Source: a virus. Taken from it: a stretch of DNA of 64,000 nt. Positions 1 through 64,000 of the stretch are shown piece after piece. The notes under the pieces were generated by a model. That model ran no database searches. It saw only the letters and a program-made list of their open reading frames with translations, and was not told the DNA's origin. The stretch's first letter is position 1, and the number at the start of each line of letters is the position of its first letter. The DNA is taken from IMG/VR virus record IMGVR_UViG_3300021424_000026, positions 1-64,000 of that record, one strand, 5' to 3'. Both the position numbers and the translations under genes were made by a program.

Positions 1-860
1 CCTGAGCTACCATCAGTTCCTGATGAGCCTGATGAGCCTGATGTTCCTGAACTACCATCAGTTCCTGATGTGCCTGAACTACCATCAGTTCCTGATGTTC
101 CTGAAGAACCACTTGTTCCACTAGATCCTGAAGATCCACTCGTACCGCTAGAGCCTGAGCTACCTGAAGTGCCTGAGCTACCATCAGTTCCTGATGAGCC
201 TGATGAGCCTGATGTTCCTGAACTACCATCAGTTCCTGATGTGCCTGAGCTACCATCAGTTCCTGATGTGCCTGAAGAACCACTTGTTCCACTAGATCCT
301 GAAGATCCACTCGTACCGCTAGAGCCTGAGCTACCTGAAGTGCCTGAGCTACCATCAGTTCCTGAAGTACCTGAGCTACCATCAGTTCCTGATGTACCTG
401 AGCTACCTGAAGTACCTGAGCTACCATCAGTTCCTGATGTTCCTGAAGAACCACTTGTTCCACTAGATCCTGATGTACCTGATGAACCTGATGTTCCTGA
501 GCTACCATCAGTTCCTGATGAGCCTGATGAGCCTGAACTACCATCAGTTCCTGATGTGCCTGAGCTACCATCAGTTCCTGATGTTCCTGAAGAACCACTT
601 GTTCCACTAGATCCTGAAGATCCACTTGTGCCGCTAGATCCTGAACTACCATCAGTTCCTGATGAACCCGAAGAGCCTGAGCTACCATCAGTTCCTGATG
701 AACCCGAAGAGCCTGAGCTACCATCAGTTCCTGATGATCCTGAGCTACCTGAAGTACCTGAGCTACCATCAGTTCCTGATGTTCCTGAGCTACCATCAGT
801 TCCTGATGAGCCTGATGAGCCTGATGTTCCTGAACTACCTGAAGTACCAGAAGAACCATT
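1..860 (-). repeat. Gly-Ser-Thr-coding repeat tract, distal block
   Basis: The tract is built from short units such as ctaccatcagttcctgatg in many permutations, with higher-order copies. A 95 bp segment at 100-194 recurs identically at 271-365 (offset 171 bp). Parts of it recur again near 1195-1253. Such perfect direct repeats could change fibre length by recombination. Confidence 0.9.
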
Positions 861-2360
861 TTGATTTACTATGTTAATAGTACCAATCATACCCGCATGA
901 TTAGCACATTGATATACTATACTGCTTGGAGCATCCGCTGGAACTCTATAAATTATTAAAACACTAGTGTTAGCTTTTCCATTTACAGGATCGTTGTTGG
1001 TTGTACCCGGCACAGCTGATGTATCACCTGATGATAATCTTAAAGCAAACGGATGACTTGTTGAAACAGCACTTACATTAAAGTAATACAACTGTCCCCT
1101 TACTATAGTAAGAGTCGGAAAGTTACCAGCATATCCACTAATAGTATAATTTGAACCTGCACTAGTTACTGTAAATAATTGACCGCCTTCAATACCACTT
1201 GTTCCACTAGATCCTGAAGATCCACTCGTACCGCTAGAGCCTGAGCTACCTGAGCTACCTGAGCTACCTGAGCTACCATCAGTTCCTGATGAGCCTGAGC
1301 TACCATCAGTTCCTGATGTTCCTGAAGAACCACTTGTTCCACTAGATCCTGATGTACCTGATGAACCTGATGTTCCTGAACTACCATCAGTTCCTGATGA
1401 ACCCGAAGAGCCTGAGCTACCATCAGTTCCTGATGAACCCGAAGAGCCTGAGCTACCATCAGTTCCTGATGTTCCTGAAGAACCACTTGTTCCACTAGAT
1501 CCTGATGTACCTGATGAACCTGATGTTCCTGAACTACCATCAGTTCCTGATGAACCCGAAGAGCCTGAAGTACCATTAACCCCACTTATACCTGAAGTTC
1601 CACTTGTTCCTGATGAACCTGAGCTACCACTTGTTCCTGAATTGATCCCTGTCACCTGTACGGAGGTTCCATCACTATTATTCAAAGTAAGTGTAGATGT
1701 CCCACTATTGTAAGTTCCTCCGGTTACTGTGCCTGTAAACCCTGTAATTGAAACTGATGTTCCATCATTATCTGATAAAACTAAAGTTGTAGTCGCAGAA
1801 AAATATGTACCACCTGTAATTACGGTGTCGTTCATATTTGCAATTCTCCAACGTGCATTTGCTCTAGTAACCCCACCAACACCTTCAATTGTAGATCCTG
1901 TCCATACATTTACGAAATTTTGACCTGCAACTGTATTTGTATAACACTGATATCCCGTTTCTGAGTCTCCAACCAATGAACCCGAAGCTTCCGCAGCATC
2001 CCACAATGCGGCGTAGTTGTCTATCTCATATTGATACGTCGTCTCAGCAGAGATGACGTATACCATCATACCTAAACGTCTTCTACCACAAGAAATCTCG
2101 TCGGTTTCTATGGTCACTGCGTTTGGTGAAGAAAGCGGTGTTCCATATGTGAAATTAATTGGTATTGTATTTCCTGAATACAAAATTGTACCTGAACTAC
2201 CATCAGGAATCGTAAATTCGAGGTCCTGATGAGAAAAAACTTCCATGTAGCCTCCAATGGAGTACACGCTGAAGTTGGTACCTGTATTGTTATCTAACGT
2301 GACGGTATCTGCGCCTTGTAAGATAACTGCTGAAGTGGGATTTCGATACTCAAAGCTCAT
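1..2360 (-). CDS. Collagen-like tail fibre protein with an embedded cupredoxin-like domain (3' end beyond window)
   Basis: The frame opens with ATG at 2360 (MSFEYRNPTSAVILQGAD) and stays open to the window edge, so the C-terminus is missing. The first ~240 residues are a non-repetitive, beta-rich head, probably the virion-attachment part. From about 1650 down to 1195 and again from about 860 to 1 the protein is Gly-Ser-Thr repeats of the type GSSGTSG and GTDGSSG, a collagen-like low-complexity rod. Between them (about 870-1185) is a unique cupredoxin-like domain. Such Gly-rich repeats are common in phage fibres, so a host-contact fibre is the likely role. It is the last visible gene of the fibre cluster. 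Repeat tracts in the opposite frames are also open, which creates false ORFs. No TATTTATA box is seen at its start. Confidence 0.8.
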   Translation of the reverse strand, partial: MSFEYRNPTSAVILQGADTVTLDNNTGTNFSVYSIGGYMEVFSHQDLEFTIPDGSSGTILYSGNTIPINFTYGTPLSSPNAVTIETDEISCGRRRLGMMVYVISAETTYQYEIDNYAALWDAAEASGSLVGDSETGYQCYTNTVAGQNFVNVWTGSTIEGVGGVTRANARWRIANMNDTVITGGTYFSATTTLVLSDNDGTSVSITGFTGTVTGGTYNSGTSTLTLNNSDGTSVQVTGINSGTSGSSGSSGTSGTSGISGVNGTSGSSGSSGTDGSSGTSGSSGTSGSSGTSGSSGTSGTDGSSGSSGSSGTDGSSGSSGSSGTDGSSGTSGSSGTSGSSGTSGSSGTSGTDGSSGSSGTDGSSGSSGSSGSSGSSGTSGSSGSSGTSGIEGGQLFTVTSAGSNYTISGYAGNFPTLTIVRGQLYYFNVSAVSTSHPFALRLSSGDTSAVPGTTNNDPVNGKANTSVLIIYRVPADAPSSIVYQCANHAGMIGTINIVNQNGSSGTSGSSGTSGSSGSSGTDGSSGTSGTDGSSGTSGSSGSSGTDGSSGSSGSSGTDGSSGSSGSSGTDGSSGSSGTSGSSGSSGTSGSSGTSGTDGSSGTSGTDGSSGSSGSSGTDGSSGTSGSSGTSGSSGTSGSSGTSGTDGSSGTSGSSGTSGTDGSSGTSGTDGSSGTSGSSGSSGTSGSSGSSGTSGSSGTSGTDGSSGTSGTDGSSGTSGSSGSSGTDGSSGTSGSSGSSGTSGSSGSSGTSGSSGTSGTDGSSGTSGTDGSSGTSGSSGSSGTDGSS
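870..1185 (-). other. Cupredoxin-like domain within the collagen-like fibre
   Basis: About 100 residues separate two Gly-Ser-Thr repeat blocks. The sequence contains SGYAGNFPTLTIVRGQLYYF, then STSHPFALR, VPADAPSSIVYQCANHAGM and IGTINI. His (codon 1053-1055), Cys (906-908), His (897-899) and Met (888-890) form H...C-x2-H-x2-M. This is the full type-1 copper ligand set with amicyanin-like spacing. The fold assignment is by motif and pattern only. Confidence 0.75.
1195..1650 (-). repeat. Gly-Ser-Thr-coding repeat tract, proximal block
   Basis: Same family of units as the distal block, on the other side of the cupredoxin-like domain. A segment near 1195-1253 matches the distal higher-order unit (ccactcgtaccgctagagcc and flanks). 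Confidence 0.85.
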
Positions 2361-2378
2361 TTTTATTTATTTTTTGTG

Positions 2379-3998
2379 TTATATTAATGTATTACCTTTA
2401 AAGTAAATATCGTTAGTTGCGCCATTAAATCTAAATGTTGCATTTGTATATGTTGTGTATACTCTATACACACCCACAGGGATTGTTGAACCTGTATTTG
2501 TTACAGTTAGATTATAGATGGCTGCGGTCATATTGGCTGTTGTTAGTGTGTTAGGATCTGACGCATTGTTGAATCCAATCTGCGAGATTCTTTGGCCGTT
2601 TGTTGATCCTGTTGGAATAATGAACGTATACCAAGCATTTCCAGGTACTGTAGCCGCAGAGACTTGGATTGTTTTAAATAAGTAAGCATTGATAACGTTC
2701 CCATAATCGTCTGTTCCGCCTCCAGTTGGTTGAGAGTATGCTGTTTGTATGCTAGGAAAACTTCCACCCCAACCTGAGAATGATATGTAGTTATTCATTT
2801 GTGTATTAAAGGTTGCTTGAACTGTAGAAAGAGCAAGACCGTTCGCGAAACCACGGAATAAACCAGGTGATGATTGAGATAACATCCATGAATTTATTTC
2901 TACGTTACCACTTACTGGTTCAATGAATAGGTAGTTGGGTAAAGCAGCATTAGTTGGTGTTGGAGTATTAGTTGGTGTTGGAGATTCTGTATTGGTAGGT
3001 GTTTGTGTTGTTGTTGGAGTATTAGTTTGAGTTGGAGTATTAGTTGGTGTTTCGGTATTGGAAGGTGTTGGAGTATTAGTTGGTGTTTCGGTATTGGTAG
3101 GTGTTTGTGTTGTTGTTGGAGTATTAGTTAGAGTTGGGGTTGGAGTTGGTGTTTCGGTATTGCTAGGTGTTGGAGTATTAGTTGGTGTTTCGGTATTGGT
3201 AGGTGTTTGTGTTGGTGTTTCGGTATTGCTAGGTGTTGGAGTATTAGTTGGTGTTTCGGTATTGGTAGGTGTTTGTGTTGGTGTTTCTGTATTGCTAGGT
3301 GTTGGAGTATTAGTTGGTGTTTCAGATGGTGTCTGAGTTGGCGTTGTTGTGGTAGTTGGTGTCTGAGTCGGTGTTTCAGTTGGCGTAGCGGTTAAGGTTG
3401 TTGTTGGAGATGGAGTTTGTGTAGAGGTAGCTGCTGGAGTTCCTGTTGGGGTGTTACTCGGTGTTACCGATGGTGTTTCAGTGGGTGTCTGAGTCGTTGT
3501 TTGTGTTGGTGTATTTGTTGGCGTCTCACTCGGTGTTGCGGAAAGTGTGGTTGTTGGAGTAGGTGTTGTAGTCGGTGTTTGAGTAGTGGTAGCGCTTGGT
3601 GTATTTGTTGGTGTCTCACTTGGTGTTGTAGTCGGTGATGGTGAGGGTGTCGGAGTTTCAGTCGTACTTGGTGTTGGTGTTGGGCTAGTACCAACTGTAG
3701 CAGTTGGAGATGGAGTTAAAGTGGGTGTCGGAGTTGGTGTAGGTGTGGGTGTTACACATTCGAAAGTAATAATAACACCGTTGAACATATCTGTTCTCGT
3801 CTGAGCTGAGTAAGCTAAAGTTGCTCCTGTGAGACCTATGGGAAAAGAAGAATAATATACATCAAATGGACCTAAAGCATTAGAACTCGAAGCAAGTCGT
3901 ACTATGTAACTTGTACAACCTGTTACCGTAACTTGTTGTTCTATGGAATTATCACAGTCTGGGGCATTATTGACAACGAATATCGAGTAAAGACTCAT
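2379..3998 (-). CDS. Thr/Pro-repeat tail protein (probable fibre)
   Basis: 539 residues in three parts: an ~80-residue N-terminal head ([18 protein letters not shown]), a long Thr-Pro linker (about residues 82-350), and a C-terminal beta-rich domain of ~185 residues starting near [16 protein letters not shown]. The linker is made of TPT, TNTETPT and [10 protein letters not shown] units and includes a 22-residue period repeated three to four times. This looks like an extended, rigid stalk carrying a terminal binding domain. Its function in host recognition is inferred from architecture and from neighbouring fibre genes. A TATTTATA box sits 13 nt before the ATG. No catalytic motif was recognised. 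Confidence 0.75.
2949..3760 (-). repeat. Thr-Pro-coding minisatellite inside the fibre gene
   Basis: On the plus strand the tract reads as repeats of gttggtgtttcggtattg, gttggagtattag and similar units. The best-conserved part (about 3050-3330) repeats a 66 bp unit encoding 22 residues. It is coding, with no unique spacers. Confidence 0.85.
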
Positions 3999-4011
3999 CC
4001 AAGATTTTTTT

Positions 4012-4019
4012 TATAAATA
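4012..4019 (-). promoter_or_regulatory. TATTTATA box before the Thr/Pro fibre gene
   Basis: TATTTATA in sense orientation, 13 nt before the ATG at 3998, in the 84 nt gap after the upstream gene. Member of the family described in the findings. Confidence 0.55.
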
Positions 4020-4082
4020 CCCTTTTCCACTAATTTATCATTGATATTATTACAATTATTTTTGTTAAGCCATCATCACCTT

Positions 4083-4466
4083 TCAACTTGACTCGGATAA
4101 ACTCAGTGTGGATACACAGGAAGCTTCAACGGTCGATAGTCCACCTACCTCACATGATGAAGTGCTTATTGTAATATCGGTGACACAAGAAACTGTATGT
4201 ATGGTAATTAGAAACGAACATCCAAATCTGCACTCTAACAATTGGATTCTCTCACAGCCGTTCGCATCAAGCATTTTGAGAAGTATAGCGGGGGCGGTCG
4301 CAAATACTGTTGAGAGTGTCACACCTGTCTCGGGAGGTATGGGATTACCTGAGGTAATTGTATAAATTAAAGTTTCATAATTACCATAAATGTCTGATAC
4401 ATACACATTTATTGGGTATGTACCTCCAGTAACCGATGTGATTTCTACTCTTGTCATGACAAACAC
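4083..4466 (-). CDS. Small Cys-containing protein of the fibre cluster, unknown function
   Basis: 127 residues. Begins MFVMTRVEITSVTGGTYPIN and contains several cysteines (CERIQLLECRFGCSF, then VSCVTDITISTSSCE). The phrase SVTGGTYPINVYVSD resembles part of the SprB-type repeats of the upstream gene. Its start overlaps that gene's end by 13 bp, so the two are probably cotranslated. It may be an accessory or attachment protein of the SprB-repeat fibre, but this is inference from context only. Confidence 0.6.
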   Translation of the reverse strand: MFVMTRVEITSVTGGTYPINVYVSDIYGNYETLIYTITSGNPIPPETGVTLSTVFATAPAILLKMLDANGCERIQLLECRFGCSFLITIHTVSCVTDITISTSSCEVGGLSTVEASCVSTLSLSESS

Positions 4467-6649
4467 CTAATATCGTATAATATAATTAGTTCAACTATAA
4501 CTTCTTCGCAATTTAAAGAACCCTCGGATCTATCGGTTTCGATTGTAATTTCGCTTGTAAGTTCATTTACTGTCACTTGTCCGATTCCAGGAATTGTTTC
4601 AAGTAAAGATTGAACTGTATTATACCATAATGAATCAGGTGGAGCGTCCACCAAACTTGTAGACACATAAAAATCTTGATCTAATTCGATTCCTTCGGGT
4701 TCTAATTCTACTTTTGCAATAAATGTGGCTGACACAAGTTGGCAGTTTGTTCTTCCTGTGGTTAATTCGTCAAATCCAGTATTCATGATTTGACCCAAAC
4801 CTTTTTTTGTTCCCGATACATATGAGAATGTTTGTTCTCCGACCAAGTAAGTTCTGTAAGACACGTAACTCTTGTTACAGTCTATAATTGCATTTCTTGT
4901 TTGACTACATCCCCCTGAATCTATGACTGTAACAGAATAAGTTCCTGCTGTTAAACCTGTGGCGGTTATAGACTGAGGATTACCCGATACATTATCTGAC
5001 CACTCGAATTCGAATGGAGGTACTCCCTCAGATATAAACGTTGTAATTAAACCATCTGACCCTTGTCCACAAGATGTAGAATATAGGTTGTATATCAAGG
5101 GCACACTACCGTTAACAAAAACTTGTTGAACCTGTGTGCATCCATCTGTATCTGTAATAGTAATTTGGTGTTGTCCTGATGAGACATTGGTAAATGTTAC
5201 CGCACTAGCAGTTGTATCAATTATATTTTGAACTCCATCTAAAGAATAGTCAAATGGAGATGTTCCTCCTGAAGATTTTTCCACTAAAATAATTCCAGTA
5301 TTTCCTCCACATGTAGTCCCTGTAGTGGTTGCGGTAAAAGTGAAGATATTGTCAGACAGTATTGTACTTTCCTCTAAAAAGTAACACCCACTTGAATCCT
5401 CGAGAATTATAGAGTATGTTCCTCCTGATAAATCGTTAAATGTTTGTGATGCGGCGTTAGTTGTTATCGTTTCAGTTGATGAGTCAGGGTAAATCAATGT
5501 ATATGTAAACGGTGAGGTGCCCCCTATAGCCGTAATTAGTATTGATCCGTCAGCATTACTACATGAGCTTTGTTCAATAGTAAGAATTATATCCGATATA
5601 CCATTCTCTGTTGCCAAATCGATACCCGTACTGAATTTACATAGTGCTGCGTCCGTAACTAAAAAGTTATAAGATCCAGCAGGCACTCCACTCAGGGTAA
5701 ATGACTGTGAATAAGATACATCAATTTGTCCCGTTGAGGCTGAATAATAGTATGGTCCTGTTCCACCGGTTATTGTCATGGTTATTACACCATCTGTGTT
5801 CAAGCAAGTTGGGATATTGTCGACGACAAAACTTCCGAGACCTACGGGATCGACTTGTCCAATTGACTGTTCTTTGATTTTAGAACATCCTGATGAATCT
5901 GTTACTTTTACAGAGTAAGTTCCCGCAGTGAGACCTGATATTGTGCTTCCTGTGGATCCATCGTTCCAAATATAGCTCCATGGTTGTACACCTGTTTGTC
6001 CTGTGATAATCAATTTTCCTGAAGGTTGTCCACATTGGGTGTCGGGTATAATATAAAAACCAAAATCAACCTCGACTGATGGATTTATAACAAAGGTTTG
6101 TGTCTTACCTGTACATCCACCATAATCCACAGCTGCAATATAGTAAGTTCCGGCAGAGAGATATTGGAAAGTTATCACTTCTAAGTCTGTTGTTGCAGAT
6201 TGCAATAATTCTCCTTCAAACGTGTATAAAAAGAAAGAAGTCTCAGAGTAATCAGATGAATCTTCAGCCGAAACTGTACCATTATTCAGACTACAGGTTG
6301 TTGCCGAGACATCGATTATTGTTGCGCAGTTACCCGATGATACTGGTACGTTGACAGTGAACTCTAAGTTGACAGGAACGGTAGAATCATTTACTCTGAA
6401 GGGGTATGTTGCTGCGGATAGATTATTAACTTGTGAGAACGTAAGTTTTGGCGAAAGTGGGTCAATGTAGTCGTAGTCATACGCTAAATAATCTATTGCC
6501 ATAATACCCTCTATACTACCAGCATTACTTGGGTAATACCAAGTAACCGTATACGGTGGTGTTCCACCCGAGAAACCGGCCTCTATGGAACCTGAAGAAT
6601 TGTTTTGACAATCACCAGTGACAAATAGTATGTAATTAAAATCAGCCAC
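4454..6649 (-). CDS. SprB-repeat tail/adhesin protein
   Basis: 731 residues. About seven tandem divergent modules of ~70-80 residues carry the SprB-repeat signature: GGTxPFxYxW, then xLxAGTYSVxVTDSSGC. Clear copies begin near GFSGGTPPYTV, GQTGVQPWSYIW, TGGTGPYYYS, IGGTSPFTYTL, SGGTSPFDYSL and SEGVPPFEFEW. SprB is the mobile surface adhesin of gliding Bacteroidota. Here the repeats probably form a tail fibre or baseplate appendage. The C-terminal ~150 residues (from about NKSYVSYRTYLVGEQTF) are non-repetitive. There is no signal peptide, as expected for a virion protein. The gene overlaps its neighbours on both sides. Confidence 0.8.
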   Translation of the reverse strand: MADFNYILFVTGDCQNNSSGSIEAGFSGGTPPYTVTWYYPSNAGSIEGIMAIDYLAYDYDYIDPLSPKLTFSQVNNLSAATYPFRVNDSTVPVNLEFTVNVPVSSGNCATIIDVSATTCSLNNGTVSAEDSSDYSETSFFLYTFEGELLQSATTDLEVITFQYLSAGTYYIAAVDYGGCTGKTQTFVINPSVEVDFGFYIIPDTQCGQPSGKLIITGQTGVQPWSYIWNDGSTGSTISGLTAGTYSVKVTDSSGCSKIKEQSIGQVDPVGLGSFVVDNIPTCLNTDGVITMTITGGTGPYYYSASTGQIDVSYSQSFTLSGVPAGSYNFLVTDAALCKFSTGIDLATENGISDIILTIEQSSCSNADGSILITAIGGTSPFTYTLIYPDSSTETITTNAASQTFNDLSGGTYSIILEDSSGCYFLEESTILSDNIFTFTATTTGTTCGGNTGIILVEKSSGGTSPFDYSLDGVQNIIDTTASAVTFTNVSSGQHQITITDTDGCTQVQQVFVNGSVPLIYNLYSTSCGQGSDGLITTFISEGVPPFEFEWSDNVSGNPQSITATGLTAGTYSVTVIDSGGCSQTRNAIIDCNKSYVSYRTYLVGEQTFSYVSGTKKGLGQIMNTGFDELTTGRTNCQLVSATFIAKVELEPEGIELDQDFYVSTSLVDAPPDSLWYNTVQSLLETIPGIGQVTVNELTSEITIETDRSEGSLNCEEVIVELIILYDIRCLS

Positions 6650-9641
6650 GTAAACAATTTATTGATATGTTTATTCCAACATTCAGTTGGAGTTTTGTCT
6701 GTAAGTTTTTTGGTATACAATCCATGTTTGTGACGTTCAGTGTGTTTCCATTCAAAAAGTAATTCAATCCGTACTGATATAAATTGTCCAAGTTATCCGC
6801 TAAACTATTTTTCCAAAGGCTGTTAGTCGGTACGTCATTTAATCCCTCCCCCTGATAGAAAGTGGATTTAATTATTTGTTCATTACCTAACTTCAGGTCG
6901 ACAAACCATGTTGTTGAAAGTGTATTAGTTATACAATCATTAAGTGTTAGTCCTTCCTCAGTCAAATAATTCTGTAAGGCTTGTAGTAATACTCCTTGGA
7001 AATTAGATACAGTGGTATTTCCGTTCAACCAAGGAAAAACTTTGAATTCAACAAACTCAGTTGAACAGTCGTAGTTGAACATTGAACCTATAATATAACA
7101 GGCTTCAGCAGGTACGGGTATAAATTGACATCCTCTTTGTCTTCTGTAGACGAATTTCTGTTTTTGGAAAATAGAATTCTCGAATCTTGTACCTGAATTC
7201 CATATCGTTGTTGCTGGAATCATTTGTTCAACCAATTTTATCCAATATGGACCAAGACCATCAACATAATCTATTAATTTCTGATAAGTGTAGTTGTTGT
7301 TTGGTATACCAATTGTATTTTCTTGTTCAAGATACTTCCAAAATATTGATGATAGAGTTGGATACCCGCCAGTGTGACCATCAGTGATGTACATTCTATT
7401 TCTAACATTGATTGTATTTTGCCAGAAAGTTTGTGCGAACTCGAAGAAGGTTTTTTTCTTTGGTTGTGGGTTTATAAATGTCCAATCGACACCTCCTGGC
7501 GTAGGAAATGGAGTTGTCATTCCTGTCTCAGGTATTGGGTAATCATACAATCTTGATTGATTCCACACATCATATACTAACCCTTGTCCAGGATTTAGAA
7601 AAAGATCAACATTTTTTACGTTTAGCACCAATTTCTCTTTGTCGATGTAGTAAAATGCTTCATATCCACCTTCTGTTGATATTCTAAGGTCTTCATCATC
7701 TGTCAACCAAGATTTTTTGTTATCAATAGTTTTTCGAAGTTTGAACCCTTCAGTCATGTATGGAAAATCTCTGTATCTTTCCAAATAAATCTGTCCATAA
7801 GTAAATGGTTCAAGTTGGGTTTGAAATGTTGGATTCGTACCTGTGAATACATTTGTCTCTACAGGGATCTCAGGACTCCTATGTTGTGGTGTGGACTCAT
7901 ACCAACCAGCACCTACTTGGAAAAAATAGTCTTGTGTAGGAAGGGGCGCGTATGGAAAACCCTCTGTATCCATAGGAAAATCATCAAGTCCCAAATTCAC
8001 TTGTTCAAAAATTGTTGTTGAGGTGAATGCACTGTAAGTTTCTCCTTGAAACTTGTAAGTCACCGTTGAGGATAATGTTGGCACATTATCTACATATGTA
8101 CCTCCTGAAATCTTTGCATATTGAACTGCAAATTGATCAAGATTTATTCTTTGGTCGGCAACATATATGTTTTCATTAAATTCTATCAAAGCGTCAGGTG
8201 CTCCCACTAATCTTAACAGAAACTCAACGGATCTTCTTGTACCTTTTGATTTGAAAAGATATCCGGAATTTAAAATTAGATTTCTATAAAATTGATAGTT
8301 CAATTCTGTTGGTGTAAGAGCTCTTGCGTAACCTGGATAGACGGGCGCGTTGGTTTGTCCAAATACTGAGTCTAAAAAGTTTTCGTTGGTAATTGGTGAT
8401 ATATTAGGTTCCCACCCTAATGTCGCGGCCAAATTTTTTAGTAGTAGTGATGGTATGTCATTTTGGATCGTATAGTTAACCGAGGTCATGTTTGCCATGC
8501 CGTCAATAAACTTTTTAACTTCATCAAAACTTCTACCATATATCTGAAGAATTTTTTCAACCTTTCTATCCTTGGTATCGAACTCTTTGAAAGAATCTTG
8601 TATCAAGAAACGGGAAATCAGATTTGTTTTATATGAATCTAACTCCTCTGAAACGAAAAATAATTGTCTGAGATATTCATCAAATGAATTTGTTATAATG
8701 TCTAAATTCCATGTGCCTTGTAATGGCCAAGTGATTGATGTAAAATTATTATAAAACTGACCGTTTTCATCCTCGCTCGGAACTTGAAAAACCGCTGTAT
8801 ATGGTGGTTGAATATATCTATTTAACAGGAATTTTTCTACCTCATCAAAAGATTCAGCAAACACCTCATCAACTACTAAGTCGTTTGGTCTTATATGGTA
8901 ATTAGTTGTATAAGTTGTGGCTGTCGTCCCGAATGGTGATCCTGAAACATAAAATACCAAAGTACCTGATGCTAAACTTACTGATGGTTCAAACGATAAT
9001 ACCTTGAAAATATCATAAGGATTATCTGTGTTACCTGAGTTTGCAATTGCAATACAATAATCCAAGTAAGTACTATTCAAATTCCTAAGTGGAGAGGTAA
9101 CTATCTCTCGAGCAACAATATTTGTTGCTGCAGAAATAGAATAATCAATGGAAAATGGATTTGCTAGTCTATCAACATCAACTGAGAATATAGTCTCATC
9201 ATTGACACCATCATATACAATATTATAGGCTGTCAATCCAGTAATTGATTGTTCATTCATGAACCTGACGTCCAATGCGGCGGGAAATTTATTAATTATT
9301 TTTGTCACCGATACTTGAAGTCTCTTGGATAACGATCCATACATTGAGAAATTCGAAACCTCAGTTAAATCTAAGTTTGGATAAACTCTGAATTCTTTAG
9401 CAAATATCAATCTGCTTTCATCCAAACTCTCTATCTCCAAATCTTCTAAGCTAATGGGTGAGGAAAATGCTCCAATGTTAAATTCTCTCGTAACTTTTTC
9501 AACAACACTTGTTGTGAACTCGAAGTTACCTTGCGTAAGCCCGCCACCTTCAACAGTTTGTAAACCTACAATGTTGTCAAAGGGAGTTGCAGAACCACTA
9601 CCTGGCCTTGGTGGATAAAAATATTTTTCTCGTTGTGGCAT
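6642..9641 (-). CDS. Large distal-tail/baseplate protein with a tail-protein-I-like segment
   Basis: 999 residues. The N-terminus is hydrophilic (MPQREKYFYPPRPGSGSATP). Around residues 380-480 there is a long stretch ending in LFKSKGTRRSVEFLLRLVGA. This resembles the helical part of phage tail protein I (P2 gpI-like), where a KGT motif precedes a conserved helix. That family links baseplate wedges to fibres, which fits a gene between wedge genes and fibre genes. Assignment rests on this segment and on position. Start and stop overlap the neighbouring genes by one to eight bases. Confidence 0.55.
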   Translation of the reverse strand: MPQREKYFYPPRPGSGSATPFDNIVGLQTVEGGGLTQGNFEFTTSVVEKVTREFNIGAFSSPISLEDLEIESLDESRLIFAKEFRVYPNLDLTEVSNFSMYGSLSKRLQVSVTKIINKFPAALDVRFMNEQSITGLTAYNIVYDGVNDETIFSVDVDRLANPFSIDYSISAATNIVAREIVTSPLRNLNSTYLDYCIAIANSGNTDNPYDIFKVLSFEPSVSLASGTLVFYVSGSPFGTTATTYTTNYHIRPNDLVVDEVFAESFDEVEKFLLNRYIQPPYTAVFQVPSEDENGQFYNNFTSITWPLQGTWNLDIITNSFDEYLRQLFFVSEELDSYKTNLISRFLIQDSFKEFDTKDRKVEKILQIYGRSFDEVKKFIDGMANMTSVNYTIQNDIPSLLLKNLAATLGWEPNISPITNENFLDSVFGQTNAPVYPGYARALTPTELNYQFYRNLILNSGYLFKSKGTRRSVEFLLRLVGAPDALIEFNENIYVADQRINLDQFAVQYAKISGGTYVDNVPTLSSTVTYKFQGETYSAFTSTTIFEQVNLGLDDFPMDTEGFPYAPLPTQDYFFQVGAGWYESTPQHRSPEIPVETNVFTGTNPTFQTQLEPFTYGQIYLERYRDFPYMTEGFKLRKTIDNKKSWLTDDEDLRISTEGGYEAFYYIDKEKLVLNVKNVDLFLNPGQGLVYDVWNQSRLYDYPIPETGMTTPFPTPGGVDWTFINPQPKKKTFFEFAQTFWQNTINVRNRMYITDGHTGGYPTLSSIFWKYLEQENTIGIPNNNYTYQKLIDYVDGLGPYWIKLVEQMIPATTIWNSGTRFENSIFQKQKFVYRRQRGCQFIPVPAEACYIIGSMFNYDCSTEFVEFKVFPWLNGNTTVSNFQGVLLQALQNYLTEEGLTLNDCITNTLSTTWFVDLKLGNEQIIKSTFYQGEGLNDVPTNSLWKNSLADNLDNLYQYGLNYFLNGNTLNVTNMDCIPKNLQTKLQLNVGINISINCLRG

Positions 9642-10546
9642 TAACTAATAATCGTGTTGAAGTTTTTACTGAAATCTATATTATCACCCCTATTTTGTCT
9701 AACTTCATATAGAAGATCATTGAACTGGTCTCTGATTTCAAACAAGTTGTATTGTCTGTAGATATTATTGTTAAAGTCATAGATTGTGTAAATTCCATCA
9801 TCCATAGATTTAGTCTGATTTCCGTAAAGCGCGATTGCTAGCGTTGACACGTCATATTCAACCATTTCAATATCAATTGTTACAGGATTGAAAAAGGTGT
9901 TTGTTAAAACGATGTCTTGATCGGGTTGTCCGATATATGGTGTTGCGTTTGGTTTGTTTGTTGGTGATGATGAAGGTGATAGGGTTAGGAACATTAAGTT
10001 TGCCGTACTATCAGTGTATCTGTATCTTATTGATTTTTGTTGGGTATTTACCTGATTTGTGACGACTGGCTCACAAAAGAAATTAGATGTAACAACTCTA
10101 AAGAAATTAGGTATTTTTGTACCATCACTATTCAGATATTCTATTCTAAATCCAACAAGACCTTGAGGAACAAATTTATTTCTATATTCCTGAGGTATCA
10201 AATTAAGGTCTAATACAAGTCCTTTTACGTTTGGTAATGCGCTTAGAACGCCACAATCCACAATTACAGTTCTTATTTGTGCAGGTCTAATCAAAAGTGT
10301 GTAAATCCCAAGAGCATTGAATTCTGTCGCTGGAAGGGTTAAGTTGTATAATCCACCCAAGATTTCTACAGGGGACCCTCCGATTTGTTGATTGCTGAAA
10401 TAAGGACGTAATAGAGTTTTAGCATCGAGTTTTTTCAAAACGAAATTGTTTGTTACGTCTCTTGAGGGAGTATAATTCAAAATTATCTCCATGTCATCTG
10501 GTGAACAGTCAGCTGGTCTTATTGTCCCGTATGAAGCTATTGCCAT
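9641..10546 (-). CDS. Baseplate/tail structural protein, unknown family
   Basis: 301 residues (MAIASYGTIRPADCSPDDME). Soluble, no membrane segment or enzyme motif. It ends FSKNFNTIIS one base from the start of the 999-residue gene. A TATTTATA box lies about 17 nt before the ATG, so it starts a transcription unit covering the fibre-proximal genes. A virion role is inferred from position. Confidence 0.6.
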   Translation of the reverse strand: MAIASYGTIRPADCSPDDMEIILNYTPSRDVTNNFVLKKLDAKTLLRPYFSNQQIGGSPVEILGGLYNLTLPATEFNALGIYTLLIRPAQIRTVIVDCGVLSALPNVKGLVLDLNLIPQEYRNKFVPQGLVGFRIEYLNSDGTKIPNFFRVVTSNFFCEPVVTNQVNTQQKSIRYRYTDSTANLMFLTLSPSSSPTNKPNATPYIGQPDQDIVLTNTFFNPVTIDIEMVEYDVSTLAIALYGNQTKSMDDGIYTIYDFNNNIYRQYNLFEIRDQFNDLLYEVRQNRGDNIDFSKNFNTIIS

Positions 10547-10563
10547 TTCTTTGTTTTATTTTC

Positions 10564-10571
10564 TATAAATA
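10564..10571 (-). promoter_or_regulatory. TATTTATA box before the 301-residue structural gene
   Basis: TATTTATA in sense orientation, 17 nt before the ATG at 10546, within a 35 nt gap. Confidence 0.55.
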
Positions 10572-10581
10572 GTTTATCTGT

Positions 10582-11658
10582 TTATTTGGTTTCAACGTTG
10601 AAAAACTTGTAACCATAATTGATTAAGTCTCCCAAGTTATCTACCTCTCCAAGTCTTTGTATTTGTTCGTAAGCGGAGTTCTTTCCCCTTTCTATGTAGA
10701 TATTAGTAACAATCTCCGCATCTCCCACAGCCTTCTGTAATGCAGGATTCTTGAAAAAGAATTGTGCTGTTAGTTCATTTTCAGTGAATCCTGAACTTTG
10801 GACGAAGAATTTAGTTTCTCCATTGGCAAAGTCGTAGTAATCCACATTGTGTATTGTGTATGCTGTAAATAATGGGGACCTATTATTTATAACTCCGAAT
10901 ATACCTCCGTCTTTAATTACGGGTGCCCCAACGATAAATTTCTGAGGACCATATTGAGCAAGCTCTTGTATTCTCGAATTTGTTACACCCGAGACCGTAT
11001 ATGGTACAGTTGTAAACGTTGAAGATACTTGATCCTGTATGTTGTTTTCAGCATCACCTGAAAAAATGAAATTGTAACTTACAGGTGTAAAGGTCCAACT
11101 TCCTGTGTTTGATACAAAAAATGCGGTTCCGTTTGGATTGATAATTGTTGCTATTCTATATGGGGTAACTACTTCCTTTTTAACAATATTTGTACCCCAA
11201 GGATTATTTTGAGTCAAAGTAATTGTATAAGCACTCACAACCGTGGGGTATTGATGAGATATTGATGCGGGGGTGAGTTGATTGAAACTATTTGGGGATG
11301 ATCCATCTCCCCAATCAATTGTATAGGTTGATAACTCAATAAACTTTTTGAACTCGTCTGATGTGTTGTAAACATTATAAATGTATGGGTTAGATGTCGT
11401 GGATGAAAAGATGAAATTTGTTACAACATCTTTTTGGTGCACAGCACCATCAAAAGGTGAGTAGTATCCACAATCTACAACATTTTCAGTTATAAGTATG
11501 GGTATTGTTAATCCAGTCAAAAGTGAAGATCCACCTGGTCCCGAACTAAGAACCTGTGTCATTGCTGAATAAACTCCCACAGGGCTGCCTGATACGTTGA
11601 CCGTGAACAGATCTCCACTGATAACTTCGGGTGATATAATGTAATTGTAATCGGGCAT
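10582..11658 (-). CDS. PKD-like domain tail protein
   Basis: 358 residues. Around residues 105-160 it reads YTIDWGDGSSPN, then ISHQYPTVVSAYTITLTQNN. This is the WGDG...HxY...YxVxLT pattern of PKD/Ig-like beta-sandwich domains found in surface and fibre proteins. The rest is not recognised. It abuts the next gene (stop and start are contiguous around 11658). Probably a structural or glycan-contacting part of the distal tail. Confidence 0.55.
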   Translation of the reverse strand: MPDYNYIISPEVISGDLFTVNVSGSPVGVYSAMTQVLSSGPGGSSLLTGLTIPILITENVVDCGYYSPFDGAVHQKDVVTNFIFSSTTSNPYIYNVYNTSDEFKKFIELSTYTIDWGDGSSPNSFNQLTPASISHQYPTVVSAYTITLTQNNPWGTNIVKKEVVTPYRIATIINPNGTAFFVSNTGSWTFTPVSYNFIFSGDAENNIQDQVSSTFTTVPYTVSGVTNSRIQELAQYGPQKFIVGAPVIKDGGIFGVINNRSPLFTAYTIHNVDYYDFANGETKFFVQSSGFTENELTAQFFFKNPALQKAVGDAEIVTNIYIERGKNSAYEQIQRLGEVDNLGDLINYGYKFFNVETK

Positions 11659-12446
11659 TATGGATTTATGTATTCATACCATTTTATGGGTGTTAGGCCC
11701 CCAACCCTTTGAGGTTCTATGTTGAACGTATCAAATACTTGATAAGTTCTGTTAGCGTAATCTAAATCTACTCTGTAGTAGAAATACTCACTCTGTGAGA
11801 AATTAAATTTGTTACCTAAAATTGATGACTGTGGTCTATTCATCATTCTTACAAATTGACCGGTCTTTCCATCAAAAAACTTGGCAGACATAAAAAATCT
11901 TGATATATCTAAGAAAGTTCTTTTCTTCAACCAATAAATAAAGAACCCTTCTTTATCACCAACATAGTTTAATATGTATTTAGGTTTTCTGATTAAAACA
12001 TCCGTTGTCTGCATCAGAGTATTCATTCTTTCACCTTGTTGTGTGGGTATAATAATTGTGATGTAGTTAGTTTGTTGAGTATCAATCGGACTATCATAAA
12101 GGTCTAACTTGAAAAATGAGTTTTTAAATGAGTTAGCATAGTAATATATTTCTTGTGTTGTAAAACCCTCGGCTCTGTAATCAATCTTCCAATTGTTTAC
12201 GTTGGACAAACCAGCACCCTCGTAGAAATAGAATTCATAGTTTATTTCTGTGGATGTTTGATAATCAGCGTGAGCAAATCTGTTGACTTCAAAATCCTTG
12301 TCAGATCTGAGTAATTCTTCGATAACATTATCTTGGAAGGCAACAATATCTGCCTCAGTATCAAGATACTCCCAATCCAAATTTACGGGAATGTTGATAC
12401 TATTGTTGGTAATACCCGATAACAATATTTGTTTACTCACACTCAT
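11658..12446 (-). CDS. Baseplate/tail structural protein, unknown
   Basis: 262 residues (MSVSKQILLSGITNNSINIP). Rich in aromatic residues (YYYANSFKNSFF, YEFYFYEGAG) and without catalytic motifs. It overlaps the upstream gene's end by 14 bp and abuts the downstream one, so it belongs to a tightly coupled structural operon. No family recognised. Confidence 0.55.
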   Translation of the reverse strand: MSVSKQILLSGITNNSINIPVNLDWEYLDTEADIVAFQDNVIEELLRSDKDFEVNRFAHADYQTSTEINYEFYFYEGAGLSNVNNWKIDYRAEGFTTQEIYYYANSFKNSFFKLDLYDSPIDTQQTNYITIIIPTQQGERMNTLMQTTDVLIRKPKYILNYVGDKEGFFIYWLKKRTFLDISRFFMSAKFFDGKTGQFVRMMNRPQSSILGNKFNFSQSEYFYYRVDLDYANRTYQVFDTFNIEPQRVGGLTPIKWYEYINP

Positions 12447-14175
12447 CCACTATAGGTTTGACTACTTTATCTCCTGTGTTTATGCTAAACCCACTCAACG
12501 GTCCGAATTTGGGACCTTCGCTTATGACTCCTCCAAGATCATACCCTCCGTCCGGTATTAGTCTAAATTGAGATGCGTTGAATGGATAATGTGAAAAATT
12601 TAAAAAAGGATAATTAACTCCTCTGTCCGCCTCATCGATAAAACCATACTCATAAATGTCTCTCCACATAAACTGTTCATATGCGTTTGAATAAAAAGCC
12701 CAAAAAGGTATTTGATCAACGTTGTAGAGTTCCCCTGTTTCAATATAATTTGAAAATACTCTAATCACCATACCAATATGTGGTTGGTAATAATATCCGC
12801 TTGGATTTGTATTTGTGATTGGTTCACTTTTGAATACATCTTGGTTGTATTTAATCTTATGATAATATGGTGATATTATTCTCTCTGACTGAGTTACATC
12901 ATTCCATTCACACCAATCTCCACAGATTGTGTCTCCCGATTTCAGATCCTTATTATAATAAAATTCCTCAGTTGATCCATTAGTTTTTGTATAAGAAGAA
13001 TATCCGATGTTGGAATTTGACTTGAGGTTGTTACTGTCCCAATATAAATTGTTTCTTTCTGTTATGTTGAATTCCCAACCTTCTTTTAGTCCTGTTTCTT
13101 GTGTTGGCTTATTGAAATATCCAGTAAAACCTTTATTGATAATTGTGAGAAATATCTCATTTAGGGGTCTTTTCTGATTGTCCAAAATATTATCAATATT
13201 CAGGTCGTAGTTTGCAGTGAATGTGTATACGGTGGATGCGTTCTTTTGGGAAATTCTTGATATATTGTTTGGGGTTAACGAGGAAAATTCAAACTTCTTG
13301 TTTGCGGTAAATGGTACTTCCTCAAATCCAGTTTTTGTTACAACAATATCATTAACGTTTGTGATAATCTTGTGCATTTTTACATAATACGTGGACTTTG
13401 ATTCACCTGAATTTGTTATATCAACAATCTTTTTGAAAGTTCCCTTTGCATTGTTTGCAAATGTCGTACCAGTATATCCAACATTTGTTAGATTGAATAT
13501 GTAAGTTTCTGACCCAAATGTACCATCACCGAGTGTGTTAACTTGGAATAGATTATTTCCGTCATACTTTAAAGACAATTCTACATAATCTCCTATCTGT
13601 AAGTTGTGTTCACTAATACAAATAAATGAAATGTAATTTGTACCATCAAACTTCATATTTTTAACAACAAAAGGAATACCATCCCCTGATAGCCATTCAA
13701 TTTCGTTAATTCCATCCGTCCAAAACATCTGTTTTGTATAATTGTTCTCTTGTGGTAAACTTAAGTAATAAGTCCAATTATAAGTGTAAGCACTTTTAGC
13801 AACATAACTGATATGTTGATCCTGTATGTTAGGTCTAAAAAATTCAAACTCATAATATTGAGGAAACCCTCTCCAAATACCATTCACTAAAGATTTCTGA
13901 GCATCAACATAGTATAGGTTGTATAGAAATGGAATGTATTCAGTTGTGCCAGTGTAGGAGTTTTCGTAAATCGGGCTGACCTTAAAAGTAGGTCTGAAAG
14001 TTGTTGAGGCTTGTCTTTCGTCATTGAACAAAACGGCGAGGTTAACAGAGGCAATCCGATCATATTCTGTTAGTTCGTTTTCTTTCGATTTAATTGAAAC
14101 TTTGAGACTTTGATCTACAGTTGGTGCAGATTTGAATCTCAACCTACTTGGTACTATGGTTGTTGTTCCGTTCAT
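12433..14175 (-). CDS. Baseplate/tail structural protein, unknown
   Basis: 580 residues (MNGTTTIVPSRLRFKSAPTV). Soluble, beta-rich composition, many aromatic residues. Starts 4 bp inside the end of the 1763-residue gene (ATGA-type overlap). No family or active site recognised. A virion role is inferred from its place between gp6-like and fibre genes. Confidence 0.55.
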   Translation of the reverse strand: MNGTTTIVPSRLRFKSAPTVDQSLKVSIKSKENELTEYDRIASVNLAVLFNDERQASTTFRPTFKVSPIYENSYTGTTEYIPFLYNLYYVDAQKSLVNGIWRGFPQYYEFEFFRPNIQDQHISYVAKSAYTYNWTYYLSLPQENNYTKQMFWTDGINEIEWLSGDGIPFVVKNMKFDGTNYISFICISEHNLQIGDYVELSLKYDGNNLFQVNTLGDGTFGSETYIFNLTNVGYTGTTFANNAKGTFKKIVDITNSGESKSTYYVKMHKIITNVNDIVVTKTGFEEVPFTANKKFEFSSLTPNNISRISQKNASTVYTFTANYDLNIDNILDNQKRPLNEIFLTIINKGFTGYFNKPTQETGLKEGWEFNITERNNLYWDSNNLKSNSNIGYSSYTKTNGSTEEFYYNKDLKSGDTICGDWCEWNDVTQSERIISPYYHKIKYNQDVFKSEPITNTNPSGYYYQPHIGMVIRVFSNYIETGELYNVDQIPFWAFYSNAYEQFMWRDIYEYGFIDEADRGVNYPFLNFSHYPFNASQFRLIPDGGYDLGGVISEGPKFGPLSGFSINTGDKVVKPIVDECE

Positions 14176-17100
14176 TCTGTTGTAACGTATTTTTTAATAA
14201 ATCTATTCATGGATGACTTTCCAACACCTAATCCGAAGTAGAAGTGATAAGGAAGACCAACAGTGAAATAAGTATTTAAATTTACAGGATCATAGCTCGG
14301 TGAATCGGATGTATTCTTATCACCCTCAAATTGATATGCTTCATTCAATGTGTTAGGCTGAAACAGGATATTACTTCTATTATAGATGTATCCTCTCATA
14401 AAGTCCGCCTTAGGGTTTTCACCCATAAAATAATTTGAGTTAATATCTGTACGATTAAATCTTTGGTAATAACTTTTTTGAATGGTATTTGTTTTCCATT
14501 CATTTTTCTCTGTTCCAAATATTGCATTACTATCTTTGGTGGTCCAACTGTAGTATGGTATCAGTTGGGAATTACTACCCAAATAATCGTAAACAGCATT
14601 GTTATAATTAACGTTATCATTTCTTATCAACCTTCTCGGAGATATTAAATCTCTAGTCTGTGTTTCTGAAGAAAAAAATATACCCATCACAGGTTCCTTA
14701 GATCTATCTTGACCAATATAGAATGGATTATTTACATTAGAACCCGACTGAGCGGTGTAAGCCTCAAAATTGAATTCTTGCACCCCTATCTCTGAATTAA
14801 TTGAAATCATTTGTGCATAGTCACCGTCAATTTTAGATTTTGTTCTTGAGAAAAACGAATTCACGGATCCATCTCCTAGTCCAATAATATTTGCAAGCCA
14901 ACTTGAATTGACTTGTCTCGATAATATGAATAATGTCAATATATCTTGAGGATTGTTGAATGAAGTTGTCGGTACCTTGTTCATGTTATACCCAAAGAAA
15001 TCAGCGTTCAATGTAACTTCTTGAGTGAAGGCGTCTCTCGGTCCCATATCCATAATTGTGGTTGGAAAAAGTATTTCTTTGTCGTTTCTTCCACGTGATC
15101 CAGTCCTTTGTTTACCTACGAATGTTGTTCCATTGAACGGTGATGATCTGTAGTAGAAATTGTTTGTTTGATTATGTAATAGAACCACGTCATTACAATA
15201 TTCATTATATGGTCCATTAGGATCTACAGGATCTTTAGGTGATTTGAAAAATCTCAAATTCCTAAATGGGAAATGGTATAACACTCCATTAACCCAGTTA
15301 TTTAAAAAAGTATGTCCAAAAACACCTCTACATGCCGCAAAATTAACTCTAGTTCTAGCTTTGAACTCGGCAAGTTGTTTGAAGTCGTTTGGAAGTGAAA
15401 GTATAACTTTACTAACGAAGACATAACACCCACCTTTTATAACTGTTTTTTTATAGCATTTATCTGTTTTGGGGTAAATCCCAAAAGTTTCAGAATCCCC
15501 TGAATAACATTTGAGTGGTACTAACCCTTGACATGAAAAAGTTGATGCAAATTGGTCTTCATACTGACTTAGTTCTTCGGCCGCATCATTAATTAAGAAT
15601 GAAGACCCTTCCGCATCATATGATTCTACTAAACCTTCGTCTGTTATAAAATAAAATGCAAAGTTTGTGTTTTGGTGTAAAAGGTAGGTATTGTTAAGAT
15701 AACCAGATCTCGATGTCGATGTTGGTAGTCGATCAGTTCTCATCACAATTTTTTGTGTTCTTGCCTGAACATCCAATGTTGTTGCCGTTGAATATGCAGG
15801 TGAGAAATAAACAAATCTATCGTATCTAATTGAAGCTAAACCCTCTTCCAAACTACCTCCAACAGATGAAAAGAAATACGATCCACCCTCAACATACTCA
15901 TCATTCCAGTAACCATTCATCTTTTTACCTTGCGACCACGGTTGGTTACTATAATAAGACCCGAAGATTCGATACCAAGGATCCCATGCGAATGCATCAG
16001 AAAGATAATTTGGCTGTCTGATTACAATTGGATAGCTCGACATTCCAAAAATGTTGACCGAAGTGTTCGATTTCACATATCCACCACCACTACCTGTGTT
16101 TATGTTAATGTGGGTTGGTGTCAAAATTGAATATGTATTTTGGGGTGATACTTGAAAACCGTTGTAACCAACTTTGGTTGAATCCAAAGAAGAATAGTTT
16201 GTGTGCATATTTGTCGTATAACCCGAGTAATTATTACCAGTATCAAATATGTAAGAATCAAAAAATATAGGATTGTCTTCATTGGATTGATATTGATCAT
16301 GTCTTGGTAAGACCAATCCAGGTTGAATAGGTATATTCAACTTGTATTTTGATGTTACTAAAACAGATCCGTAGTTCTGACCGCATATTCTTGATATATC
16401 AACAGTTGTCGTCTGTCTTGTACTATTTGGATCAACTCCTCTCTGTAGTATTACAACTACTATTTCTTTATTATCAGGGATTGCAAAGAAAGGTCTTGTC
16501 GCTGTGTTAGGTAACCAAGTTTTAGCACCTGAACCTAAGCCCAAGAAACCGGTTCTGCGGTGATGCTCTTCCCATAGATACATGGTACCACCAATATACC
16601 TCTCATTCAAACTTTTTTGACCTGAGAATGTGGGAGGATTCAATGAGGCGAAATTTTGATAAGTCATTGCTGTGATCACTTGGAAATACTCACAATCCGA
16701 CTTAGCCTTGGTATACATCAAATATTTAGGATTGGAACAGGTCGCTGTGGTAATATTAACACCTTCGTATGGGAATAGATCATTAACACAAATAGAACCT
16801 GTAGTTGGGGTATCACCAGAATGGTATACCCCATCACAATCAGTGTAAAACCATTTTTCACCGTCTTCAACTGTGATGATAGATCCTACCCAACAGTTCT
16901 GTATAGTATCCGCACTTTGATTCACGATGTATTGTTGACTCAGTGACTGATCTGGAAAATCAGGGTTTGCATAATTTACAGTCACCGCTCTCAAATTTTT
17001 GGCATAACCTGTAGAGGAACTAAATCCAGAGAAATTAGTTTCTGCTTGACTAGTGTTCGGATCCAAAGAATTAAAAGGGTTTTGGAATGTCATCATTCTT

Positions 17101-19463
17101 CCTGTGATAAACTGTTCGGCAGATGCCGCATCACAAAGAATTGTTATTGTATTATCATAATGAAATAAACCTGAGTTTGCGGTTATGTCAGAGGCAACGT
17201 ATGTTCTAACTTGATTCCATCCCCCTGTCGAATTGAAATAGTTAGCCTTCATATTGAAGAGATTCAATCTCTCTGACAAAGTAAGGTCCATAGAACATAC
17301 TGGTCTGTTTGTTTGGTCTCCTACAGGCATCCATATTGTCGCGGGTGTTCTTTGTCCAACTATTCCCTGATTATTACCTGCAACGATTCTTTGAATATTT
17401 TGTTGCTGATAAGCCATGGCATTTTCTACTGTTTCGATTCTACATGCAATTCCTTGATCTTCTAAATTCAAATAGTTGGCTGAATAATATTTGAACCAAG
17501 GATCATCTTGACAATATTGTTCGTCAAATATATTTCCATAACTGACGGGATTTGGCGAATCAATCAGGAGCGTAAGTGACGTTGTCTTTAATGACTCTTG
17601 TATAAAGGCTGCAGCGCTTGCATTTTCCTCGGGTGATTCTTCTTTACAACTACATAACTCACAGTCAGGATAAATTATTGTAGGTAAAGAAATATTCTTG
17701 AATGGATTTCCAAGCGAATTGAATATATCTTTAAATGATGGCGGTTTTGGACAATTTATATTCACGAATGGGATAGCATCAATAATTTTACAGAGGACGA
17801 AAATGAATGTAGCAATTACTCCATATACAAATGTTATAAGAATTTTAAGTATAGGCCACAGGAATGCAACAATATGAACATTGACCAACAATGGGAATAA
17901 AAGAAGTAGGATAAATGAAAAAAAGAAGTTAAAAATAATGAATATAAGATCGAAATTCTTAACACCGTCGTTAGTTGGAAACCTATTGTTAGTTGAATCA
18001 CACGCAGAATCTAAAATTTCTTTGATACCAATAAACCTTCCTCTGTTTGCACCATTGTGGTAACCATCTATAAATTGAGATATAGTATAAACTTTATTGT
18101 ATCCAAATTGATAAAAAGTATCTTCGCAATTTATTGCTGATTGAGGACTTGAATAATCATTCCAATCTAATGAAAACGCATATGATTTTTGAAATTGGTT
18201 CCATTGTGTGTTGGCACTATAGTTTGGTGTGTATATTGGACTTTTAGGATCCGAGAAATCTGCGGGATCTATATTTGGAGATGTCCAACCATATTCTCTA
18301 ACATTCGGGACTAGATAATATGCCCTCTTTACTTGTTTTCCTAAATCAGGGTCTTGTTCCCATTTTACTTTAAATCTATATTTTCCTTTGGTTGGTATAC
18401 CTACATTTGGGTCTAAAGAGATTGTTTTTTCTCCAAATTCATTGGTCACAATATAGTCCAAATTCATTGGTAAATCGACTAAAAAAGTTCCATCTCCGTC
18501 TATCACTTTCGCACCTCCGTCAAACTCGTAAACTTCTAAACCTGGCCTACCATTGGAATCTTGTCCGACCGTCTGTCTGATACATAAGATCTCTCCTGGC
18601 CCTGATATTAAGTCACATAAATTACCCGCTTCAGTTGAAGGTCTACAGTTTTTTCTCAGTACTCTTCTGTCACTTGCAGAAATAACAGACCCCATGAATA
18701 CGGCAGTTGGTTGGATATCGATGTTGGCCTGTTCTCTCAAATCAAAATCAACTCTGTTGATTGCAATTTGGCAAACCTCGGGTTGTCCCCAAAGTGGAGA
18801 AACATCTATATTGGCTTGTAATGAAATAATCTGTGGTAATGATGCGAGGTTTGGCGATGACGCAAATTTATTTCCATTAAGTTGAGTTTCATTTGCAACT
18901 CCCATTCTTATGAGATCTTGTGGTGTCAAACTAAACTCACCTATATCGGAAAGATCACAATCCATGAACACAGTTTGATTACCCAACGGAACGCCCATAA
19001 TCATGTAATCCCCACTCTCGTTGGTTCTCACTGTGTATTTGTAATACTTGTCATAGACTTGTATTACTGTCGGATTTGTTAAAACATCATTTCTTGACGG
19101 GAAAGTACCAGTTGGAACGTGTGTCGAATAAGATTTTTCGTATGGTAAAAGATTGAATCTAAATCCATCTTCGTTTTTATCCCCTGTCGATTTATAAGGA
19201 TATAGAGAAGTTATAATATCGTTGTTTCTATCTTCTTCTTGTATTGGTACAAAAACAGCAACTTTTACGTTTGGTATGCCGTATCCACCGTTTGCAACTA
19301 CACGACCAACAACAACACCATAGTCCGCACAGTTTCTTGTGTAGATGTCCTCACTTTGTATCTTCATAGAGAGGATTTCTAAGAAATCGTACTCTTGATC
19401 TATGTTTACATTTAGGGTTTGGTCTTGTCCAATTTGAGTTTTAATTCTATACGAATTGGTCAT
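14172..19463 (-). CDS. Giant tail protein with carboxypeptidase-regulatory-like domain and hydrophobic helices
   Basis: 1763 residues. Residues ~50-175 (GRVVANGGYGIPNVKVAVF, then TNESGDYMIMGVPLGN) match the carboxypeptidase-regulatory-like beta-sandwich pattern. At about 500-565 there are two to three strongly hydrophobic segments (FIIFNFFFSFILLLLFPLLV, then ILITFVYGVIATFIFVLCKI). A Cys-rich patch follows (CELCSCKEE). The remaining ~1200 residues are not recognised. It sits directly after gp6/gp25-like wedge genes, so it is probably a baseplate or distal tail component. The hydrophobic block suggests membrane contact during infection. A TATTTATG box precedes it. Confidence 0.6.
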   Translation of the reverse strand: MTNSYRIKTQIGQDQTLNVNIDQEYDFLEILSMKIQSEDIYTRNCADYGVVVGRVVANGGYGIPNVKVAVFVPIQEEDRNNDIITSLYPYKSTGDKNEDGFRFNLLPYEKSYSTHVPTGTFPSRNDVLTNPTVIQVYDKYYKYTVRTNESGDYMIMGVPLGNQTVFMDCDLSDIGEFSLTPQDLIRMGVANETQLNGNKFASSPNLASLPQIISLQANIDVSPLWGQPEVCQIAINRVDFDLREQANIDIQPTAVFMGSVISASDRRVLRKNCRPSTEAGNLCDLISGPGEILCIRQTVGQDSNGRPGLEVYEFDGGAKVIDGDGTFLVDLPMNLDYIVTNEFGEKTISLDPNVGIPTKGKYRFKVKWEQDPDLGKQVKRAYYLVPNVREYGWTSPNIDPADFSDPKSPIYTPNYSANTQWNQFQKSYAFSLDWNDYSSPQSAINCEDTFYQFGYNKVYTISQFIDGYHNGANRGRFIGIKEILDSACDSTNNRFPTNDGVKNFDLIFIIFNFFFSFILLLLFPLLVNVHIVAFLWPILKILITFVYGVIATFIFVLCKIIDAIPFVNINCPKPPSFKDIFNSLGNPFKNISLPTIIYPDCELCSCKEESPEENASAAAFIQESLKTTSLTLLIDSPNPVSYGNIFDEQYCQDDPWFKYYSANYLNLEDQGIACRIETVENAMAYQQQNIQRIVAGNNQGIVGQRTPATIWMPVGDQTNRPVCSMDLTLSERLNLFNMKANYFNSTGGWNQVRTYVASDITANSGLFHYDNTITILCDAASAEQFITGRMMTFQNPFNSLDPNTSQAETNFSGFSSSTGYAKNLRAVTVNYANPDFPDQSLSQQYIVNQSADTIQNCWVGSIITVEDGEKWFYTDCDGVYHSGDTPTTGSICVNDLFPYEGVNITTATCSNPKYLMYTKAKSDCEYFQVITAMTYQNFASLNPPTFSGQKSLNERYIGGTMYLWEEHHRRTGFLGLGSGAKTWLPNTATRPFFAIPDNKEIVVVILQRGVDPNSTRQTTTVDISRICGQNYGSVLVTSKYKLNIPIQPGLVLPRHDQYQSNEDNPIFFDSYIFDTGNNYSGYTTNMHTNYSSLDSTKVGYNGFQVSPQNTYSILTPTHININTGSGGGYVKSNTSVNIFGMSSYPIVIRQPNYLSDAFAWDPWYRIFGSYYSNQPWSQGKKMNGYWNDEYVEGGSYFFSSVGGSLEEGLASIRYDRFVYFSPAYSTATTLDVQARTQKIVMRTDRLPTSTSRSGYLNNTYLLHQNTNFAFYFITDEGLVESYDAEGSSFLINDAAEELSQYEDQFASTFSCQGLVPLKCYSGDSETFGIYPKTDKCYKKTVIKGGCYVFVSKVILSLPNDFKQLAEFKARTRVNFAACRGVFGHTFLNNWVNGVLYHFPFRNLRFFKSPKDPVDPNGPYNEYCNDVVLLHNQTNNFYYRSSPFNGTTFVGKQRTGSRGRNDKEILFPTTIMDMGPRDAFTQEVTLNADFFGYNMNKVPTTSFNNPQDILTLFILSRQVNSSWLANIIGLGDGSVNSFFSRTKSKIDGDYAQMISINSEIGVQEFNFEAYTAQSGSNVNNPFYIGQDRSKEPVMGIFFSSETQTRDLISPRRLIRNDNVNYNNAVYDYLGSNSQLIPYYSWTTKDSNAIFGTEKNEWKTNTIQKSYYQRFNRTDINSNYFMGENPKADFMRGYIYNRSNILFQPNTLNEAYQFEGDKNTSDSPSYDPVNLNTYFTVGLPYHFYFGLGVGKSSMNRFIKKYVTTE

Positions 19464-19477
19464 TAATTGACTTTTTT

Positions 19478-19485
19478 CATAAATA
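19478..19485 (-). promoter_or_regulatory. TATTTATG box before the 1763-residue gene
   Basis: TATTTATG in sense orientation, 14 nt before the ATG at 19463, in a 90 nt gap that otherwise shows no clear signal. Confidence 0.5.
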
Positions 19486-19553
19486 GTTTAACACCCATTT
19501 TCTAAGGAAAGGGCGTACAATCTAATAATAGTTGACTCGGGGTGATAATAAAC

Positions 19554-21392
19554 TTAAGAGAACTGAACGTTTTGGAAGTTCTTGACTTTGACCCTGATAT
19601 CTTTGTTTGGATATCTTATCTGATAAACTTGGTTCGGTTGAGCAAAGATGGTGTCATCAACAGGTCTAATTTGTTTTGTTACATCATTTGAATATGCCAT
19701 CGATGTTTGGAACCCTGAATATTGTCCACCTACTTCGTTAAACACGTCTATTGCGGTCACGGTAATTACTCCGTTCTCGTCTTGTATAAGACTATTGAGC
19801 TGAGATATGTAAATGTTCTGACCCAAATTTCTAATTTGAGGATCCAAGAAAGTTGACACTTTGTTGATGATATTTGTGATGACTTGTCCTTGGTTTTGTG
19901 TTGAATCAAGTACTACAGATATATCCAAACTCAAATCAATAACCTCAGCAGTCTCGATTGCTATGTAGTCATTCATCATACGATAATTTGACAAGTAATT
20001 AGCCAAATTTTGTTTCAGAGTGTTCGAGACAATGGATGTCAACTTACCTGTGGTGTCATAAGAAAGTATTTGAACATTAATCTTATTGTTATTCTCAGTG
20101 ATCGCAACTTTAGCAGGGGCTCCGAACTGAGAGGGCATTTTTCTTATTAAAGCTTCGTAATCGTTAACGCTGACTGCTCTATTTTGTGAAGAAAAGTTGA
20201 AAGCAACATAATTTCTTGTTTCTTCGACTGTGGGTTGTCCAGCACCACCAATCGCGGCAGTTACGTTATTACATCTTAGTGAACTTGTAACTTGTTGATT
20301 TATGTTATCGGAGGGACCATTAACAAAAAAACTTATTGTTCCGATTTGATTAATAACATTTGTTCCCAAGTTTGTTGATAAACCACCACCTGTCCTGTAT
20401 TGAACAAATAGAGTAGTGTTAGCTCTCAAAGCGGAACCCAATGACATATTGTTTTGGTAAAGTTGTAAATTCAATGGTACTCCCAAAGTTGTAAATTGAT
20501 TCAATGCATCTTGTGAAGTATTAGTTCCACCACCGAATGTCATTTTCAAGAAACCCTCGGGTGTATATTCAGTTATAAATCGATTTTGGGTTTGAATATA
20601 TTTTCCAACTTTGATACCTGGTTGATCCGAAACTTTTGTTGGATCTTCTATGAATATTCTGTCCTCAGCTAATGCGTCCACCTCAAAGCTTTTATTTTCA
20701 AAACCTAAAAATTCGTTGACCGTTGGAACTGTTGTGTAACTTGTACCATCTTTTAGAAGAACACTTGTCACTCCAAGCACGTTTTTTTCGGGTAAAAATA
20801 TTTCCAAGAATGGTCTTACATCTGCAGGACCAATAACTCTTTTGAATACTTTGGTAATTCCATTGACGACAACTTCTCTCTTTGTAATTGTGTAGTTTAT
20901 AATTCTATTACTCGAGTCGAAGTTTGGAATTTTCAATCTGTTCGGAAATCCTTGAGAGTTGTATGGTGAAGCAAAGTCAATGTCTTCAACATTTTCAAAT
21001 ACTTGTCCAGCACCTACAACTTGAGATCCTCTTCTTAATTGGCCTAAGTATCTTTCATCCTCCTTGTCACCAAATGCCGGTACTGTGATTGAAAAATCAA
21101 CAAGAGCAACAGAGGGTCTTTGTCCCGGTATTTTTAGTCCATAAGTTCTGGCAATATTATAAATTGAAGACCTCTGTTGTGCGTATTGTAATACGGTCTC
21201 TTGTATACTTCTATCTATGTGATAGTGTAAGTTGTCGGCTACCGCGGCGTTCAAATCCAAGAATACAGAAAACACAGAGGCATCATTAAAGTTCTGTATA
21301 AGTTCAGGATAATACGTTCTTACATATTGTATTAGTTCTTCTCTTATACCTTCAAAGTCCCTTGTTGTATATGGTATTCTACGATTAGCCAT
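19554..21392 (-). CDS. 6: Baseplate wedge protein, gp6 / baseplate J-like
   Basis: 612 residues, close to T4 gp6. The N-terminus (MANRRIPYTTRDFEGIREEL, then DASVFSVFLDLNAAVADNLH) has the typical gp6/J-like opening: a helix followed by a phrase about independent wedge subunits. Further on, VEETRNYVAFNFSSQNRAVS and VNDYEALIRKMP match the conserved RAVxxxDY region of baseplate J-type proteins. It forms the iris-like wedge ring around the hub. It lies 5 bp after the gp25-like gene, the usual gp25-gp6 order. Confidence 0.85.
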   Translation of the reverse strand: MANRRIPYTTRDFEGIREELIQYVRTYYPELIQNFNDASVFSVFLDLNAAVADNLHYHIDRSIQETVLQYAQQRSSIYNIARTYGLKIPGQRPSVALVDFSITVPAFGDKEDERYLGQLRRGSQVVGAGQVFENVEDIDFASPYNSQGFPNRLKIPNFDSSNRIINYTITKREVVVNGITKVFKRVIGPADVRPFLEIFLPEKNVLGVTSVLLKDGTSYTTVPTVNEFLGFENKSFEVDALAEDRIFIEDPTKVSDQPGIKVGKYIQTQNRFITEYTPEGFLKMTFGGGTNTSQDALNQFTTLGVPLNLQLYQNNMSLGSALRANTTLFVQYRTGGGLSTNLGTNVINQIGTISFFVNGPSDNINQQVTSSLRCNNVTAAIGGAGQPTVEETRNYVAFNFSSQNRAVSVNDYEALIRKMPSQFGAPAKVAITENNNKINVQILSYDTTGKLTSIVSNTLKQNLANYLSNYRMMNDYIAIETAEVIDLSLDISVVLDSTQNQGQVITNIINKVSTFLDPQIRNLGQNIYISQLNSLIQDENGVITVTAIDVFNEVGGQYSGFQTSMAYSNDVTKQIRPVDDTIFAQPNQVYQIRYPNKDIRVKVKNFQNVQFS

Positions 21393-21397
21393 TTATT

Positions 21398-21859
21398 TTA
21401 AATATTGATTATTACGAAATCACTGGTCGCGAATGTCGAGTCTTGCACTGAGAAATCTATTTTCACTTTAGCAGTGTATTCAGCTGTACCCTTTCCTGGA
21501 TATCTATAAATTTGGGATGTTTGTGTGTCGGTACCTACTTGAAATTCTGATTCTTCTTTGGGGTCCAACGGTTCAATAGTTATTTTATTTAGAATTAAAT
21601 TTGGAATATATTTTTCAACGTTTGCTCTTATGTCTGATTCAATTGCGTCGAAGGTCAAACCGTCCATAGGTTCGAAGATATATTCATACAATCTTGTCCC
21701 AAAGTCTGGTAAATAATATCTCGCACCTTTCCTTGTGAGTAAAAGATTAATAAGGTCAGCTCGGATTTCTTGGTTAACCGTATTTGTCAGAGCCAAGTAA
21801 TCACCTCGCAAAGAATCTCGAAAAGGAAAATTTATACCATATGTAGTACCGTCTCCCAT
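21398..21859 (-). CDS. 25: Baseplate wedge protein, gp25-like
   Basis: 153 residues. Contains the conserved gp25/GpW core: ADLINLLLTRKGARYYLPDF, then GTRLYEYIFEPMD, then IESDIRANVEKYIPNL. gp25 joins the sheath-proximal wedge to gp6 and gp53. The family was once called lysozyme-like, but no catalytic role is expected. A TATTTATG box lies just upstream, and gp6 follows directly. Confidence 0.9.
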   Translation of the reverse strand: MGDGTTYGINFPFRDSLRGDYLALTNTVNQEIRADLINLLLTRKGARYYLPDFGTRLYEYIFEPMDGLTFDAIESDIRANVEKYIPNLILNKITIEPLDPKEESEFQVGTDTQTSQIYRYPGKGTAEYTAKVKIDFSVQDSTFATSDFVIINI

Positions 21860-21864
21860 ATAGT

Positions 21865-21872
21865 CATAAATA
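21865..21872 (-). promoter_or_regulatory. 25: TATTTATG box before gp25-like gene
   Basis: TATTTATG (within TATATTTATG) in sense orientation, 5 nt before the ATG at 21859. It separates baseplate genes from the upstream nrdJ-DUF5522 pair. A transcript from it would have almost no leader. Confidence 0.5.
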
Positions 21873-21880
21873 TACTTGGA

Positions 21881-22078
21881 TTATTTTTCAATTAAAGTAA
21901 TAGACCCTCTTTCGTATTTAGGTTCATATGGACAATGTCTACATACTGATCCACAACAAACCCCCCTTTTGATGTGCCAATATTCAGTATAAACCTTTCT
22001 TGTACCTTCCATATAAAAATCAGAGGGGAGAAGTTCGTTCTTCTCCCCGTCATGATTTTTCTTTATTTCGTCTGTCAT
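21881..22078 (-). CDS. DUF5522-like small Cys/His protein
   Basis: 65 residues. The core YTEYWHIKRGVCCGSVCRHC, followed by PYEP, matches the DUF5522 pattern (HxxRGxCCGxxCRHCPY). Four Cys and one His (CC-x3-C-x-H-C, residues 41-49) look like a metal site. The family is widespread in Bacteroidota and of unknown function. Its ATG overlaps the nrdJ stop, so it is translationally coupled to the ribonucleotide reductase. A redox or metal-handling accessory role is inference. Confidence 0.75.
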   Translation of the reverse strand: MTDEIKKNHDGEKNELLPSDFYMEGTRKVYTEYWHIKRGVCCGSVCRHCPYEPKYERGSITLIEK

Positions 22079-23940
22079 TATGCCATTACAATTTCACAGG
22101 CACCTCCCGCACAAGCTACTTCGCCTGAGAGATCAGTATTATCGTCAACTTCAATAATTTTTGAAAGATCAATGTCTTTGAGTGGTTTTAATAACTCTTC
22201 GTATTTTTCTTTTGTACAATCTTCAAATGGAGCTTGGATATATGTTCCACCGTCGTATGGTAAAACTGAAAGTCCATTGTAGTGATCTCGGTTTTCCCAC
22301 ATCCACTCCCCAACAGCCGGCCACTCGTGTTCTCTGATTGAGATTGTTGCCGATACATTGTGTGTGTTACTTCCTGTTCTGTGACCTCCTTTTACCCACT
22401 CAAGGTGTACCTTTTTTACTCTTTCCAATAATTGAATTGGTGATTCGTTTCTGATTATTGCTCCATCGGGGGATTTTTGTGGTATGCCAATGACCGCTGT
22501 GTCGTGTGGTCTGAAATATTCGTCCTCGATAAGTTCAGGATGATTATTCTTTAGGTAAGAATATATTGCTTCGTTTTTGCCTACTCTCACTCTACGGATG
22601 TAGTGATCATTGTGCCAAGCGTGAATACCTGAAGATGTACCAAGTGTAAGTGATGTTGTACCCGCGGGTTTTACAGTTGTACATCTAGCCGCTTTGTTGA
22701 TACCTATTAGGTCTGCAACTCTTTCGTTTTCTTCTTTGACAACTTTAGCCGCAGATTTCATATTAAGTCCAATGACCGCACCTGATCCAATACCTGTCAT
22801 AGAGATTCCAACAAGAGCGTCTTTTTCTGTTGTTCTTTTCCATATTGGTCTAAGATAATGAAAATTAGTATATCCTGCCTGTAATGTACCAATAAATGAT
22901 GCTGCTTTAACTCTTGATTCGTAGTCCTCTTGTGATACGACATTTGATACGTTCACCTCTGTAAGATTACAAAATTGGAATGGGCGAAGTGCAATTTCAC
23001 AACAAGGATTTGTTCCCCAATCTTTATCATTACTCAAGTAAATACCGGGTTCACCAGCTCCGCTTACTTCGATTCTCTTCCATAAATCCATGAAATATTC
23101 TTTATCAATCTTATGTCTCATAAGAGTTACAGAGTTGTTAGCTCTTCCTCTTTGTGGATTTGTTTCCCACCATGATCCACTCTTAGATCCAATCATCTCA
23201 TCGTCCGATGCAGAGAATAAAGAGATAAGTGCCGCTCTTCTGATACCACCAGCAAGAACTGCGTCAGCTATGTGACATACCATATCGTGAACTTCGATCG
23301 GTCTTAGTTTTTCTCCATCTTCTTTTGAATCTAAGATACCTTCAAGTTTGATAAGACACTCTTTCAATGGTTGAGGACCAGGAGCTTTACCTCCTGATGT
23401 GACAAGACGGGCACCTTTCGGTCTTATGTCAGAAAAATCAAATTCAATCTTTGAACCACCGAAGAAATAAGACTTGACTAAAACCTTAACGGCATCTGCC
23501 CAACCTTCAATAGAATCAGCTACCAACCATCTTCTTCCTCTATCTTTGTTTGGTTTTCTAATTTCTGGTATTTGTTCTACGTGATGTTTTTGAACTGAGT
23601 AACCAACACCTGTTCCACCTAATAAAAGGAACATGATTTCTGAGAATACTCTCCAATCATCAACTGGAACAAATGCACAGTTGTAAATTCTGTTGGGTGA
23701 TATCTCAATTGGTTTCCCTGCAAATTGCATTGATCTCATAGATGGGAGAACTTGTTTCTTGTAAACGTACATGTAGTTCTCACGAATTTCTTTTTCTAAT
23801 TTGGGATACATCTTAATATGCATCTGCATGTTTCTTGTTACGAGCTCTTGCCAAGTCTCTCTTCTCTTCAACTCAGGGATATACTTAGCGTATTTCATGT
23901 ACACTGTGATGTCTGAGAGAATTCGGTTTGAAATGTCCAT
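22078..23940 (-). CDS. nrdJ: Class II (B12-dependent) ribonucleotide reductase, RTPR/NrdJ type
   Basis: 620 residues, somewhat short of the ~740 of the Lactobacillus monomeric enzyme. It reduces ribonucleotides to deoxyribonucleotides with adenosylcobalamin, independently of oxygen. Visible features: Cys88 in NRIYNCAFVPVDD, the NPC-x-E motif near residue 314 (DWGTNPCCEIALRPF) followed by FCNLTEV, and GISMTGIGSG. The C-terminal redox pair CAGGAC (Cys-x4-Cys) is within the last 11 residues. So both active-site cysteines, the thiyl-radical Cys, the Glu and the C-terminal shuttle are present. No ATP-cone is evident at the N-terminus and no intron or inserted endonuclease interrupts it. The host must supply cobalamin. 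Confidence 0.92.
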   Translation of the reverse strand: MDISNRILSDITVYMKYAKYIPELKRRETWQELVTRNMQMHIKMYPKLEKEIRENYMYVYKKQVLPSMRSMQFAGKPIEISPNRIYNCAFVPVDDWRVFSEIMFLLLGGTGVGYSVQKHHVEQIPEIRKPNKDRGRRWLVADSIEGWADAVKVLVKSYFFGGSKIEFDFSDIRPKGARLVTSGGKAPGPQPLKECLIKLEGILDSKEDGEKLRPIEVHDMVCHIADAVLAGGIRRAALISLFSASDDEMIGSKSGSWWETNPQRGRANNSVTLMRHKIDKEYFMDLWKRIEVSGAGEPGIYLSNDKDWGTNPCCEIALRPFQFCNLTEVNVSNVVSQEDYESRVKAASFIGTLQAGYTNFHYLRPIWKRTTEKDALVGISMTGIGSGAVIGLNMKSAAKVVKEENERVADLIGINKAARCTTVKPAGTTSLTLGTSSGIHAWHNDHYIRRVRVGKNEAIYSYLKNNHPELIEDEYFRPHDTAVIGIPQKSPDGAIIRNESPIQLLERVKKVHLEWVKGGHRTGSNTHNVSATISIREHEWPAVGEWMWENRDHYNGLSVLPYDGGTYIQAPFEDCTKEKYEELLKPLKDIDLSKIIEVDDNTDLSGEVACAGGACEIVMA

Positions 23941-23955
23941 TTTTTTGTGAATTTT

Positions 23956-23963
23956 TATAAATA
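23956..23963 (-). promoter_or_regulatory. nrdJ: TATTTATA box before nrdJ
   Basis: TATTTATA in sense orientation, 15 nt before the ATG at 23940. A second related string (TATATTTATC) lies further upstream near 23995-24004. Confidence 0.55.
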
Positions 23964-24035
23964 CTAATTTATGAAAAAATCGAGGATTTTAAATGATAAA
24001 TATAGGTCCATCATCTAATCTACCCGATTTTGAAT

Positions 24036-24080
24036 AAAAAAATCTCCGTTTTTTTTAGTTTTTTTTTCAAACGAAGAGAT
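24036..24080 (-). terminator. Probable terminator after the replicative helicase gene
   Basis: On the minus strand ATCTC-tt-CGTTT pairs with AAACG-GAGAT across an A-rich loop, followed by a run of T (plus-strand A at 24036-24042). It begins 3 bp after the helicase stop. The stem has a 2-nt bulge and a long loop, so strength is uncertain. Confidence 0.55.
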
Positions 24081-24082
24081 AT

Positions 24083-25465
24083 TTAATTTATTTTTTTTTG
24101 TTCTTCTCTTTGCTTTCTTTTATCGAGAAGTTCTTTGACTCGATCCGATTTTTTTTGTTCTTGTTGTTCTTCAAATCCTAAAAAGGTTACAGAAGTATCG
24201 GTGTCAATTTCCAAAAGTTCGTTGTTAAACTTACAGTTTTCAAAAACGACACCATCTTTACCAATACGAGACTTAGTAATCGCAATCGTAGCTAAATTTA
24301 ACTCTTTCTGTTGAAGAGTTTTAGCTACAGAAATGATTACGTGTCCGACTTGAGCTTTTTTAATTGATCCACCCATTTGATCGGTTGTTACAACTTCAGA
24401 TGAAATTGAACTTCTATTACCTTGTGTTGCAGTCCAACCGACTAATCCAAGTTCGTGACACATGGCTTCAAAATGTCTCATGACTGATCCTTCGCTTTTC
24501 CACTCATCACCCAAAACTTTTTCGGGCATTACACAATCTATGTAATCCAATACAACCAAATCTACTTTATTACCATCAGCTATCATTTTACGGATTTGAT
24601 TTTTTATTTGTAACATTGTAAGTGAATCAGATGGAAGTTTTTTTAGAATCAATTTGTTTTTCATTGAGTTTTGAATTTCATCTATCTTCTCAAATACTTT
24701 TTCTTTGTGTAACACAAGTTTATCAGGCTCTATACCTGTCCATATTGTAAAATGTTTTCTTTGTATAATTTTTGGATTGTCCTCAAAGAATACTTGAACA
24801 ACATTGAAACCCATGTTAAATGCTGTGTTAGCTATTTTTGTCAGGATAGTTGTTTTACCGACACCGGTAGGCGCAAGTATCACACCAATCTCACCTTTTG
24901 CTAGTCCACCCTTAAGAAGATTGTCAATACCTCTAATTCCCATCGGTACTGGTGATCTGAAATCCTCATCTAAAACCACATCTAAATTAGCAAAAACATC
25001 TCCAGTACCCAATTCACGTTCTCCAACTTGGATAGCATCTCTAACTAGTTCTTCAACTTTGTCATAGGATTCGAAATCACCTTCATCGATTATTTTCTGA
25101 GCTTGTTTCATTGCTTTCTGTAACTCCTGTTGTTTACAGAACTTCAAAGCTTTTTCTTGTACAAAAATGCTACCGTCAAAAGGGGCGTCTTTTACTTGTT
25201 TGATTGTATCCAAAATTATTTTCAGGACCATCTCAGTCGAGATTTCAGATTTAGCAATCTGTTCCAAGGTTTCGAAGGTTGGGGTGGATTGGTATTTCGT
25301 GTAATACTCCTTTACCATCGCAACAATCATTTTAAAGTATTTGTTGTCGAAATAAGAAGTTTCCAAGACATTTACTATCGTCTGTGAAAACTCCTTGTCT
25401 TCTATAATCTGATTGATTAATTGAACCTGAAATGTATTACCTAAATAATCGAAATTTTTTTGCAT
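24083..25465 (-). CDS. 41: Replicative DNA helicase, DnaB/gp41-like
   Basis: 460 residues, near T4 gp41 length. An N-terminal helical domain (~1-160) precedes a RecA-fold motor. Walker A is APTGVGKTT (residues 198-206) and Walker B is LVVLDYIDC (near 305). The later TQGNRSSISSEVV resembles the DnaB-family hexamer motif region. It unwinds DNA 5'-3' ahead of the fork and normally works with a primase and the gp43-type polymerase. No primase was found in the window. It lies with ssb, recA-like and 5' nuclease genes. Confidence 0.88.
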   Translation of the reverse strand: MQKNFDYLGNTFQVQLINQIIEDKEFSQTIVNVLETSYFDNKYFKMIVAMVKEYYTKYQSTPTFETLEQIAKSEISTEMVLKIILDTIKQVKDAPFDGSIFVQEKALKFCKQQELQKAMKQAQKIIDEGDFESYDKVEELVRDAIQVGERELGTGDVFANLDVVLDEDFRSPVPMGIRGIDNLLKGGLAKGEIGVILAPTGVGKTTILTKIANTAFNMGFNVVQVFFEDNPKIIQRKHFTIWTGIEPDKLVLHKEKVFEKIDEIQNSMKNKLILKKLPSDSLTMLQIKNQIRKMIADGNKVDLVVLDYIDCVMPEKVLGDEWKSEGSVMRHFEAMCHELGLVGWTATQGNRSSISSEVVTTDQMGGSIKKAQVGHVIISVAKTLQQKELNLATIAITKSRIGKDGVVFENCKFNNELLEIDTDTSVTFLGFEEQQEQKKSDRVKELLDKRKQREEQKKIN

Positions 25466-25493
25466 ATATGTATGTCCCCACTACCCTTGAATT

Positions 25494-25501
25494 TATAAAT
25501 A
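25494..25501 (-). promoter_or_regulatory. 41: TATTTATA box before the helicase gene
   Basis: TATTTATA in sense orientation in the 40 nt gap before the helicase ATG (25465), 28 nt upstream of it. Confidence 0.5.
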
Positions 25502-25505
25502 CCTC

Positions 25506-25955
25506 CTATACTAACTCAATTCCACAGTATTCGTGATTTAATTCTGTTTTTGAAAAAATGTCAGTCAGTGATGAAAGGATCTCTTTCAAATATGGTCTTA
25601 CATCCACTGTATAACGAACTTTTGGAGGATAATTTTTTCCATCAAAAATTCTATGACAAATTGTCTCATCTCCAACTTTTACATAAAGATGAAAAACTTC
25701 GGGTCCTTCTGTAAAAGAGGTCTCCATGATTTTTTGGTCATGAATGATTGCCTCCTTATTGTCTAACATATAGACAACAGTCTTCATCTTCAGGTATTGG
25801 TGAAGAGTTTCTTTAACTCCATACATGTACTCGTACAAGTCGGTTGATAGTCTTGCCTTTGGATTGTAACCTCTAACGTTAAAAAATCTTTGGACGACAA
25901 TGTTGTCATTAAGTGTAAGAAGGAATTCCATCTTAACTTGATCTTGCTCTTTCAT
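25506..25955 (-). CDS. Small replication-cluster protein with internal duplication
   Basis: 149 residues, no known family recognised. Residues ~12-48 and ~88-126 are divergent copies of one another. The pairs are NIVVQRFFNVRGYNPKARLS with ETICHRIFDGKNYPPKVRYT, both then continuing into a short acidic-aromatic stretch (TDLYEYM / VDVRPYL). So the protein is an internal tandem repeat of one small beta-alpha unit. It lies between the 5' nuclease and helicase genes, with a 6 bp gap to the nuclease, so a link to replication is possible but unproven. Confidence 0.6.
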   Translation of the reverse strand: MKEQDQVKMEFLLTLNDNIVVQRFFNVRGYNPKARLSTDLYEYMYGVKETLHQYLKMKTVVYMLDNKEAIIHDQKIMETSFTEGPEVFHLYVKVGDETICHRIFDGKNYPPKVRYTVDVRPYLKEILSSLTDIFSKTELNHEYCGIELV

Positions 25956-25961
25956 GTTTTA

Positions 25962-26984
25962 TTAGTTTTTGTTTTTTCGTTTTTCTTTTCGTATCAACTT
26001 CATAAATGGTTTGAGGAAATTGACCCACGCTTCATCGTTTTTTGGTAGGTATTTGAATAATCCATCTGCCATCATATATTTCATCAAGTTTTTATATCCC
26101 CTATCTGTGGGATCGAGTTCTTCAGTATGAATGGACTCAACAAGTTGTTTTCCTTCATCTGTAATTAGTGGATTTTTTAAATCCACAATCAGTTTGTTTA
26201 TTCGGTAGTATTCTTCTCCAAGTATACCCTTTTTTGTTCTTCCAGTCAAAATATTATTGATAACTTTTATAGGTTTTTGTTGTGGGATATTTCGTACATT
26301 ATCAATAATTTCTTCGACTGTGCATGATTTTTCCAACATTTGTGGAAATAATTTCACCAATGTTTTTTCACCTAAACCTTCAATACCATCAATATTATCT
26401 GACTTATCCCCCATCAGTATTTTACACACTATGACATTCTCGTGAGGTACATCAATATCTTTGAATTTTATTTTTTCTCCGAACTTGTGTATCTGTTTTG
26501 ACACAGGTGAGTAAATTGATACTCTTGGACTTATTAATTGTGTCAAGTCTTTGTCCGCTGAGAATATTGTAATTGTTTCTTTTGTAGCGACGGAACAATA
26601 GTGTGCTATCAGGTCATCCGCTTCGTTATCTTTTATCTCCACTTGTCGAACAAAAACTTCCTCCAAATACTGTTTTACTCTACCCTTCTGTGTAAGATAG
26701 GACTCGTATTTGTATTCGTTCATGCTAACTCTACGATTGGCCTTATATTCAGGATATATTTTTTTTCTAGTGGATGAATTTGAATCACCATCCCAAAATA
26801 CAACAACTTTATCGTATTCTATCTCCTCTAAAAATCTACGTAATGTATTAATGAAGTGATATACTCCTCCGATGTGATTACCGTCGTAAAATAGTTCTTT
26901 GACCCCGTGAAATCCAATTTTGAATAGGTTATCCCCATCCACCAATAATGTCTTAGTCACATAATCTATTTTACAGGTTGTCAA
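25962..26984 (-). CDS. rnh: 5'-3' nuclease (FEN-1 / T4 RNase H family)
   Basis: 340 residues. Acidic metal-binding residues in family order: D16 (LLVDGDN), D65 (FWDGDSNSSTRK), E121/D123/D124 (DNEADDLIAHY), D144/D146 (SADKDLTQL), D193/D196 (MGDKSDNIDG). A helix-hairpin-helix-like segment follows (IEGLGEKTLVKLF). This family removes RNA primers and flaps on the lagging strand. Its ATG overlaps the uvsX stop by 4 bp. The Lys-rich C-terminus (RKEKRKNKN) is likely to help DNA binding. Confidence 0.88.
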   Translation of the reverse strand: MTTCKIDYVTKTLLVDGDNLFKIGFHGVKELFYDGNHIGGVYHFINTLRRFLEEIEYDKVVVFWDGDSNSSTRKKIYPEYKANRRVSMNEYKYESYLTQKGRVKQYLEEVFVRQVEIKDNEADDLIAHYCSVATKETITIFSADKDLTQLISPRVSIYSPVSKQIHKFGEKIKFKDIDVPHENVIVCKILMGDKSDNIDGIEGLGEKTLVKLFPQMLEKSCTVEEIIDNVRNIPQQKPIKVINNILTGRTKKGILGEEYYRINKLIVDLKNPLITDEGKQLVESIHTEELDPTDRGYKNLMKYMMADGLFKYLPKNDEAWVNFLKPFMKLIRKEKRKNKN

Positions 26985-27982
26985 TCTTCTTTTTCTTCTT
27001 TCAAATCAAAGTCGCCTTCAGCTCCGATGATGTCTTTCCAATAGTCTGCATATTCTTTTTTGTAAGCTTCTATAGAAGATTTTTCTTCGGTGGTATCTTT
27101 ACCCGCCAAAAAACCGTGAGGTGTAACGATAATTCTCCCATCGTCGTACCCTAAACCATTGATATGATTTTTCATAACAGATACTTTACTCCTGACAGCG
27201 AATTTGACTGTTCTCTTGTCTTTGGTCGCAGTAATCTTTGTTGTACCAGCACCTTTCTGATTACCGAAAAGAAATACTAAAGAGGAGTTTAACCAAACTG
27301 ATTCCCCTCCCTTAGCTTTTATCTTTGGTTGTCCAAATGGATTGTCAGGTAATTCAACCCATGGTTGATTGATAATGATAAGAGTGTTCTCATACTCTGT
27401 ATCAGACTTCCTTGAGCCCGAGATTCTTTGATTGATTCCCATACCAATTTTATCTGACAAAACTGATGCGTTGTGTTGTTTTCCACCTTTACCCTCGTAA
27501 GTCATTTTGCAAGGAACAGATCCGACTGAGTCCCAAATAAAACATAAACTGTAGTTCAATTCACCCTTCTCTTGAGCATCTAAGAGCTGATTGATGTAAT
27601 CAGTGATTTGTTCAATATAGCTAAAATTGTTATTAAATAAGAAAAAACCATCCCAATCCATTTCTCCGGTCTCGGGATCGACTACTTCTTCGCATTGAAG
27701 ACCCATCAGTTTAGCATGTTCAAAACTCCATTTCTGTTCTGTGATTATGAATACAGGAAGCATTTCTTTTTTCTGAGCGTCAACTGCCGCTTTTATTGCT
27801 CCAGTAGTTTTTCCAGTATCAGAGTGACCTAAGAACATGTTTATATGACCAATTGCAGGACCGGGAAGTCCTACTGCATCCAAAAAATTTGATCCAAGAT
27901 CCAAAAATCTTTGTGGTTTGTACTTTGCCGAGGTTGAGAATTTTTTCTTTACGGAATTAAAATCAGTTTTCTTGATTGCCAT
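26981..27982 (-). CDS. uvsX: RecA-like recombinase, UvsX-like
   Basis: 333 residues. The N-terminal segment leads into Walker A GHSDTGKTT (residues 52-60), then IITEQKWSFEHAKLMGL. The Walker B-like segment YSLCFIWDSVGSVP and the region IGMGINQRISGSRK are consistent with the T4 UvsX/RecA fold. It drives strand exchange in recombination-dependent replication with gp32 and a mediator. Somewhat shorter than T4 UvsX, with an acidic C-terminus (FDLKEEKED). It overlaps a 76-residue gene at its start and the 5' nuclease gene at its end. Confidence 0.88.
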   Translation of the reverse strand: MAIKKTDFNSVKKKFSTSAKYKPQRFLDLGSNFLDAVGLPGPAIGHINMFLGHSDTGKTTGAIKAAVDAQKKEMLPVFIITEQKWSFEHAKLMGLQCEEVVDPETGEMDWDGFFLFNNNFSYIEQITDYINQLLDAQEKGELNYSLCFIWDSVGSVPCKMTYEGKGGKQHNASVLSDKIGMGINQRISGSRKSDTEYENTLIIINQPWVELPDNPFGQPKIKAKGGESVWLNSSLVFLFGNQKGAGTTKITATKDKRTVKFAVRSKVSVMKNHINGLGYDDGRIIVTPHGFLAGKDTTEEKSSIEAYKKEYADYWKDIIGAEGDFDLKEEKED

Positions 27983-28193
27983 AAGTATACTTAAAAAATT
28001 GTTGTAATGTATTTAACTTATCTGAAGCAGTGGCAAGTTTATCAACTAACTTGTCCATCTCTTCAATTAGTTGTGGATGTTCTCCGATACCCACAGAGTT
28101 TTCCATATAAACCATCAAAGCAGCTTCAGCTTCCAAGATTTCACTCTCATATTTCCTTACGAGAGATTCGTACATTTTTTTTTTGATATTCAT
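27963..28193 (-). CDS. Small helical protein overlapping uvsX
   Basis: 76 residues. Mostly helical, probably coiled-coil: KYESEILEAEAALMVYMENS, then VGIGEHPQLIEEMDKLVDKL. It lies between gp32 and uvsX and overlaps the uvsX start by 20 bp. In that place T4 biology would suggest a recombination mediator such as UvsY, but it is about half that length and no direct match is visible. Function unknown. Confidence 0.55.
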   Translation of the reverse strand: MNIKKKMYESLVRKYESEILEAEAALMVYMENSVGIGEHPQLIEEMDKLVDKLATASDKLNTLQQFFKYTYGNQEN

Positions 28194-28210
28194 ATTTTAG
28201 TATTGAAAAT

Positions 28211-28238
28211 ATGTTCCCGACACAAATGTCGGGAACAT
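28211..28238 (-). terminator. Strong hairpin after gp32 gene
   Basis: Perfect 12 bp stem (atgttcccgaca / tgtcgggaacat) with a 4 nt loop, starting 8 nt after the gp32 stop. On the minus strand it is followed only by ATATTTTC, so it could be a weak intrinsic terminator or an mRNA 3'-end stabiliser. It lies before the 76-residue gene. Confidence 0.7.
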
Positions 28239-28246
28239 AATAAGAA

Positions 28247-29095
28247 TTAGAATGGTAAATCACCATCAACCTCAGAATCTATTTGAAGGTCTGCGTTAGT
28301 CGAAGATTTTCCTCCACCCATAGATGTCGTGGATACCTCATCGTTACCATAAACATATCCACCCTTTTCATTATCCCAACGTGGAACTTCACCTCTTGCG
28401 ATTGCTTCGAGATATTCAACTGGTTTTTTAGAATAAACATCTAACCATGTCAATTCATCGTTGACCCATTGTTTCATCACATCTTTATCTGGATGAACAG
28501 AACACGGATCATCATACATTATAGTTGATACTGTTGTGTATTCCTTACCTTTAGGTGTTTTTGATTTTGTCAGTTCGATGATAAGATCACGACCTTTATC
28601 TTGGTCAGTAATATCACCTTTATTTCTCCAAATCGGGATGATTTTGTCGAGAATACCCTCATTCTTGTAGTTGTGTTTGAAACGCCAAAACTTTGGTCCC
28701 TCATCCTCTTTGTCACGGTCTATAACTTTTACGATGTAGAACTTACGTGACTTATATTGTTTTGCGAGTTCTTTGTCTGACTCCTTACCTGTTGAGATCA
28801 GCTCTTCGTAGACTTCATTCAATGGAGAACGTTCGTTATCGTTTTTTCCTGGATCGTAGAACTTTTGCCATTTACCACCAACTTGGATTTCGTGATACCA
28901 AGCTTCTTTGAATGGTGATGATCCATCAGGTGTGGGAAGAATTCTAATTTTTCTTGATCCTGAACTTTCTTTGTCTTCAAGAATAAGAGCAAAGTATTTC
29001 TTCATTCTTTCCTCTTGTGACATTTTTGATTGGGCCCCGCCCGATGACTGTTTGTTTTTTTCGTACTGTGCCAATACGGCATCTAATGCACTCAT
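28247..29095 (-). CDS. 32: Single-stranded DNA-binding protein, gp32-like
   Basis: 282 residues (T4 gp32 about 300). A basic N-terminal segment precedes the core RKIRILPTPDGSSPFKEAWY, then KWQKFYDP, KFYIVKVIDRDKED and GPKFWRFKHNYKNEGILDKI. The C-terminus is acidic (ADLQIDSEVDGDLPF), like the protein-interaction tail of gp32. The Cys/His zinc ligands of T4 gp32 are not seen (only one Cys, in DPCSVHPD). It coats ssDNA and coordinates polymerase, helicase and UvsX. It has its own host-like promoter and is bounded by hairpins on both sides. Confidence 0.85.
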   Translation of the reverse strand: MSALDAVLAQYEKNKQSSGGAQSKMSQEERMKKYFALILEDKESSGSRKIRILPTPDGSSPFKEAWYHEIQVGGKWQKFYDPGKNDNERSPLNEVYEELISTGKESDKELAKQYKSRKFYIVKVIDRDKEDEGPKFWRFKHNYKNEGILDKIIPIWRNKGDITDQDKGRDLIIELTKSKTPKGKEYTTVSTIMYDDPCSVHPDKDVMKQWVNDELTWLDVYSKKPVEYLEAIARGEVPRWDNEKGGYVYGNDEVSTTSMGGGKSSTNADLQIDSEVDGDLPF

Positions 29096-29130
29096 GATTA
29101 CTCTGTTTTAAATTGTTTATTAATGTATGT

Positions 29131-29162
29131 AAAATATAGTTGAACTTGGGGTATCTGTCAAA
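29131..29162 (-). promoter_or_regulatory. 32: Host-type promoter for gp32 (TTTG-N20-TATATTTT)
   Basis: On the minus strand TTTG (29159-29162) is followed after exactly 20 nt by TATATTTT (29131-29138), matching TTTG-N19/21-TAnnTTTG of Bacteroidota at 11 of 12 specified or spacing positions except the last G. It lies ~35 nt before the ATG. No TATTTATA box is present here. Confidence 0.6.
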
Positions 29163-29163
29163 T

Positions 29164-29189
29164 AAAAAAGGGATTAGTTTCCTAATCCC
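29164..29189 (-). terminator. Intrinsic terminator before gp32
   Basis: 8 bp stem (GGGATTAG / CTAATCCC), 4 nt loop, followed on the minus strand by six T. It lies after the 213-residue gene and just upstream of the gp32 promoter, separating tail and replication transcription units. Confidence 0.8.
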
Positions 29190-29209
29190 CTCTTGTGTGT
29201 ATATTACTT

Positions 29210-29851
29210 TTAATAACCAAAATCTTTTACATTGTCTGGTTTTGGTTGGAATGTATCCTTGATTTCTGAAGGGTTGATGTCTGTTACATCATCTGGTGTA
29301 AGTACATAGTCCCTCTTACCTGTCTTTTCCATTTCCTCTTCTTTTTCGTCGAAAAATTGTGAAAGTTTTTGATTAAAAGGATAGGAATCGTAACTTCTTA
29401 GTTCAAGTCTTTCTTCAGGAGTTTTTGTTCTATATTTTTCAATTTTGTTTTCGATTGAATTCAATCTTGCCATAATACTATCCATCTCAGAAAGTTTCTG
29501 TTCAAGTGAATTCAATTGATTAAATAGGTTTTCAAAATAGTCGTCCTGCTTTGTTTCTATTTTTTTTTGTGAATCTACAAGTTCTGTTACATCCAATTCT
29601 TCAGTACCCTCTTCTTCACCCTCTTGACTTTTACCTTTCATGTCAATTTTCTCGACATCAGGATCATTTTCTACGTCTATCTTTTCAGGGGTAGCCGCGG
29701 ATTCAGGTGCTGCTGCAGCGGGATCTGCAGGAGCTTGTCCCGCAATAGGATCTTCAGGGGCAGCTACAGCCGCAGCTTCTTGTTCTGTTATGTAACGATT
29801 TACTTTATTGTATTTTTCAATCTCAGCTAAAATTTTCTTATCCAAGCTCAT
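29210..29851 (-). CDS. Acidic Ala/Pro-rich coiled-coil protein, unknown
   Basis: 213 residues. N-terminal helix (MSLDKKILAEIEKYNKVNRY), then an Ala-Pro-rich stretch (residues ~27-55), an acidic patch (EGEEEGTEELDVTE), a coiled coil near 100-140 (LFNQLNSLEQKLSEMDSIMA), and an acidic tail. Such layout occurs in internal-virion or scaffold-like phage proteins, but nothing specific is recognised. It abuts the 74-residue gene (3 bp gap) and is followed by a terminator. Confidence 0.55.
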   Translation of the reverse strand: MSLDKKILAEIEKYNKVNRYITEQEAAAVAAPEDPIAGQAPADPAAAAPESAATPEKIDVENDPDVEKIDMKGKSQEGEEEGTEELDVTELVDSQKKIETKQDDYFENLFNQLNSLEQKLSEMDSIMARLNSIENKIEKYRTKTPEERLELRSYDSYPFNQKLSQFFDEKEEEMEKTGKRDYVLTPDDVTDINPSEIKDTFQPKPDNVKDFGY

Positions 29852-29854
29852 TTC

Positions 29855-30079
29855 TTATCCGTTTAATAATTGTTTAACACCGTGTGGTGTCTCAACTCTA
29901 ACTTTTTTATTTATCGTCATGGTATTATCAACCCTTTCAATAAGTCCATCTTTTATACGAACTGTATAACAGTCACCAGTATCTAAATCACAAACTTGTT
30001 TTGTACCGTCACCATTATCCATTTCTGAATATCTTGTAGACTTACCCAAGTAGTTGTCTAAGGCTTCTTTGATGTTCAT
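29855..30079 (-). CDS. Small unknown protein before the coiled-coil gene
   Basis: 74 residues (MNIKEALDNYLGKSTRYSEM). Contains two cysteines (QVCDLDTGDCYTVRI) and no known motif. A TATTTATA box 12 nt before the ATG indicates that it opens a short unit with the 213-residue gene. Function unknown. Confidence 0.5.
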   Translation of the reverse strand: MNIKEALDNYLGKSTRYSEMDNGDGTKQVCDLDTGDCYTVRIKDGLIERVDNTMTINKKVRVETPHGVKQLLNG

Positions 30080-30091
30080 ACTTTTTTTATT

Positions 30092-30099
30092 TATAAATA
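30092..30099 (-). promoter_or_regulatory. TATTTATA box before the 74-residue gene
   Basis: TATTTATA (in TATATTTATAA) in sense orientation, 12 nt before the ATG at 30079, in the 34 nt gap after the 2334-residue gene. Confidence 0.55.
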
Positions 30100-30113
30100 T
30101 ACTGCAAATACAA

Positions 30114-33100
30114 TTATGTACATTTCTTACCGTAAAGAATTATTTCCCTACCGTTGGTTCCATTAGGGTAACACACACCACATGGGTCCTCAAGTATTTC
30201 CTGATAGTCTTGTTCGTCAATCAATTGATTAGCAATGAAGTTCAGACCAGGACATCCTAATGGTAACACTACTTGTACAATACTATATGAATATTCAGGA
30301 TATTCTTTGATTTTGAATCTTATACCTATTTTATCTTTGTCGTTAGCCGCGGCACTAAGTTCTCTCGTATAAGAGTTAGGTGTTATAAATTCGAAGGAGT
30401 TACCACCTGTGGTTGATTTAACCATAATACTTGATCCAATTTTTACTTCACCACCCATTCCTGTTAATGGGACTAAGTAGATGTCGACAGGGTAATCCTT
30501 GCTAAGGGTGTTGGGACCTATAACTCCTTTGATTTTTAACTTTCCATCATTTTGTACATTTGCATTAATTACATAAACTATACCAGTGTTTGGAATCCTG
30601 GCGTTTGAGAAAATTGTTCTATCGGTAGCGTTAGGTGTAACATTGGAGTTTACCTGTTGTCCTGACGGTGTAGTCGTTGTTGGGTTTGCCGTTGAAACGT
30701 ATGGTATTCCTGCAGTTGGGAATAATGCTGCAATCTTTGTCATTGCTTCTTCTATCTTGGCTTTGACTTGTTTTCCTTGGTTCGTTTCAAAATTTTTCTG
30801 TTGTTTCTCGTCTCTAATCTGTGGCCAAAATCTCTTATAGTAATTGTACATTGCATCAGCCGTTGGTATAAATGAGTTCGCCGACACAGTCTCGAATTCA
30901 GTAGCTTTACATGATTGATCTAAAGAGTCGAACATAAATCCTAAAAACTTAGCCAAGGTTTCAAATCTAGCGAACGGTTTGGATTGTTGACCTTTATCAG
31001 TTCCCACGTTGACACAACAGAATTGTTTTTGAAAATATTTGTTAGACTTACCTACACCCCAATCTATTTGTAGACTGACATTTGTGTAATTGTTTCCGAA
31101 AGACTTCATTTCTTCTCCCTTAGCGGATGAAACATAACTGAACACAAAGACAGCCATTGCAAGTTGTGATCTCTTTTTTTCATCGGAAGACGAACTATTG
31201 TTATTGTTTTTCATTTCATTTACGAAAGTTTGTAGGCTTGTTTTCGTTTCGTTAGCGGCAGTGACACTATAATCCTTTTGGTACGTTGTAACACCTGTTG
31301 TTATTAGTTCTACACAACTGTTTTGAGCAGCATTCGTTTTGTCGCTCGTTTGATTTACCTCTCCTATGTTTGGTTTGACGGTAGCTGTTTTCAGATCCGT
31401 GGTTGTTAGTTTTTGTAATAAATTTTTATTCAAACTTATCAAATAATTGTTAGGTCTTATGCTTGAAAATACTCGTTGTCTGACTCCCGAAAATGTTGTT
31501 TCAAAAACACCTGGACTAATTGTGTGTTGAACCGAAGTTATCAAATATGCTCCGTTAAACATCGGAACGTGGTTTAAACAGAAATACATTGTGGGTTGTA
31601 ATAGTGCGTTTCCCAAGCATGTCACAGTGCTAGCGTAGCTCCTTTCGTTGTATATGTTCAGCAATGACACGTTATTCGAAACTACATCCCTACCTGAGGA
31701 TTGATTTGCTAAATTATTGACTGCGACTAAACTTTCGGTAGTTGCCTTACCTATATCTTGTGATATTGTAAATTGTTTGAAAACATTTTGATTTCTAATA
31801 CCCATATCAACGTTAAATCCTACACATCTGTTGGAGAGGGCGTAGTTTGTTTCTTTTCCGTCATCTGAAATCACTGGATTATCCGTTATACTATTACAAT
31901 TGAATCCATCGTTTTTATATCGGAAATCTTTGTTTCTTCCCAATTCAGGGTAATTAGAAGGTTTCTCAGAATAAAAACAGACCAATTTTGGTTGTGAGTT
32001 TCTATAATCAACGTTCAAAAATGTACCCCATAAGTTGTTTGCAAAGTCTGCAGAACTTTCTGTCTTAGGTACAGGATTCCTACCATCAGGTGTTTGTATG
32101 TTATAGAAATTAACATAAGCTGGTAATGGCATAACTGAGAAGTTATTTTCAACTAGAATACCTGAGATTAATGTAAAAACACTTGCAGCAGTATTAAGAT
32201 TTCTGACTCTTCTTGGAAGGTCCAACACGTCTACTAATATACTATCCCCAACGCTTCTTGATGCTCTATCTACAAATAGGAAATCTTGTAATAGTGTCTC
32301 TTCGTTGTAGGCATTCCCTGAAATCCATTTGTCATTGAGAGCTTTGAACATTTCATAAAGTTGTGCTTTTACTAGATCACCTGAAATTGCACTTTTGATC
32401 TTACCTTGTACAGGATAGTTAACATCAGGTAATCCTTTCTGTAAGTTTGAAAATAAATTATTGAAAACGTTCTTGTGATACTCCAACATCTGATTAGAAT
32501 ACTCTCGGACTAAATTTTGGAATGAAACTGAATTCAGAGATTTGTCACTTAGTTTCTGAGTGGCATATATTCTTATAAGTGGTGCACATATAAGGACGTT
32601 GTTTTTATTAAACCTAATATTATTGTCTACAAAAAAATCTGTTATAAATGATCCGTCGTCATTAAATATTAATTCAGGGATTGTTGTGGGTCCCACTTGT
32701 AAAAGTAGTTCTTTCCAAGCCTCAGGATTTGCCGCAATAGATGCGGATAAGGTTACATTACCACCAAGGGTAGGCAGGGATCCTGTCACATATGTTTCGA
32801 ATTTGAATGGATCCACCAATCTAAAATCTACGGACGTAGTTGTTGATGGTGTGGAGGTATTGTCAACAAAAATATACCCTGTTTTATAGTCAGGGTTGAA
32901 ACTGTCAAACAATTTTCTATTGTAGTTTGATGGATTACCCATTCTGAGTACAACATCATACTCCATAAAATTATTCAAGATTGATATTACGTTACCAAAT
33001 TGTTGGGTTATGGCGCTTTTCAAATAATCTTTTATTGGTTGATTGACTTCGGGACTTCTGATTTCAAAAAACTCTCTTACCATAAGTTGAAAATTCTTCA

Positions 33101-36100
33101 AGTATCTATTGGGGTCATTTGTATCAACATTCAGGGTAATCTTGGGCTGGCTTGGACCAACATTATCGTTTATGTTATAAACCGATTTACTGAAATCGAG
33201 GAACTTTTGTTCCATTATCTCTAACTGTTCTTTGTTGAAAACTGCAAAAATTTCTTCAATACTTGAATAAGTAAAACCCAAACTCATAGGTTGTACTTCA
33301 CCTTCTGGTTGGACCAAAGTCATGTACTCATTCGGGTTTGGCTTTGGATTTCTTAGAATATCAAAATAACCGTAGTTTGGTGCCCCCCAAAATGATCTCA
33401 CACTACCATTGTATATTGCAGAATTATCTAAAATATTGATGGTTGATTTATACGTTCCTTGAGTCGATGTTGTATCAAAAATTGAATATGGAACTTGATT
33501 GTATATCGATCCGAATGAGGGTGAAGTGTAATAAGTCCCCGTTGAAGTATTTTTTATTGTGGTTGTCCACGGATTCATTCTGAAGATATTGAATGGAGTA
33601 CCCGCCGACACAAATGTCTGATCCACATTAGATTCATTGATGTTACCTACTTTCATAGTCACATCAACATACAATTGTATTTCTTCATCGGAATAGGTTG
33701 AAAAACACGGCTCACCGTTCAAGAACACATTCATGTCGTTTATCAATTTAGGATAAAATCCTGATTGTATGGTTTGACTTGTGAAGGAAATTGGCGCTTG
33801 AGGTGTTGTTGTACTAAAATAATATCCTTGTAAATATACTTTGGATAAAGTGTCCGGTTCGAAACTCAATTCATATACTTTGTCAACTCTACCCGTTACC
33901 GGATCGAAATTGTTCACGTAGTCAAAATTTTTCCAACAAGTATCAAGTATGTCAACATTATCATTTACAAACTTTTTGTATCTGTGGTAGATTGAACCTA
34001 ACTTTAGAATCCAAGGATATGGTAATTTGTGGACACCTCCGAATCTTTTGATTGAAGAAGCAATATAATCTAAACTCTCAACTCCTCCCTTATTCTTGTA
34101 GGTTCCTCTCAACGTAGATAAAGGAAGTGAGTTCAATAACAGATACGCACCTTGTACAAATGGATATTCTTTTTTGGCCTGCCAATCAGCAACACCGTTC
34201 TGTAAGGCGTTTACAAAATAAGATGTATTAAGGATAGATGTGGTTTGGGCGACATAATCATTTCCATTTGAACCCACGCAGATTCCTTCCGTAGAAAGAA
34301 ATTGTGATGGTTTATCTCTGTATTGATAAAATATATTAAGGTTGTTTTGTGGTACAACGGGCTGAGTGAAGTTTTTATAACTAAAGCTTGTAACAGGTCT
34401 AATACTTTCATTAGTGGTCGTCTCTATAAAATTAGTGATAACTTTTTTATCATTATTTACAAATAAAGTATTCTTTGTGTTGTAAAATAATCCAGCCAAA
34501 CCCTTTGCACTTGTTTCTAAGTTTGTCTGGTCCCAACTTATATTGGTGAAAGGATATGTGTCACAAAAGTCGGGCTTTACGTTTGTTTCAATAAGGGTTT
34601 TGAAATTATTTAGGTCTGTTTGAGTAAGACCTCTATTCACCGTTGGACTTGCTCCCTGTATCGTGCTATTATCGTAGATTTCAAAAGGTCTTTCCACCTC
34701 ACTTTGAATATACGATGTTGCAAAAATGTCTCTAATTAATTTTTGTATTGAAGGGCCAGTACCTTGATTTGATATATGGGATAAGACACCTAAATAGTTT
34801 TCGAAGTTGAAACCGTAGTTTTTCAACTTCTGTATAAGGAAGGGTGATGATATACCCAAAGCATTAATAATATTATCTGCCTCATTTCTTCCAATCGTTT
34901 CATATATTTCTTTGATATTACCACCTCTTTGAAATCTATTATAATGTGAATTCAAATAAGTTCTCTCCCAAATTTCAAAGAAAAACTTGACTTCCTCTTT
35001 GGAAAAATAAGGTAAATTACTTTGTGGAAATTCAATTCCGTTTAGTGTTAATCTATTAATTTCTTCCTCTTCGTTTTCTTTCGTTGTGGTATCAGGCACT
35101 TGTGGTCCTCTTTCTGTTGTCGCTTTGATGAACTCTTCAACAAATTCAACCTCAGGCCATTTTTTATAGTCAAATGCTTTAGTAGAGTCTACAACACTGG
35201 CGTCGCCTGGATATTGAATCACGAATCTTTGGGGGTTTTTATCGTCTTGTACAAAATATTGTGGCCATGGATATATCGGAACTAAATTTTGTTTGTTGAG
35301 AATTTGTACATCGTCCTTAGCATCAGAAGATGGATATTTCAAAACAGCTGTTCTTCTATCAGGATCTTCCCTCTGATCCCAAGCCTTTTTATGTACATCG
35401 TCGAGTAATCTGATAAAAGCCTCGGTCGAAGCCATTATAACTGTAATAATATTCTTAATTGATGGTCTGAATCCAACACCTTGATCCTTACTTTCTAGTC
35501 TAGCAGCCAAAACCGCAGTGATTCTCTCCTCTTCTGCTTGGGCCTTTGAGTTCAGAGTTTCATACATTTTATTTATTAAACCTGTGAACCTACCATTACC
35601 TTCAAAGACATACAACTTTACCTTGTCACTTTTTTCTTGTCCTTGATCATTGAATTCTATTTTAAGTAATAATTCTTTAGCAATTTGGGCTCTTAACTCA
35701 GCTTCTTCTGATGTCTCAGGTTTTCTATCTACTTTTTTTCTGATTTTGAAAGTGGCAACATAATCTATTGAACTAGATTCGATTTCCACAAACATGTTTT
35801 CATATGTAACGGTGCTTTTAACTTCCAAGTTTTTATCTTTTCCACCCTCTGATCCGAATACTGAGTTTTGAGCCAATTTTGAATTGTTTTCTGTTACAAG
35901 ACTTTTAAGTTTACTATCAACCTCTTGTTTTTGAGTTACACCATTTGTATTAGTTCCTTCTTGTACTGCTTTTTTTAATGGATACAAAGTTTCACCCATA
36001 CCCTTAACAATAATTGCCTTCTCTTGATCACAATTGACTTCAAACCAAGAATCTTTGTTTGTGTATATTACCCCTAAAAAAGTGTCCAAGTCTTTACTGA

Positions 36101-37118
36101 ATGTTTTACTTTCAGTTAGTGATGATACGTCTTCTTTTGTCCAACAATTTACTAAGTTCTGCTCAAACAACTCCAATCTATTCAAAAGTTCGTCAAGAGC
36201 TAGCTCGGGGAAATCATTTGGTATCAATCCTTTCTGTTTGTAATCTCTGTAGACTTCATGTATTTTGGCGGTACCACCTTCCTCAAATTGAGTTATCGAT
36301 GCTGATTTTGTTGAATCAGACAATTTTTTACTGATCGTGTATTGACTTTGATACATGTGTGGAACTGACAGTATCGACTGTAAAGATATTTCGTTAAGTA
36401 TGTTGAACTTATACCCATAAAATTGTAATGTTACTCCATAGTTTCCCGAAAAAGTATTGAATCTTGCATTGAACGAAATCAAGTTCAATTGATATCTGAT
36501 TGCTTGTCCATAAAAACCTTTGAGAGTTAGGTAGAATGGTGGATATGGTAATTGGAAAAAAGCGGCGTATGGTGATAAATCTCCTTTTTCAAATAAAGCT
36601 CTTCCTTGTATATCCTCCAACTCTATTGTAACCTGAGGTATAAATGATGTATCTATCTTACAGTTGATTTGTGTGATTCCAAGTAATCCAGTATCATTTT
36701 GATTTTGTGTTGGTAGACCCGGTTCCAAATTTGCTACTGGTTTTTGTCCCGTTGGTGGTACGAAAGAGGCTGAAGATTTATTATTACTTCCTTTATTGAG
36801 CACCCCGAGACCTGTAATTTCGTTTGTATAATCATTGGTCAAATACTTTTGACCACCTGGTTTCATGAAATTTATTTCTGCGATAGAAACTGTACTAATT
36901 TGATCTTGAACTGTTTGTCCTACGGCTAATTTGGTTCTTGGTAACAGTTTTGTTTCCAAGTTAGCATACATTACCAAGTTTTCTTGGGCAACAGATCTCT
37001 CTTTAATCTTTCCTTGGTTGTCAACTATTTTATTAGGATCAACCACAATAAAATTTTGAACGTCAAAATCTACATAGATATTTCCGTCCTGTCCTGTGAA
37101 TACACTATTACCTGCCAT
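30114..37118 (-). CDS. Giant baseplate hub/spike-like protein with possible cell-wall hydrolase segment
   Basis: 2334 residues, one of the largest proteins in the window. N-terminus MAGNSVFTGQDGNIYVDFDV. At about 1858-1880 the segment MFNGAYLITSVQHTISPGVF resembles the end of baseplate hub (gp27/gpD-like) domains. Residues ~1975-2125 (RSQLAMAVFVFSYVSSAKGE, FGNNYTNVSLQIDWG, KPFARFETLAKFLGFMF) faintly resemble glucosaminidase/transglycosylase folds (nNn-, F-x-x-F and tyrosine-rich patterns). That would be the tail's wall-opening enzyme, but it is tentative. The C-terminus (from ~2190) is beta-rich, ending in Cys-rich CGVCYPNGTNG. It overlaps the gp53-like gene by 11 bp. Confidence 0.6.
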   Translation of the reverse strand: MAGNSVFTGQDGNIYVDFDVQNFIVVDPNKIVDNQGKIKERSVAQENLVMYANLETKLLPRTKLAVGQTVQDQISTVSIAEINFMKPGGQKYLTNDYTNEITGLGVLNKGSNNKSSASFVPPTGQKPVANLEPGLPTQNQNDTGLLGITQINCKIDTSFIPQVTIELEDIQGRALFEKGDLSPYAAFFQLPYPPFYLTLKGFYGQAIRYQLNLISFNARFNTFSGNYGVTLQFYGYKFNILNEISLQSILSVPHMYQSQYTISKKLSDSTKSASITQFEEGGTAKIHEVYRDYKQKGLIPNDFPELALDELLNRLELFEQNLVNCWTKEDVSSLTESKTFSKDLDTFLGVIYTNKDSWFEVNCDQEKAIIVKGMGETLYPLKKAVQEGTNTNGVTQKQEVDSKLKSLVTENNSKLAQNSVFGSEGGKDKNLEVKSTVTYENMFVEIESSSIDYVATFKIRKKVDRKPETSEEAELRAQIAKELLLKIEFNDQGQEKSDKVKLYVFEGNGRFTGLINKMYETLNSKAQAEEERITAVLAARLESKDQGVGFRPSIKNIITVIMASTEAFIRLLDDVHKKAWDQREDPDRRTAVLKYPSSDAKDDVQILNKQNLVPIYPWPQYFVQDDKNPQRFVIQYPGDASVVDSTKAFDYKKWPEVEFVEEFIKATTERGPQVPDTTTKENEEEEINRLTLNGIEFPQSNLPYFSKEEVKFFFEIWERTYLNSHYNRFQRGGNIKEIYETIGRNEADNIINALGISSPFLIQKLKNYGFNFENYLGVLSHISNQGTGPSIQKLIRDIFATSYIQSEVERPFEIYDNSTIQGASPTVNRGLTQTDLNNFKTLIETNVKPDFCDTYPFTNISWDQTNLETSAKGLAGLFYNTKNTLFVNNDKKVITNFIETTTNESIRPVTSFSYKNFTQPVVPQNNLNIFYQYRDKPSQFLSTEGICVGSNGNDYVAQTTSILNTSYFVNALQNGVADWQAKKEYPFVQGAYLLLNSLPLSTLRGTYKNKGGVESLDYIASSIKRFGGVHKLPYPWILKLGSIYHRYKKFVNDNVDILDTCWKNFDYVNNFDPVTGRVDKVYELSFEPDTLSKVYLQGYYFSTTTPQAPISFTSQTIQSGFYPKLINDMNVFLNGEPCFSTYSDEEIQLYVDVTMKVGNINESNVDQTFVSAGTPFNIFRMNPWTTTIKNTSTGTYYTSPSFGSIYNQVPYSIFDTTSTQGTYKSTINILDNSAIYNGSVRSFWGAPNYGYFDILRNPKPNPNEYMTLVQPEGEVQPMSLGFTYSSIEEIFAVFNKEQLEIMEQKFLDFSKSVYNINDNVGPSQPKITLNVDTNDPNRYLKNFQLMVREFFEIRSPEVNQPIKDYLKSAITQQFGNVISILNNFMEYDVVLRMGNPSNYNRKLFDSFNPDYKTGYIFVDNTSTPSTTTSVDFRLVDPFKFETYVTGSLPTLGGNVTLSASIAANPEAWKELLLQVGPTTIPELIFNDDGSFITDFFVDNNIRFNKNNVLICAPLIRIYATQKLSDKSLNSVSFQNLVREYSNQMLEYHKNVFNNLFSNLQKGLPDVNYPVQGKIKSAISGDLVKAQLYEMFKALNDKWISGNAYNEETLLQDFLFVDRASRSVGDSILVDVLDLPRRVRNLNTAASVFTLISGILVENNFSVMPLPAYVNFYNIQTPDGRNPVPKTESSADFANNLWGTFLNVDYRNSQPKLVCFYSEKPSNYPELGRNKDFRYKNDGFNCNSITDNPVISDDGKETNYALSNRCVGFNVDMGIRNQNVFKQFTISQDIGKATTESLVAVNNLANQSSGRDVVSNNVSLLNIYNERSYASTVTCLGNALLQPTMYFCLNHVPMFNGAYLITSVQHTISPGVFETTFSGVRQRVFSSIRPNNYLISLNKNLLQKLTTTDLKTATVKPNIGEVNQTSDKTNAAQNSCVELITTGVTTYQKDYSVTAANETKTSLQTFVNEMKNNNNSSSSDEKKRSQLAMAVFVFSYVSSAKGEEMKSFGNNYTNVSLQIDWGVGKSNKYFQKQFCCVNVGTDKGQQSKPFARFETLAKFLGFMFDSLDQSCKATEFETVSANSFIPTADAMYNYYKRFWPQIRDEKQQKNFETNQGKQVKAKIEEAMTKIAALFPTAGIPYVSTANPTTTTPSGQQVNSNVTPNATDRTIFSNARIPNTGIVYVINANVQNDGKLKIKGVIGPNTLSKDYPVDIYLVPLTGMGGEVKIGSSIMVKSTTGGNSFEFITPNSYTRELSAAANDKDKIGIRFKIKEYPEYSYSIVQVVLPLGCPGLNFIANQLIDEQDYQEILEDPCGVCYPNGTNGREIILYGKKCT

Positions 37119-37431
37119 AATATAAGAACTGGTTATCCAAAGCCGCTTTATAATCCTGAAGTGAAGTGATTAATGGAAATGGGACAACCAAGAAAGCACC
37201 GTCAAAAATGTTCTGTTCTAATCCACCAAATTGGGGATTGGCTTGTAATATCAACCATCCAAAATATGGTGATCCATAATATTCATCTGAAACTTTATCA
37301 AGTCTACTTCTATTAACTTTATAAATGTGTACTTTGTCGGTTGGTTTATTGGGTATATTAACAAAGGGCACGACGGTTTGCTCACCATTGATGAGAAACT
37401 CTTGGTATCGATTATAGTATTGTCCTCCCAT
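37108..37431 (-). CDS. 53: gp53-like baseplate wedge / LysM-like protein
   Basis: 107 residues, shorter than T4 gp53. VHIYKVNRSRLDKVSDEYYG, then SPYFGWLILQANPQ, is the LysM-like pattern typical of gp53 and tail protein X. It connects wedges or hub. It sits between the two giant hub-like genes with 1 bp and 11 bp overlaps. Confidence 0.75.
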   Translation of the reverse strand: MGGQYYNRYQEFLINGEQTVVPFVNIPNKPTDKVHIYKVNRSRLDKVSDEYYGSPYFGWLILQANPQFGGLEQNIFDGAFLVVPFPLITSLQDYKAALDNQFLYYGR

Positions 37432-40400
37432 TAATTAAACTTTACTTTGTTGTTCCAAGTTTTATTACTTGTATTTGAGTTTACCGTCTTTCCCAAATCT
37501 TTAATAGAATTCTTTTGATTATTTGTTGGTGTAAGAACTTGTTCAAACGTAAACTTTCTTTCTATACCCTTATTATAGGGCGTGAACTTCATAAAGTCAG
37601 CAACATGATCTTTTGAAAATTTCTCAATCAATGTCTGTGTGGCTTTAGTTTCACCATCATAGACTGGTTTAACTTTTATTTTCCAATATTCGTCGAATAC
37701 TCTTTGAATTTCCTGATTACCTTTGAATTCTGCGTTATTGATGACATTATCAATCATTTTTGATCTGAAGTTTTGGTATTCTTTGTCATTCAAGATCACA
37801 TTATTCAAAATCATGTAACCAATCTTGTTTGTCTTACCGTTTGCCTCCCAAAATAATCCTGACCCAACGGGATTGTTTGGATTTGTTAAAGGTATAAAAA
37901 CGTTTGTTTCGAGCCCCCCTTGATTCTTAAGACCATTTCTCATCACAGTCCCTTGGATTTGTCCACTCGATGTATTGTATGTATTAATAGTAGAAAGTTT
38001 TTCGTTAAAATCTTTTAAAGCCACCGCAACTTTTGTGATGTCACTCTTCATATCATTATATGTTGATGGACTAACTGGTGCACATTGGTAAATTTTAATT
38101 GTGCCGTTCTGTAAAGCATATCCATCGGTTAATAAAGACCCACTATCTTGGAATAAAACATTCAGTCTATTCAATATTGCAGTAAGATTCAATTGTTGTT
38201 GTGTTGATTCTTGTATTGTTTGTGTAATCGCATTATAGTAACTCGAACGTTTTTCGTTCACAAAAGTTGAAAAGTTTTTCTTTATTACTCTTATGATTTT
38301 AGGTGAGAATGCAAAGTTTTTACTTTCCAAATATTCTATAAATTGATTACTTCCATTGTTGATACTCGTTTCATAATCAGTAAAGAACTTATTAATTCTT
38401 TTTTCGATGTTTTGGGACTTACCTACCAAGTTGTTAGTTGTAACACCGTTTGAGTTTATCAGCCCTTCCATGTAATACCTCTCATATCCCCACTGTTGTA
38501 ACATAACACCACCATATTGATTGACAATTGTTTTGGATTGGTTGATTGTGTTTGTAAAGAACGTTTGTGAAGAATTTAATAGAGAGTTCATTATATCATT
38601 ATAGTTGATGTCACCTTGGTCTAATTGTGAGTCAGTAATTGATCTTCTTGTGATTACACCGATTGTTTCGCTATTCCCTTTTCCATTATATGCATTTGGG
38701 TCATTTAGTGCATTCAAATTGTTGAGTGTCTCATTTGCTTGTATATTCTTAATAAATTCCGCATCTAAAGCTTGTGCACTTTCAATGTCAGTCGCGTCTG
38801 CTCTTTCGTCATAAATCTCCGTGTTCGCATAGTAATTGAACGACAACGCATTCTGTAGTTTGTCAATTGGTTCTTTAAGACCGGCTCCACCAATAAAATT
38901 GAAGCCAAGTTGGATACTAGCAATCATGGGTTGAACACCTATACCTTCAGGATTTATATCCAATAATAAAGGTTCATATGTAATACCTAAACTTGTTGGG
39001 GCTATCTTAATATTATAAAAGTCACCAACTCTCAAAATTAATATTGGTGGTGCACCAAAAGCTGTATTAACTGCCTGATCATATTGTACTGTCGTTTGTC
39101 CATTAACTTCTTTGATTGTTGGAATCGACTCGCCGGGTCTCATACATTGTTGTAAAAATGTAAGTCTTGTATTCAGTCCTTCAGGTGTCATAGAGTGGAA
39201 AGTTGGATCGAAGAATTGTAACTTGTCTTTCAAGTTGTCAAACACCAATGGCGTTTCCTCTTTGATAACCTCAAAATAATCACACTCCGTTAAAAACTTT
39301 CTCAACACTCTTTTTGTAATATTATCTCTTTGGACTTCAGTTATTGTTTCTGTTGGTCCTTGTACGTTTGTTTGGGTTGGACCTGTCACAACTTGAGGTG
39401 CTTGTCCGTCAGGTACGGCTGGACTTATTGTCTGTGTTGTTGTCTGATTATTTTGTGGTAAAGATGTTTTTGGTACAACAGTAATATCTGTAATTGTTGC
39501 TCTTCTACAAGCCATCGCATTTCTTGTGTAAATGTCTTTGTTAACAACACCGTTGTTATTTTTTCCATCACCATCAGTACAATTAATCTGCTCCGTTTTT
39601 AAAGTTTTCACGGATGTCACACCAGCAACAGGGACTCCCTTACTGTTGACCTCGACAACCCCTTGTTCACCAACAGATTCTTCCTTGAAAATTAGTGTTT
39701 GGGGGGTACTCGTAATGAATTTGTTTAAGTCTGTCTCTTTATAATATTCAATCAAAGATTTAACCCTTCTTTCACTTAATTCTTTGTTATAGTTAACTGT
39801 ATTTGGGGCGGAAGCACCTCCCTTGATAACAATGCGAACAGTATATCCGTCTTCCAAAATCTTTTTGAGTTCATTATAAAAGTTTGATGTATTATTAATC
39901 ACATTGAAACTAGCAATTACACCATCCCTAAACATGTTTTCGACTTGTTGTTTGGCATTCGGATCTTTCTGACCATTAGGTCCTGTTGCGTTTTTGGTAT
40001 ATGTGGCTTGGTTTGCAGGTGAGGTATAGACCGTATAATACCCTCCGTAACTACCGACTTGTCCTTTTTTAGGAATATCGTTATCAAAATATACTGATGA
40101 ATTTTTATACTGATCTAACGTATTCGGTGTCGGATCTTTTGTTTCAGATTGTGTACCTACTTTATTAGTTGCTCCAGGTATACCAACATTAAGTTGGGCA
40201 TTTGCTTCAATTATTTCTTCTTTTGTTACAGATGGATTAGTCAACATTCTTTGTATCTCAAACAAATCGGATCTGTTTATTGTTGCATATTTTTTAGCTA
40301 ACTCATAAATGTCATACTTTGTACAACCCGCTAAAAATGAATTAATGAGACCATCTATGATATTTTTTTTGGTCTGATCTTTTAAAACCTTATTGACAAT

Positions 40401-42308
40401 CACATTCAAAATTGATGGATGGTCAACAACTATTTTCCAATTCAACGTGCCTGATCTTGATGTGGACTTATAAGTGTATATTGGTTCTGGCCTACCAAGA
40501 AACTCTGAAGTATTCCATCCGGTACTCACGTTTTCGTTCACGGAAAGTCCATACGGTGGAAACCACATTACTCTACCCCCGTTTGGTCCTTTTTCACAAT
40601 CGGCTAAATCCTCAAACATTTTAGATGTTCTCCAAGCCAAGTTTTCAATTGAAAACATATACTTTTTAGCGTATGCTCCGTTTGCACCACCAATCAAATT
40701 ACTTGAGTCTTGTCCTCCATTTCTCCTGTTTGGAACAATGTTTAGGTTGTATGTCTTATCGAAAATTGAGTATGAAAATCTTCTTCCCTCGGTTGTTATA
40801 CCGTCGGTTTTTTGTAGGTCATTGTATTGTAAAAATGGAGTGTCTTTAGCAAATACTCTACAATACTCAGCACCAACCTCATTACCTATTTCACCAACAT
40901 AAGAAATTACTTTAGATCCTTTAGTCATTTCTTTATATCCATCGTTGAATACCTTACTTACCTGGTCTATCGCATTACCAACATGCTCAAATTTCTTTTT
41001 GCCGGGTGGTTGGCTTTCTACAATTCGTTGTGTTTCATCTAATATAGAACCTGTTCTAAATTTAAATCTCGTAGAGTTCGAGTCATCATAAGTTGATGGG
41101 TCGTAATCAGGGTCCTCTCCCATCTCTTTTCCACCTGGTCCAACATATTTTCCAGCGTTCTTACGATACTTTGGTGAAACCCATGTCATACCTCCTTCAA
41201 TACCTCCACCATCAACGTAAGGTACTCCAGCGGCACCCAAACCTGGTGATTGTTCTACACCTTCATAAAGTTCTGCTAGCTCTGATGGACCGTAAACAGG
41301 TGATTGTACCGCTCTTCCAAAATGGTCTGTTGGTATATCACCCAAAGGTGAAAATACCATGCTCGGCTCAGATGTTCTTGATCCAACATAATAATTAGAA
41401 CTATTTGCAGTACCTCTTACAATAGCCCCAGCTAGCCTATCGAAAAAGTTTCTGTCGTAATCAGGCTTGAACCTGTTCATATCTATGTTCCTGAATAGAA
41501 CACTTTTTTGTCCTGGTCCTGTATTGAGTAGGAATTTTTCGGATCCCGATTGTGGTGCACCTAATAGCCGTGCAAAGAATCTCCCAATTCCCGACTCAGG
41601 AATAAATGAAAAAGCTCTCTCAATTTGTTCAATTGTAGTTGGTTGACCAAGTCTAATCTCTGTATCGAAATATGATCCTGGTATTGGTGAGAATGGTATG
41701 TAACTACCTGATAGTCTAACCGCCAGATCTGCTGCGGCAATCAGTGGGTTTGCTGGTCTTGTAATTTGATAGTTTGGCTCTATCAAAGGTATTCTATTAG
41801 TTAATACACCAAATAGGTTACTTCCACTTGCTGCTCCGGCAATATTTGCTCTTCCTACTGTTCTTTGATAAATCTCAAGAGCGATTCTTTCTTCGAATAA
41901 TTTTTTTAGTTGTGTCGCACCAATCTTAGCAATAAATGAGTCAGAACTTAAAAGACCATTAGATCCTAATGGATCTCTATCAAATAAGATATCTACAGGT
42001 GAGTAGAAAGATGAATTGAAATTTGGATATGGTTCAAACTCGGATTCTTTTATTACAGTTTGGGTCGAGTATTCAAATGGTGTATCAGGTGAATAAACAT
42101 TGAATCTAGCCATTCTGTCGTTAAAAACAAAAAGTCCATATCCGCTTGGGTCGGGGCTAGCATCAACTACAGATTGGTCCGTAAGTATTGTAGAATACGC
42201 AATTTGACTCGGGTCGACGTATGGTGCCAACTTGTAAGGTCTCAGATTTCTTGTGAGAAGACGTTTTCTGAAAGCTTCGGTACTACCGTAATCTAATGGA
42301 CTCGGCAT
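37431..42308 (-). CDS. Giant baseplate/tube-initiation-like protein with OmpA-like domain
   Basis: 1625 residues. Around 580-640 it reads WFPPYGLSVNENVSTGW, then FLGRPEPIYTYKSTSRSG and LNWKIVVDHPS, a region seen in gp48/gp54-type baseplate proteins that start tube growth; assignment tentative. At about 780-890 a phrase IVIKGGASAPNTVNYNKELS, then ERRVKSLIEYY, has the G-x-S...LSxRRAxxV pattern of OmpA-like peptidoglycan-binding domains. A long helical C-terminal part follows. The gene lies after the tape measure, consistent with hub/tube-initiator position. A TATTTATT box precedes it. Confidence 0.6.
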   Translation of the reverse strand: MPSPLDYGSTEAFRKRLLTRNLRPYKLAPYVDPSQIAYSTILTDQSVVDASPDPSGYGLFVFNDRMARFNVYSPDTPFEYSTQTVIKESEFEPYPNFNSSFYSPVDILFDRDPLGSNGLLSSDSFIAKIGATQLKKLFEERIALEIYQRTVGRANIAGAASGSNLFGVLTNRIPLIEPNYQITRPANPLIAAADLAVRLSGSYIPFSPIPGSYFDTEIRLGQPTTIEQIERAFSFIPESGIGRFFARLLGAPQSGSEKFLLNTGPGQKSVLFRNIDMNRFKPDYDRNFFDRLAGAIVRGTANSSNYYVGSRTSEPSMVFSPLGDIPTDHFGRAVQSPVYGPSELAELYEGVEQSPGLGAAGVPYVDGGGIEGGMTWVSPKYRKNAGKYVGPGGKEMGEDPDYDPSTYDDSNSTRFKFRTGSILDETQRIVESQPPGKKKFEHVGNAIDQVSKVFNDGYKEMTKGSKVISYVGEIGNEVGAEYCRVFAKDTPFLQYNDLQKTDGITTEGRRFSYSIFDKTYNLNIVPNRRNGGQDSSNLIGGANGAYAKKYMFSIENLAWRTSKMFEDLADCEKGPNGGRVMWFPPYGLSVNENVSTGWNTSEFLGRPEPIYTYKSTSRSGTLNWKIVVDHPSILNVIVNKVLKDQTKKNIIDGLINSFLAGCTKYDIYELAKKYATINRSDLFEIQRMLTNPSVTKEEIIEANAQLNVGIPGATNKVGTQSETKDPTPNTLDQYKNSSVYFDNDIPKKGQVGSYGGYYTVYTSPANQATYTKNATGPNGQKDPNAKQQVENMFRDGVIASFNVINNTSNFYNELKKILEDGYTVRIVIKGGASAPNTVNYNKELSERRVKSLIEYYKETDLNKFITSTPQTLIFKEESVGEQGVVEVNSKGVPVAGVTSVKTLKTEQINCTDGDGKNNNGVVNKDIYTRNAMACRRATITDITVVPKTSLPQNNQTTTQTISPAVPDGQAPQVVTGPTQTNVQGPTETITEVQRDNITKRVLRKFLTECDYFEVIKEETPLVFDNLKDKLQFFDPTFHSMTPEGLNTRLTFLQQCMRPGESIPTIKEVNGQTTVQYDQAVNTAFGAPPILILRVGDFYNIKIAPTSLGITYEPLLLDINPEGIGVQPMIASIQLGFNFIGGAGLKEPIDKLQNALSFNYYANTEIYDERADATDIESAQALDAEFIKNIQANETLNNLNALNDPNAYNGKGNSETIGVITRRSITDSQLDQGDINYNDIMNSLLNSSQTFFTNTINQSKTIVNQYGGVMLQQWGYERYYMEGLINSNGVTTNNLVGKSQNIEKRINKFFTDYETSINNGSNQFIEYLESKNFAFSPKIIRVIKKNFSTFVNEKRSSYYNAITQTIQESTQQQLNLTAILNRLNVLFQDSGSLLTDGYALQNGTIKIYQCAPVSPSTYNDMKSDITKVAVALKDFNEKLSTINTYNTSSGQIQGTVMRNGLKNQGGLETNVFIPLTNPNNPVGSGLFWEANGKTNKIGYMILNNVILNDKEYQNFRSKMIDNVINNAEFKGNQEIQRVFDEYWKIKVKPVYDGETKATQTLIEKFSKDHVADFMKFTPYNKGIERKFTFEQVLTPTNNQKNSIKDLGKTVNSNTSNKTWNNKVKFN

Positions 42309-42322
42309 TTAGTTAATTTTAT

Positions 42323-42330
42323 AATAAATA
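42323..42330 (-). promoter_or_regulatory. TATTTATT box before the 1625-residue gene
   Basis: TATTTATT in sense orientation, 14 nt before the ATG at 42308, in the 38 nt gap after the tape-measure gene. Confidence 0.5.
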
Positions 42331-42346
42331 GGGAAAACAGGATTTT

Positions 42347-44134
42347 TTATTTGTCAACTTTTTCCAATATCGAACGTCCTGTTGCATCTTTCATTCCTGA
42401 TAATAAAGTATAAAGTTTTTTAGATCCTTCTTGTGATTCAATCCACTTTTCGATTGAACGTACAACTTCTCGGTTCATACTACCATCAGACTTGAATTCA
42501 AATGTAATTTTTCCGTCGTGATTTACGTTTTTGGTTTCTGTCACATTCACGTTCTTACTTATCTTTCCAAGATCCATCGTTGAAGACATTCCTTTTTGGA
42601 ATTCACCTCTGCGAGATGACCCAGGTTTCAAATAACCACTTATCATCTTACCAACCTCTGTCCTGTCATCTTTAAACCTTTCATAAAGAGAATCCATTAG
42701 TTTTTCAGGTATGGTTCCCATCTTATCGGCAAACTTAGAAATATCCACCCCTGATCCTTTCAGTTTATCCATAAGTTCTTTACCAACATCTTGGAAAGAT
42801 TTGTTTCCTTGGATTACATCTACCATTGTCTTTCCAAGTTCACTTATAGCATTACCTGTAAGTTTTTGTATATCCTCGGTACCAGGTGCAACTTTTTGAA
42901 ATGCATCTGTGACACTCTCACCTAATTTTCTAGTCAATTCAGGTAGTTGTCTCAAACCATCAGCACCTGCAACTCCATATACTATTCTGTTTCTTATCGA
43001 TGCAATATCACCCGCCATGACTCTTCCTGTATCCATTTGAGCCCTTGCAATTTCCTCCATGGTTTTAGGCTCTTTCTTATTTTGTTCTATGGCTTGCTTT
43101 AGTTGTTCTTCATTCAAATCTTTAATATTCTTGAATACTTCTTCTCCTTTTTCGTCTCTGACCTTAATTTGGTATTCCCCTCCCTTCATTTCTGCAATAC
43201 TCGCTATGTACATCTTATCTTCTTCAGACATATTACCGGTAAATTTGAGTTGTGATAATACTCTTTCTGAGTTTGCCGCAGCTAGTCCCATTTTACTAAA
43301 GTTTTCATAAGACATTCCCGCCGCCTTGGCAAGTTCTTTCATCTGTCTGATACCACCTGGGTCAATCTTGAAAGATCCCGTTTTTTCATCAAACGCTGTG
43401 AATTTTTTTGCAACTTCAGCTAAAGACATTTGTAGTCCAGCAGGATCATTGATTGATGCGTTCATCAAAGCAAATGGATCTCCTAGCAATCCAGTAGTCA
43501 CTCCTAATCTTTGAAAAGCCGCTGCAGTTTCGATAGCTCCTTCGGGATCAAAGACCTTATCTGCAAAGTTCTCGGCATCTCTCATATTAGCCCTCAACAT
43601 TGCTGACTGAGCGGCCATTTTGGTCAGACCCATTACCCCACCTTCAAAGTTGAACTTATTCAAAAGTTCGGCATTGTATACAACGTCTCCCATTATTTGT
43701 TGGGTGTTCATTCCTATAGACTGTACATAATTTACAGCACCAATCATGTTTTCCTCTAAATTTCCAAACTGAATACCAACGTCAGTCATAGTACTAACAA
43801 TAGATTCTATGTCTTTTCCTAACACTTTCGAAGTCGCAAATAATTCTGTGATTGCTTCACTCGATGCAACAACATTTCTTTTAGTGGCTGATGACGCAGC
43901 AATTATTGTCTCAGTTGCGTCTTTAGCTGTAGCGTCGAGTTTATTTAACTCAGGTGTTGCGAGAGATATTTCACGAACGGCATCACTAATTCGTTGTCTC
44001 ATTTGACCGAAAGTTCGGTTTACATCTGAGGCATATAGATTCAAAGCCTGTACTGCATCCGCAATTTGGCTTGGTATTGATCCGAATTTTTCAAATTCTT
44101 CCTTTGCCGATCCTATTTTATCATCCTGTGCCAT
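42347..44134 (-). CDS. Tail tape measure protein
   Basis: 595 residues. Long, helical, Ala/Met-rich (EISLATPELNKLDATAKDAT, MTDVGIQFGNLEENMIGAV) and placed directly after the tail-assembly chaperone pair, the standard place for the tape measure. T4 gp29 is about 590 residues, so a tail of similar length is expected. It is the protein that spans the tube and fixes its length. No membrane segment or wall-cutting domain was seen. Confidence 0.75.
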   Translation of the reverse strand: MAQDDKIGSAKEEFEKFGSIPSQIADAVQALNLYASDVNRTFGQMRQRISDAVREISLATPELNKLDATAKDATETIIAASSATKRNVVASSEAITELFATSKVLGKDIESIVSTMTDVGIQFGNLEENMIGAVNYVQSIGMNTQQIMGDVVYNAELLNKFNFEGGVMGLTKMAAQSAMLRANMRDAENFADKVFDPEGAIETAAAFQRLGVTTGLLGDPFALMNASINDPAGLQMSLAEVAKKFTAFDEKTGSFKIDPGGIRQMKELAKAAGMSYENFSKMGLAAANSERVLSQLKFTGNMSEEDKMYIASIAEMKGGEYQIKVRDEKGEEVFKNIKDLNEEQLKQAIEQNKKEPKTMEEIARAQMDTGRVMAGDIASIRNRIVYGVAGADGLRQLPELTRKLGESVTDAFQKVAPGTEDIQKLTGNAISELGKTMVDVIQGNKSFQDVGKELMDKLKGSGVDISKFADKMGTIPEKLMDSLYERFKDDRTEVGKMISGYLKPGSSRRGEFQKGMSSTMDLGKISKNVNVTETKNVNHDGKITFEFKSDGSMNREVVRSIEKWIESQEGSKKLYTLLSGMKDATGRSILEKVDK

Positions 44135-44147
44135 TATTAGCTTTTCT

Positions 44148-44155
44148 TATAAATA
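44148..44155 (-). promoter_or_regulatory. TATTTATA box before the tape-measure gene
   Basis: TATTTATA in sense orientation, 13 nt before the ATG at 44134, right after a hairpin. Confidence 0.55.
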
Positions 44156-44156
44156 G

Positions 44157-44184
44157 AAGAGGGAACAATTTTAAGTTCCCTCTT
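44157..44184. terminator. Hairpin between chaperone frame and tape measure
   Basis: 10 bp stem (aagagggaac / gttccctctt), loop aattttaa, spanning the stop of the chaperone extension frame. A T-run follows only on the plus strand, so for minus-strand genes it is a hairpin rather than a classic terminator. It may limit read-through or stabilise mRNA. Confidence 0.55.
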
Positions 44185-44353
44185 TTTTATTATCTTCAAC
44201 CCACTTTTCCAAAAGATATTTTCTTACGAATATTGGCATCACTAAGAAGTCCTGCCAAGTTATCTTCAAAAGTGTATTCAAATAGTAGAATTCATCGATT
44301 TGAGACTTTCTATAATCAGAAGAAAGGACGAAAAAAGTCCACCCCAAAGCCAA
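44171..44353 (-). CDS. Tail-assembly chaperone extension, likely made by translational frameshift
   Basis: The frame reads ...SSDYRKSQIDEFYYLNTLLK, then ITWQDFLVMPIFVRKYLLEK, then WVEDNKKEGT. The W-x-x-x-MP-x-x-R-x-x-L pattern matches the C-terminal part of tail-assembly chaperones (T4 gp51-like, lambda GT-like). It overlaps the upstream gp26-like frame by 38 bp in the +1 frame. The only early start is TTG at 44353, without a ribosome-binding site; the next in-frame ATG leaves only about 27 residues. So it is most likely read by ribosomes that shift at the T6C run (44330-44336). Independent initiation is possible but less likely. Confidence 0.7.
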   Translation of the reverse strand: MALGWTFFVLSSDYRKSQIDEFYYLNTLLKITWQDFLVMPIFVRKYLLEKWVEDNKKEGT

Positions 44354-45059
44354 CGAATACGGTCAGCTTATCTCCTGATGGGGTTGTTACAACACGTTGC
44401 ATATCAAGTCTTGGCTCGTTGTCCTCCAAGAATTTTCTTATGTGTTTTGAATCACCAATCAACATTTTACTTACAAATGTGGAGATTTGACCTCTGTCTC
44501 TCGATCCATCTAACTCAACAATTTGTCTTTCGAGTTTCCATGTAATTCTTGGAGCCGTCCTACCCTTAGGATATTGGTCAACCATTGTGGTAATCTCATT
44601 GAGTTGTCCAAGTGTGAGCGGTTTAATTTTAACAATACTACCTGAAACAGGGAGTTTTGTTTCGAATAGACCTTCCTCGTTCGGTTCAATACCCTTTTTG
44701 ATACTAAGTTCTGCAAGAGATAGTGTCGTCTCAAAAGTTTTATTTGTTTTCGGATCATTAACCGTCATTATAATCTCAGGACCAAATGAAGTGTTCCTCA
44801 AAAAAATGAGAATTGCTTCAATATCAGTTTCCATAAGATCTTCAGGTTTTATGTCATGTTCAAATAATTTAGCTCTTATAAGATCAAGAGTAAGATTGTT
44901 ACTCCCACCCATAATGATGTTCTCATCATTGGCTGTAAGATATCCAACTTTTACAGATGATTTTTTGTTCTTATAAAATACACCACCCGATGGTAGTGGA
45001 ACCACATCATGTGGAAAACTTAGGTTTTGTGTTGCGTATTGTAGTGTTTGGTTATCCAT
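44316..45059 (-). CDS. 26: Tail-assembly chaperone / gp26-like protein
   Basis: 247 residues. The opening FPHDVVPLPSGGVFYKNKKS, then VKVGYLTANDENIIM, is typical of T4 gp26-like proteins (LPSxGxxY... followed by an acidic segment). The end, VDFFRPFF, matches the FFRP-type end of the family. In T4-like phages this gene lies before the tape measure and is now thought to be a tail-assembly chaperone. Order here: tube gene, terminator, this gene, overlapping extension, tape measure. The frameshift site lies in the last few codons. A hairpin-T-run sits directly before its ATG, which may limit its expression. Confidence 0.75.
   Translation of the reverse strand: MDNQTLQYATQNLSFPHDVVPLPSGGVFYKNKKSSVKVGYLTANDENIIMGGSNNLTLDLIRAKLFEHDIKPEDLMETDIEAILIFLRNTSFGPEIIMTVNDPKTNKTFETTLSLAELSIKKGIEPNEEGLFETKLPVSGSIVKIKPLTLGQLNEITTMVDQYPKGRTAPRITWKLERQIVELDGSRDRGQISTFVSKMLIGDSKHIRKFLEDNEPRLDMQRVVTTPSGDKLTVFVGFGVDFFRPFF
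44330..44336 (-). promoter_or_regulatory. Putative +1 (or -2) frameshift site TTTTTTC
   Basis: On the minus strand the zero frame reads GAC TTT TTT CGT (V-D-F-F-R-P-F-F then TGA at 44316-44318). If tRNA-Phe slips from TTT to TTC, reading continues GTC CTT TCT TCT GAT in the chaperone extension frame. The product would be about 295 residues. GGAC and GTCC flank the run and could pair. No experimental evidence. Confidence 0.55.
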
Positions 45060-45060
45060 A

Positions 45061-45091
45061 AAAAAAACCGTGGAGTTTTGTCTCCACGGTT
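45061..45091 (-). terminator. Intrinsic terminator between tail tube and chaperone
   Basis: 10 bp stem (aaccgtggag / ctccacggtt), 6 nt loop, followed on the minus strand by a T-run that reaches the ATG at 45059. It would end the tail-tube transcript and reduce chaperone expression, which matches the usual need for much more tube than chaperone. Confidence 0.85.
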
Positions 45092-45123
45092 AAATATAAA
45101 CTGACTTTACTTTTTTTAAAGAA

Positions 45124-45612
45124 TTAATATACAAGAACACATCTGTCCATTCTCAAGGTTGTAGTTATGTTTGCCAACGCATCTTGGCTATAATTTAGTG
45201 CGTTGAAGTTAACATCTGTCAAGAACGTACCATAGAGTATCCATTTCTCAACCACTACTCCTGTTGGATCCAACATTTCAAGGTCAATGTCTTTTTTGTA
45301 ACCCGCGGCGTAACCCATACGACCTGTAACAGATTCTGCGTGTAAACGAACCCACTCCATAAGAGCTTGTGCTGCAGATGGTCCAATAGGATCTCGGAAT
45401 GTTACATTGATTGGTTGCCAGTTGAATCTACCAGCAACATATGTTGATGTATTTAAAAATTGAATCTCTGTAGAAGCAATTGAAATGTGAGGTCTTGCAG
45501 CAGATTCTACAAACCACTCATTTATACCTAATGTCGAAGGAAATCTCAGAATAAATCGATTCTGACGTTTCGGTTCGTAAGGTATCGGCATTTTCATTAG
45601 TAAATCAGCCAT
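45124..45612 (-). CDS. 19: Tail tube protein, gp19-like
   Basis: 162 residues, the same size as T4 gp19. Contains the family pattern KRQNRFILRFPSTLGINEWF, then ARPHISIASTEIQFLN, then FNWQPINVTFRDPIG and a C-terminal YGTFLTDVNFNALNYS. Hexameric rings of this protein form the inner tube. It lies between a HAD-like gene and the chaperone pair, with a terminator directly after it, suggesting high, separate expression. A TATTTATA box lies upstream. Confidence 0.9.
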   Translation of the reverse strand: MADLLMKMPIPYEPKRQNRFILRFPSTLGINEWFVESAARPHISIASTEIQFLNTSTYVAGRFNWQPINVTFRDPIGPSAAQALMEWVRLHAESVTGRMGYAAGYKKDIDLEMLDPTGVVVEKWILYGTFLTDVNFNALNYSQDALANITTTLRMDRCVLVY

Positions 45613-45644
45613 AATATATTAATTTTTGTTTTTGTCTTTATAAG

Positions 45645-45652
45645 TATAAATA
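45645..45652 (-). promoter_or_regulatory. 19: TATTTATA box before the tail-tube gene
   Basis: TATTTATA (in ATATATTTATAC) in sense orientation, 32 nt before the ATG at 45612, in the 91 nt gap after the HAD-like gene. This leader is longer than at most sites. Confidence 0.5.
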
Positions 45653-45703
45653 TATCCCTAAAAATTTTTTTCTATTTACTTAATCCTCAAAAAAAAATAT
45701 TCA

Positions 45704-46558
45704 TTATTCCATCTTAGATTTTTTTCCAGTTCCAGTGTAATAAGTTTTAACAACATTATCTGAATCTTTTTCAAACCTTTTTCTCATAACTTCCACATTT
45801 TTTAAGTCGTCATCAGAAAATCCAATAGTAGGTGTGAATTTATTAGCAATATCTTTTTTAAGAAATGCTCTCTTGTTTAATAAAGCAGCCATGGCTTTGA
45901 TGTAATTTACAAACCCTTCCATTGCTTCCACTTTTGCCTTTTCGGGGTTTTTTGCAGAATCCTCATTACCAAATGAGACTGGATGATATTTGTTTAACTC
46001 CAAATAGGTTTTTATTAATTCATCATCCGTCATTTCTCCTTCACCCACAAAAGAACGGTATTTTCTCAGATTCTTAAGTAGTTCCTTTTTACTGATACCG
46101 TTGAAATCATTGATGATATAATTGTATACTCCTTGTTTTATAGTGTTTGGGTTGTGACCTCTTGCTGTGATAATAGAAAAAATTGATCCATTATTGATTG
46201 CCTCTTTGAAGTCGTCAAATGCTGGACCTACTTTAGCTTTCATTGCGTCGATAAGGAATTGTTTGTCTCCACTTGTTCTGAAATTTCTGAAAGGGTTTTC
46301 AGCAAGTCCCACAATAATATCACCTTTGTAATCTAAATTTTTTTTTCCTATCCTATCTCTATACTCAGCAAAATCAGCTGTTGACATACCCACCTCATCT
46401 CCATCTTTTGTTTTCAGGATAATTTCTGTTGGCATGTGAACTATGTTATCGTCCCAATCAAAAGCATAATATTTCATATCGGGACTTCCCTTTTCTGTAA
46501 AACCTTCCCTAAATTCATTTTTCATCTTGGCTAAAAGGGGGGACATTGATCCCCCCAT
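45704..46558 (-). CDS. HAD-like hydrolase between sheath and tube genes
   Basis: 284 residues from the first ATG. Motif I is FDWDDN (D34-x-D36), motif II is SIITARGH (near 130), and a motif-IV-like GFSDDDLKNVE lies near 245. These mark the HAD phosphatase superfamily, although the substrate is unknown. The first ATG lies inside a G6/C6 hairpin that may be the sheath-gene terminator; internal starts at residue 12 (MKNEF) or 28 (MKYYAFDW) would still keep motif I. It sits between two highly expressed tail genes, which is unusual for a metabolic enzyme. Confidence 0.7.
   Translation of the reverse strand: MGGSMSPLLAKMKNEFREGFTEKGSPDMKYYAFDWDDNIVHMPTEIILKTKDGDEVGMSTADFAEYRDRIGKKNLDYKGDIIVGLAENPFRNFRTSGDKQFLIDAMKAKVGPAFDDFKEAINNGSIFSIITARGHNPNTIKQGVYNYIINDFNGISKKELLKNLRKYRSFVGEGEMTDDELIKTYLELNKYHPVSFGNEDSAKNPEKAKVEAMEGFVNYIKAMAALLNKRAFLKKDIANKFTPTIGFSDDDLKNVEVMRKRFEKDSDNVVKTYYTGTGKKSKME
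46533..46556 (-). terminator. G6/C6 hairpin after the sheath gene
   Basis: On the minus strand GGGGGGA and TCCCCCC pair with a 6 nt loop, followed by TTTT. It starts 11 nt after the sheath stop and covers the first codons of the HAD-like ORF. Very GC-rich for this genome. Confidence 0.7.
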
Positions 46559-46567
46559 TATATTTTA

Positions 46568-49500
46568 TTAGATATTTTCGAATGTAGCACCTGCCGGTGT
46601 AATCAAAAACTCAATATCAATAAATTCAAGAGCTTTAGTTGGTTTGAGAAAAATCTTACCCGATAATGTATTTCTATCAAGATCCTCAGGTGAAGAAGAA
46701 ACGGTCACACGGAAGTCGTACACACCTCTGTCTCTTCTGATTGAGTCCATAATAGGGTTAACACTATCCAAGAATTGTTGTCTTACAATTTCATCGTTTT
46801 GCTCGAACAACAATCTAACTGCTACAGCGGAAATCAACTTACGAGCTTGTAGTAACAGTCTTCTAACGTTCAATCTGTCAAGAGCAGAGTCAGCAATTTG
46901 AAGTGTTTTGTTACCAAAAATTACAGTACCTACATCTGAAAAAGTCGCGATTGGGTTAATTCTTCCTTGATAAAGAGTGTCTCTATCCTCTTGAGTTAAC
47001 TTGATCCGAGCCTTAATTGAATTTACCAAACCTCTTGTGTAACCCGCAGATGCGTACCAAGGGAAAGCAATGTTGTCAGTCAAAGCTAAGTTTCTACAAA
47101 CCTCACCCGTTGCAGGGATGTAAAGTTGTGTGTTATTTACTGTGTCTCTTGTTAAGATCCAAGGATAGTAGGTAGCAGTGTAATTAGAATCTATACCTGT
47201 TTCTTCCAAATTGTTAACCGCCTCAGTTGGGTAAATTAAACCAATGTTATCGTATGTTGTTGGAAGGAACATATCGTAGTCAGGAGTAGTACAGATATAG
47301 ATAGAATCTGCTCTGTCGTCCTCAACCATGTCTACAGCATATTCAACTAGACCGCTGTTATTCACATAATCGATACCTGGAGAAACAAAAACATTAATGT
47401 TTGTAGCCTCAGGATTAGCAAAAGTCGCAATACCAAGTTGGTAAGCGTAGAAATCACTGTTTCCCCAATTTGATACCAAGTCACCATAAGCATAGTCTCT
47501 GAAAGCACCCCAACCAGTAGCTGTAGGATATCTTGAGGTTGGACAAGCACCTTTGAGGTAACCTGAAGCACCTAAGATATATTCATCTGTATTGGTTCTT
47601 GATTCTCTGTAGATATCCCATCCATCAAATCCACCAGCAAAACATATTGTGAATTTTCTAGCAAAGATTCTATAGTAAGGGTTTGTAGGAGAGGTAGGTT
47701 CAGAGTTGAAACTTGCAACACCAACTTCGAAAGCTGATTGACCACTTGTCATAAACGTATTTGCAATTTCCACAACAGTTGCGCCTGAGTCCATGTGGAA
47801 ACCTTTTGTTCTATAATTGAAAGGTGTCTCAACATTTGTATCACAATGATCAGAAATATTTTGATACCCTTTAAACTGTAAAAGCGATTCATCAATACCT
47901 AATGTATTTGAGAAACCTAAAAATGTTCTTCTAACATTATCACCCGAACTTGTAACAACATTTGAACCACCATTTGTCGTACCAAAAGGAGGATTGTAAA
48001 TTACTTGACCAGGGAAATAGTAAGCTGTTTTATAAATCGGTATAGGTGATTGATTATTTCCTGAATAATCTCTCATATTATATCCTTCGAATCCACAAGG
48101 AAGTGCATCAATAGGATATTCTTCTGAGAGCTCAACCATAATGTATGCCGAATTCAAAGGATACTCACCATCAGACGATCCAATCTTTTTAGCAACAAAT
48201 GAGTTAGATGCTGGATCCATAGTACAGTTCGTGAATTTTTCAAGAACCACAGGATTAGCATCAGTATCGAAGAAAGATCTAACCACGATATCAAATGTCG
48301 AGTTGTTGAACGACATGTTCATGATAGAAATTTTTACCTGTGTATTTGCTGCGTCTCCGTCAGAAATAGAAACAAACTTGAATAGATTGTAAACTTTATT
48401 ACCTCTAAGTTCCGAAACCACATACGGTGTTGTTGGACTTTGATATTCAAATAAGTTATTTGCGATTGAAGAAATATTTCCACCTCGTGCTTCAGGAAGT
48501 GATACGAAGTCTGGAACAATACCACGGATATAACCGTTATTGTATGACCAGTTCAACATTGTTTGATATATCTCCTCAACAAAGACGGGGATATCCAACC
48601 TCGACTTAGAAAAGTTAGAAACACTTAATACTTTGGTTATGTATTCGGAATCGGAAGATTGGAATGATGTTTCGATTGAGAAAACATCACCTTCATATGT
48701 CTCACCTGTTATCGCGAATGTTGCATACGGGTTTGAAGTTAGACCTGAGTATGACCCAGAGGTGTCCAAACCAAGATCTGTTGAGCCTGTTACTTGATAT
48801 CTCGGGCCTGCTGTGGTCGCGTTATAAAGAGATATACCTCTTGACCTCAAAGTAGCGACAACTAAGTTGTCGTACTCAGAGAAAGACGTACCTGAATAGG
48901 TATAAATAGTTCCACTCATAGCACCTGAAAAAATTTCATATGTTGCTGAAGTTCCACCAGTTACTTTTGAACAGTAGGTTAAGAATGAATACCCTGTGTA
49001 ACTATTTGTTGTAAGATCTGGTTTGTCAAATGTTGCATAATACCACTCATCATTTGTCTCTGCTGAGTATACTATGGTTGAATTATCCACATCACTACAA
49101 TCAAACACGTTTTCTACAGTGTATGAAGATGGATCAAAATCAGATGTATCAATAGCCCCGTACACATACAAACTATCTCCTGAAGTAGCACCCGAGGCAT
49201 TAGCAATACCCATAATTTGAGATTCAATATCCTCTCTCAAAGAAGAGACAGAACCGTCGTTCTGAGTGTAAGGTATATCAAGAGTATCGAAGATAATGTC
49301 TGGTACTGTTGACCCTGTCGGCGATGTAGACGCGAGCTGAGTTATTGTAATTGTTCCACCACTGTTACCTGAGAAGGTGAAAGCGAAGTCAACAGGAGAT
49401 CCCGAAGTTCCAATTGTTGATTGATCGACATTAGCTATTGTTGTGAAAGACCAAGAGGGTCCCGCATCATATCCTGATAGACCAAGAACTCTTGTCACGA

Positions 49501-49774
49501 ACAATTGGTTCGATTGTTGAAGATACGACTTAGCGATGTAAGCCGCTTCATATTTAGGTATTTGAGTGTTAACAAATTTCTCGGGGGACGTTGGACCAAA
49601 AAGAGCTTGGAACTGATCGAAACTTGTTATAAAAATTGGTTCGAAGGCTGGACCAGTCAAGGTTTCACCAACGATACCTAAAGTGGTTACTCCCACACTC
49701 TGAGATATGAATGATAAATCAGTCTCTCTGGTGTAAACACCAGGTGATACGAATACTTTTTGTGCTGTTGCCAT
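46568..49774 (-). CDS. 18: Tail sheath protein, gp18-like
   Basis: 1068 residues, well above T4 gp18 (about 660). The N-terminus MATAQKVFVSPGVYTRETDL, then ITSFDQFQALFGP, is characteristic of sheath proteins (SPGVY). The C-terminal core LVNSIKARIKLTQEDRDTLY, then NPIATFSDVGTVIFGNKTLQ and LNVRRLLLQARKLIS, is the conserved sheath domain. A large inserted middle region (~100-800) carries beta-rich sequence, probably forming surface-exposed domains. It contracts to drive the tube. A TATTTATG box precedes it and a hairpin follows. Confidence 0.88.
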   Translation of the reverse strand: MATAQKVFVSPGVYTRETDLSFISQSVGVTTLGIVGETLTGPAFEPIFITSFDQFQALFGPTSPEKFVNTQIPKYEAAYIAKSYLQQSNQLFVTRVLGLSGYDAGPSWSFTTIANVDQSTIGTSGSPVDFAFTFSGNSGGTITITQLASTSPTGSTVPDIIFDTLDIPYTQNDGSVSSLREDIESQIMGIANASGATSGDSLYVYGAIDTSDFDPSSYTVENVFDCSDVDNSTIVYSAETNDEWYYATFDKPDLTTNSYTGYSFLTYCSKVTGGTSATYEIFSGAMSGTIYTYSGTSFSEYDNLVVATLRSRGISLYNATTAGPRYQVTGSTDLGLDTSGSYSGLTSNPYATFAITGETYEGDVFSIETSFQSSDSEYITKVLSVSNFSKSRLDIPVFVEEIYQTMLNWSYNNGYIRGIVPDFVSLPEARGGNISSIANNLFEYQSPTTPYVVSELRGNKVYNLFKFVSISDGDAANTQVKISIMNMSFNNSTFDIVVRSFFDTDANPVVLEKFTNCTMDPASNSFVAKKIGSSDGEYPLNSAYIMVELSEEYPIDALPCGFEGYNMRDYSGNNQSPIPIYKTAYYFPGQVIYNPPFGTTNGGSNVVTSSGDNVRRTFLGFSNTLGIDESLLQFKGYQNISDHCDTNVETPFNYRTKGFHMDSGATVVEIANTFMTSGQSAFEVGVASFNSEPTSPTNPYYRIFARKFTICFAGGFDGWDIYRESRTNTDEYILGASGYLKGACPTSRYPTATGWGAFRDYAYGDLVSNWGNSDFYAYQLGIATFANPEATNINVFVSPGIDYVNNSGLVEYAVDMVEDDRADSIYICTTPDYDMFLPTTYDNIGLIYPTEAVNNLEETGIDSNYTATYYPWILTRDTVNNTQLYIPATGEVCRNLALTDNIAFPWYASAGYTRGLVNSIKARIKLTQEDRDTLYQGRINPIATFSDVGTVIFGNKTLQIADSALDRLNVRRLLLQARKLISAVAVRLLFEQNDEIVRQQFLDSVNPIMDSIRRDRGVYDFRVTVSSSPEDLDRNTLSGKIFLKPTKALEFIDIEFLITPAGATFENI

Positions 49775-49806
49775 TATTAAAAGGTTCTAGTTGAATTTAT
49801 TTTATT

Positions 49807-49814
49807 CATAAATA
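49807..49814 (-). promoter_or_regulatory. 18: TATTTATG box before the sheath gene
   Basis: TATTTATG in sense orientation, 32 nt before the ATG at 49774, in the 118 nt gap between divergent genes. Confidence 0.5.
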
Positions 49815-49892
49815 TTAAATTAAAGACAAAAATCTTTGTTCCTGAATATGTATTTGTAAATCAGGATATTTAATTCTGCCTTTTTTCTGCCT

Positions 49893-50066
49893 ATGAAAAC
49901 ACCCCCTAAATCGAACAAAGAGATAAAGAATATAAAAATCTCAATAGAGTCTCACGAAAGATTGAGAAGATACTGTGATAAGAGGGGTTTGAAAATTTAC
50001 AAATTCTTGGAAAACCTCATAATGGAGAGATGCAAAGAAAAGACTGACCTTTACGGCGAGGATTAG
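49893..50066 (+). CDS. Ribbon-helix-helix DNA-binding protein (57 aa)
   Basis: 57 residues from ATG 49893 to TAG 50066. IKNIKISIESHERLRRYCDK, then RGLKIYKFLENLIMERC, fits a ribbon-helix-helix domain: a short beta-strand with alternating residues, then two helices. Such proteins are often phage or plasmid transcription regulators. It is the only plus-strand gene in this region and its stop overlaps that of the convergent gene by a few bases. The 118 nt upstream shows only weak promoter-like strings (TTTG-N20-TGCCTTTT). Confidence 0.65.
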   Translation: MKTPPKSNKEIKNIKISIESHERLRRYCDKRGLKIYKFLENLIMERCKEKTDLYGED

Positions 50067-51103
50067 AGTAGTTTAGCAATATACTCCAAAGATGACACTG
50101 CAGATGCGTCCTCAGGTATTATCTCGAATCTTACCGTATCTCCTGATGTGATTTGAATTGTGGAAACATCTTGACCATAATAATAGTCATTCAGGTAGAC
50201 ATCCCAAGTTTCAAGGTTTATTTTACTATTAAAATTTAGATTCGCAGTGTATTTGAAATTCTCAGTATATCCTGTTTCACCGACACTAAAATTAAAAGTC
50301 AGAGGAAATTCTGTTGCGTTCTCTGGATATATCTTTTTTGGCTTTCTTCTTTTGAAATTACTTGTTTCTATAAGTTGGACCGTTCTTGAAATTGCTGGTT
50401 TTACCTGAAATTCTTCCTCATCTATTAAGAATCCCATCATTAAAAAATCATAATTTTGAATATAATATTTTCTCTTGTCTAATTCTAAGACAGACTCATT
50501 AGAAACGTTCTGTAATATGATTGGAACAAAATGTCCTTTTACAAAAGTATAAGCCTGACGAGAAGCAAACTTCTGCATTACAATCTTATTTAGTTGGTTC
50601 AACTCACGCATCCTATTACACATAAACTTTAGACTATAAATTATATCAACTGGCACTGGTTGAGGTATAGTGTATATGTCAATTCCTTTCCTTTGACCGT
50701 CCCACGTTGGGACTGTTGCAAAATAATACTGTCTTCTGTTCGGTATATTGTAAATAAGTGATGGATTTGATCCGTATTTGACATCTGGATTTCTAACAAC
50801 AGTCATGAAAGGAACCTTGACGTTTTTATCTAAATCACTAAAGTTCCAAGTCTCAGTAAACTGTGACCAATTCTGAGTTGTAATTATAATATCAACAACT
50901 GGCACCACCTTTCCTGATGTTACAGTCTCAAGATCTTTCTTCACAAAATCTAACATACCTCTATCCAAATCAGCGTGTAAAACAGACTTGGGTAAAAAAG
51001 TACCATCTCTTGTAATGTAATCCAAAAGCTGTTCCCTACGAGCTAAAAGCTCTTTCTGAGGTACTAAATCAATTTTCTTTTTTACTTGTTTGGGAAACGG
51101 CAT
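50063..51103 (-). CDS. Neck/tail-completion-region protein, unknown family
   Basis: 346 residues (MPFPKQVKKKIDLVPQKELL). Contains TIPQPVPVDIIYSLKFMCNR, then FASRQAYTFVKGHFVPI and KRKYYIQNYDFLMMGFLIDE. This looks like a virion connector or tail-terminator-type protein by composition and place next to neck genes, but no certain match to gp3, gp14 or gp15 is visible. Stop and start are contiguous with the 140-residue gene. Confidence 0.5.
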   Translation of the reverse strand: MPFPKQVKKKIDLVPQKELLARREQLLDYITRDGTFLPKSVLHADLDRGMLDFVKKDLETVTSGKVVPVVDIIITTQNWSQFTETWNFSDLDKNVKVPFMTVVRNPDVKYGSNPSLIYNIPNRRQYYFATVPTWDGQRKGIDIYTIPQPVPVDIIYSLKFMCNRMRELNQLNKIVMQKFASRQAYTFVKGHFVPIILQNVSNESVLELDKRKYYIQNYDFLMMGFLIDEEEFQVKPAISRTVQLIETSNFKRRKPKKIYPENATEFPLTFNFSVGETGYTENFKYTANLNFNSKINLETWDVYLNDYYYGQDVSTIQITSGDTVRFEIIPEDASAVSSLEYIAKLL

Positions 51104-51526
51104 TTATGGTTCTATTAAATGGATTTTATTTTTAGCGTTAATCAAAGCAACTTCTGATGCGTGATATATTGGCTCTTGTGTAGATTTGATTACAAAAGAA
51201 TCATTAATGTATGGGTCATATGAAATAATTTCCGATTGGTCCATGTTTGGAATATTTTCACAATTTTGCACACAATAATCCTCGATTGTCCCAATCACAA
51301 ATGCATGAACGTTTTTTGATTTATCTTTTCTTACTCTCTCCCTACCACCTTTTCTCACACGAAACTCAACGTCATACAAATAAACGTAATCGGCGTGTAA
51401 GACAACAATACCATTTTTTTGAACCGAGAACGTATGTTTGTGTAAATTATAGTAAACCATAACTTTTTGACCAAGTATGTTGTCACGGAGCAAAGACTCT
51501 TGTGATTCTGAAATTAAATAAATCAT
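51104..51526 (-). CDS. Unknown protein of the neck region
   Basis: 140 residues (MIYLISESQESLLRDNILGQ). Basic, with ADYVYLYDVEFRVRKGGRER in the middle and several acidic stretches. No motif recognised. Overlaps the upstream gene's stop by 4 bp. Probably part of the head-tail connector operon from context only. Confidence 0.5.
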   Translation of the reverse strand: MIYLISESQESLLRDNILGQKVMVYYNLHKHTFSVQKNGIVVLHADYVYLYDVEFRVRKGGRERVRKDKSKNVHAFVIGTIEDYCVQNCENIPNMDQSEIISYDPYINDSFVIKSTQEPIYHASEVALINAKNKIHLIEP

Positions 51527-52035
51527 AAACCTCTGAACTCGTTATCGTTTACATAAGTGGCAACTATTGTTCTGTAGAACGGCTTGTAACCACCATAAGT
51601 GTGTTTATTGTCTGAGTTAACCCTTCCATCATCAACAACACTATAATATCTGACTCTATTTTCAGTCTCATAATATCCTATGTAGTCTCCAAAATCTATA
51701 GAGATCTCTAAATCGTCCAAGGTCTTTTGATAAACTGAAATCTGAATATTTCCCGGTTCAGATTGCGTAATTCTTGACCCACCCAGCATCGTGTTTGTTG
51801 GTATAAGAACCTTAACATATCCCTTAAACTCAACGGGAGGTAAGAATTGAATACCGTCTTGTAGAGCTTCTCCGTATACGTCATCTGTCTTTGTCTTTTT
51901 CTTATCAACCTTGTATAACACCAAAGTAAAATTCATGTCACCTTCCAACCACTCTTCACCCATACCGATATCAAGTGCGTAGTCTTCTCCACCAAAGAAC
52001 TTACCTAACCTTGTAATTGGGACCTGTCTTTCCAT
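51523..52035 (-). CDS. Neck protein, possibly gp14-like
   Basis: 170 residues using the ATG at 52035 (MERQVPITRLGKFFGGEDYA). The upstream in-frame ATG at 52050 is unlikely because the promoter-like TATTTATC lies between them. VYGEALQDGIQFLPPVEFKG, then DFGDYIGYYETENRVRYYSV, loosely resembles T4-like gp14 neck proteins. The head-tail connector context fits, as the gp13-like gene is nearby on the other strand, but similarity is weak. Confidence 0.5.
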   Translation of the reverse strand: MERQVPITRLGKFFGGEDYALDIGMGEEWLEGDMNFTLVLYKVDKKKTKTDDVYGEALQDGIQFLPPVEFKGYVKVLIPTNTMLGGSRITQSEPGNIQISVYQKTLDDLEISIDFGDYIGYYETENRVRYYSVVDDGRVNSDNKHTYGGYKPFYRTIVATYVNDNEFRGL

Positions 52036-52036
52036 T

Positions 52037-52068
52037 GTTGATAAATACATCGGAAAGAATTATATTTG
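52037..52068 (+). promoter_or_regulatory. Host-type promoter for the plus-strand helicase island
   Basis: GTTG (52037-52040), then 20 nt, then TATATTTG (52061-52068), which matches the Bacteroidota TAnnTTTG box exactly; the -33 element has one mismatch to TTTG. It lies 14 nt before the ATG of the SET-like gene. Confidence 0.5.
52040..52047 (-). promoter_or_regulatory. TATTTATC box deciding the start of the neck gene
   Basis: TATTTATC in sense orientation, 4 nt before the ATG at 52035. If this is a promoter the upstream ATG at 52050 cannot be used. Confidence 0.5.
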
Positions 52069-52082
52069 TTTTCAAAAATGAT

Positions 52083-52223
52083 ATGAAAATAAACCCACCA
52101 ACCAAAATATACTTGAATAATAGTCCAATACATGGTTTAGGTGTGATTGCCTCAGATAGTATAAAGATGTCGGGTGTGATAGAAATATGTCCTATAGTTG
52201 AGATGAATTTTATTGGGGCATGA
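52083..52223 (+). CDS. Truncated SET-domain protein (46 aa)
   Basis: 46 residues. The phrase KIYLNNSPIHGLGVIASDSI, then KMSGVIEICPIVE, is the characteristic start of small SET-domain proteins (SPIHGxGVxAxxxIxxGxxIExCP). The stop TGA at 52221 follows shortly, so the catalytic part (with the RFxNHxCxPN region) is absent. It is either a remnant or a stand-alone short protein. It lies 25 bp before the SNF2 helicase gene, probably in one transcript. Confidence 0.6.
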   Translation: MKINPPTKIYLNNSPIHGLGVIASDSIKMSGVIEICPIVEMNFIGA

Positions 52224-52248
52224 TTAAAAAAAATAAGGTAGAGAACAA

Positions 52249-54003
52249 ATGAGTGACATATCAATAGAATCGAAAGCCCTTTCTTTATTAGAGATCTATG
52301 AAGGATCCAACAATTACATTCAAGAACTCAAACGCAAATTTAAACTTAACAGGAAATTTTATCCAACGAGAAGTCAATCTGAATATATTATAAACAACCA
52401 CGACAAACCACCAAAGGTTGCGAAGAAATGGGCGATGCTTGACACATATTTCGCACAAAAACTGGCAAACGATAAATTATACACACAGATACCTGAAAAG
52501 ATTTGGGTGGAAAAGTTATTAGCCGAGAAAGAGAAAGCTTATCATATATGGGGTAAATTTTTTGAAACTGAATCACTTCATGAATTTTGGTTACCAAAGG
52601 CCGCAGTGATAAAAGACCACACAGTAAAAGATGTAAAAATAGATTATGAAAAATATTCAAATAGACCACCGCTTGCTCATCAGAAAGAAGCCATTCAAAA
52701 GTTGGTCGAAAATAAAAGATATGTGCTTGCAGATGATATGGGTCTTGGCAAAACCACCTCTACCATTATAGCGGCTTTAGAAGCTAAGGCCAAGAAGATC
52801 CTGATTATCTGTCCCGCAAGTTTGAAGATAAATTGGCAGAGAGAAATCGAAAATTACTCAAAAAAATCAATTTATATTTCAGAAGGTAAGAACTTCAGCA
52901 AAGATCATGATTTCGTTATTATAAATTACGACATTATAAAAAATTTCCATGACCCTAAAAAGAAAGATGATTCGCAAATTCTTAATGCCGGTTTTGATTT
53001 GGTTGTTATTGATGAAGCACACTATATCAAAAATCCTCAAGCCCAAAGAACAAAACTAATCAACGACTTTGTTAAAAGAGTTGACAGACTTTGGTTATTA
53101 ACCGGTACTCCCATGACCTCAAGACCCATAGATTATTATAATCTGTTGAACCTTGTGGATTCTCCTGTTGCAAAAAACTGGATGGCGTATGTTATCCGAT
53201 ACTGTGAGGGATATCAATTCAAAGTTGGGGCTAGAAAAGTTTGGAACGTTATGGGTGCATCCAATCTTGAGGAACTAAGAGACAGAACCTCCAATTTGGT
53301 ACTAAGGAGACTAAAGGAAAATGTTTTAGATCTACCTGATAAAATTATTACTCCTGTTTACCTGAGATTAAAATCAAAAAAATATGAGGAAGTAATGGGT
53401 GACTACTACAATTGGTATGAAAAAAACCCTGACGAAAGCAAATCTCTTACCGTTCAATTTACTAAACTGACAGAAGTTAGGCAAGTTATTGCAGATGAAA
53501 AAATATTGAACACAATCGAACTCGCAGAAAATATTATTGAACAGGGAAAGAAGGTAATAATATTTTGTAATTTCACAAACTCCTTAGAAAAAATAATAGA
53601 ACACTTCGGTAAATCTGCAGTAAGATTAGATGGATCAATGTCCAAACCCGACCGACAAAATAGTGTTGATAGATTTCAGAACGATGATAAAGTAAAAGTA
53701 TTTGTTGGAAACATTAAAGCTGCAGGAGTTGGTATTACTTTAACAGCCGCTGAAGCTGTTATAATGAATGACCTGTCTTTTTTGCCTTCAGACCACTCAC
53801 AAGCTGAAGACCGAGCTTATAGATACGGTCAAAAAAACAATGTGTTAGTATATTATCCAATATTTGAAAATACTATCGAAGGTATCATTTACGACATTCT
53901 AAATAACAAAAAACAAGTTATTGCTACGGTCATGGGTGATTTAAAAAATGATGTCGATATTGTAGAAGAAATCATGAAACAAATTAATGAACGTAGACAA
54001 TAA
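52249..54003 (+). CDS. SNF2-type helicase (SMARCAL1/UvsW-like role)
   Basis: 584 residues. An N-terminal part (~1-130) precedes the motor: Walker A ADDMGLGKTT (residues 161-170), DEAH at 255-258 (VVIDEAHYI), and motif III LLTGTPMTS. Then comes the C-terminal lobe with IFCNFTNSLEKIIEHF and motif VI QAEDRAYRYGQ. This is the SNF2 superfamily 2 fold. T4-like phages use UvsW for annealing and branch migration, and this gene could serve the same role, but sequence grouping suggests a SMARCAL1-type remodeller. First sizable gene of the plus-strand island. Confidence 0.8.
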   Translation: MSDISIESKALSLLEIYEGSNNYIQELKRKFKLNRKFYPTRSQSEYIINNHDKPPKVAKKWAMLDTYFAQKLANDKLYTQIPEKIWVEKLLAEKEKAYHIWGKFFETESLHEFWLPKAAVIKDHTVKDVKIDYEKYSNRPPLAHQKEAIQKLVENKRYVLADDMGLGKTTSTIIAALEAKAKKILIICPASLKINWQREIENYSKKSIYISEGKNFSKDHDFVIINYDIIKNFHDPKKKDDSQILNAGFDLVVIDEAHYIKNPQAQRTKLINDFVKRVDRLWLLTGTPMTSRPIDYYNLLNLVDSPVAKNWMAYVIRYCEGYQFKVGARKVWNVMGASNLEELRDRTSNLVLRRLKENVLDLPDKIITPVYLRLKSKKYEEVMGDYYNWYEKNPDESKSLTVQFTKLTEVRQVIADEKILNTIELAENIIEQGKKVIIFCNFTNSLEKIIEHFGKSAVRLDGSMSKPDRQNSVDRFQNDDKVKVFVGNIKAAGVGITLTAAEAVIMNDLSFLPSDHSQAEDRAYRYGQKNNVLVYYPIFENTIEGIIYDILNNKKQVIATVMGDLKNDVDIVEEIMKQINERRQ

Positions 54004-54016
54004 CGAACTTATGGAT

Positions 54017-54024
54017 TATTTATA
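54017..54024 (+). promoter_or_regulatory. TATTTATA box before the SOD-nuclease gene
   Basis: TATTTATA in plus orientation, 15 nt before the ATG at 54040. It shows the motif follows gene direction on both strands. Confidence 0.55.
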
Positions 54025-54039
54025 GAATAATCGAATGTT

Positions 54040-55575
54040 ATGAATAAAATAGAACAGAAGATTGAACAACTTGAAAAACAAATCACAGAAACACACATCA
54101 ATGAAGAGACTCAGTTGTTAATCACAGAAATGAAAAAAATAGGAATAGAAAAATTACCTTATTCTTACTCAGCCCTCAAAAACTTCATCGATGCTGAAAC
54201 GATGAATTTTCACTACAACAAACATTATAAAGGGTACGTAGATAAATTAAACGACGCATTAGCCAAAAAAAAATATGGTGATCTTGATCTTGAAAAGATA
54301 ATCAAATCTATTTCAAGATATGACAAAACAATCCGTAACAATGCTGGTGGAGCATTCAATCATGCACTTTTTTGGAACATGCTTTCTCCCAAGCCAATGA
54401 AATTGAATGGGCCACTTGAGGATAAATTGAAAAAAGAGTTTAAATCCTTCAACAATTTTAAAAAAGAGTTTGAAACTGTAGCCAAAGAAAGATTTGGATC
54501 GGGGTGGGTGTGGTTGGTTTTGACTAGTCAAAACAAATTAAAAATTATGTCAACACCAAACCAAGACAATCCGTTAATGAATATAATTGAAGGTGGTGGT
54601 TTTCCTTTATTGGGATTGGACCTTTGGGAACATGCATATTATTTGAAATACAAAAACAAAAGAGATGAATATATTTCAAACTTTTGGAAGGTTGTCAATT
54701 GGGATTTCGTGTCAAAAATGTATGATATGAAAATCGAAACAAGATTAGCCGAGTCAATCAAACTAAAGGAAATTATAATGGAAGGCAAATCTGAAAAATG
54801 TACACCAAATGAAATGGAAACTATCAGACTAATGTTCAACATAAACAAAGATATAGAAAAAATATACAAAGAAAGTATTGACAGGATTTTGAAAGAGGTA
54901 TTCAATGAAAATTGGGCAGATAAAGACAACGAAGGAAATATGTCAGGTGTTTACTTTTTAGAACAACCAGGAAGATCAGTTATCAACAAACTAAACACAA
55001 ATTACACAACTTTTTGCATTCTTATTAAAGATATTAATAAAATAATTCAAAACTTTCACCCTGAAAAACCCCAAATAAATTTTGTTGGAAAAACCCCAAC
55101 TGAACAGGTTATGGAGGTTAAGAGGTTTGTAAAAGCGATAGATTACTTTAAGTTCAAAATATTTGATCCATCAAGCTTAACACTTCAAAATATAATGAGA
55201 TCCTTGACAGAAACGGATGCGGCTGGTGAAAAAAGAGAGGAAATTACGGCATCTATTTTGGGAAAATTTTTTGGACCATCCGTTGAAATTTTCAAAGTGG
55301 GTGGGCTGGGTGAAAAGGAAGACATGATTCAAGGGGTTGATTTGAAAATAAAAAAAGACGGAAAAGAATATACTGGCCAAGTTAAGCCATTTAGAGAAAG
55401 AATTGATAAGGAACCTAACATAATATTGAAAGGCACAGGAAAAGTAAAAACCTACAATACAGATTGGATGATTTTCCAAAAAGGAAGGAACGTTTTAGTG
55501 TTTAACAAGAAACCAAGAATTATATCAGGCAACTTTGTATTTCCATCAGATTCATTGGTCTACGATATAAAATAA
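54040..55575 (+). CDS. Fe/Mn superoxide dismutase fused to a PD-(D/E)XK-like domain
   Basis: 511 residues. Residues ~36-230 form a full Fe/Mn superoxide dismutase: metal ligands His58 (MNFHYNKHYKGYV), His108 (NNAGGAFNHALFW), Asp194 and His198 (LGLDLWEHAYYLKYKN). Gln175 in STPNQDNPLM and GG at 103-104 are the MnSOD-type pattern. The C-terminal half (~237-511) is unrelated to SOD. Near its end GEKREEITASILGKF, then EDMIQGVDLKI, then EYTGQVKPF fits a PD-(D/E)XK-like nuclease core: E400/E401, D434, Q447-x-K449. SOD converts superoxide to peroxide; the nuclease-like part could bind or cut nucleic acid. The fusion is unusual. Adjacent to an SNF2 helicase. Confidence 0.8.
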   Translation: MNKIEQKIEQLEKQITETHINEETQLLITEMKKIGIEKLPYSYSALKNFIDAETMNFHYNKHYKGYVDKLNDALAKKKYGDLDLEKIIKSISRYDKTIRNNAGGAFNHALFWNMLSPKPMKLNGPLEDKLKKEFKSFNNFKKEFETVAKERFGSGWVWLVLTSQNKLKIMSTPNQDNPLMNIIEGGGFPLLGLDLWEHAYYLKYKNKRDEYISNFWKVVNWDFVSKMYDMKIETRLAESIKLKEIIMEGKSEKCTPNEMETIRLMFNINKDIEKIYKESIDRILKEVFNENWADKDNEGNMSGVYFLEQPGRSVINKLNTNYTTFCILIKDINKIIQNFHPEKPQINFVGKTPTEQVMEVKRFVKAIDYFKFKIFDPSSLTLQNIMRSLTETDAAGEKREEITASILGKFFGPSVEIFKVGGLGEKEDMIQGVDLKIKKDGKEYTGQVKPFRERIDKEPNIILKGTGKVKTYNTDWMIFQKGRNVLVFNKKPRIISGNFVFPSDSLVYDIK

Positions 55576-55586
55576 CTTTAAGAAAG

Positions 55587-55594
55587 TATTTATA
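55587..55594 (+). promoter_or_regulatory. TATTTATA box before gp13-like neck gene
   Basis: TATTTATA in plus orientation, only 5 nt before the ATG at 55600. A promoter start here would make the message essentially leaderless. Confidence 0.55.
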
Positions 55595-55599
55595 TTATT

Positions 55600-56712
55600 A
55601 TGCCAGTAATCGGGGAACCAGATAGAGGTCGAATTTATACTAGAGTCAAACATCTACTCGGTGCACCACTTCGTTCAGTTGAATTGGAAGATGAGATGAT
55701 GGACTCATTAATGGAATTGTCTATTCAAGATTATACACAATATACTTTGGATTGGTTGATTGAGTCTCAATGGGTTAATCTTGTAAATTTAAACATGGAT
55801 GAGAAATCTGTAGCAAAAGCTTTGATAACAAGAACTATGGACTTCGAAAATCAGTTTACTTACGCATATTCGAAAATTGTGGGTCTACAAACATCAGGTC
55901 CCTATGTTCTGAAGAAAGATTATATCACACTTTCAGCAAATACACAACTATATGAAATTCCAGCAGGACGCGAGGTGAACGAAGTTTTATGGTTTTCATC
56001 AGCTGAGTTAACGAACGTACTATTCGACCCATGGTCTATGGGATTCATAGGTGGACCCGGTCTTGGAGGACCGGCGGGTTATTCACAAATGGGATATAGT
56101 GGATCGTATTTTATGATGCCTGCCTTCGACATGTTATTGCGACTCCAAGAAATTAATATTCAAAGCCGTATTTTAGGTGGGGAATTAACTTACAGAATTA
56201 CAGGATTACCTGACGGAAAAAAGTTGTTACAACTTTACAACGTACCAGGTGGAAAGTTCGATTTCGGTAACTTCGGGTTCAATCAATATCGTGTGTGGTA
56301 TTGGTATTATGACGTAGGACCCGAAGATAGAGCAGCTTGTTTGAAAGCGAATCCTGATATAATAAAACTTCCATCTGATGTTCCTTTGGAAACATTGGAG
56401 TGGGAAGATCTTAACGTGCCAGCACAGCAATGGGTGAGGAGATGGTTCACCGCCTACTGTAAAGAGACCTTAGCAAGAGTAAGGGGAAAGTATAGTGGTA
56501 ACCTCAAAACACCTGACTCTGAAATTACAATGGATTACCAAAGCCTTCTGACTGAATCTAAAGACGAAAAAACTAAGCTTGAAGAAGAACTGAAACTCAG
56601 ATTAGAACGTCTGCGTCCTGAAAAGGTTATGGAGAAAGAAGCTCTGACAGCTGAGAATCTTAACAAACAAATGAGATACAGAGCGTTGCCAAGACAAATT
56701 TATGTTATCTAA
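55600..56712 (+). CDS. 13: Neck protein, gp13-like
   Basis: 370 residues. The C-terminal part QQWVRRWFTAYCKETLARVR, then GKYSGNLKTPDSEITMDYQS, matches the T4-like gp13 neck pattern (WV-RxxxA-xK-x-x-LxxxRGKYS, LDGxxLL). A coiled-coil tail follows (EEELKLRLERLRPEKVMEKE). gp13 and gp14 join head and tail. It lies divergent to the minus-strand neck genes. Its stop overlaps the next ATG (TAATG). Confidence 0.75.
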   Translation: MPVIGEPDRGRIYTRVKHLLGAPLRSVELEDEMMDSLMELSIQDYTQYTLDWLIESQWVNLVNLNMDEKSVAKALITRTMDFENQFTYAYSKIVGLQTSGPYVLKKDYITLSANTQLYEIPAGREVNEVLWFSSAELTNVLFDPWSMGFIGGPGLGGPAGYSQMGYSGSYFMMPAFDMLLRLQEINIQSRILGGELTYRITGLPDGKKLLQLYNVPGGKFDFGNFGFNQYRVWYWYYDVGPEDRAACLKANPDIIKLPSDVPLETLEWEDLNVPAQQWVRRWFTAYCKETLARVRGKYSGNLKTPDSEITMDYQSLLTESKDEKTKLEEELKLRLERLRPEKVMEKEALTAENLNKQMRYRALPRQIYVI

Positions 56713-57050
56713 TGTCGATTATCAAAACACAACCCTCACAAAGATTATTCGAAGGAAGAATTATTGAAACATCCGAAATTTCTTTAATTAATAACGAAGA
56801 ATATTACATTACAAGCGGTGAAGATTGTATTGTTGTAAGAGGAGATAAATCTACAACAATCAAGTTACAAAGCACAACTACAGATCATGTAGTTGTCAAA
56901 GCTTTAACACATCTAATTATTTTACCAGATATTGGTAGAATTGACGAAGATTTCGATGAAATAAGTTGTGATAGAGGTGCATGTATTGAGTTCAGATTTA
57001 TAAACGGTAATTGGTACATCCTGTCATCAGATGGGTTGAAACAATCCTGA
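56712..57050 (+). CDS. Small virion-like protein, unknown
   Basis: 112 residues (MSIIKTQPSQRLFEGRIIET). Beta-rich, ending GACIEFRFINGNWYILSSDG, a phrase common at the tips of phage fibre/cap proteins. It starts at the gp13-like stop and its 3' end overlaps the convergent DNA polymerase gene by 24 bp. Function unknown; a virion role is likely from position. Confidence 0.5.
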   Translation: MSIIKTQPSQRLFEGRIIETSEISLINNEEYYITSGEDCIVVRGDKSTTIKLQSTTTDHVVVKALTHLIILPDIGRIDEDFDEISCDRGACIEFRFINGNWYILSSDGLKQS

Positions 57051-59825
57051 CATTTTTTTCCAATCAGGATCGGCCAATTCATACATATAGTCAGGCCGCA
57101 AACCTCTTTTATTCCAATAATCGAGTTCTTGCTCTGTTATATCAAGGACATCTTCTTTCAGTTTGTCTTGATCAATCTCTTCAAATGGCTGACCATTTAT
57201 GAGATCACACTGAGCTTTGGTGAATATACCCCTCTGTTCAGGATCATCAACAATTAGACCATCTCGGACTTCTTTTTTAAAACACACCAATAGTGGTTCT
57301 ATTCTTTTATTAAACGTGGTTATAGATCTTGGTACATTATATTCACCTGTAAGGTTCGGGTTCGTTTCGAAAATATTATCATCGAGCAAATAGCAATTGA
57401 CAACGACACCCTCTGTAATAGGTTTATATTTTGGATTCATGTTGATATTGTACTGATTGGTATCTTTGATTTGTTTTGCGGTCATTTTTTGAACGTCTCC
57501 TTGTGAAGCTTTTTTTCCGTTGTTCACGTACAAGATTACGTCACCAAGATTTACATTCAAATTATTTTGTATTGCTAATTCCATATGAGCCATTCTACTC
57601 ATACTGTTTCCCGCCTTTGTTTTTTGTGTTAGTCTTTTTTTATAGTCATCCAAAGTTAATTTAACCCTCGCTCTTTGTGCTATCTTAGAGAGTGGAATTT
57701 TTTGGTCGAATATTTTTTGTAGATATTCATAATAGTATTCAATAAACTCTCGTCCTTGCCCTTCGAGTAACATTCTAATACCTTGATCCAAAAACTCCTC
57801 GATGTATATGGGGAGTTTTTTTGATTTTATAGAATTACCTGTTAGCTTTATCTTCCCATTGGCATCCATGACCGCGTAGTTTTTTCGAGCTAAATTAATA
57901 CAAGAGGGCCAAAGTCCATCTGTGTCGAGAGCCATTTCACCCCTCATGAAAATATCGTTATATTCCGCTACGTCAGCGTCAGCACCTGTGTATTCTTTAC
58001 CAAAATTAACCTTCCAATTCAGACCCCTACCGATGTATTTGTGAGTGTCCACGTCATTCGGACTCGAGAAATTCACACCATCAGTATCCATAACAAGTGG
58101 AGTGTAGCCTTTGGTCATAAAAAACTGAATCATTTGACGAAGATATTGTCTCCCTGTGCATGTAATCTGTTCACCCATGTACATGTCACCCCAAGCAAAT
58201 ACTTGTGGAGCGGATAGTGCACCAAACATCGAGTTGATGAATATTTTAATTGGTAATTGTTTATTTGAATATGACGCTGATAATTGGGGATCTGTTGTGT
58301 AATACTCCTCGGCAAGTTGTTTATATCTGATACGAGTGTCACGAAAATATTTAAGCATTCCTCTCATTCCACCCGTCACATCACAATCAGGAAAAACGTC
58401 ATGTACAAGTTGGATAGATGGGTATAGAGACGAGAAATCAAGTTTTAGCACATTTTTACTATATCCAACTTTAAGTAGTCGTGAAAGACCTCCAACAAAT
58501 TCGGTCTTATCTTGTTTTGCGGGTATCGGGAGTCCATGTTTGTAAGACCATGCGATCATTAACATCTTCCATAAAGTTGCGGTACCCATTGTGGACACTC
58601 TTTCATAGGTTGTTGGAATCATGGATGCAAGTAAAAAAGAAGCTTGATTGAATTCCTTATCAACAGCTAAAGTTTCTTCCAAGTCATCATCAAGATATTT
58701 TTCAACAATTTTATCTCCTGTTGTTCGAATATAAACATCTTCTCTTTTCTCACAAATTATGTCGACATTTTTATCTTGACCAACTTTTTTATACTTACCA
58801 TTATGTATGTTAAGCCAGTATTCCTCTTTCTTAGAATACATCTTTCCAATATCTGCGTGTTCGATGTATACACGGTCTTTTGCTTCTTTATTTATAAATT
58901 TTGTGATGTATTTAAGACCCGCTGCTTTAATACTTGAGTTGATTGCTTGGGCCCTACGAACAGCATGAATAATATCAATGACATTATAACCCCATATTGA
59001 AGTTTGTAGGTAGTCCTCAACTTCGTTTGCAAGTTTTAAAATACTTCCCTTCCTTGTATATGAATGACTTGGATTTAACGATTTGACTGCCTTCCTCATA
59101 TCAATACCAAGCCTTTGAGCTCTTTCAAAAATCCAATGCCAGTCAAAGTTGGCTGAATTATATCCACCGATTATGCTCGGCTTTATTTCATCGATTATAT
59201 TCAAAAACTCCAAAATTGCTCCTTTCTCTTGAGATTCATCCAAACATTCAATTACTTTATGATAACCTTTATTAGTTTTGATTCCAATCATAAAAATTCG
59301 TCCATCTTTCGGATCCAATGCGTCAGTCTCCAAGTCAAATACCAATCTTGTAACATCATCATAATTGCTAAATCCTTTGAATAATCTTTTTTCTTTTACA
59401 ATAAAATATTGCTCCACAGGAGGAAGAATTAAGATCTTATCTTTAGCCGTTTCACTCCAAGGGTCAAAATTACCATCTCTAAAGAATTGTATAAGTTCTC
59501 TGTAACCTTTCAAAGATTTTATCATAAACGTAAGACCTTTTTCGAGTCTTTCGTTATCATGGGTGTCTAATTTCTCTATTACAATTCCATACTTGGACAT
59601 GGCTTCTTTTTGTGCCATTTTTGACCCATTATAGAAATTTATATTTCTTAGATCTCCAACCCAAGCAAAAGGAGTAAAAGTATCTTTTCTAATTTCTTTA
59701 CCTTTACCAGGTATCTCTTTGATTTTGAAAATGGAGTTTGAAACGTAATCAAACTCAATAGCAACTATAAATTGTTCGTCGTCGTTTCCCTGTAGGAACG
59801 ATTCAATTTCCTCGTTAGTAAACAT
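57027..59825 (-). CDS. 43: DNA polymerase, family B, gp43-like
   Basis: 932 residues, close to T4 gp43 (about 898). Exonuclease motif I is DLET at 164-167 (TRLVFDLETDALDPKDG), and GYNSANFDWHW at ~221 is Exo II. Polymerase motif A is VLKLDFSSLYPSI (near 463), motif B is KQLPIKIFINSMFG, and motif C is VMDTDGVNF (near 578). So both proofreading and polymerase sites look complete, with no intron. It replicates the phage genome together with gp32 and the helicase in this window. Expression seems controlled by a host-type promoter and a leader hairpin. Its 3' end overlaps the convergent small gene. Confidence 0.92.
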   Translation of the reverse strand: MFTNEEIESFLQGNDDEQFIVAIEFDYVSNSIFKIKEIPGKGKEIRKDTFTPFAWVGDLRNINFYNGSKMAQKEAMSKYGIVIEKLDTHDNERLEKGLTFMIKSLKGYRELIQFFRDGNFDPWSETAKDKILILPPVEQYFIVKEKRLFKGFSNYDDVTRLVFDLETDALDPKDGRIFMIGIKTNKGYHKVIECLDESQEKGAILEFLNIIDEIKPSIIGGYNSANFDWHWIFERAQRLGIDMRKAVKSLNPSHSYTRKGSILKLANEVEDYLQTSIWGYNVIDIIHAVRRAQAINSSIKAAGLKYITKFINKEAKDRVYIEHADIGKMYSKKEEYWLNIHNGKYKKVGQDKNVDIICEKREDVYIRTTGDKIVEKYLDDDLEETLAVDKEFNQASFLLASMIPTTYERVSTMGTATLWKMLMIAWSYKHGLPIPAKQDKTEFVGGLSRLLKVGYSKNVLKLDFSSLYPSIQLVHDVFPDCDVTGGMRGMLKYFRDTRIRYKQLAEEYYTTDPQLSASYSNKQLPIKIFINSMFGALSAPQVFAWGDMYMGEQITCTGRQYLRQMIQFFMTKGYTPLVMDTDGVNFSSPNDVDTHKYIGRGLNWKVNFGKEYTGADADVAEYNDIFMRGEMALDTDGLWPSCINLARKNYAVMDANGKIKLTGNSIKSKKLPIYIEEFLDQGIRMLLEGQGREFIEYYYEYLQKIFDQKIPLSKIAQRARVKLTLDDYKKRLTQKTKAGNSMSRMAHMELAIQNNLNVNLGDVILYVNNGKKASQGDVQKMTAKQIKDTNQYNINMNPKYKPITEGVVVNCYLLDDNIFETNPNLTGEYNVPRSITTFNKRIEPLLVCFKKEVRDGLIVDDPEQRGIFTKAQCDLINGQPFEEIDQDKLKEDVLDITEQELDYWNKRGLRPDYMYELADPDWKKMSGLFQPI

Positions 59826-59850
59826 AAATCTTAGCGAGTGGTTTATTGGC

Positions 59851-59868
59851 TTTCACACAATTGTGAAA
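59851..59868 (-). promoter_or_regulatory. 43: Inverted repeat in the DNA polymerase leader
   Basis: TTTCACA-CAAT-TGTGAAA (7 bp arms, 4 nt loop), 25 nt before the ATG and about 20 nt after the TATATTTA box. T4 gp43 represses its own translation by binding a leader hairpin, so this could be an analogous RNA operator or a DNA operator. No data show binding. Confidence 0.5.
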
Positions 59869-59888
59869 TTTACCTTACTCATCTACAA

Positions 59889-59919
59889 TAAATATAAAAA
59901 AAGAAAACCTATCGTCAAA
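59889..59919 (-). promoter_or_regulatory. 43: Host-type promoter for DNA polymerase (TTTG-N19-TATATTTA)
   Basis: On the minus strand TTTG (59916-59919), 19 nt, then TATATTTA (59889-59896), matching Bacteroidota TTTG/TAnnTTTG except the last base. The same bases contain a TATTTATT-type string (59887-59894), so the site may belong to either class. Confidence 0.5.
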
Positions 59920-60297
59920 CTAGCAACAACCTTCTGAAATGAAACTTGGTTGCACGTTAATAAACAATTGTTCTCGAATTGGGAGAATCAGATTACCTTC
60001 ATCACTGCTAAGTAGGAATTGACCTTCATATCTACCCGGTGTGTTTGTCTGCATTGCGGTAAATTGGAAATATACATAATACTCCGTAGGTGTTCCAAGC
60101 TCAGCGTAAGTTTTTTCAACAATACTTGCAGGAGCTGATACTACTTTGGGTATACCTGTTGCTGTGTTGATCATGCTGAAAAATATATTTGACACTTCCA
60201 ATAAATTCATGAATGTGACATAATCACTTCTACCGTCCTTGACAATTTGCATTTTTAGTAATGGCAGTGTTGCATTTTGCAATATAAAAAATTCCAT
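59920..60297 (-). CDS. Small beta-rich virion-like protein
   Basis: 125 residues (MEFFILQNATLPLLKMQIVK). Contains KDGRSDYVTFMNLLEVSNIF, then ATGIPKVVSAPASIVEK and EYYVYFQFTAMQTNTPGRYE. This pattern of a beta-sandwich with a GRYEGxF motif recurs in phage baseplate upper/fibre-adaptor proteins, so a virion role is likely. Cys-Cys C-terminus (SEGCC). A TATTTATT box precedes it. Confidence 0.5.
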   Translation of the reverse strand: MEFFILQNATLPLLKMQIVKDGRSDYVTFMNLLEVSNIFFSMINTATGIPKVVSAPASIVEKTYAELGTPTEYYVYFQFTAMQTNTPGRYEGQFLLSSDEGNLILPIREQLFINVQPSFISEGCC

Positions 60298-60300
60298 ACA

Positions 60301-60308
60301 AATAAATA
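60301..60308 (-). promoter_or_regulatory. TATTTATT box 3 nt before the small virion-like gene
   Basis: TATTTATT in sense orientation, 3 nt before the ATG at 60297. Too close for a normal leader; could be near-leaderless or an upstream-enhanced start. Confidence 0.45.
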
Positions 60309-60314
60309 TATTCG

Positions 60315-61997
60315 TTAGGATTCTTTACGTAAGCTTCTTTCGTAATGGTCAAATCTATTGTGTTCAGTTGGTGTCATAAGAAGAATACCCGCGTAAATTC
60401 TATCTTTCTTCATTTCTTGATATATGTGAGACATCCAAGTTTGTTCGTAAGGTCTTGCCCAAGTTGTTTCTAAGAACATTTTTTTATTTCCTTGTTTCGA
60501 TACTATTTGTGGCCAATTACAATAGTATATTTCTCCAATTCCATATGGTATCCCCTGATAGGTGTTGACTAAATAAAAACTTGTTTTGGGTGCATTTGGA
60601 TCCAATCCTAAATCAGGTAATCTTTTGTTGTTCGGCCAAAACTCCTCTCTTACGGATTGAGGTACATTGTACCATGCCCATTGAGTTCCATTGTCACCAA
60701 AAAATTCTGTGTAGTTCATTTTCATGAAATCAAAAGACTCTTTATGCATTATTTCCAATGTCTTCAAATATAAGTTTGGTGCATATCTATTGAATCCATT
60801 TCTACAAACCCCACCGTCTAAGTAGAAAAACATATCATCTTCAAAAAAATGCATATATTCCAAATCTGTTTTTTCGAAGTGTTCCGCGATGAACTGTCTT
60901 CCACCACAAATACCCAAGTTGCCATTTTCAGGTATTATCTGCTCAAACCCATATCGATTACACAACTCCTCATACTTTTGAAAAGTTGAATTATCGGTTG
61001 AGTTGTTCAATAAAAACTTTTTAGGCATTTCCAAAAAATTTTTATCATATTTTTCCATGGACTTAATCAAAGTTTCGAATTGATTTGGACTATTAAACGT
61101 GATTACATACAACCCAACTTTTTTTGGGTCCAAGGGTTGTTGGGCTATCCCATTCATCTTGAACTCTGTTTTAGGTTCCAATCTGTCATTCTTCAAATCT
61201 TCAAAAAACTTACCCAACAAACCATTACCTTCAATTTCAAAATAATTTATAAGGTCTGCGTTTTTATAACACATGATACTAAAAATAGATTCCTCAGTAC
61301 CCATGTATCCATCTCTCAACGTAGTATTCAATAGATTGTAATATATTCCATTAATTTCAGATATTGTCTCCTTAGGTCCGCCAAAAAAACCACCACGAGC
61401 AACTCTTTCGACCTTAGCCCCAGCAATCTCATTCATTTTATTAAACTCGAATCCGTGTATCTCTGTGTTTGCCTCATAAGGAAAGCATATGAATGAGAAC
61501 TTGGTAATATATTTTGACAACTTATCTAATACATGATCGTGAGTAAAATACCCTGGATGTACTGTGTTAGTTATTCCACCATCCAGCCAAAAAAGATATT
61601 TGGAATTAAACCTGTCCATGATTTTTGCATCATGTAACAAAAACATTTTGGACATAACCAATGGATTATAAAGTTCAAGTCTTGACTGAGTGGACTCTGA
61701 TAACCAACCGGCCAAATTTTTCCATTTAGTATTATTTCTGATAGTTTGTATGTTGTTGTAGAATTCGTTCTGTTTAAACCAACTAACGTCTCTCACAATG
61801 AATTGAGTTTTATTAGGGTCCCTTTTTTTCGAAACAATCTCTTGCAGTTTTTCATCACCATAAATTATCATATTAACATCAAAGTCTAAAAGTAAATCAA
61901 ATCTTTTAGTGTAATGAGAATATGAACGAGACCATCCTTCAGTAAGATCTTCCCTACCGATGTCCCAAATGCCAGTCACAATTGTAATGTCACTCAT
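60315..61997 (-). CDS. Two-domain glycosyltransferase (HtrL/YibB-like plus GT-A)
   Basis: 560 residues. The N-terminal ~260 residues (SDITIVTGIWDIGREDLTEG, then YLFWLDGGITN and ARGGFFGG) match HtrL/YibB (WlaTC) glycosyltransferase-like proteins. The C-terminal ~265 residues form a GT-A/GT2-type domain: VGLYVITFNSPNQFETLIKS, then ENGNLGICGGRQFIAEHF and YMHFFEDDMF (Asp-x-Asp-type EDD, metal/nucleotide-sugar binding). The neighbouring 294-residue gene is a paralogue of the first domain. Targets could be host surface, phage DNA or phage glycoprotein. The start overlaps the neighbour's stop by 8 bp. Confidence 0.7.
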   Translation of the reverse strand: MSDITIVTGIWDIGREDLTEGWSRSYSHYTKRFDLLLDFDVNMIIYGDEKLQEIVSKKRDPNKTQFIVRDVSWFKQNEFYNNIQTIRNNTKWKNLAGWLSESTQSRLELYNPLVMSKMFLLHDAKIMDRFNSKYLFWLDGGITNTVHPGYFTHDHVLDKLSKYITKFSFICFPYEANTEIHGFEFNKMNEIAGAKVERVARGGFFGGPKETISEINGIYYNLLNTTLRDGYMGTEESIFSIMCYKNADLINYFEIEGNGLLGKFFEDLKNDRLEPKTEFKMNGIAQQPLDPKKVGLYVITFNSPNQFETLIKSMEKYDKNFLEMPKKFLLNNSTDNSTFQKYEELCNRYGFEQIIPENGNLGICGGRQFIAEHFEKTDLEYMHFFEDDMFFYLDGGVCRNGFNRYAPNLYLKTLEIMHKESFDFMKMNYTEFFGDNGTQWAWYNVPQSVREEFWPNNKRLPDLGLDPNAPKTSFYLVNTYQGIPYGIGEIYYCNWPQIVSKQGNKKMFLETTWARPYEQTWMSHIYQEMKKDRIYAGILLMTPTEHNRFDHYERSLRKES

Positions 61998-62874
61998 CTA
62001 TTTTGTTTAATTCTGTTAATATTTTATAGAAACTTTTATTTCTTTCAAAAAGATTTGGATCAGTACCTGGCGGGCAATTATCTTTACACCACCATATGTC
62101 AAAATGTTTACGTTTAAATCTATCAAAGTGATTGAAATACATCAAAGTCATAATTTGCTCCTCCATCGGTAAATTTTCATCTGCATCTTCCAAAACTTTT
62201 TTCAAGTAATCTTCGAAAGTTGTTACTAACCAATTCCAATTTTCTTTTCTTCCACCAAATAGACCACCTATGATATGTATAGATCTGTCATAGCTTGTGT
62301 AATATTTTTTATCGACGGTTCCAGACCAATAGTTTCTATCGTTTTCTTTACCTATCATAAAAATTTTATCATCAGTAAATTCTATTAGATTTTTCAAAAA
62401 ATCATTCTGAAATAAATTTGACTCGTAATACTTTCTCTGTACTCCTTTATCCGTTAGATATTTCAAGGGTATCAAACCACAATGTGACAATCCAGCATCT
62501 ATCCAATAGTAATGATCATAAGAGCCATCTTCATTCCACCACCAATGAAACTTCGAGAACTGAACTTCAACACATCTATCAGATTTTCGCACTTGTTCGA
62601 TATTCTTTTTAGAATTAATTATATTTTTGAATTTAGTCTCGTACAAATCAAAAACTTTAAACTCGATTTTTTTTGGATCAATCTTATGGACATCGTAGAA
62701 AAAGATTTCTAGCTCTGACTTTTCATCTTCTGTCGTATAACATACAAAAACAGAGTCTGTCATTTTGAGAAGTGACAATAAACTATATCTGTAATGACTT
62801 CCTCTAGCGGGTCTACCACCTAAATCTGTTCCATTTAATTTTGAATATATTGCTGTTATAAATTTAACTGACAT
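61990..62874 (-). CDS. HtrL/YibB-like glycosyltransferase
   Basis: 294 residues. MSVKFITAIYSKLNGTDLGG, YDHYYWIDAGLSHCGLIP (~120-137) and IHIIGGLFGGRKE follow the HtrL-like pattern. These align with the first half of the 560-residue neighbour (YLFWLDGGI / YYWIDAGLS, ARGGFFGG / IIGGLFGG), so they are probable paralogues. Probably a nucleotide-sugar-using transferase. It overlaps the neighbouring genes at both ends. Confidence 0.65.
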   Translation of the reverse strand: MSVKFITAIYSKLNGTDLGGRPARGSHYRYSLLSLLKMTDSVFVCYTTEDEKSELEIFFYDVHKIDPKKIEFKVFDLYETKFKNIINSKKNIEQVRKSDRCVEVQFSKFHWWWNEDGSYDHYYWIDAGLSHCGLIPLKYLTDKGVQRKYYESNLFQNDFLKNLIEFTDDKIFMIGKENDRNYWSGTVDKKYYTSYDRSIHIIGGLFGGRKENWNWLVTTFEDYLKKVLEDADENLPMEEQIMTLMYFNHFDRFKRKHFDIWWCKDNCPPGTDPNLFERNKSFYKILTELNKIDE

Positions 62875-63607
62875 TATAATCTATGTGTTTTTGTGTACTT
62901 TTTATTTCCTCTGTCCTTTCCTGGTATAGGTAATAATCATCAATTTTTACAGGTGAATATTGGTTCCAATTGTAAACCTGTGTATAATAATTATTATACA
63001 TTCCATGGGATACGTCGGAATAGGATCTTCTCTGTGGTGCAATGGGCACTATAGGGCAATAACTCTGTTTTATTGGATAAATGAAGTGTGCTAAGTATCC
63101 ATCAATAGGGTAATAATAATCTCCACTCGTGAATGCAGTTGTTGATATATTGAACATTTCGTCGTACACGGACTCGTCATATATCATCATGTTGGTCGCA
63201 AAAGTTTCTGCATTGTCATTATTTTTCCTTGGGGGTAATTCTGTTATATCCAATAGTAGGTTGTATTTTTCACTACGGTTTACGTTCCTATTGAGTGTTG
63301 GGGTAACGTTGAAAACTGAAAACTCTATTCCCTCTATTTGTGATTCTAATTTTTCTAAGAATGATTTGGCATAAGGCATGAATATACAATCATCTTCAAT
63401 TACCATAACCCTCTTGTATCCTCTGTCCTTTGCAATTTTGATACATTCCAAATGTGATAAAGTACAACCCATATAACTGTTTCTGTTTATTGCACTAAAC
63501 CTTTCATAGGACCAACCAATATAATTCATCTCTTTGTTTATGAGTGATAAATTTTCAGGTCTATGGTCAAGATTTATAACAAACTTAGCTAATTCTGAAA
63601 ATTTCAT
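62864..63607 (-). CDS. GT25-family glycosyltransferase
   Basis: 247 residues. FVINLDHRPENLSLI (10-24), GCTLSHLECIKIAKDRGYKR (47-66) and VMVIEDDCIFM (67-77, EDD metal site) are the GT25 (LOS/LPS galactosyltransferase-like) signature. Further on, ETFATNMMIYDESVYDEM fits the same fold. The start and stop overlap neighbouring genes by 4-11 bp, so the three transferases form one operon. Acceptor unknown. Confidence 0.75.
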   Translation of the reverse strand: MKFSELAKFVINLDHRPENLSLINKEMNYIGWSYERFSAINRNSYMGCTLSHLECIKIAKDRGYKRVMVIEDDCIFMPYAKSFLEKLESQIEGIEFSVFNVTPTLNRNVNRSEKYNLLLDITELPPRKNNDNAETFATNMMIYDESVYDEMFNISTTAFTSGDYYYPIDGYLAHFIYPIKQSYCPIVPIAPQRRSYSDVSHGMYNNYYTQVYNWNQYSPVKIDDYYLYQERTEEIKSTQKHIDYNVS

Positions 63608-64000
63608 TAGCTTACATGATTGTGAGTAAGTTGTCCTGTTAATCTCTCACACCATCCTTTTGATTCTGAGTGAGGCCAAACCACCCAATACGATGGCATA
63701 AAATCTGTCTGAAATTCTCTCCAAATTTTACAATATTTGTCAGGATCTCTGAAATAACCTTGTATTTCATTTTTGTCTGAGTCTTTCCTAAAAAGTGTTT
63801 CATCGTTAGGACCGTGGAATGCAACTACCCAAAAATCATAATCCTTTTCAGGTACTCTGTCGTATCCAATATCGATACAGTGTTTGTAAAGTTTAGTGAA
63901 ATCATTTTTCCAATCTTCTTCAGTTGCGTAGTTGTAAGGATTTGGAGGATAATTTTTATCTAAAGTGTATTTTTGTACTGATCTTTTCTCAAATAAAATA
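63607..64000 (-). CDS. Partial gene (N-terminus beyond window), unknown
   Basis: The frame is open from the window edge to TAA at 63607-63609, giving about 130 C-terminal residues. It contains KNYPPNPYNYATEEDWKNDF, YDFWVVAFHGPNDETLFRKD and WREFQTDFMPSYWVVWPHSE. The stop overlaps the GT25 gene's ATG (TAATG). No family recognised; upstream neighbour of the glycosyltransferase operon. Confidence 0.6.
   Translation of the reverse strand, partial: ILFEKRSVQKYTLDKNYPPNPYNYATEEDWKNDFTKLYKHCIDIGYDRVPEKDYDFWVVAFHGPNDETLFRKDSDKNEIQGYFRDPDKYCKIWREFQTDFMPSYWVVWPHSESKGWCERLTGQLTHNHVS

Follow-up and report, generated by a model that had tools for sequence, protein, structure and literature searches.

A superoxide dismutase-nuclease fusion gene conserved in freshwater T4-like phages, probably encoding a modular internal head protein

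Within a stretch of viral DNA of 64,000 nucleotides (IMG/VR record IMGVR_UViG_3300021424_000026, positions 1 to 64,000; hereafter the window) one gene joins a superoxide dismutase (SOD) to a nuclease-like domain, which raises the question of whether such a gene is real and what role the two enzymes could have in a single phage protein. The 511-residue open reading frame claimed in the preliminary description was recovered, and its parts were delimited as follows.

54040..55575, + strand: SOD-nuclease fusion gene, 511 aa, in a single uninterrupted frame
54040..54138, + strand: N-terminal leader, residues 1-33, with L27-I28-x-E30 directly before the SOD and a predicted cut after E30
54139..54726, + strand: Mn/Fe superoxide dismutase domain, residues 34-229, assigned by Pfam, PDB and active-site residues
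54727..54801, + strand: linker, residues 230-254, in which a pair of (L/I)xE(A/G/S) sites, E238 and E248, is conserved
54802..55176, + strand: helical domain, residues 255-379, with a conserved N-x2-N-T-N motif
55177..55572, + strand: predicted PD-(D/E)XK nuclease core, residues 380-511, with E400, D434, Q447 and K449

With the whole protein as query, environmental viral contigs yielded 155 confirmed relatives, the best 80 of which were 56-100% identical to it and full length in nearly all cases. The C-terminal half as sole query gave 482 confirmed loci, and among all loci collected up to that point, checking showed 155 fusions and a single free-standing homologue, the latter from a 735-kb phage. 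An identical fusion gene was also present in a separate 149-kb contig. With this second copy and homologous fusions at 155 loci in other phages, the assembly join against which the preliminary description had cautioned was ruled out; an assembly chimera or annotation artefact has a negligible chance of being the explanation, since the fused copies come from many assemblies and nearly all of the best 80 relatives match over the whole length. Mean majority identity in 28 diverse fusions was 91% for the SOD, 77% for the leader, 72% for the linker, 61% for the helical domain and 60% for the nuclease core. Judged by these comparisons the fusion is real and old, and is kept in many freshwater T4-like phages. 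It had been called a non-standard combination, and the literature search brought up no account of a SOD-nuclease fusion. One database entry, A0A6J5L953 (501 aa, uncultured Caudovirales phage), is a full-length homologue with 50% identity and the same architecture; UniProt annotates it as 'superoxide dismutase' only, and the nuclease half carries no name there. M230 was examined as a possible internal start and rejected: this residue is invariant, but no clear ribosome-binding site was seen and the candidate was indistinguishable from chance.

The fusion lies in a conserved group of genes.

52017..52223, + strand: remnant of an accessory SET-domain gene, here a 68-aa stub
52249..54003, + strand: SNF2-type helicase gene, the conserved upstream neighbour
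55600..56712, + strand: gp13-like neck (head-tail adaptor) gene, the conserved downstream neighbour (phrog_211, 9.7e-11)
56712..57050, + strand: 112-aa gene, function unassigned, the last gene of the conserved island

Relatives keep the order SNF2, SOD-nuclease, gp13-like neck gene, 112-aa gene and convergent B-family polymerase gene. The SNF2 helicase noticed at the outset was confirmed by a Pfam profile match and the plus-strand island by its conservation from 52249 to 57050; the SET gene upstream of SNF2 is indeed truncated, as several relatives have a full-length version (Pfam 4.4e-14). SET versions of 131-148 aa were seen in relatives L007, L065, L071 and L078, and a SET gene also adjoins the nuclease homologue in the 735-kb phage (L082 3284-3721, - strand). 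In another relative, L118, free-standing Cys-rich ORFs (4562-5311 and 12248-12838), which are possibly mobile nuclease-like genes, lie between SNF2 and the fusion and elsewhere. Since the 149-kb contig with the window's gene encodes a gp23 capsid protein and an S77 prohead protease, as does a 182-kb relative, we consider the phage to be T4-like. The same contig encodes an outer-membrane beta-barrel protein of 1095 aa with a carboxypeptidase-regulatory domain (L173 5886-9173; 119886-123173 of the contig), and because of this gene and of a best solved SOD relative from Sphingobacterium our guess is a host among the Bacteroidota.

The SOD domain had been described as complete, with four metal ligands, the MnSOD-type Gly pair at 103-104 and Gln175, and this was confirmed. 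Pfam Sod_Fe_N (1.9e-22, 79.9 bits, cut-off 27) and Sod_Fe_C (2.3e-40, 137.2 bits, cut-off 20.9) together span residues 36-226, and solved MnSODs in the PDB match the domain at E ~1e-59 with 40-49% identity, the Sphingobacterium enzyme being the closest. Among 70 SODs encoded in the slot between the SNF2 and neck genes, the 14 active-site positions checked were all identical; the metal ligands H58, H108, D194 and H198 (three His and one Asp), the gateway Tyr/His and the Mn-type Gln characteristic of the family were present in 70/70, and H62, Y66, G103, G104, W156, W158, Q175, E197 and Y201 likewise. The peripheral R208 is replaced by Lys in six. On these residues the fusion holds an intact Mn/Fe-SOD, of Mn type by GG103-104 and Gln175. 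It possesses all ligands and second-sphere residues of the Fe/Mn superoxide dismutase family (PF00081 + PF02777) but, unlike that family, bears phage-specific parts at both ends.

A fold search with the full-length model yielded overwhelmingly SODs, and the C-terminal half was therefore modelled alone (50 relatives in the input; pLDDT 88, pTM 0.82). As had been anticipated, the fold search of this model returned PD-(D/E)XK enzymes, which made up all of the top six PDB matches: I-Ssp6803I was the best (E 3.4e-3, probability 1.0), Hjc Holliday-junction resolvases ranked next, and RecU, EcoT38I and MGME1 came further down. The model has the alpha-beta-beta-beta core fold of the superfamily, with E400 on a long helix, D434 opening a strand, and the pair Q447/K449 in the following one. 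Of the residues originally proposed as a PD-(D/E)XK core (E400/E401, D434 and Q447-x-K449), E400, D434, Q447 and K449 were identical in 69/69 sequences, including homologues from a 635-kb and the 735-kb phage, so that the acidic pair and the (D/E/Q)-x-K signature are present throughout; E401 varies, and E400 is therefore taken as the relevant acid. By model and conserved residues, we classify the C-terminal domain as a PD-(D/E)XK nuclease core. I-Ssp6803I and Hjc-type resolvases share its fold and its E / D / Q-x-K core, placed on equivalent secondary-structure elements; the helical domain with the N-x2-N-T-N motif, in contrast, is the fusion nuclease's own, and the C-terminal half has no sequence match to a Pfam family above cut-off. 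No named Pfam or PHROG family was convincing for the C-terminal 280 residues (phrog_5018, a family of unassigned function, gave a weak match), and one scan of cellular genome contigs found no relatives of the C-terminal half. The free-standing homologue of the 735-kb phage also has the helical domain; a pattern search of viral contigs found no further relatives of it, and a search of a phage collection found only the record itself and its twin.

A further 80 more distant loci were retrieved via the neck gene. Their slot contained a SOD that lacked a close nuclease in 43 loci, the fusion in 34, only a nuclease in 2 and, in 1, SOD and nuclease as neighbouring genes. Three more loci, from capsid-protein relatives, held a nuclease only (L257) or a SOD only (L261, L263), and in the L263 phage a distant homologue of the nuclease is encoded at another position of the genome. 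Enlarged forms are frequent among the 43 SOD proteins, the additions being a metalloprotease-like N-terminal domain, divergent copies of the same nuclease, tandem nucleases or unknown domains. The N-terminal domain (residues 1-130; L310, L283, L344 and 24 other slot proteins) contains an invariant HEWxHxxQ motif of HExxH type and a downstream GGxNEDEANA; it can be called metalloprotease-like by motif, no convincing Pfam or PDB match was obtained for it, and a PDB sequence search gave no name to this domain or to the X domains. Four proteins (L283, L292, L317, L321) have a C-terminal partner domain of ~340 aa with invariant DFE, SP(Y/F)D and SCK motifs, which may represent another PD-(D/E)XK-like nuclease unrelated to the first. 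The 906-aa protein of L334 has two nuclease copies after the SOD (residues 230-906), and in the fusions of L295 and L300 the nuclease half ends before the catalytic core, a natural loss of the catalytic part. In a quick tree with many weak forks the slot SODs grouped as one clade, separate from three cellular-like SODs, and 12 changes of architecture were counted (minimum possible 6).

The preliminary description had suggested that the fusion may couple superoxide handling to DNA processing. This found no support in the slot, which also accommodates SOD alone, nuclease alone, separate genes and unrelated SOD partners. Because its contents change between relatives, a lasting chemical coupling of the SOD with the PD-(D/E)XK nuclease is unlikely; and since the domains occur apart and the linker has protease-type sites, we favour two enzymes travelling together rather than one coupled enzyme.

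Two copies of a short element precede the fusion and its downstream neighbour.

54017..54024, + strand: promoter-like element TATTTATA, 15 nt before the fusion start codon
55587..55594, + strand: TATTTATA element before the neck gene

The element was found in 57/65 distinct fusion upstream regions. Its core TATTTAT occurred upstream of 20/24 fusions, 34/36 other SOD genes and 65/66 neck genes, and upstream of 0/69 SNF2 genes. On the 149-kb contig TATTTATA lies within 60 nt upstream and in coding orientation at 26 genes, against 1.9 expected and 4 in the opposite orientation. Genes preceded by it include those for portal, prohead protease, scaffold (assigned by position), tail tube, neck and the fusion; ribonucleotide reductase and DnaB genes carry it too, and we therefore regard the element as promoter-like and not as proof of late expression. 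The canonical T4 late promoter TATAAATA in coding orientation was not enriched on this contig (4 genes), the enriched form being the reverse, TATTTATA. The 1095-aa beta-barrel gene also has the element upstream. In many relatives it sits within an inverted repeat (GGATTAT...ATAATCC), e.g., at window positions 54010-54039.

The T4 prohead protease gp21 trims gp23 and the internal proteins at their N-termini (PMC9958956). The fusion has only two conserved (L/I)xE(A/G/S) sites, E238 and E248, and the linker holds both; L27, I28 and E30 before the SOD are invariant among the 28 fusions, with Met at P1' of E30. In 70 non-redundant SOD proteins of all architectures, compared with expectation by shuffling, the 30 residues that follow the SOD held 80 instances of the motif (5.7 expected) and the 35 that precede it 27 (4.9 expected), the SOD itself only 4 (18.4 expected, a depletion) and the nuclease 16 (16.7 expected), counts which come from related and hence not independent sequences and from a short motif that is not specific. 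Genome-wide, (L/I)xE was only slightly enriched at N-termini (19% vs 13%), and two conserved instances fall inside other proteins. As a control, L-I-N-E↓A is present at E60 of the major capsid protein in 42/42 sequences (arrows mark the cut position, predicted outside T4) and the phage's own prohead protease carries I-L-K-E↓A; the linker sites follow the same pattern as the capsid protein site, which is that of the phage's own type of prohead protease.

A leader ending in such a site is clear in the SOD-only relatives, which start MKSLKLLSE↓S or MKYLNIITE↓S, and in the free nuclease of the 635-kb phage, which starts MKKFTEYIKE↓S; it is degenerate in the first site of the window protein. These leaders resemble the MKTYQEFIAE↓A of T4 IPII/IPIII. 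A nuclease-only form in the slot has a leader ending LSE↓S at the homologous position, and the metalloprotease-like domain terminates in (L/I/V/M)(F/Y)E(S/G/N) in nearly all copies. The T4 internal head proteins (IPI-IPIII, Alt) carry a gp21-cut capsid-targeting leader, and the fusion group is like them in the leader pattern of its SOD-only members and in the (L/I)xE↓(A/S) site, in a phage that, like T4, has gp21/22/23-type head genes. It differs in having no sequence homology with them and in its putative multi-domain cargo of SOD, nuclease and protease-like modules with sites between the domains. Ejection proteins of the giant phage SPN3US similarly have long N-terminal parts with several protease motifs per protein, although the motif is AxE, unlike the (L/I)xE of the fusion, and the part of their description considered here mentions no SOD or PD-(D/E)XK domain (PMC5694885).

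These facts fit best with a gene product that is probably an internal head protein of modular build in a T4-like phage lineage; it would be cleaved within the prohead, and its parts would be ejected as individual enzymes. The fusion protein would be made together with the head genes and enter the prohead, helped by its leader; a gp21-like protease would cleave behind E30 and E238/E248, so that SOD and nuclease would come to lie free beside the genome, and both would be ejected together with the phage DNA. In early infection the SOD would then remove superoxide, and the nuclease may cut DNA of the host or of a competitor, or else junctions in the phage's own DNA. Packaging, cutting, ejection, the two activities and the nuclease target are all steps that we infer. 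For the wider notion of a SOD-centred virion polyprotein, that is, a head-packaged precursor with swappable enzyme modules, matured in the capsid and delivered with the genome, we judge the chances to be even.

The protein might instead be a single intracellular bifunctional enzyme, neither packaged nor cut, in which the SOD dimer pairs two nuclease domains and removes superoxide near DNA in repair, recombination or packaging. The stability of the fusion in a large clade of 155 fused loci, the Hjc resolvases and a phage Holliday-junction resolvase among the fold matches, and a position adjoining SNF2 and near the B-family polymerase gene would all suit such an enzyme. We nevertheless consider it unlikely, given that the same slot has SOD or nuclease alone or as separate genes, that the SOD takes other partners, and that linkers concentrate protease-type sites.

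It is less probable still that the SOD is an ordinary auxiliary metabolic gene which became fused to the adjacent gene, with joint expression as the only role. SOD-only genes do occur in the slot, and SODs are known in other phages, e.g., giant Pseudomonas and Vibrio phages; yet repeated, differing fusions around one SOD clade and the conserved linker sites suggest selection on architecture, and a nuclease-only form retains its leader. That the C-terminal domain is a selfish homing-type endonuclease with the SOD gene as its landing place would agree with I-Ssp6803I, a homing endonuclease, as best PDB match, but every fused copy is at one fixed locus, no intron, intein or insertion behaviour was seen, the free-standing homologues of huge phages have the helical domain as well, and SOD partner swaps include non-nuclease domains, all of which makes it highly improbable.

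T4-type phages inject internal proteins, but only for a few of them is it known what is carried. In the freshwater phage group described here, which is widespread, an intact SOD is retained at a single locus next to head genes, and the enzymes joined to it are swapped. Should the proposed packaging into the head be true, an antioxidant enzyme and nucleases would enter the cell from the first moment of infection, the role of superoxide in early infection would become directly testable, and the locus would constitute a natural library of injected effectors, with SOD-nuclease cargo of a kind new for T4-like phages.
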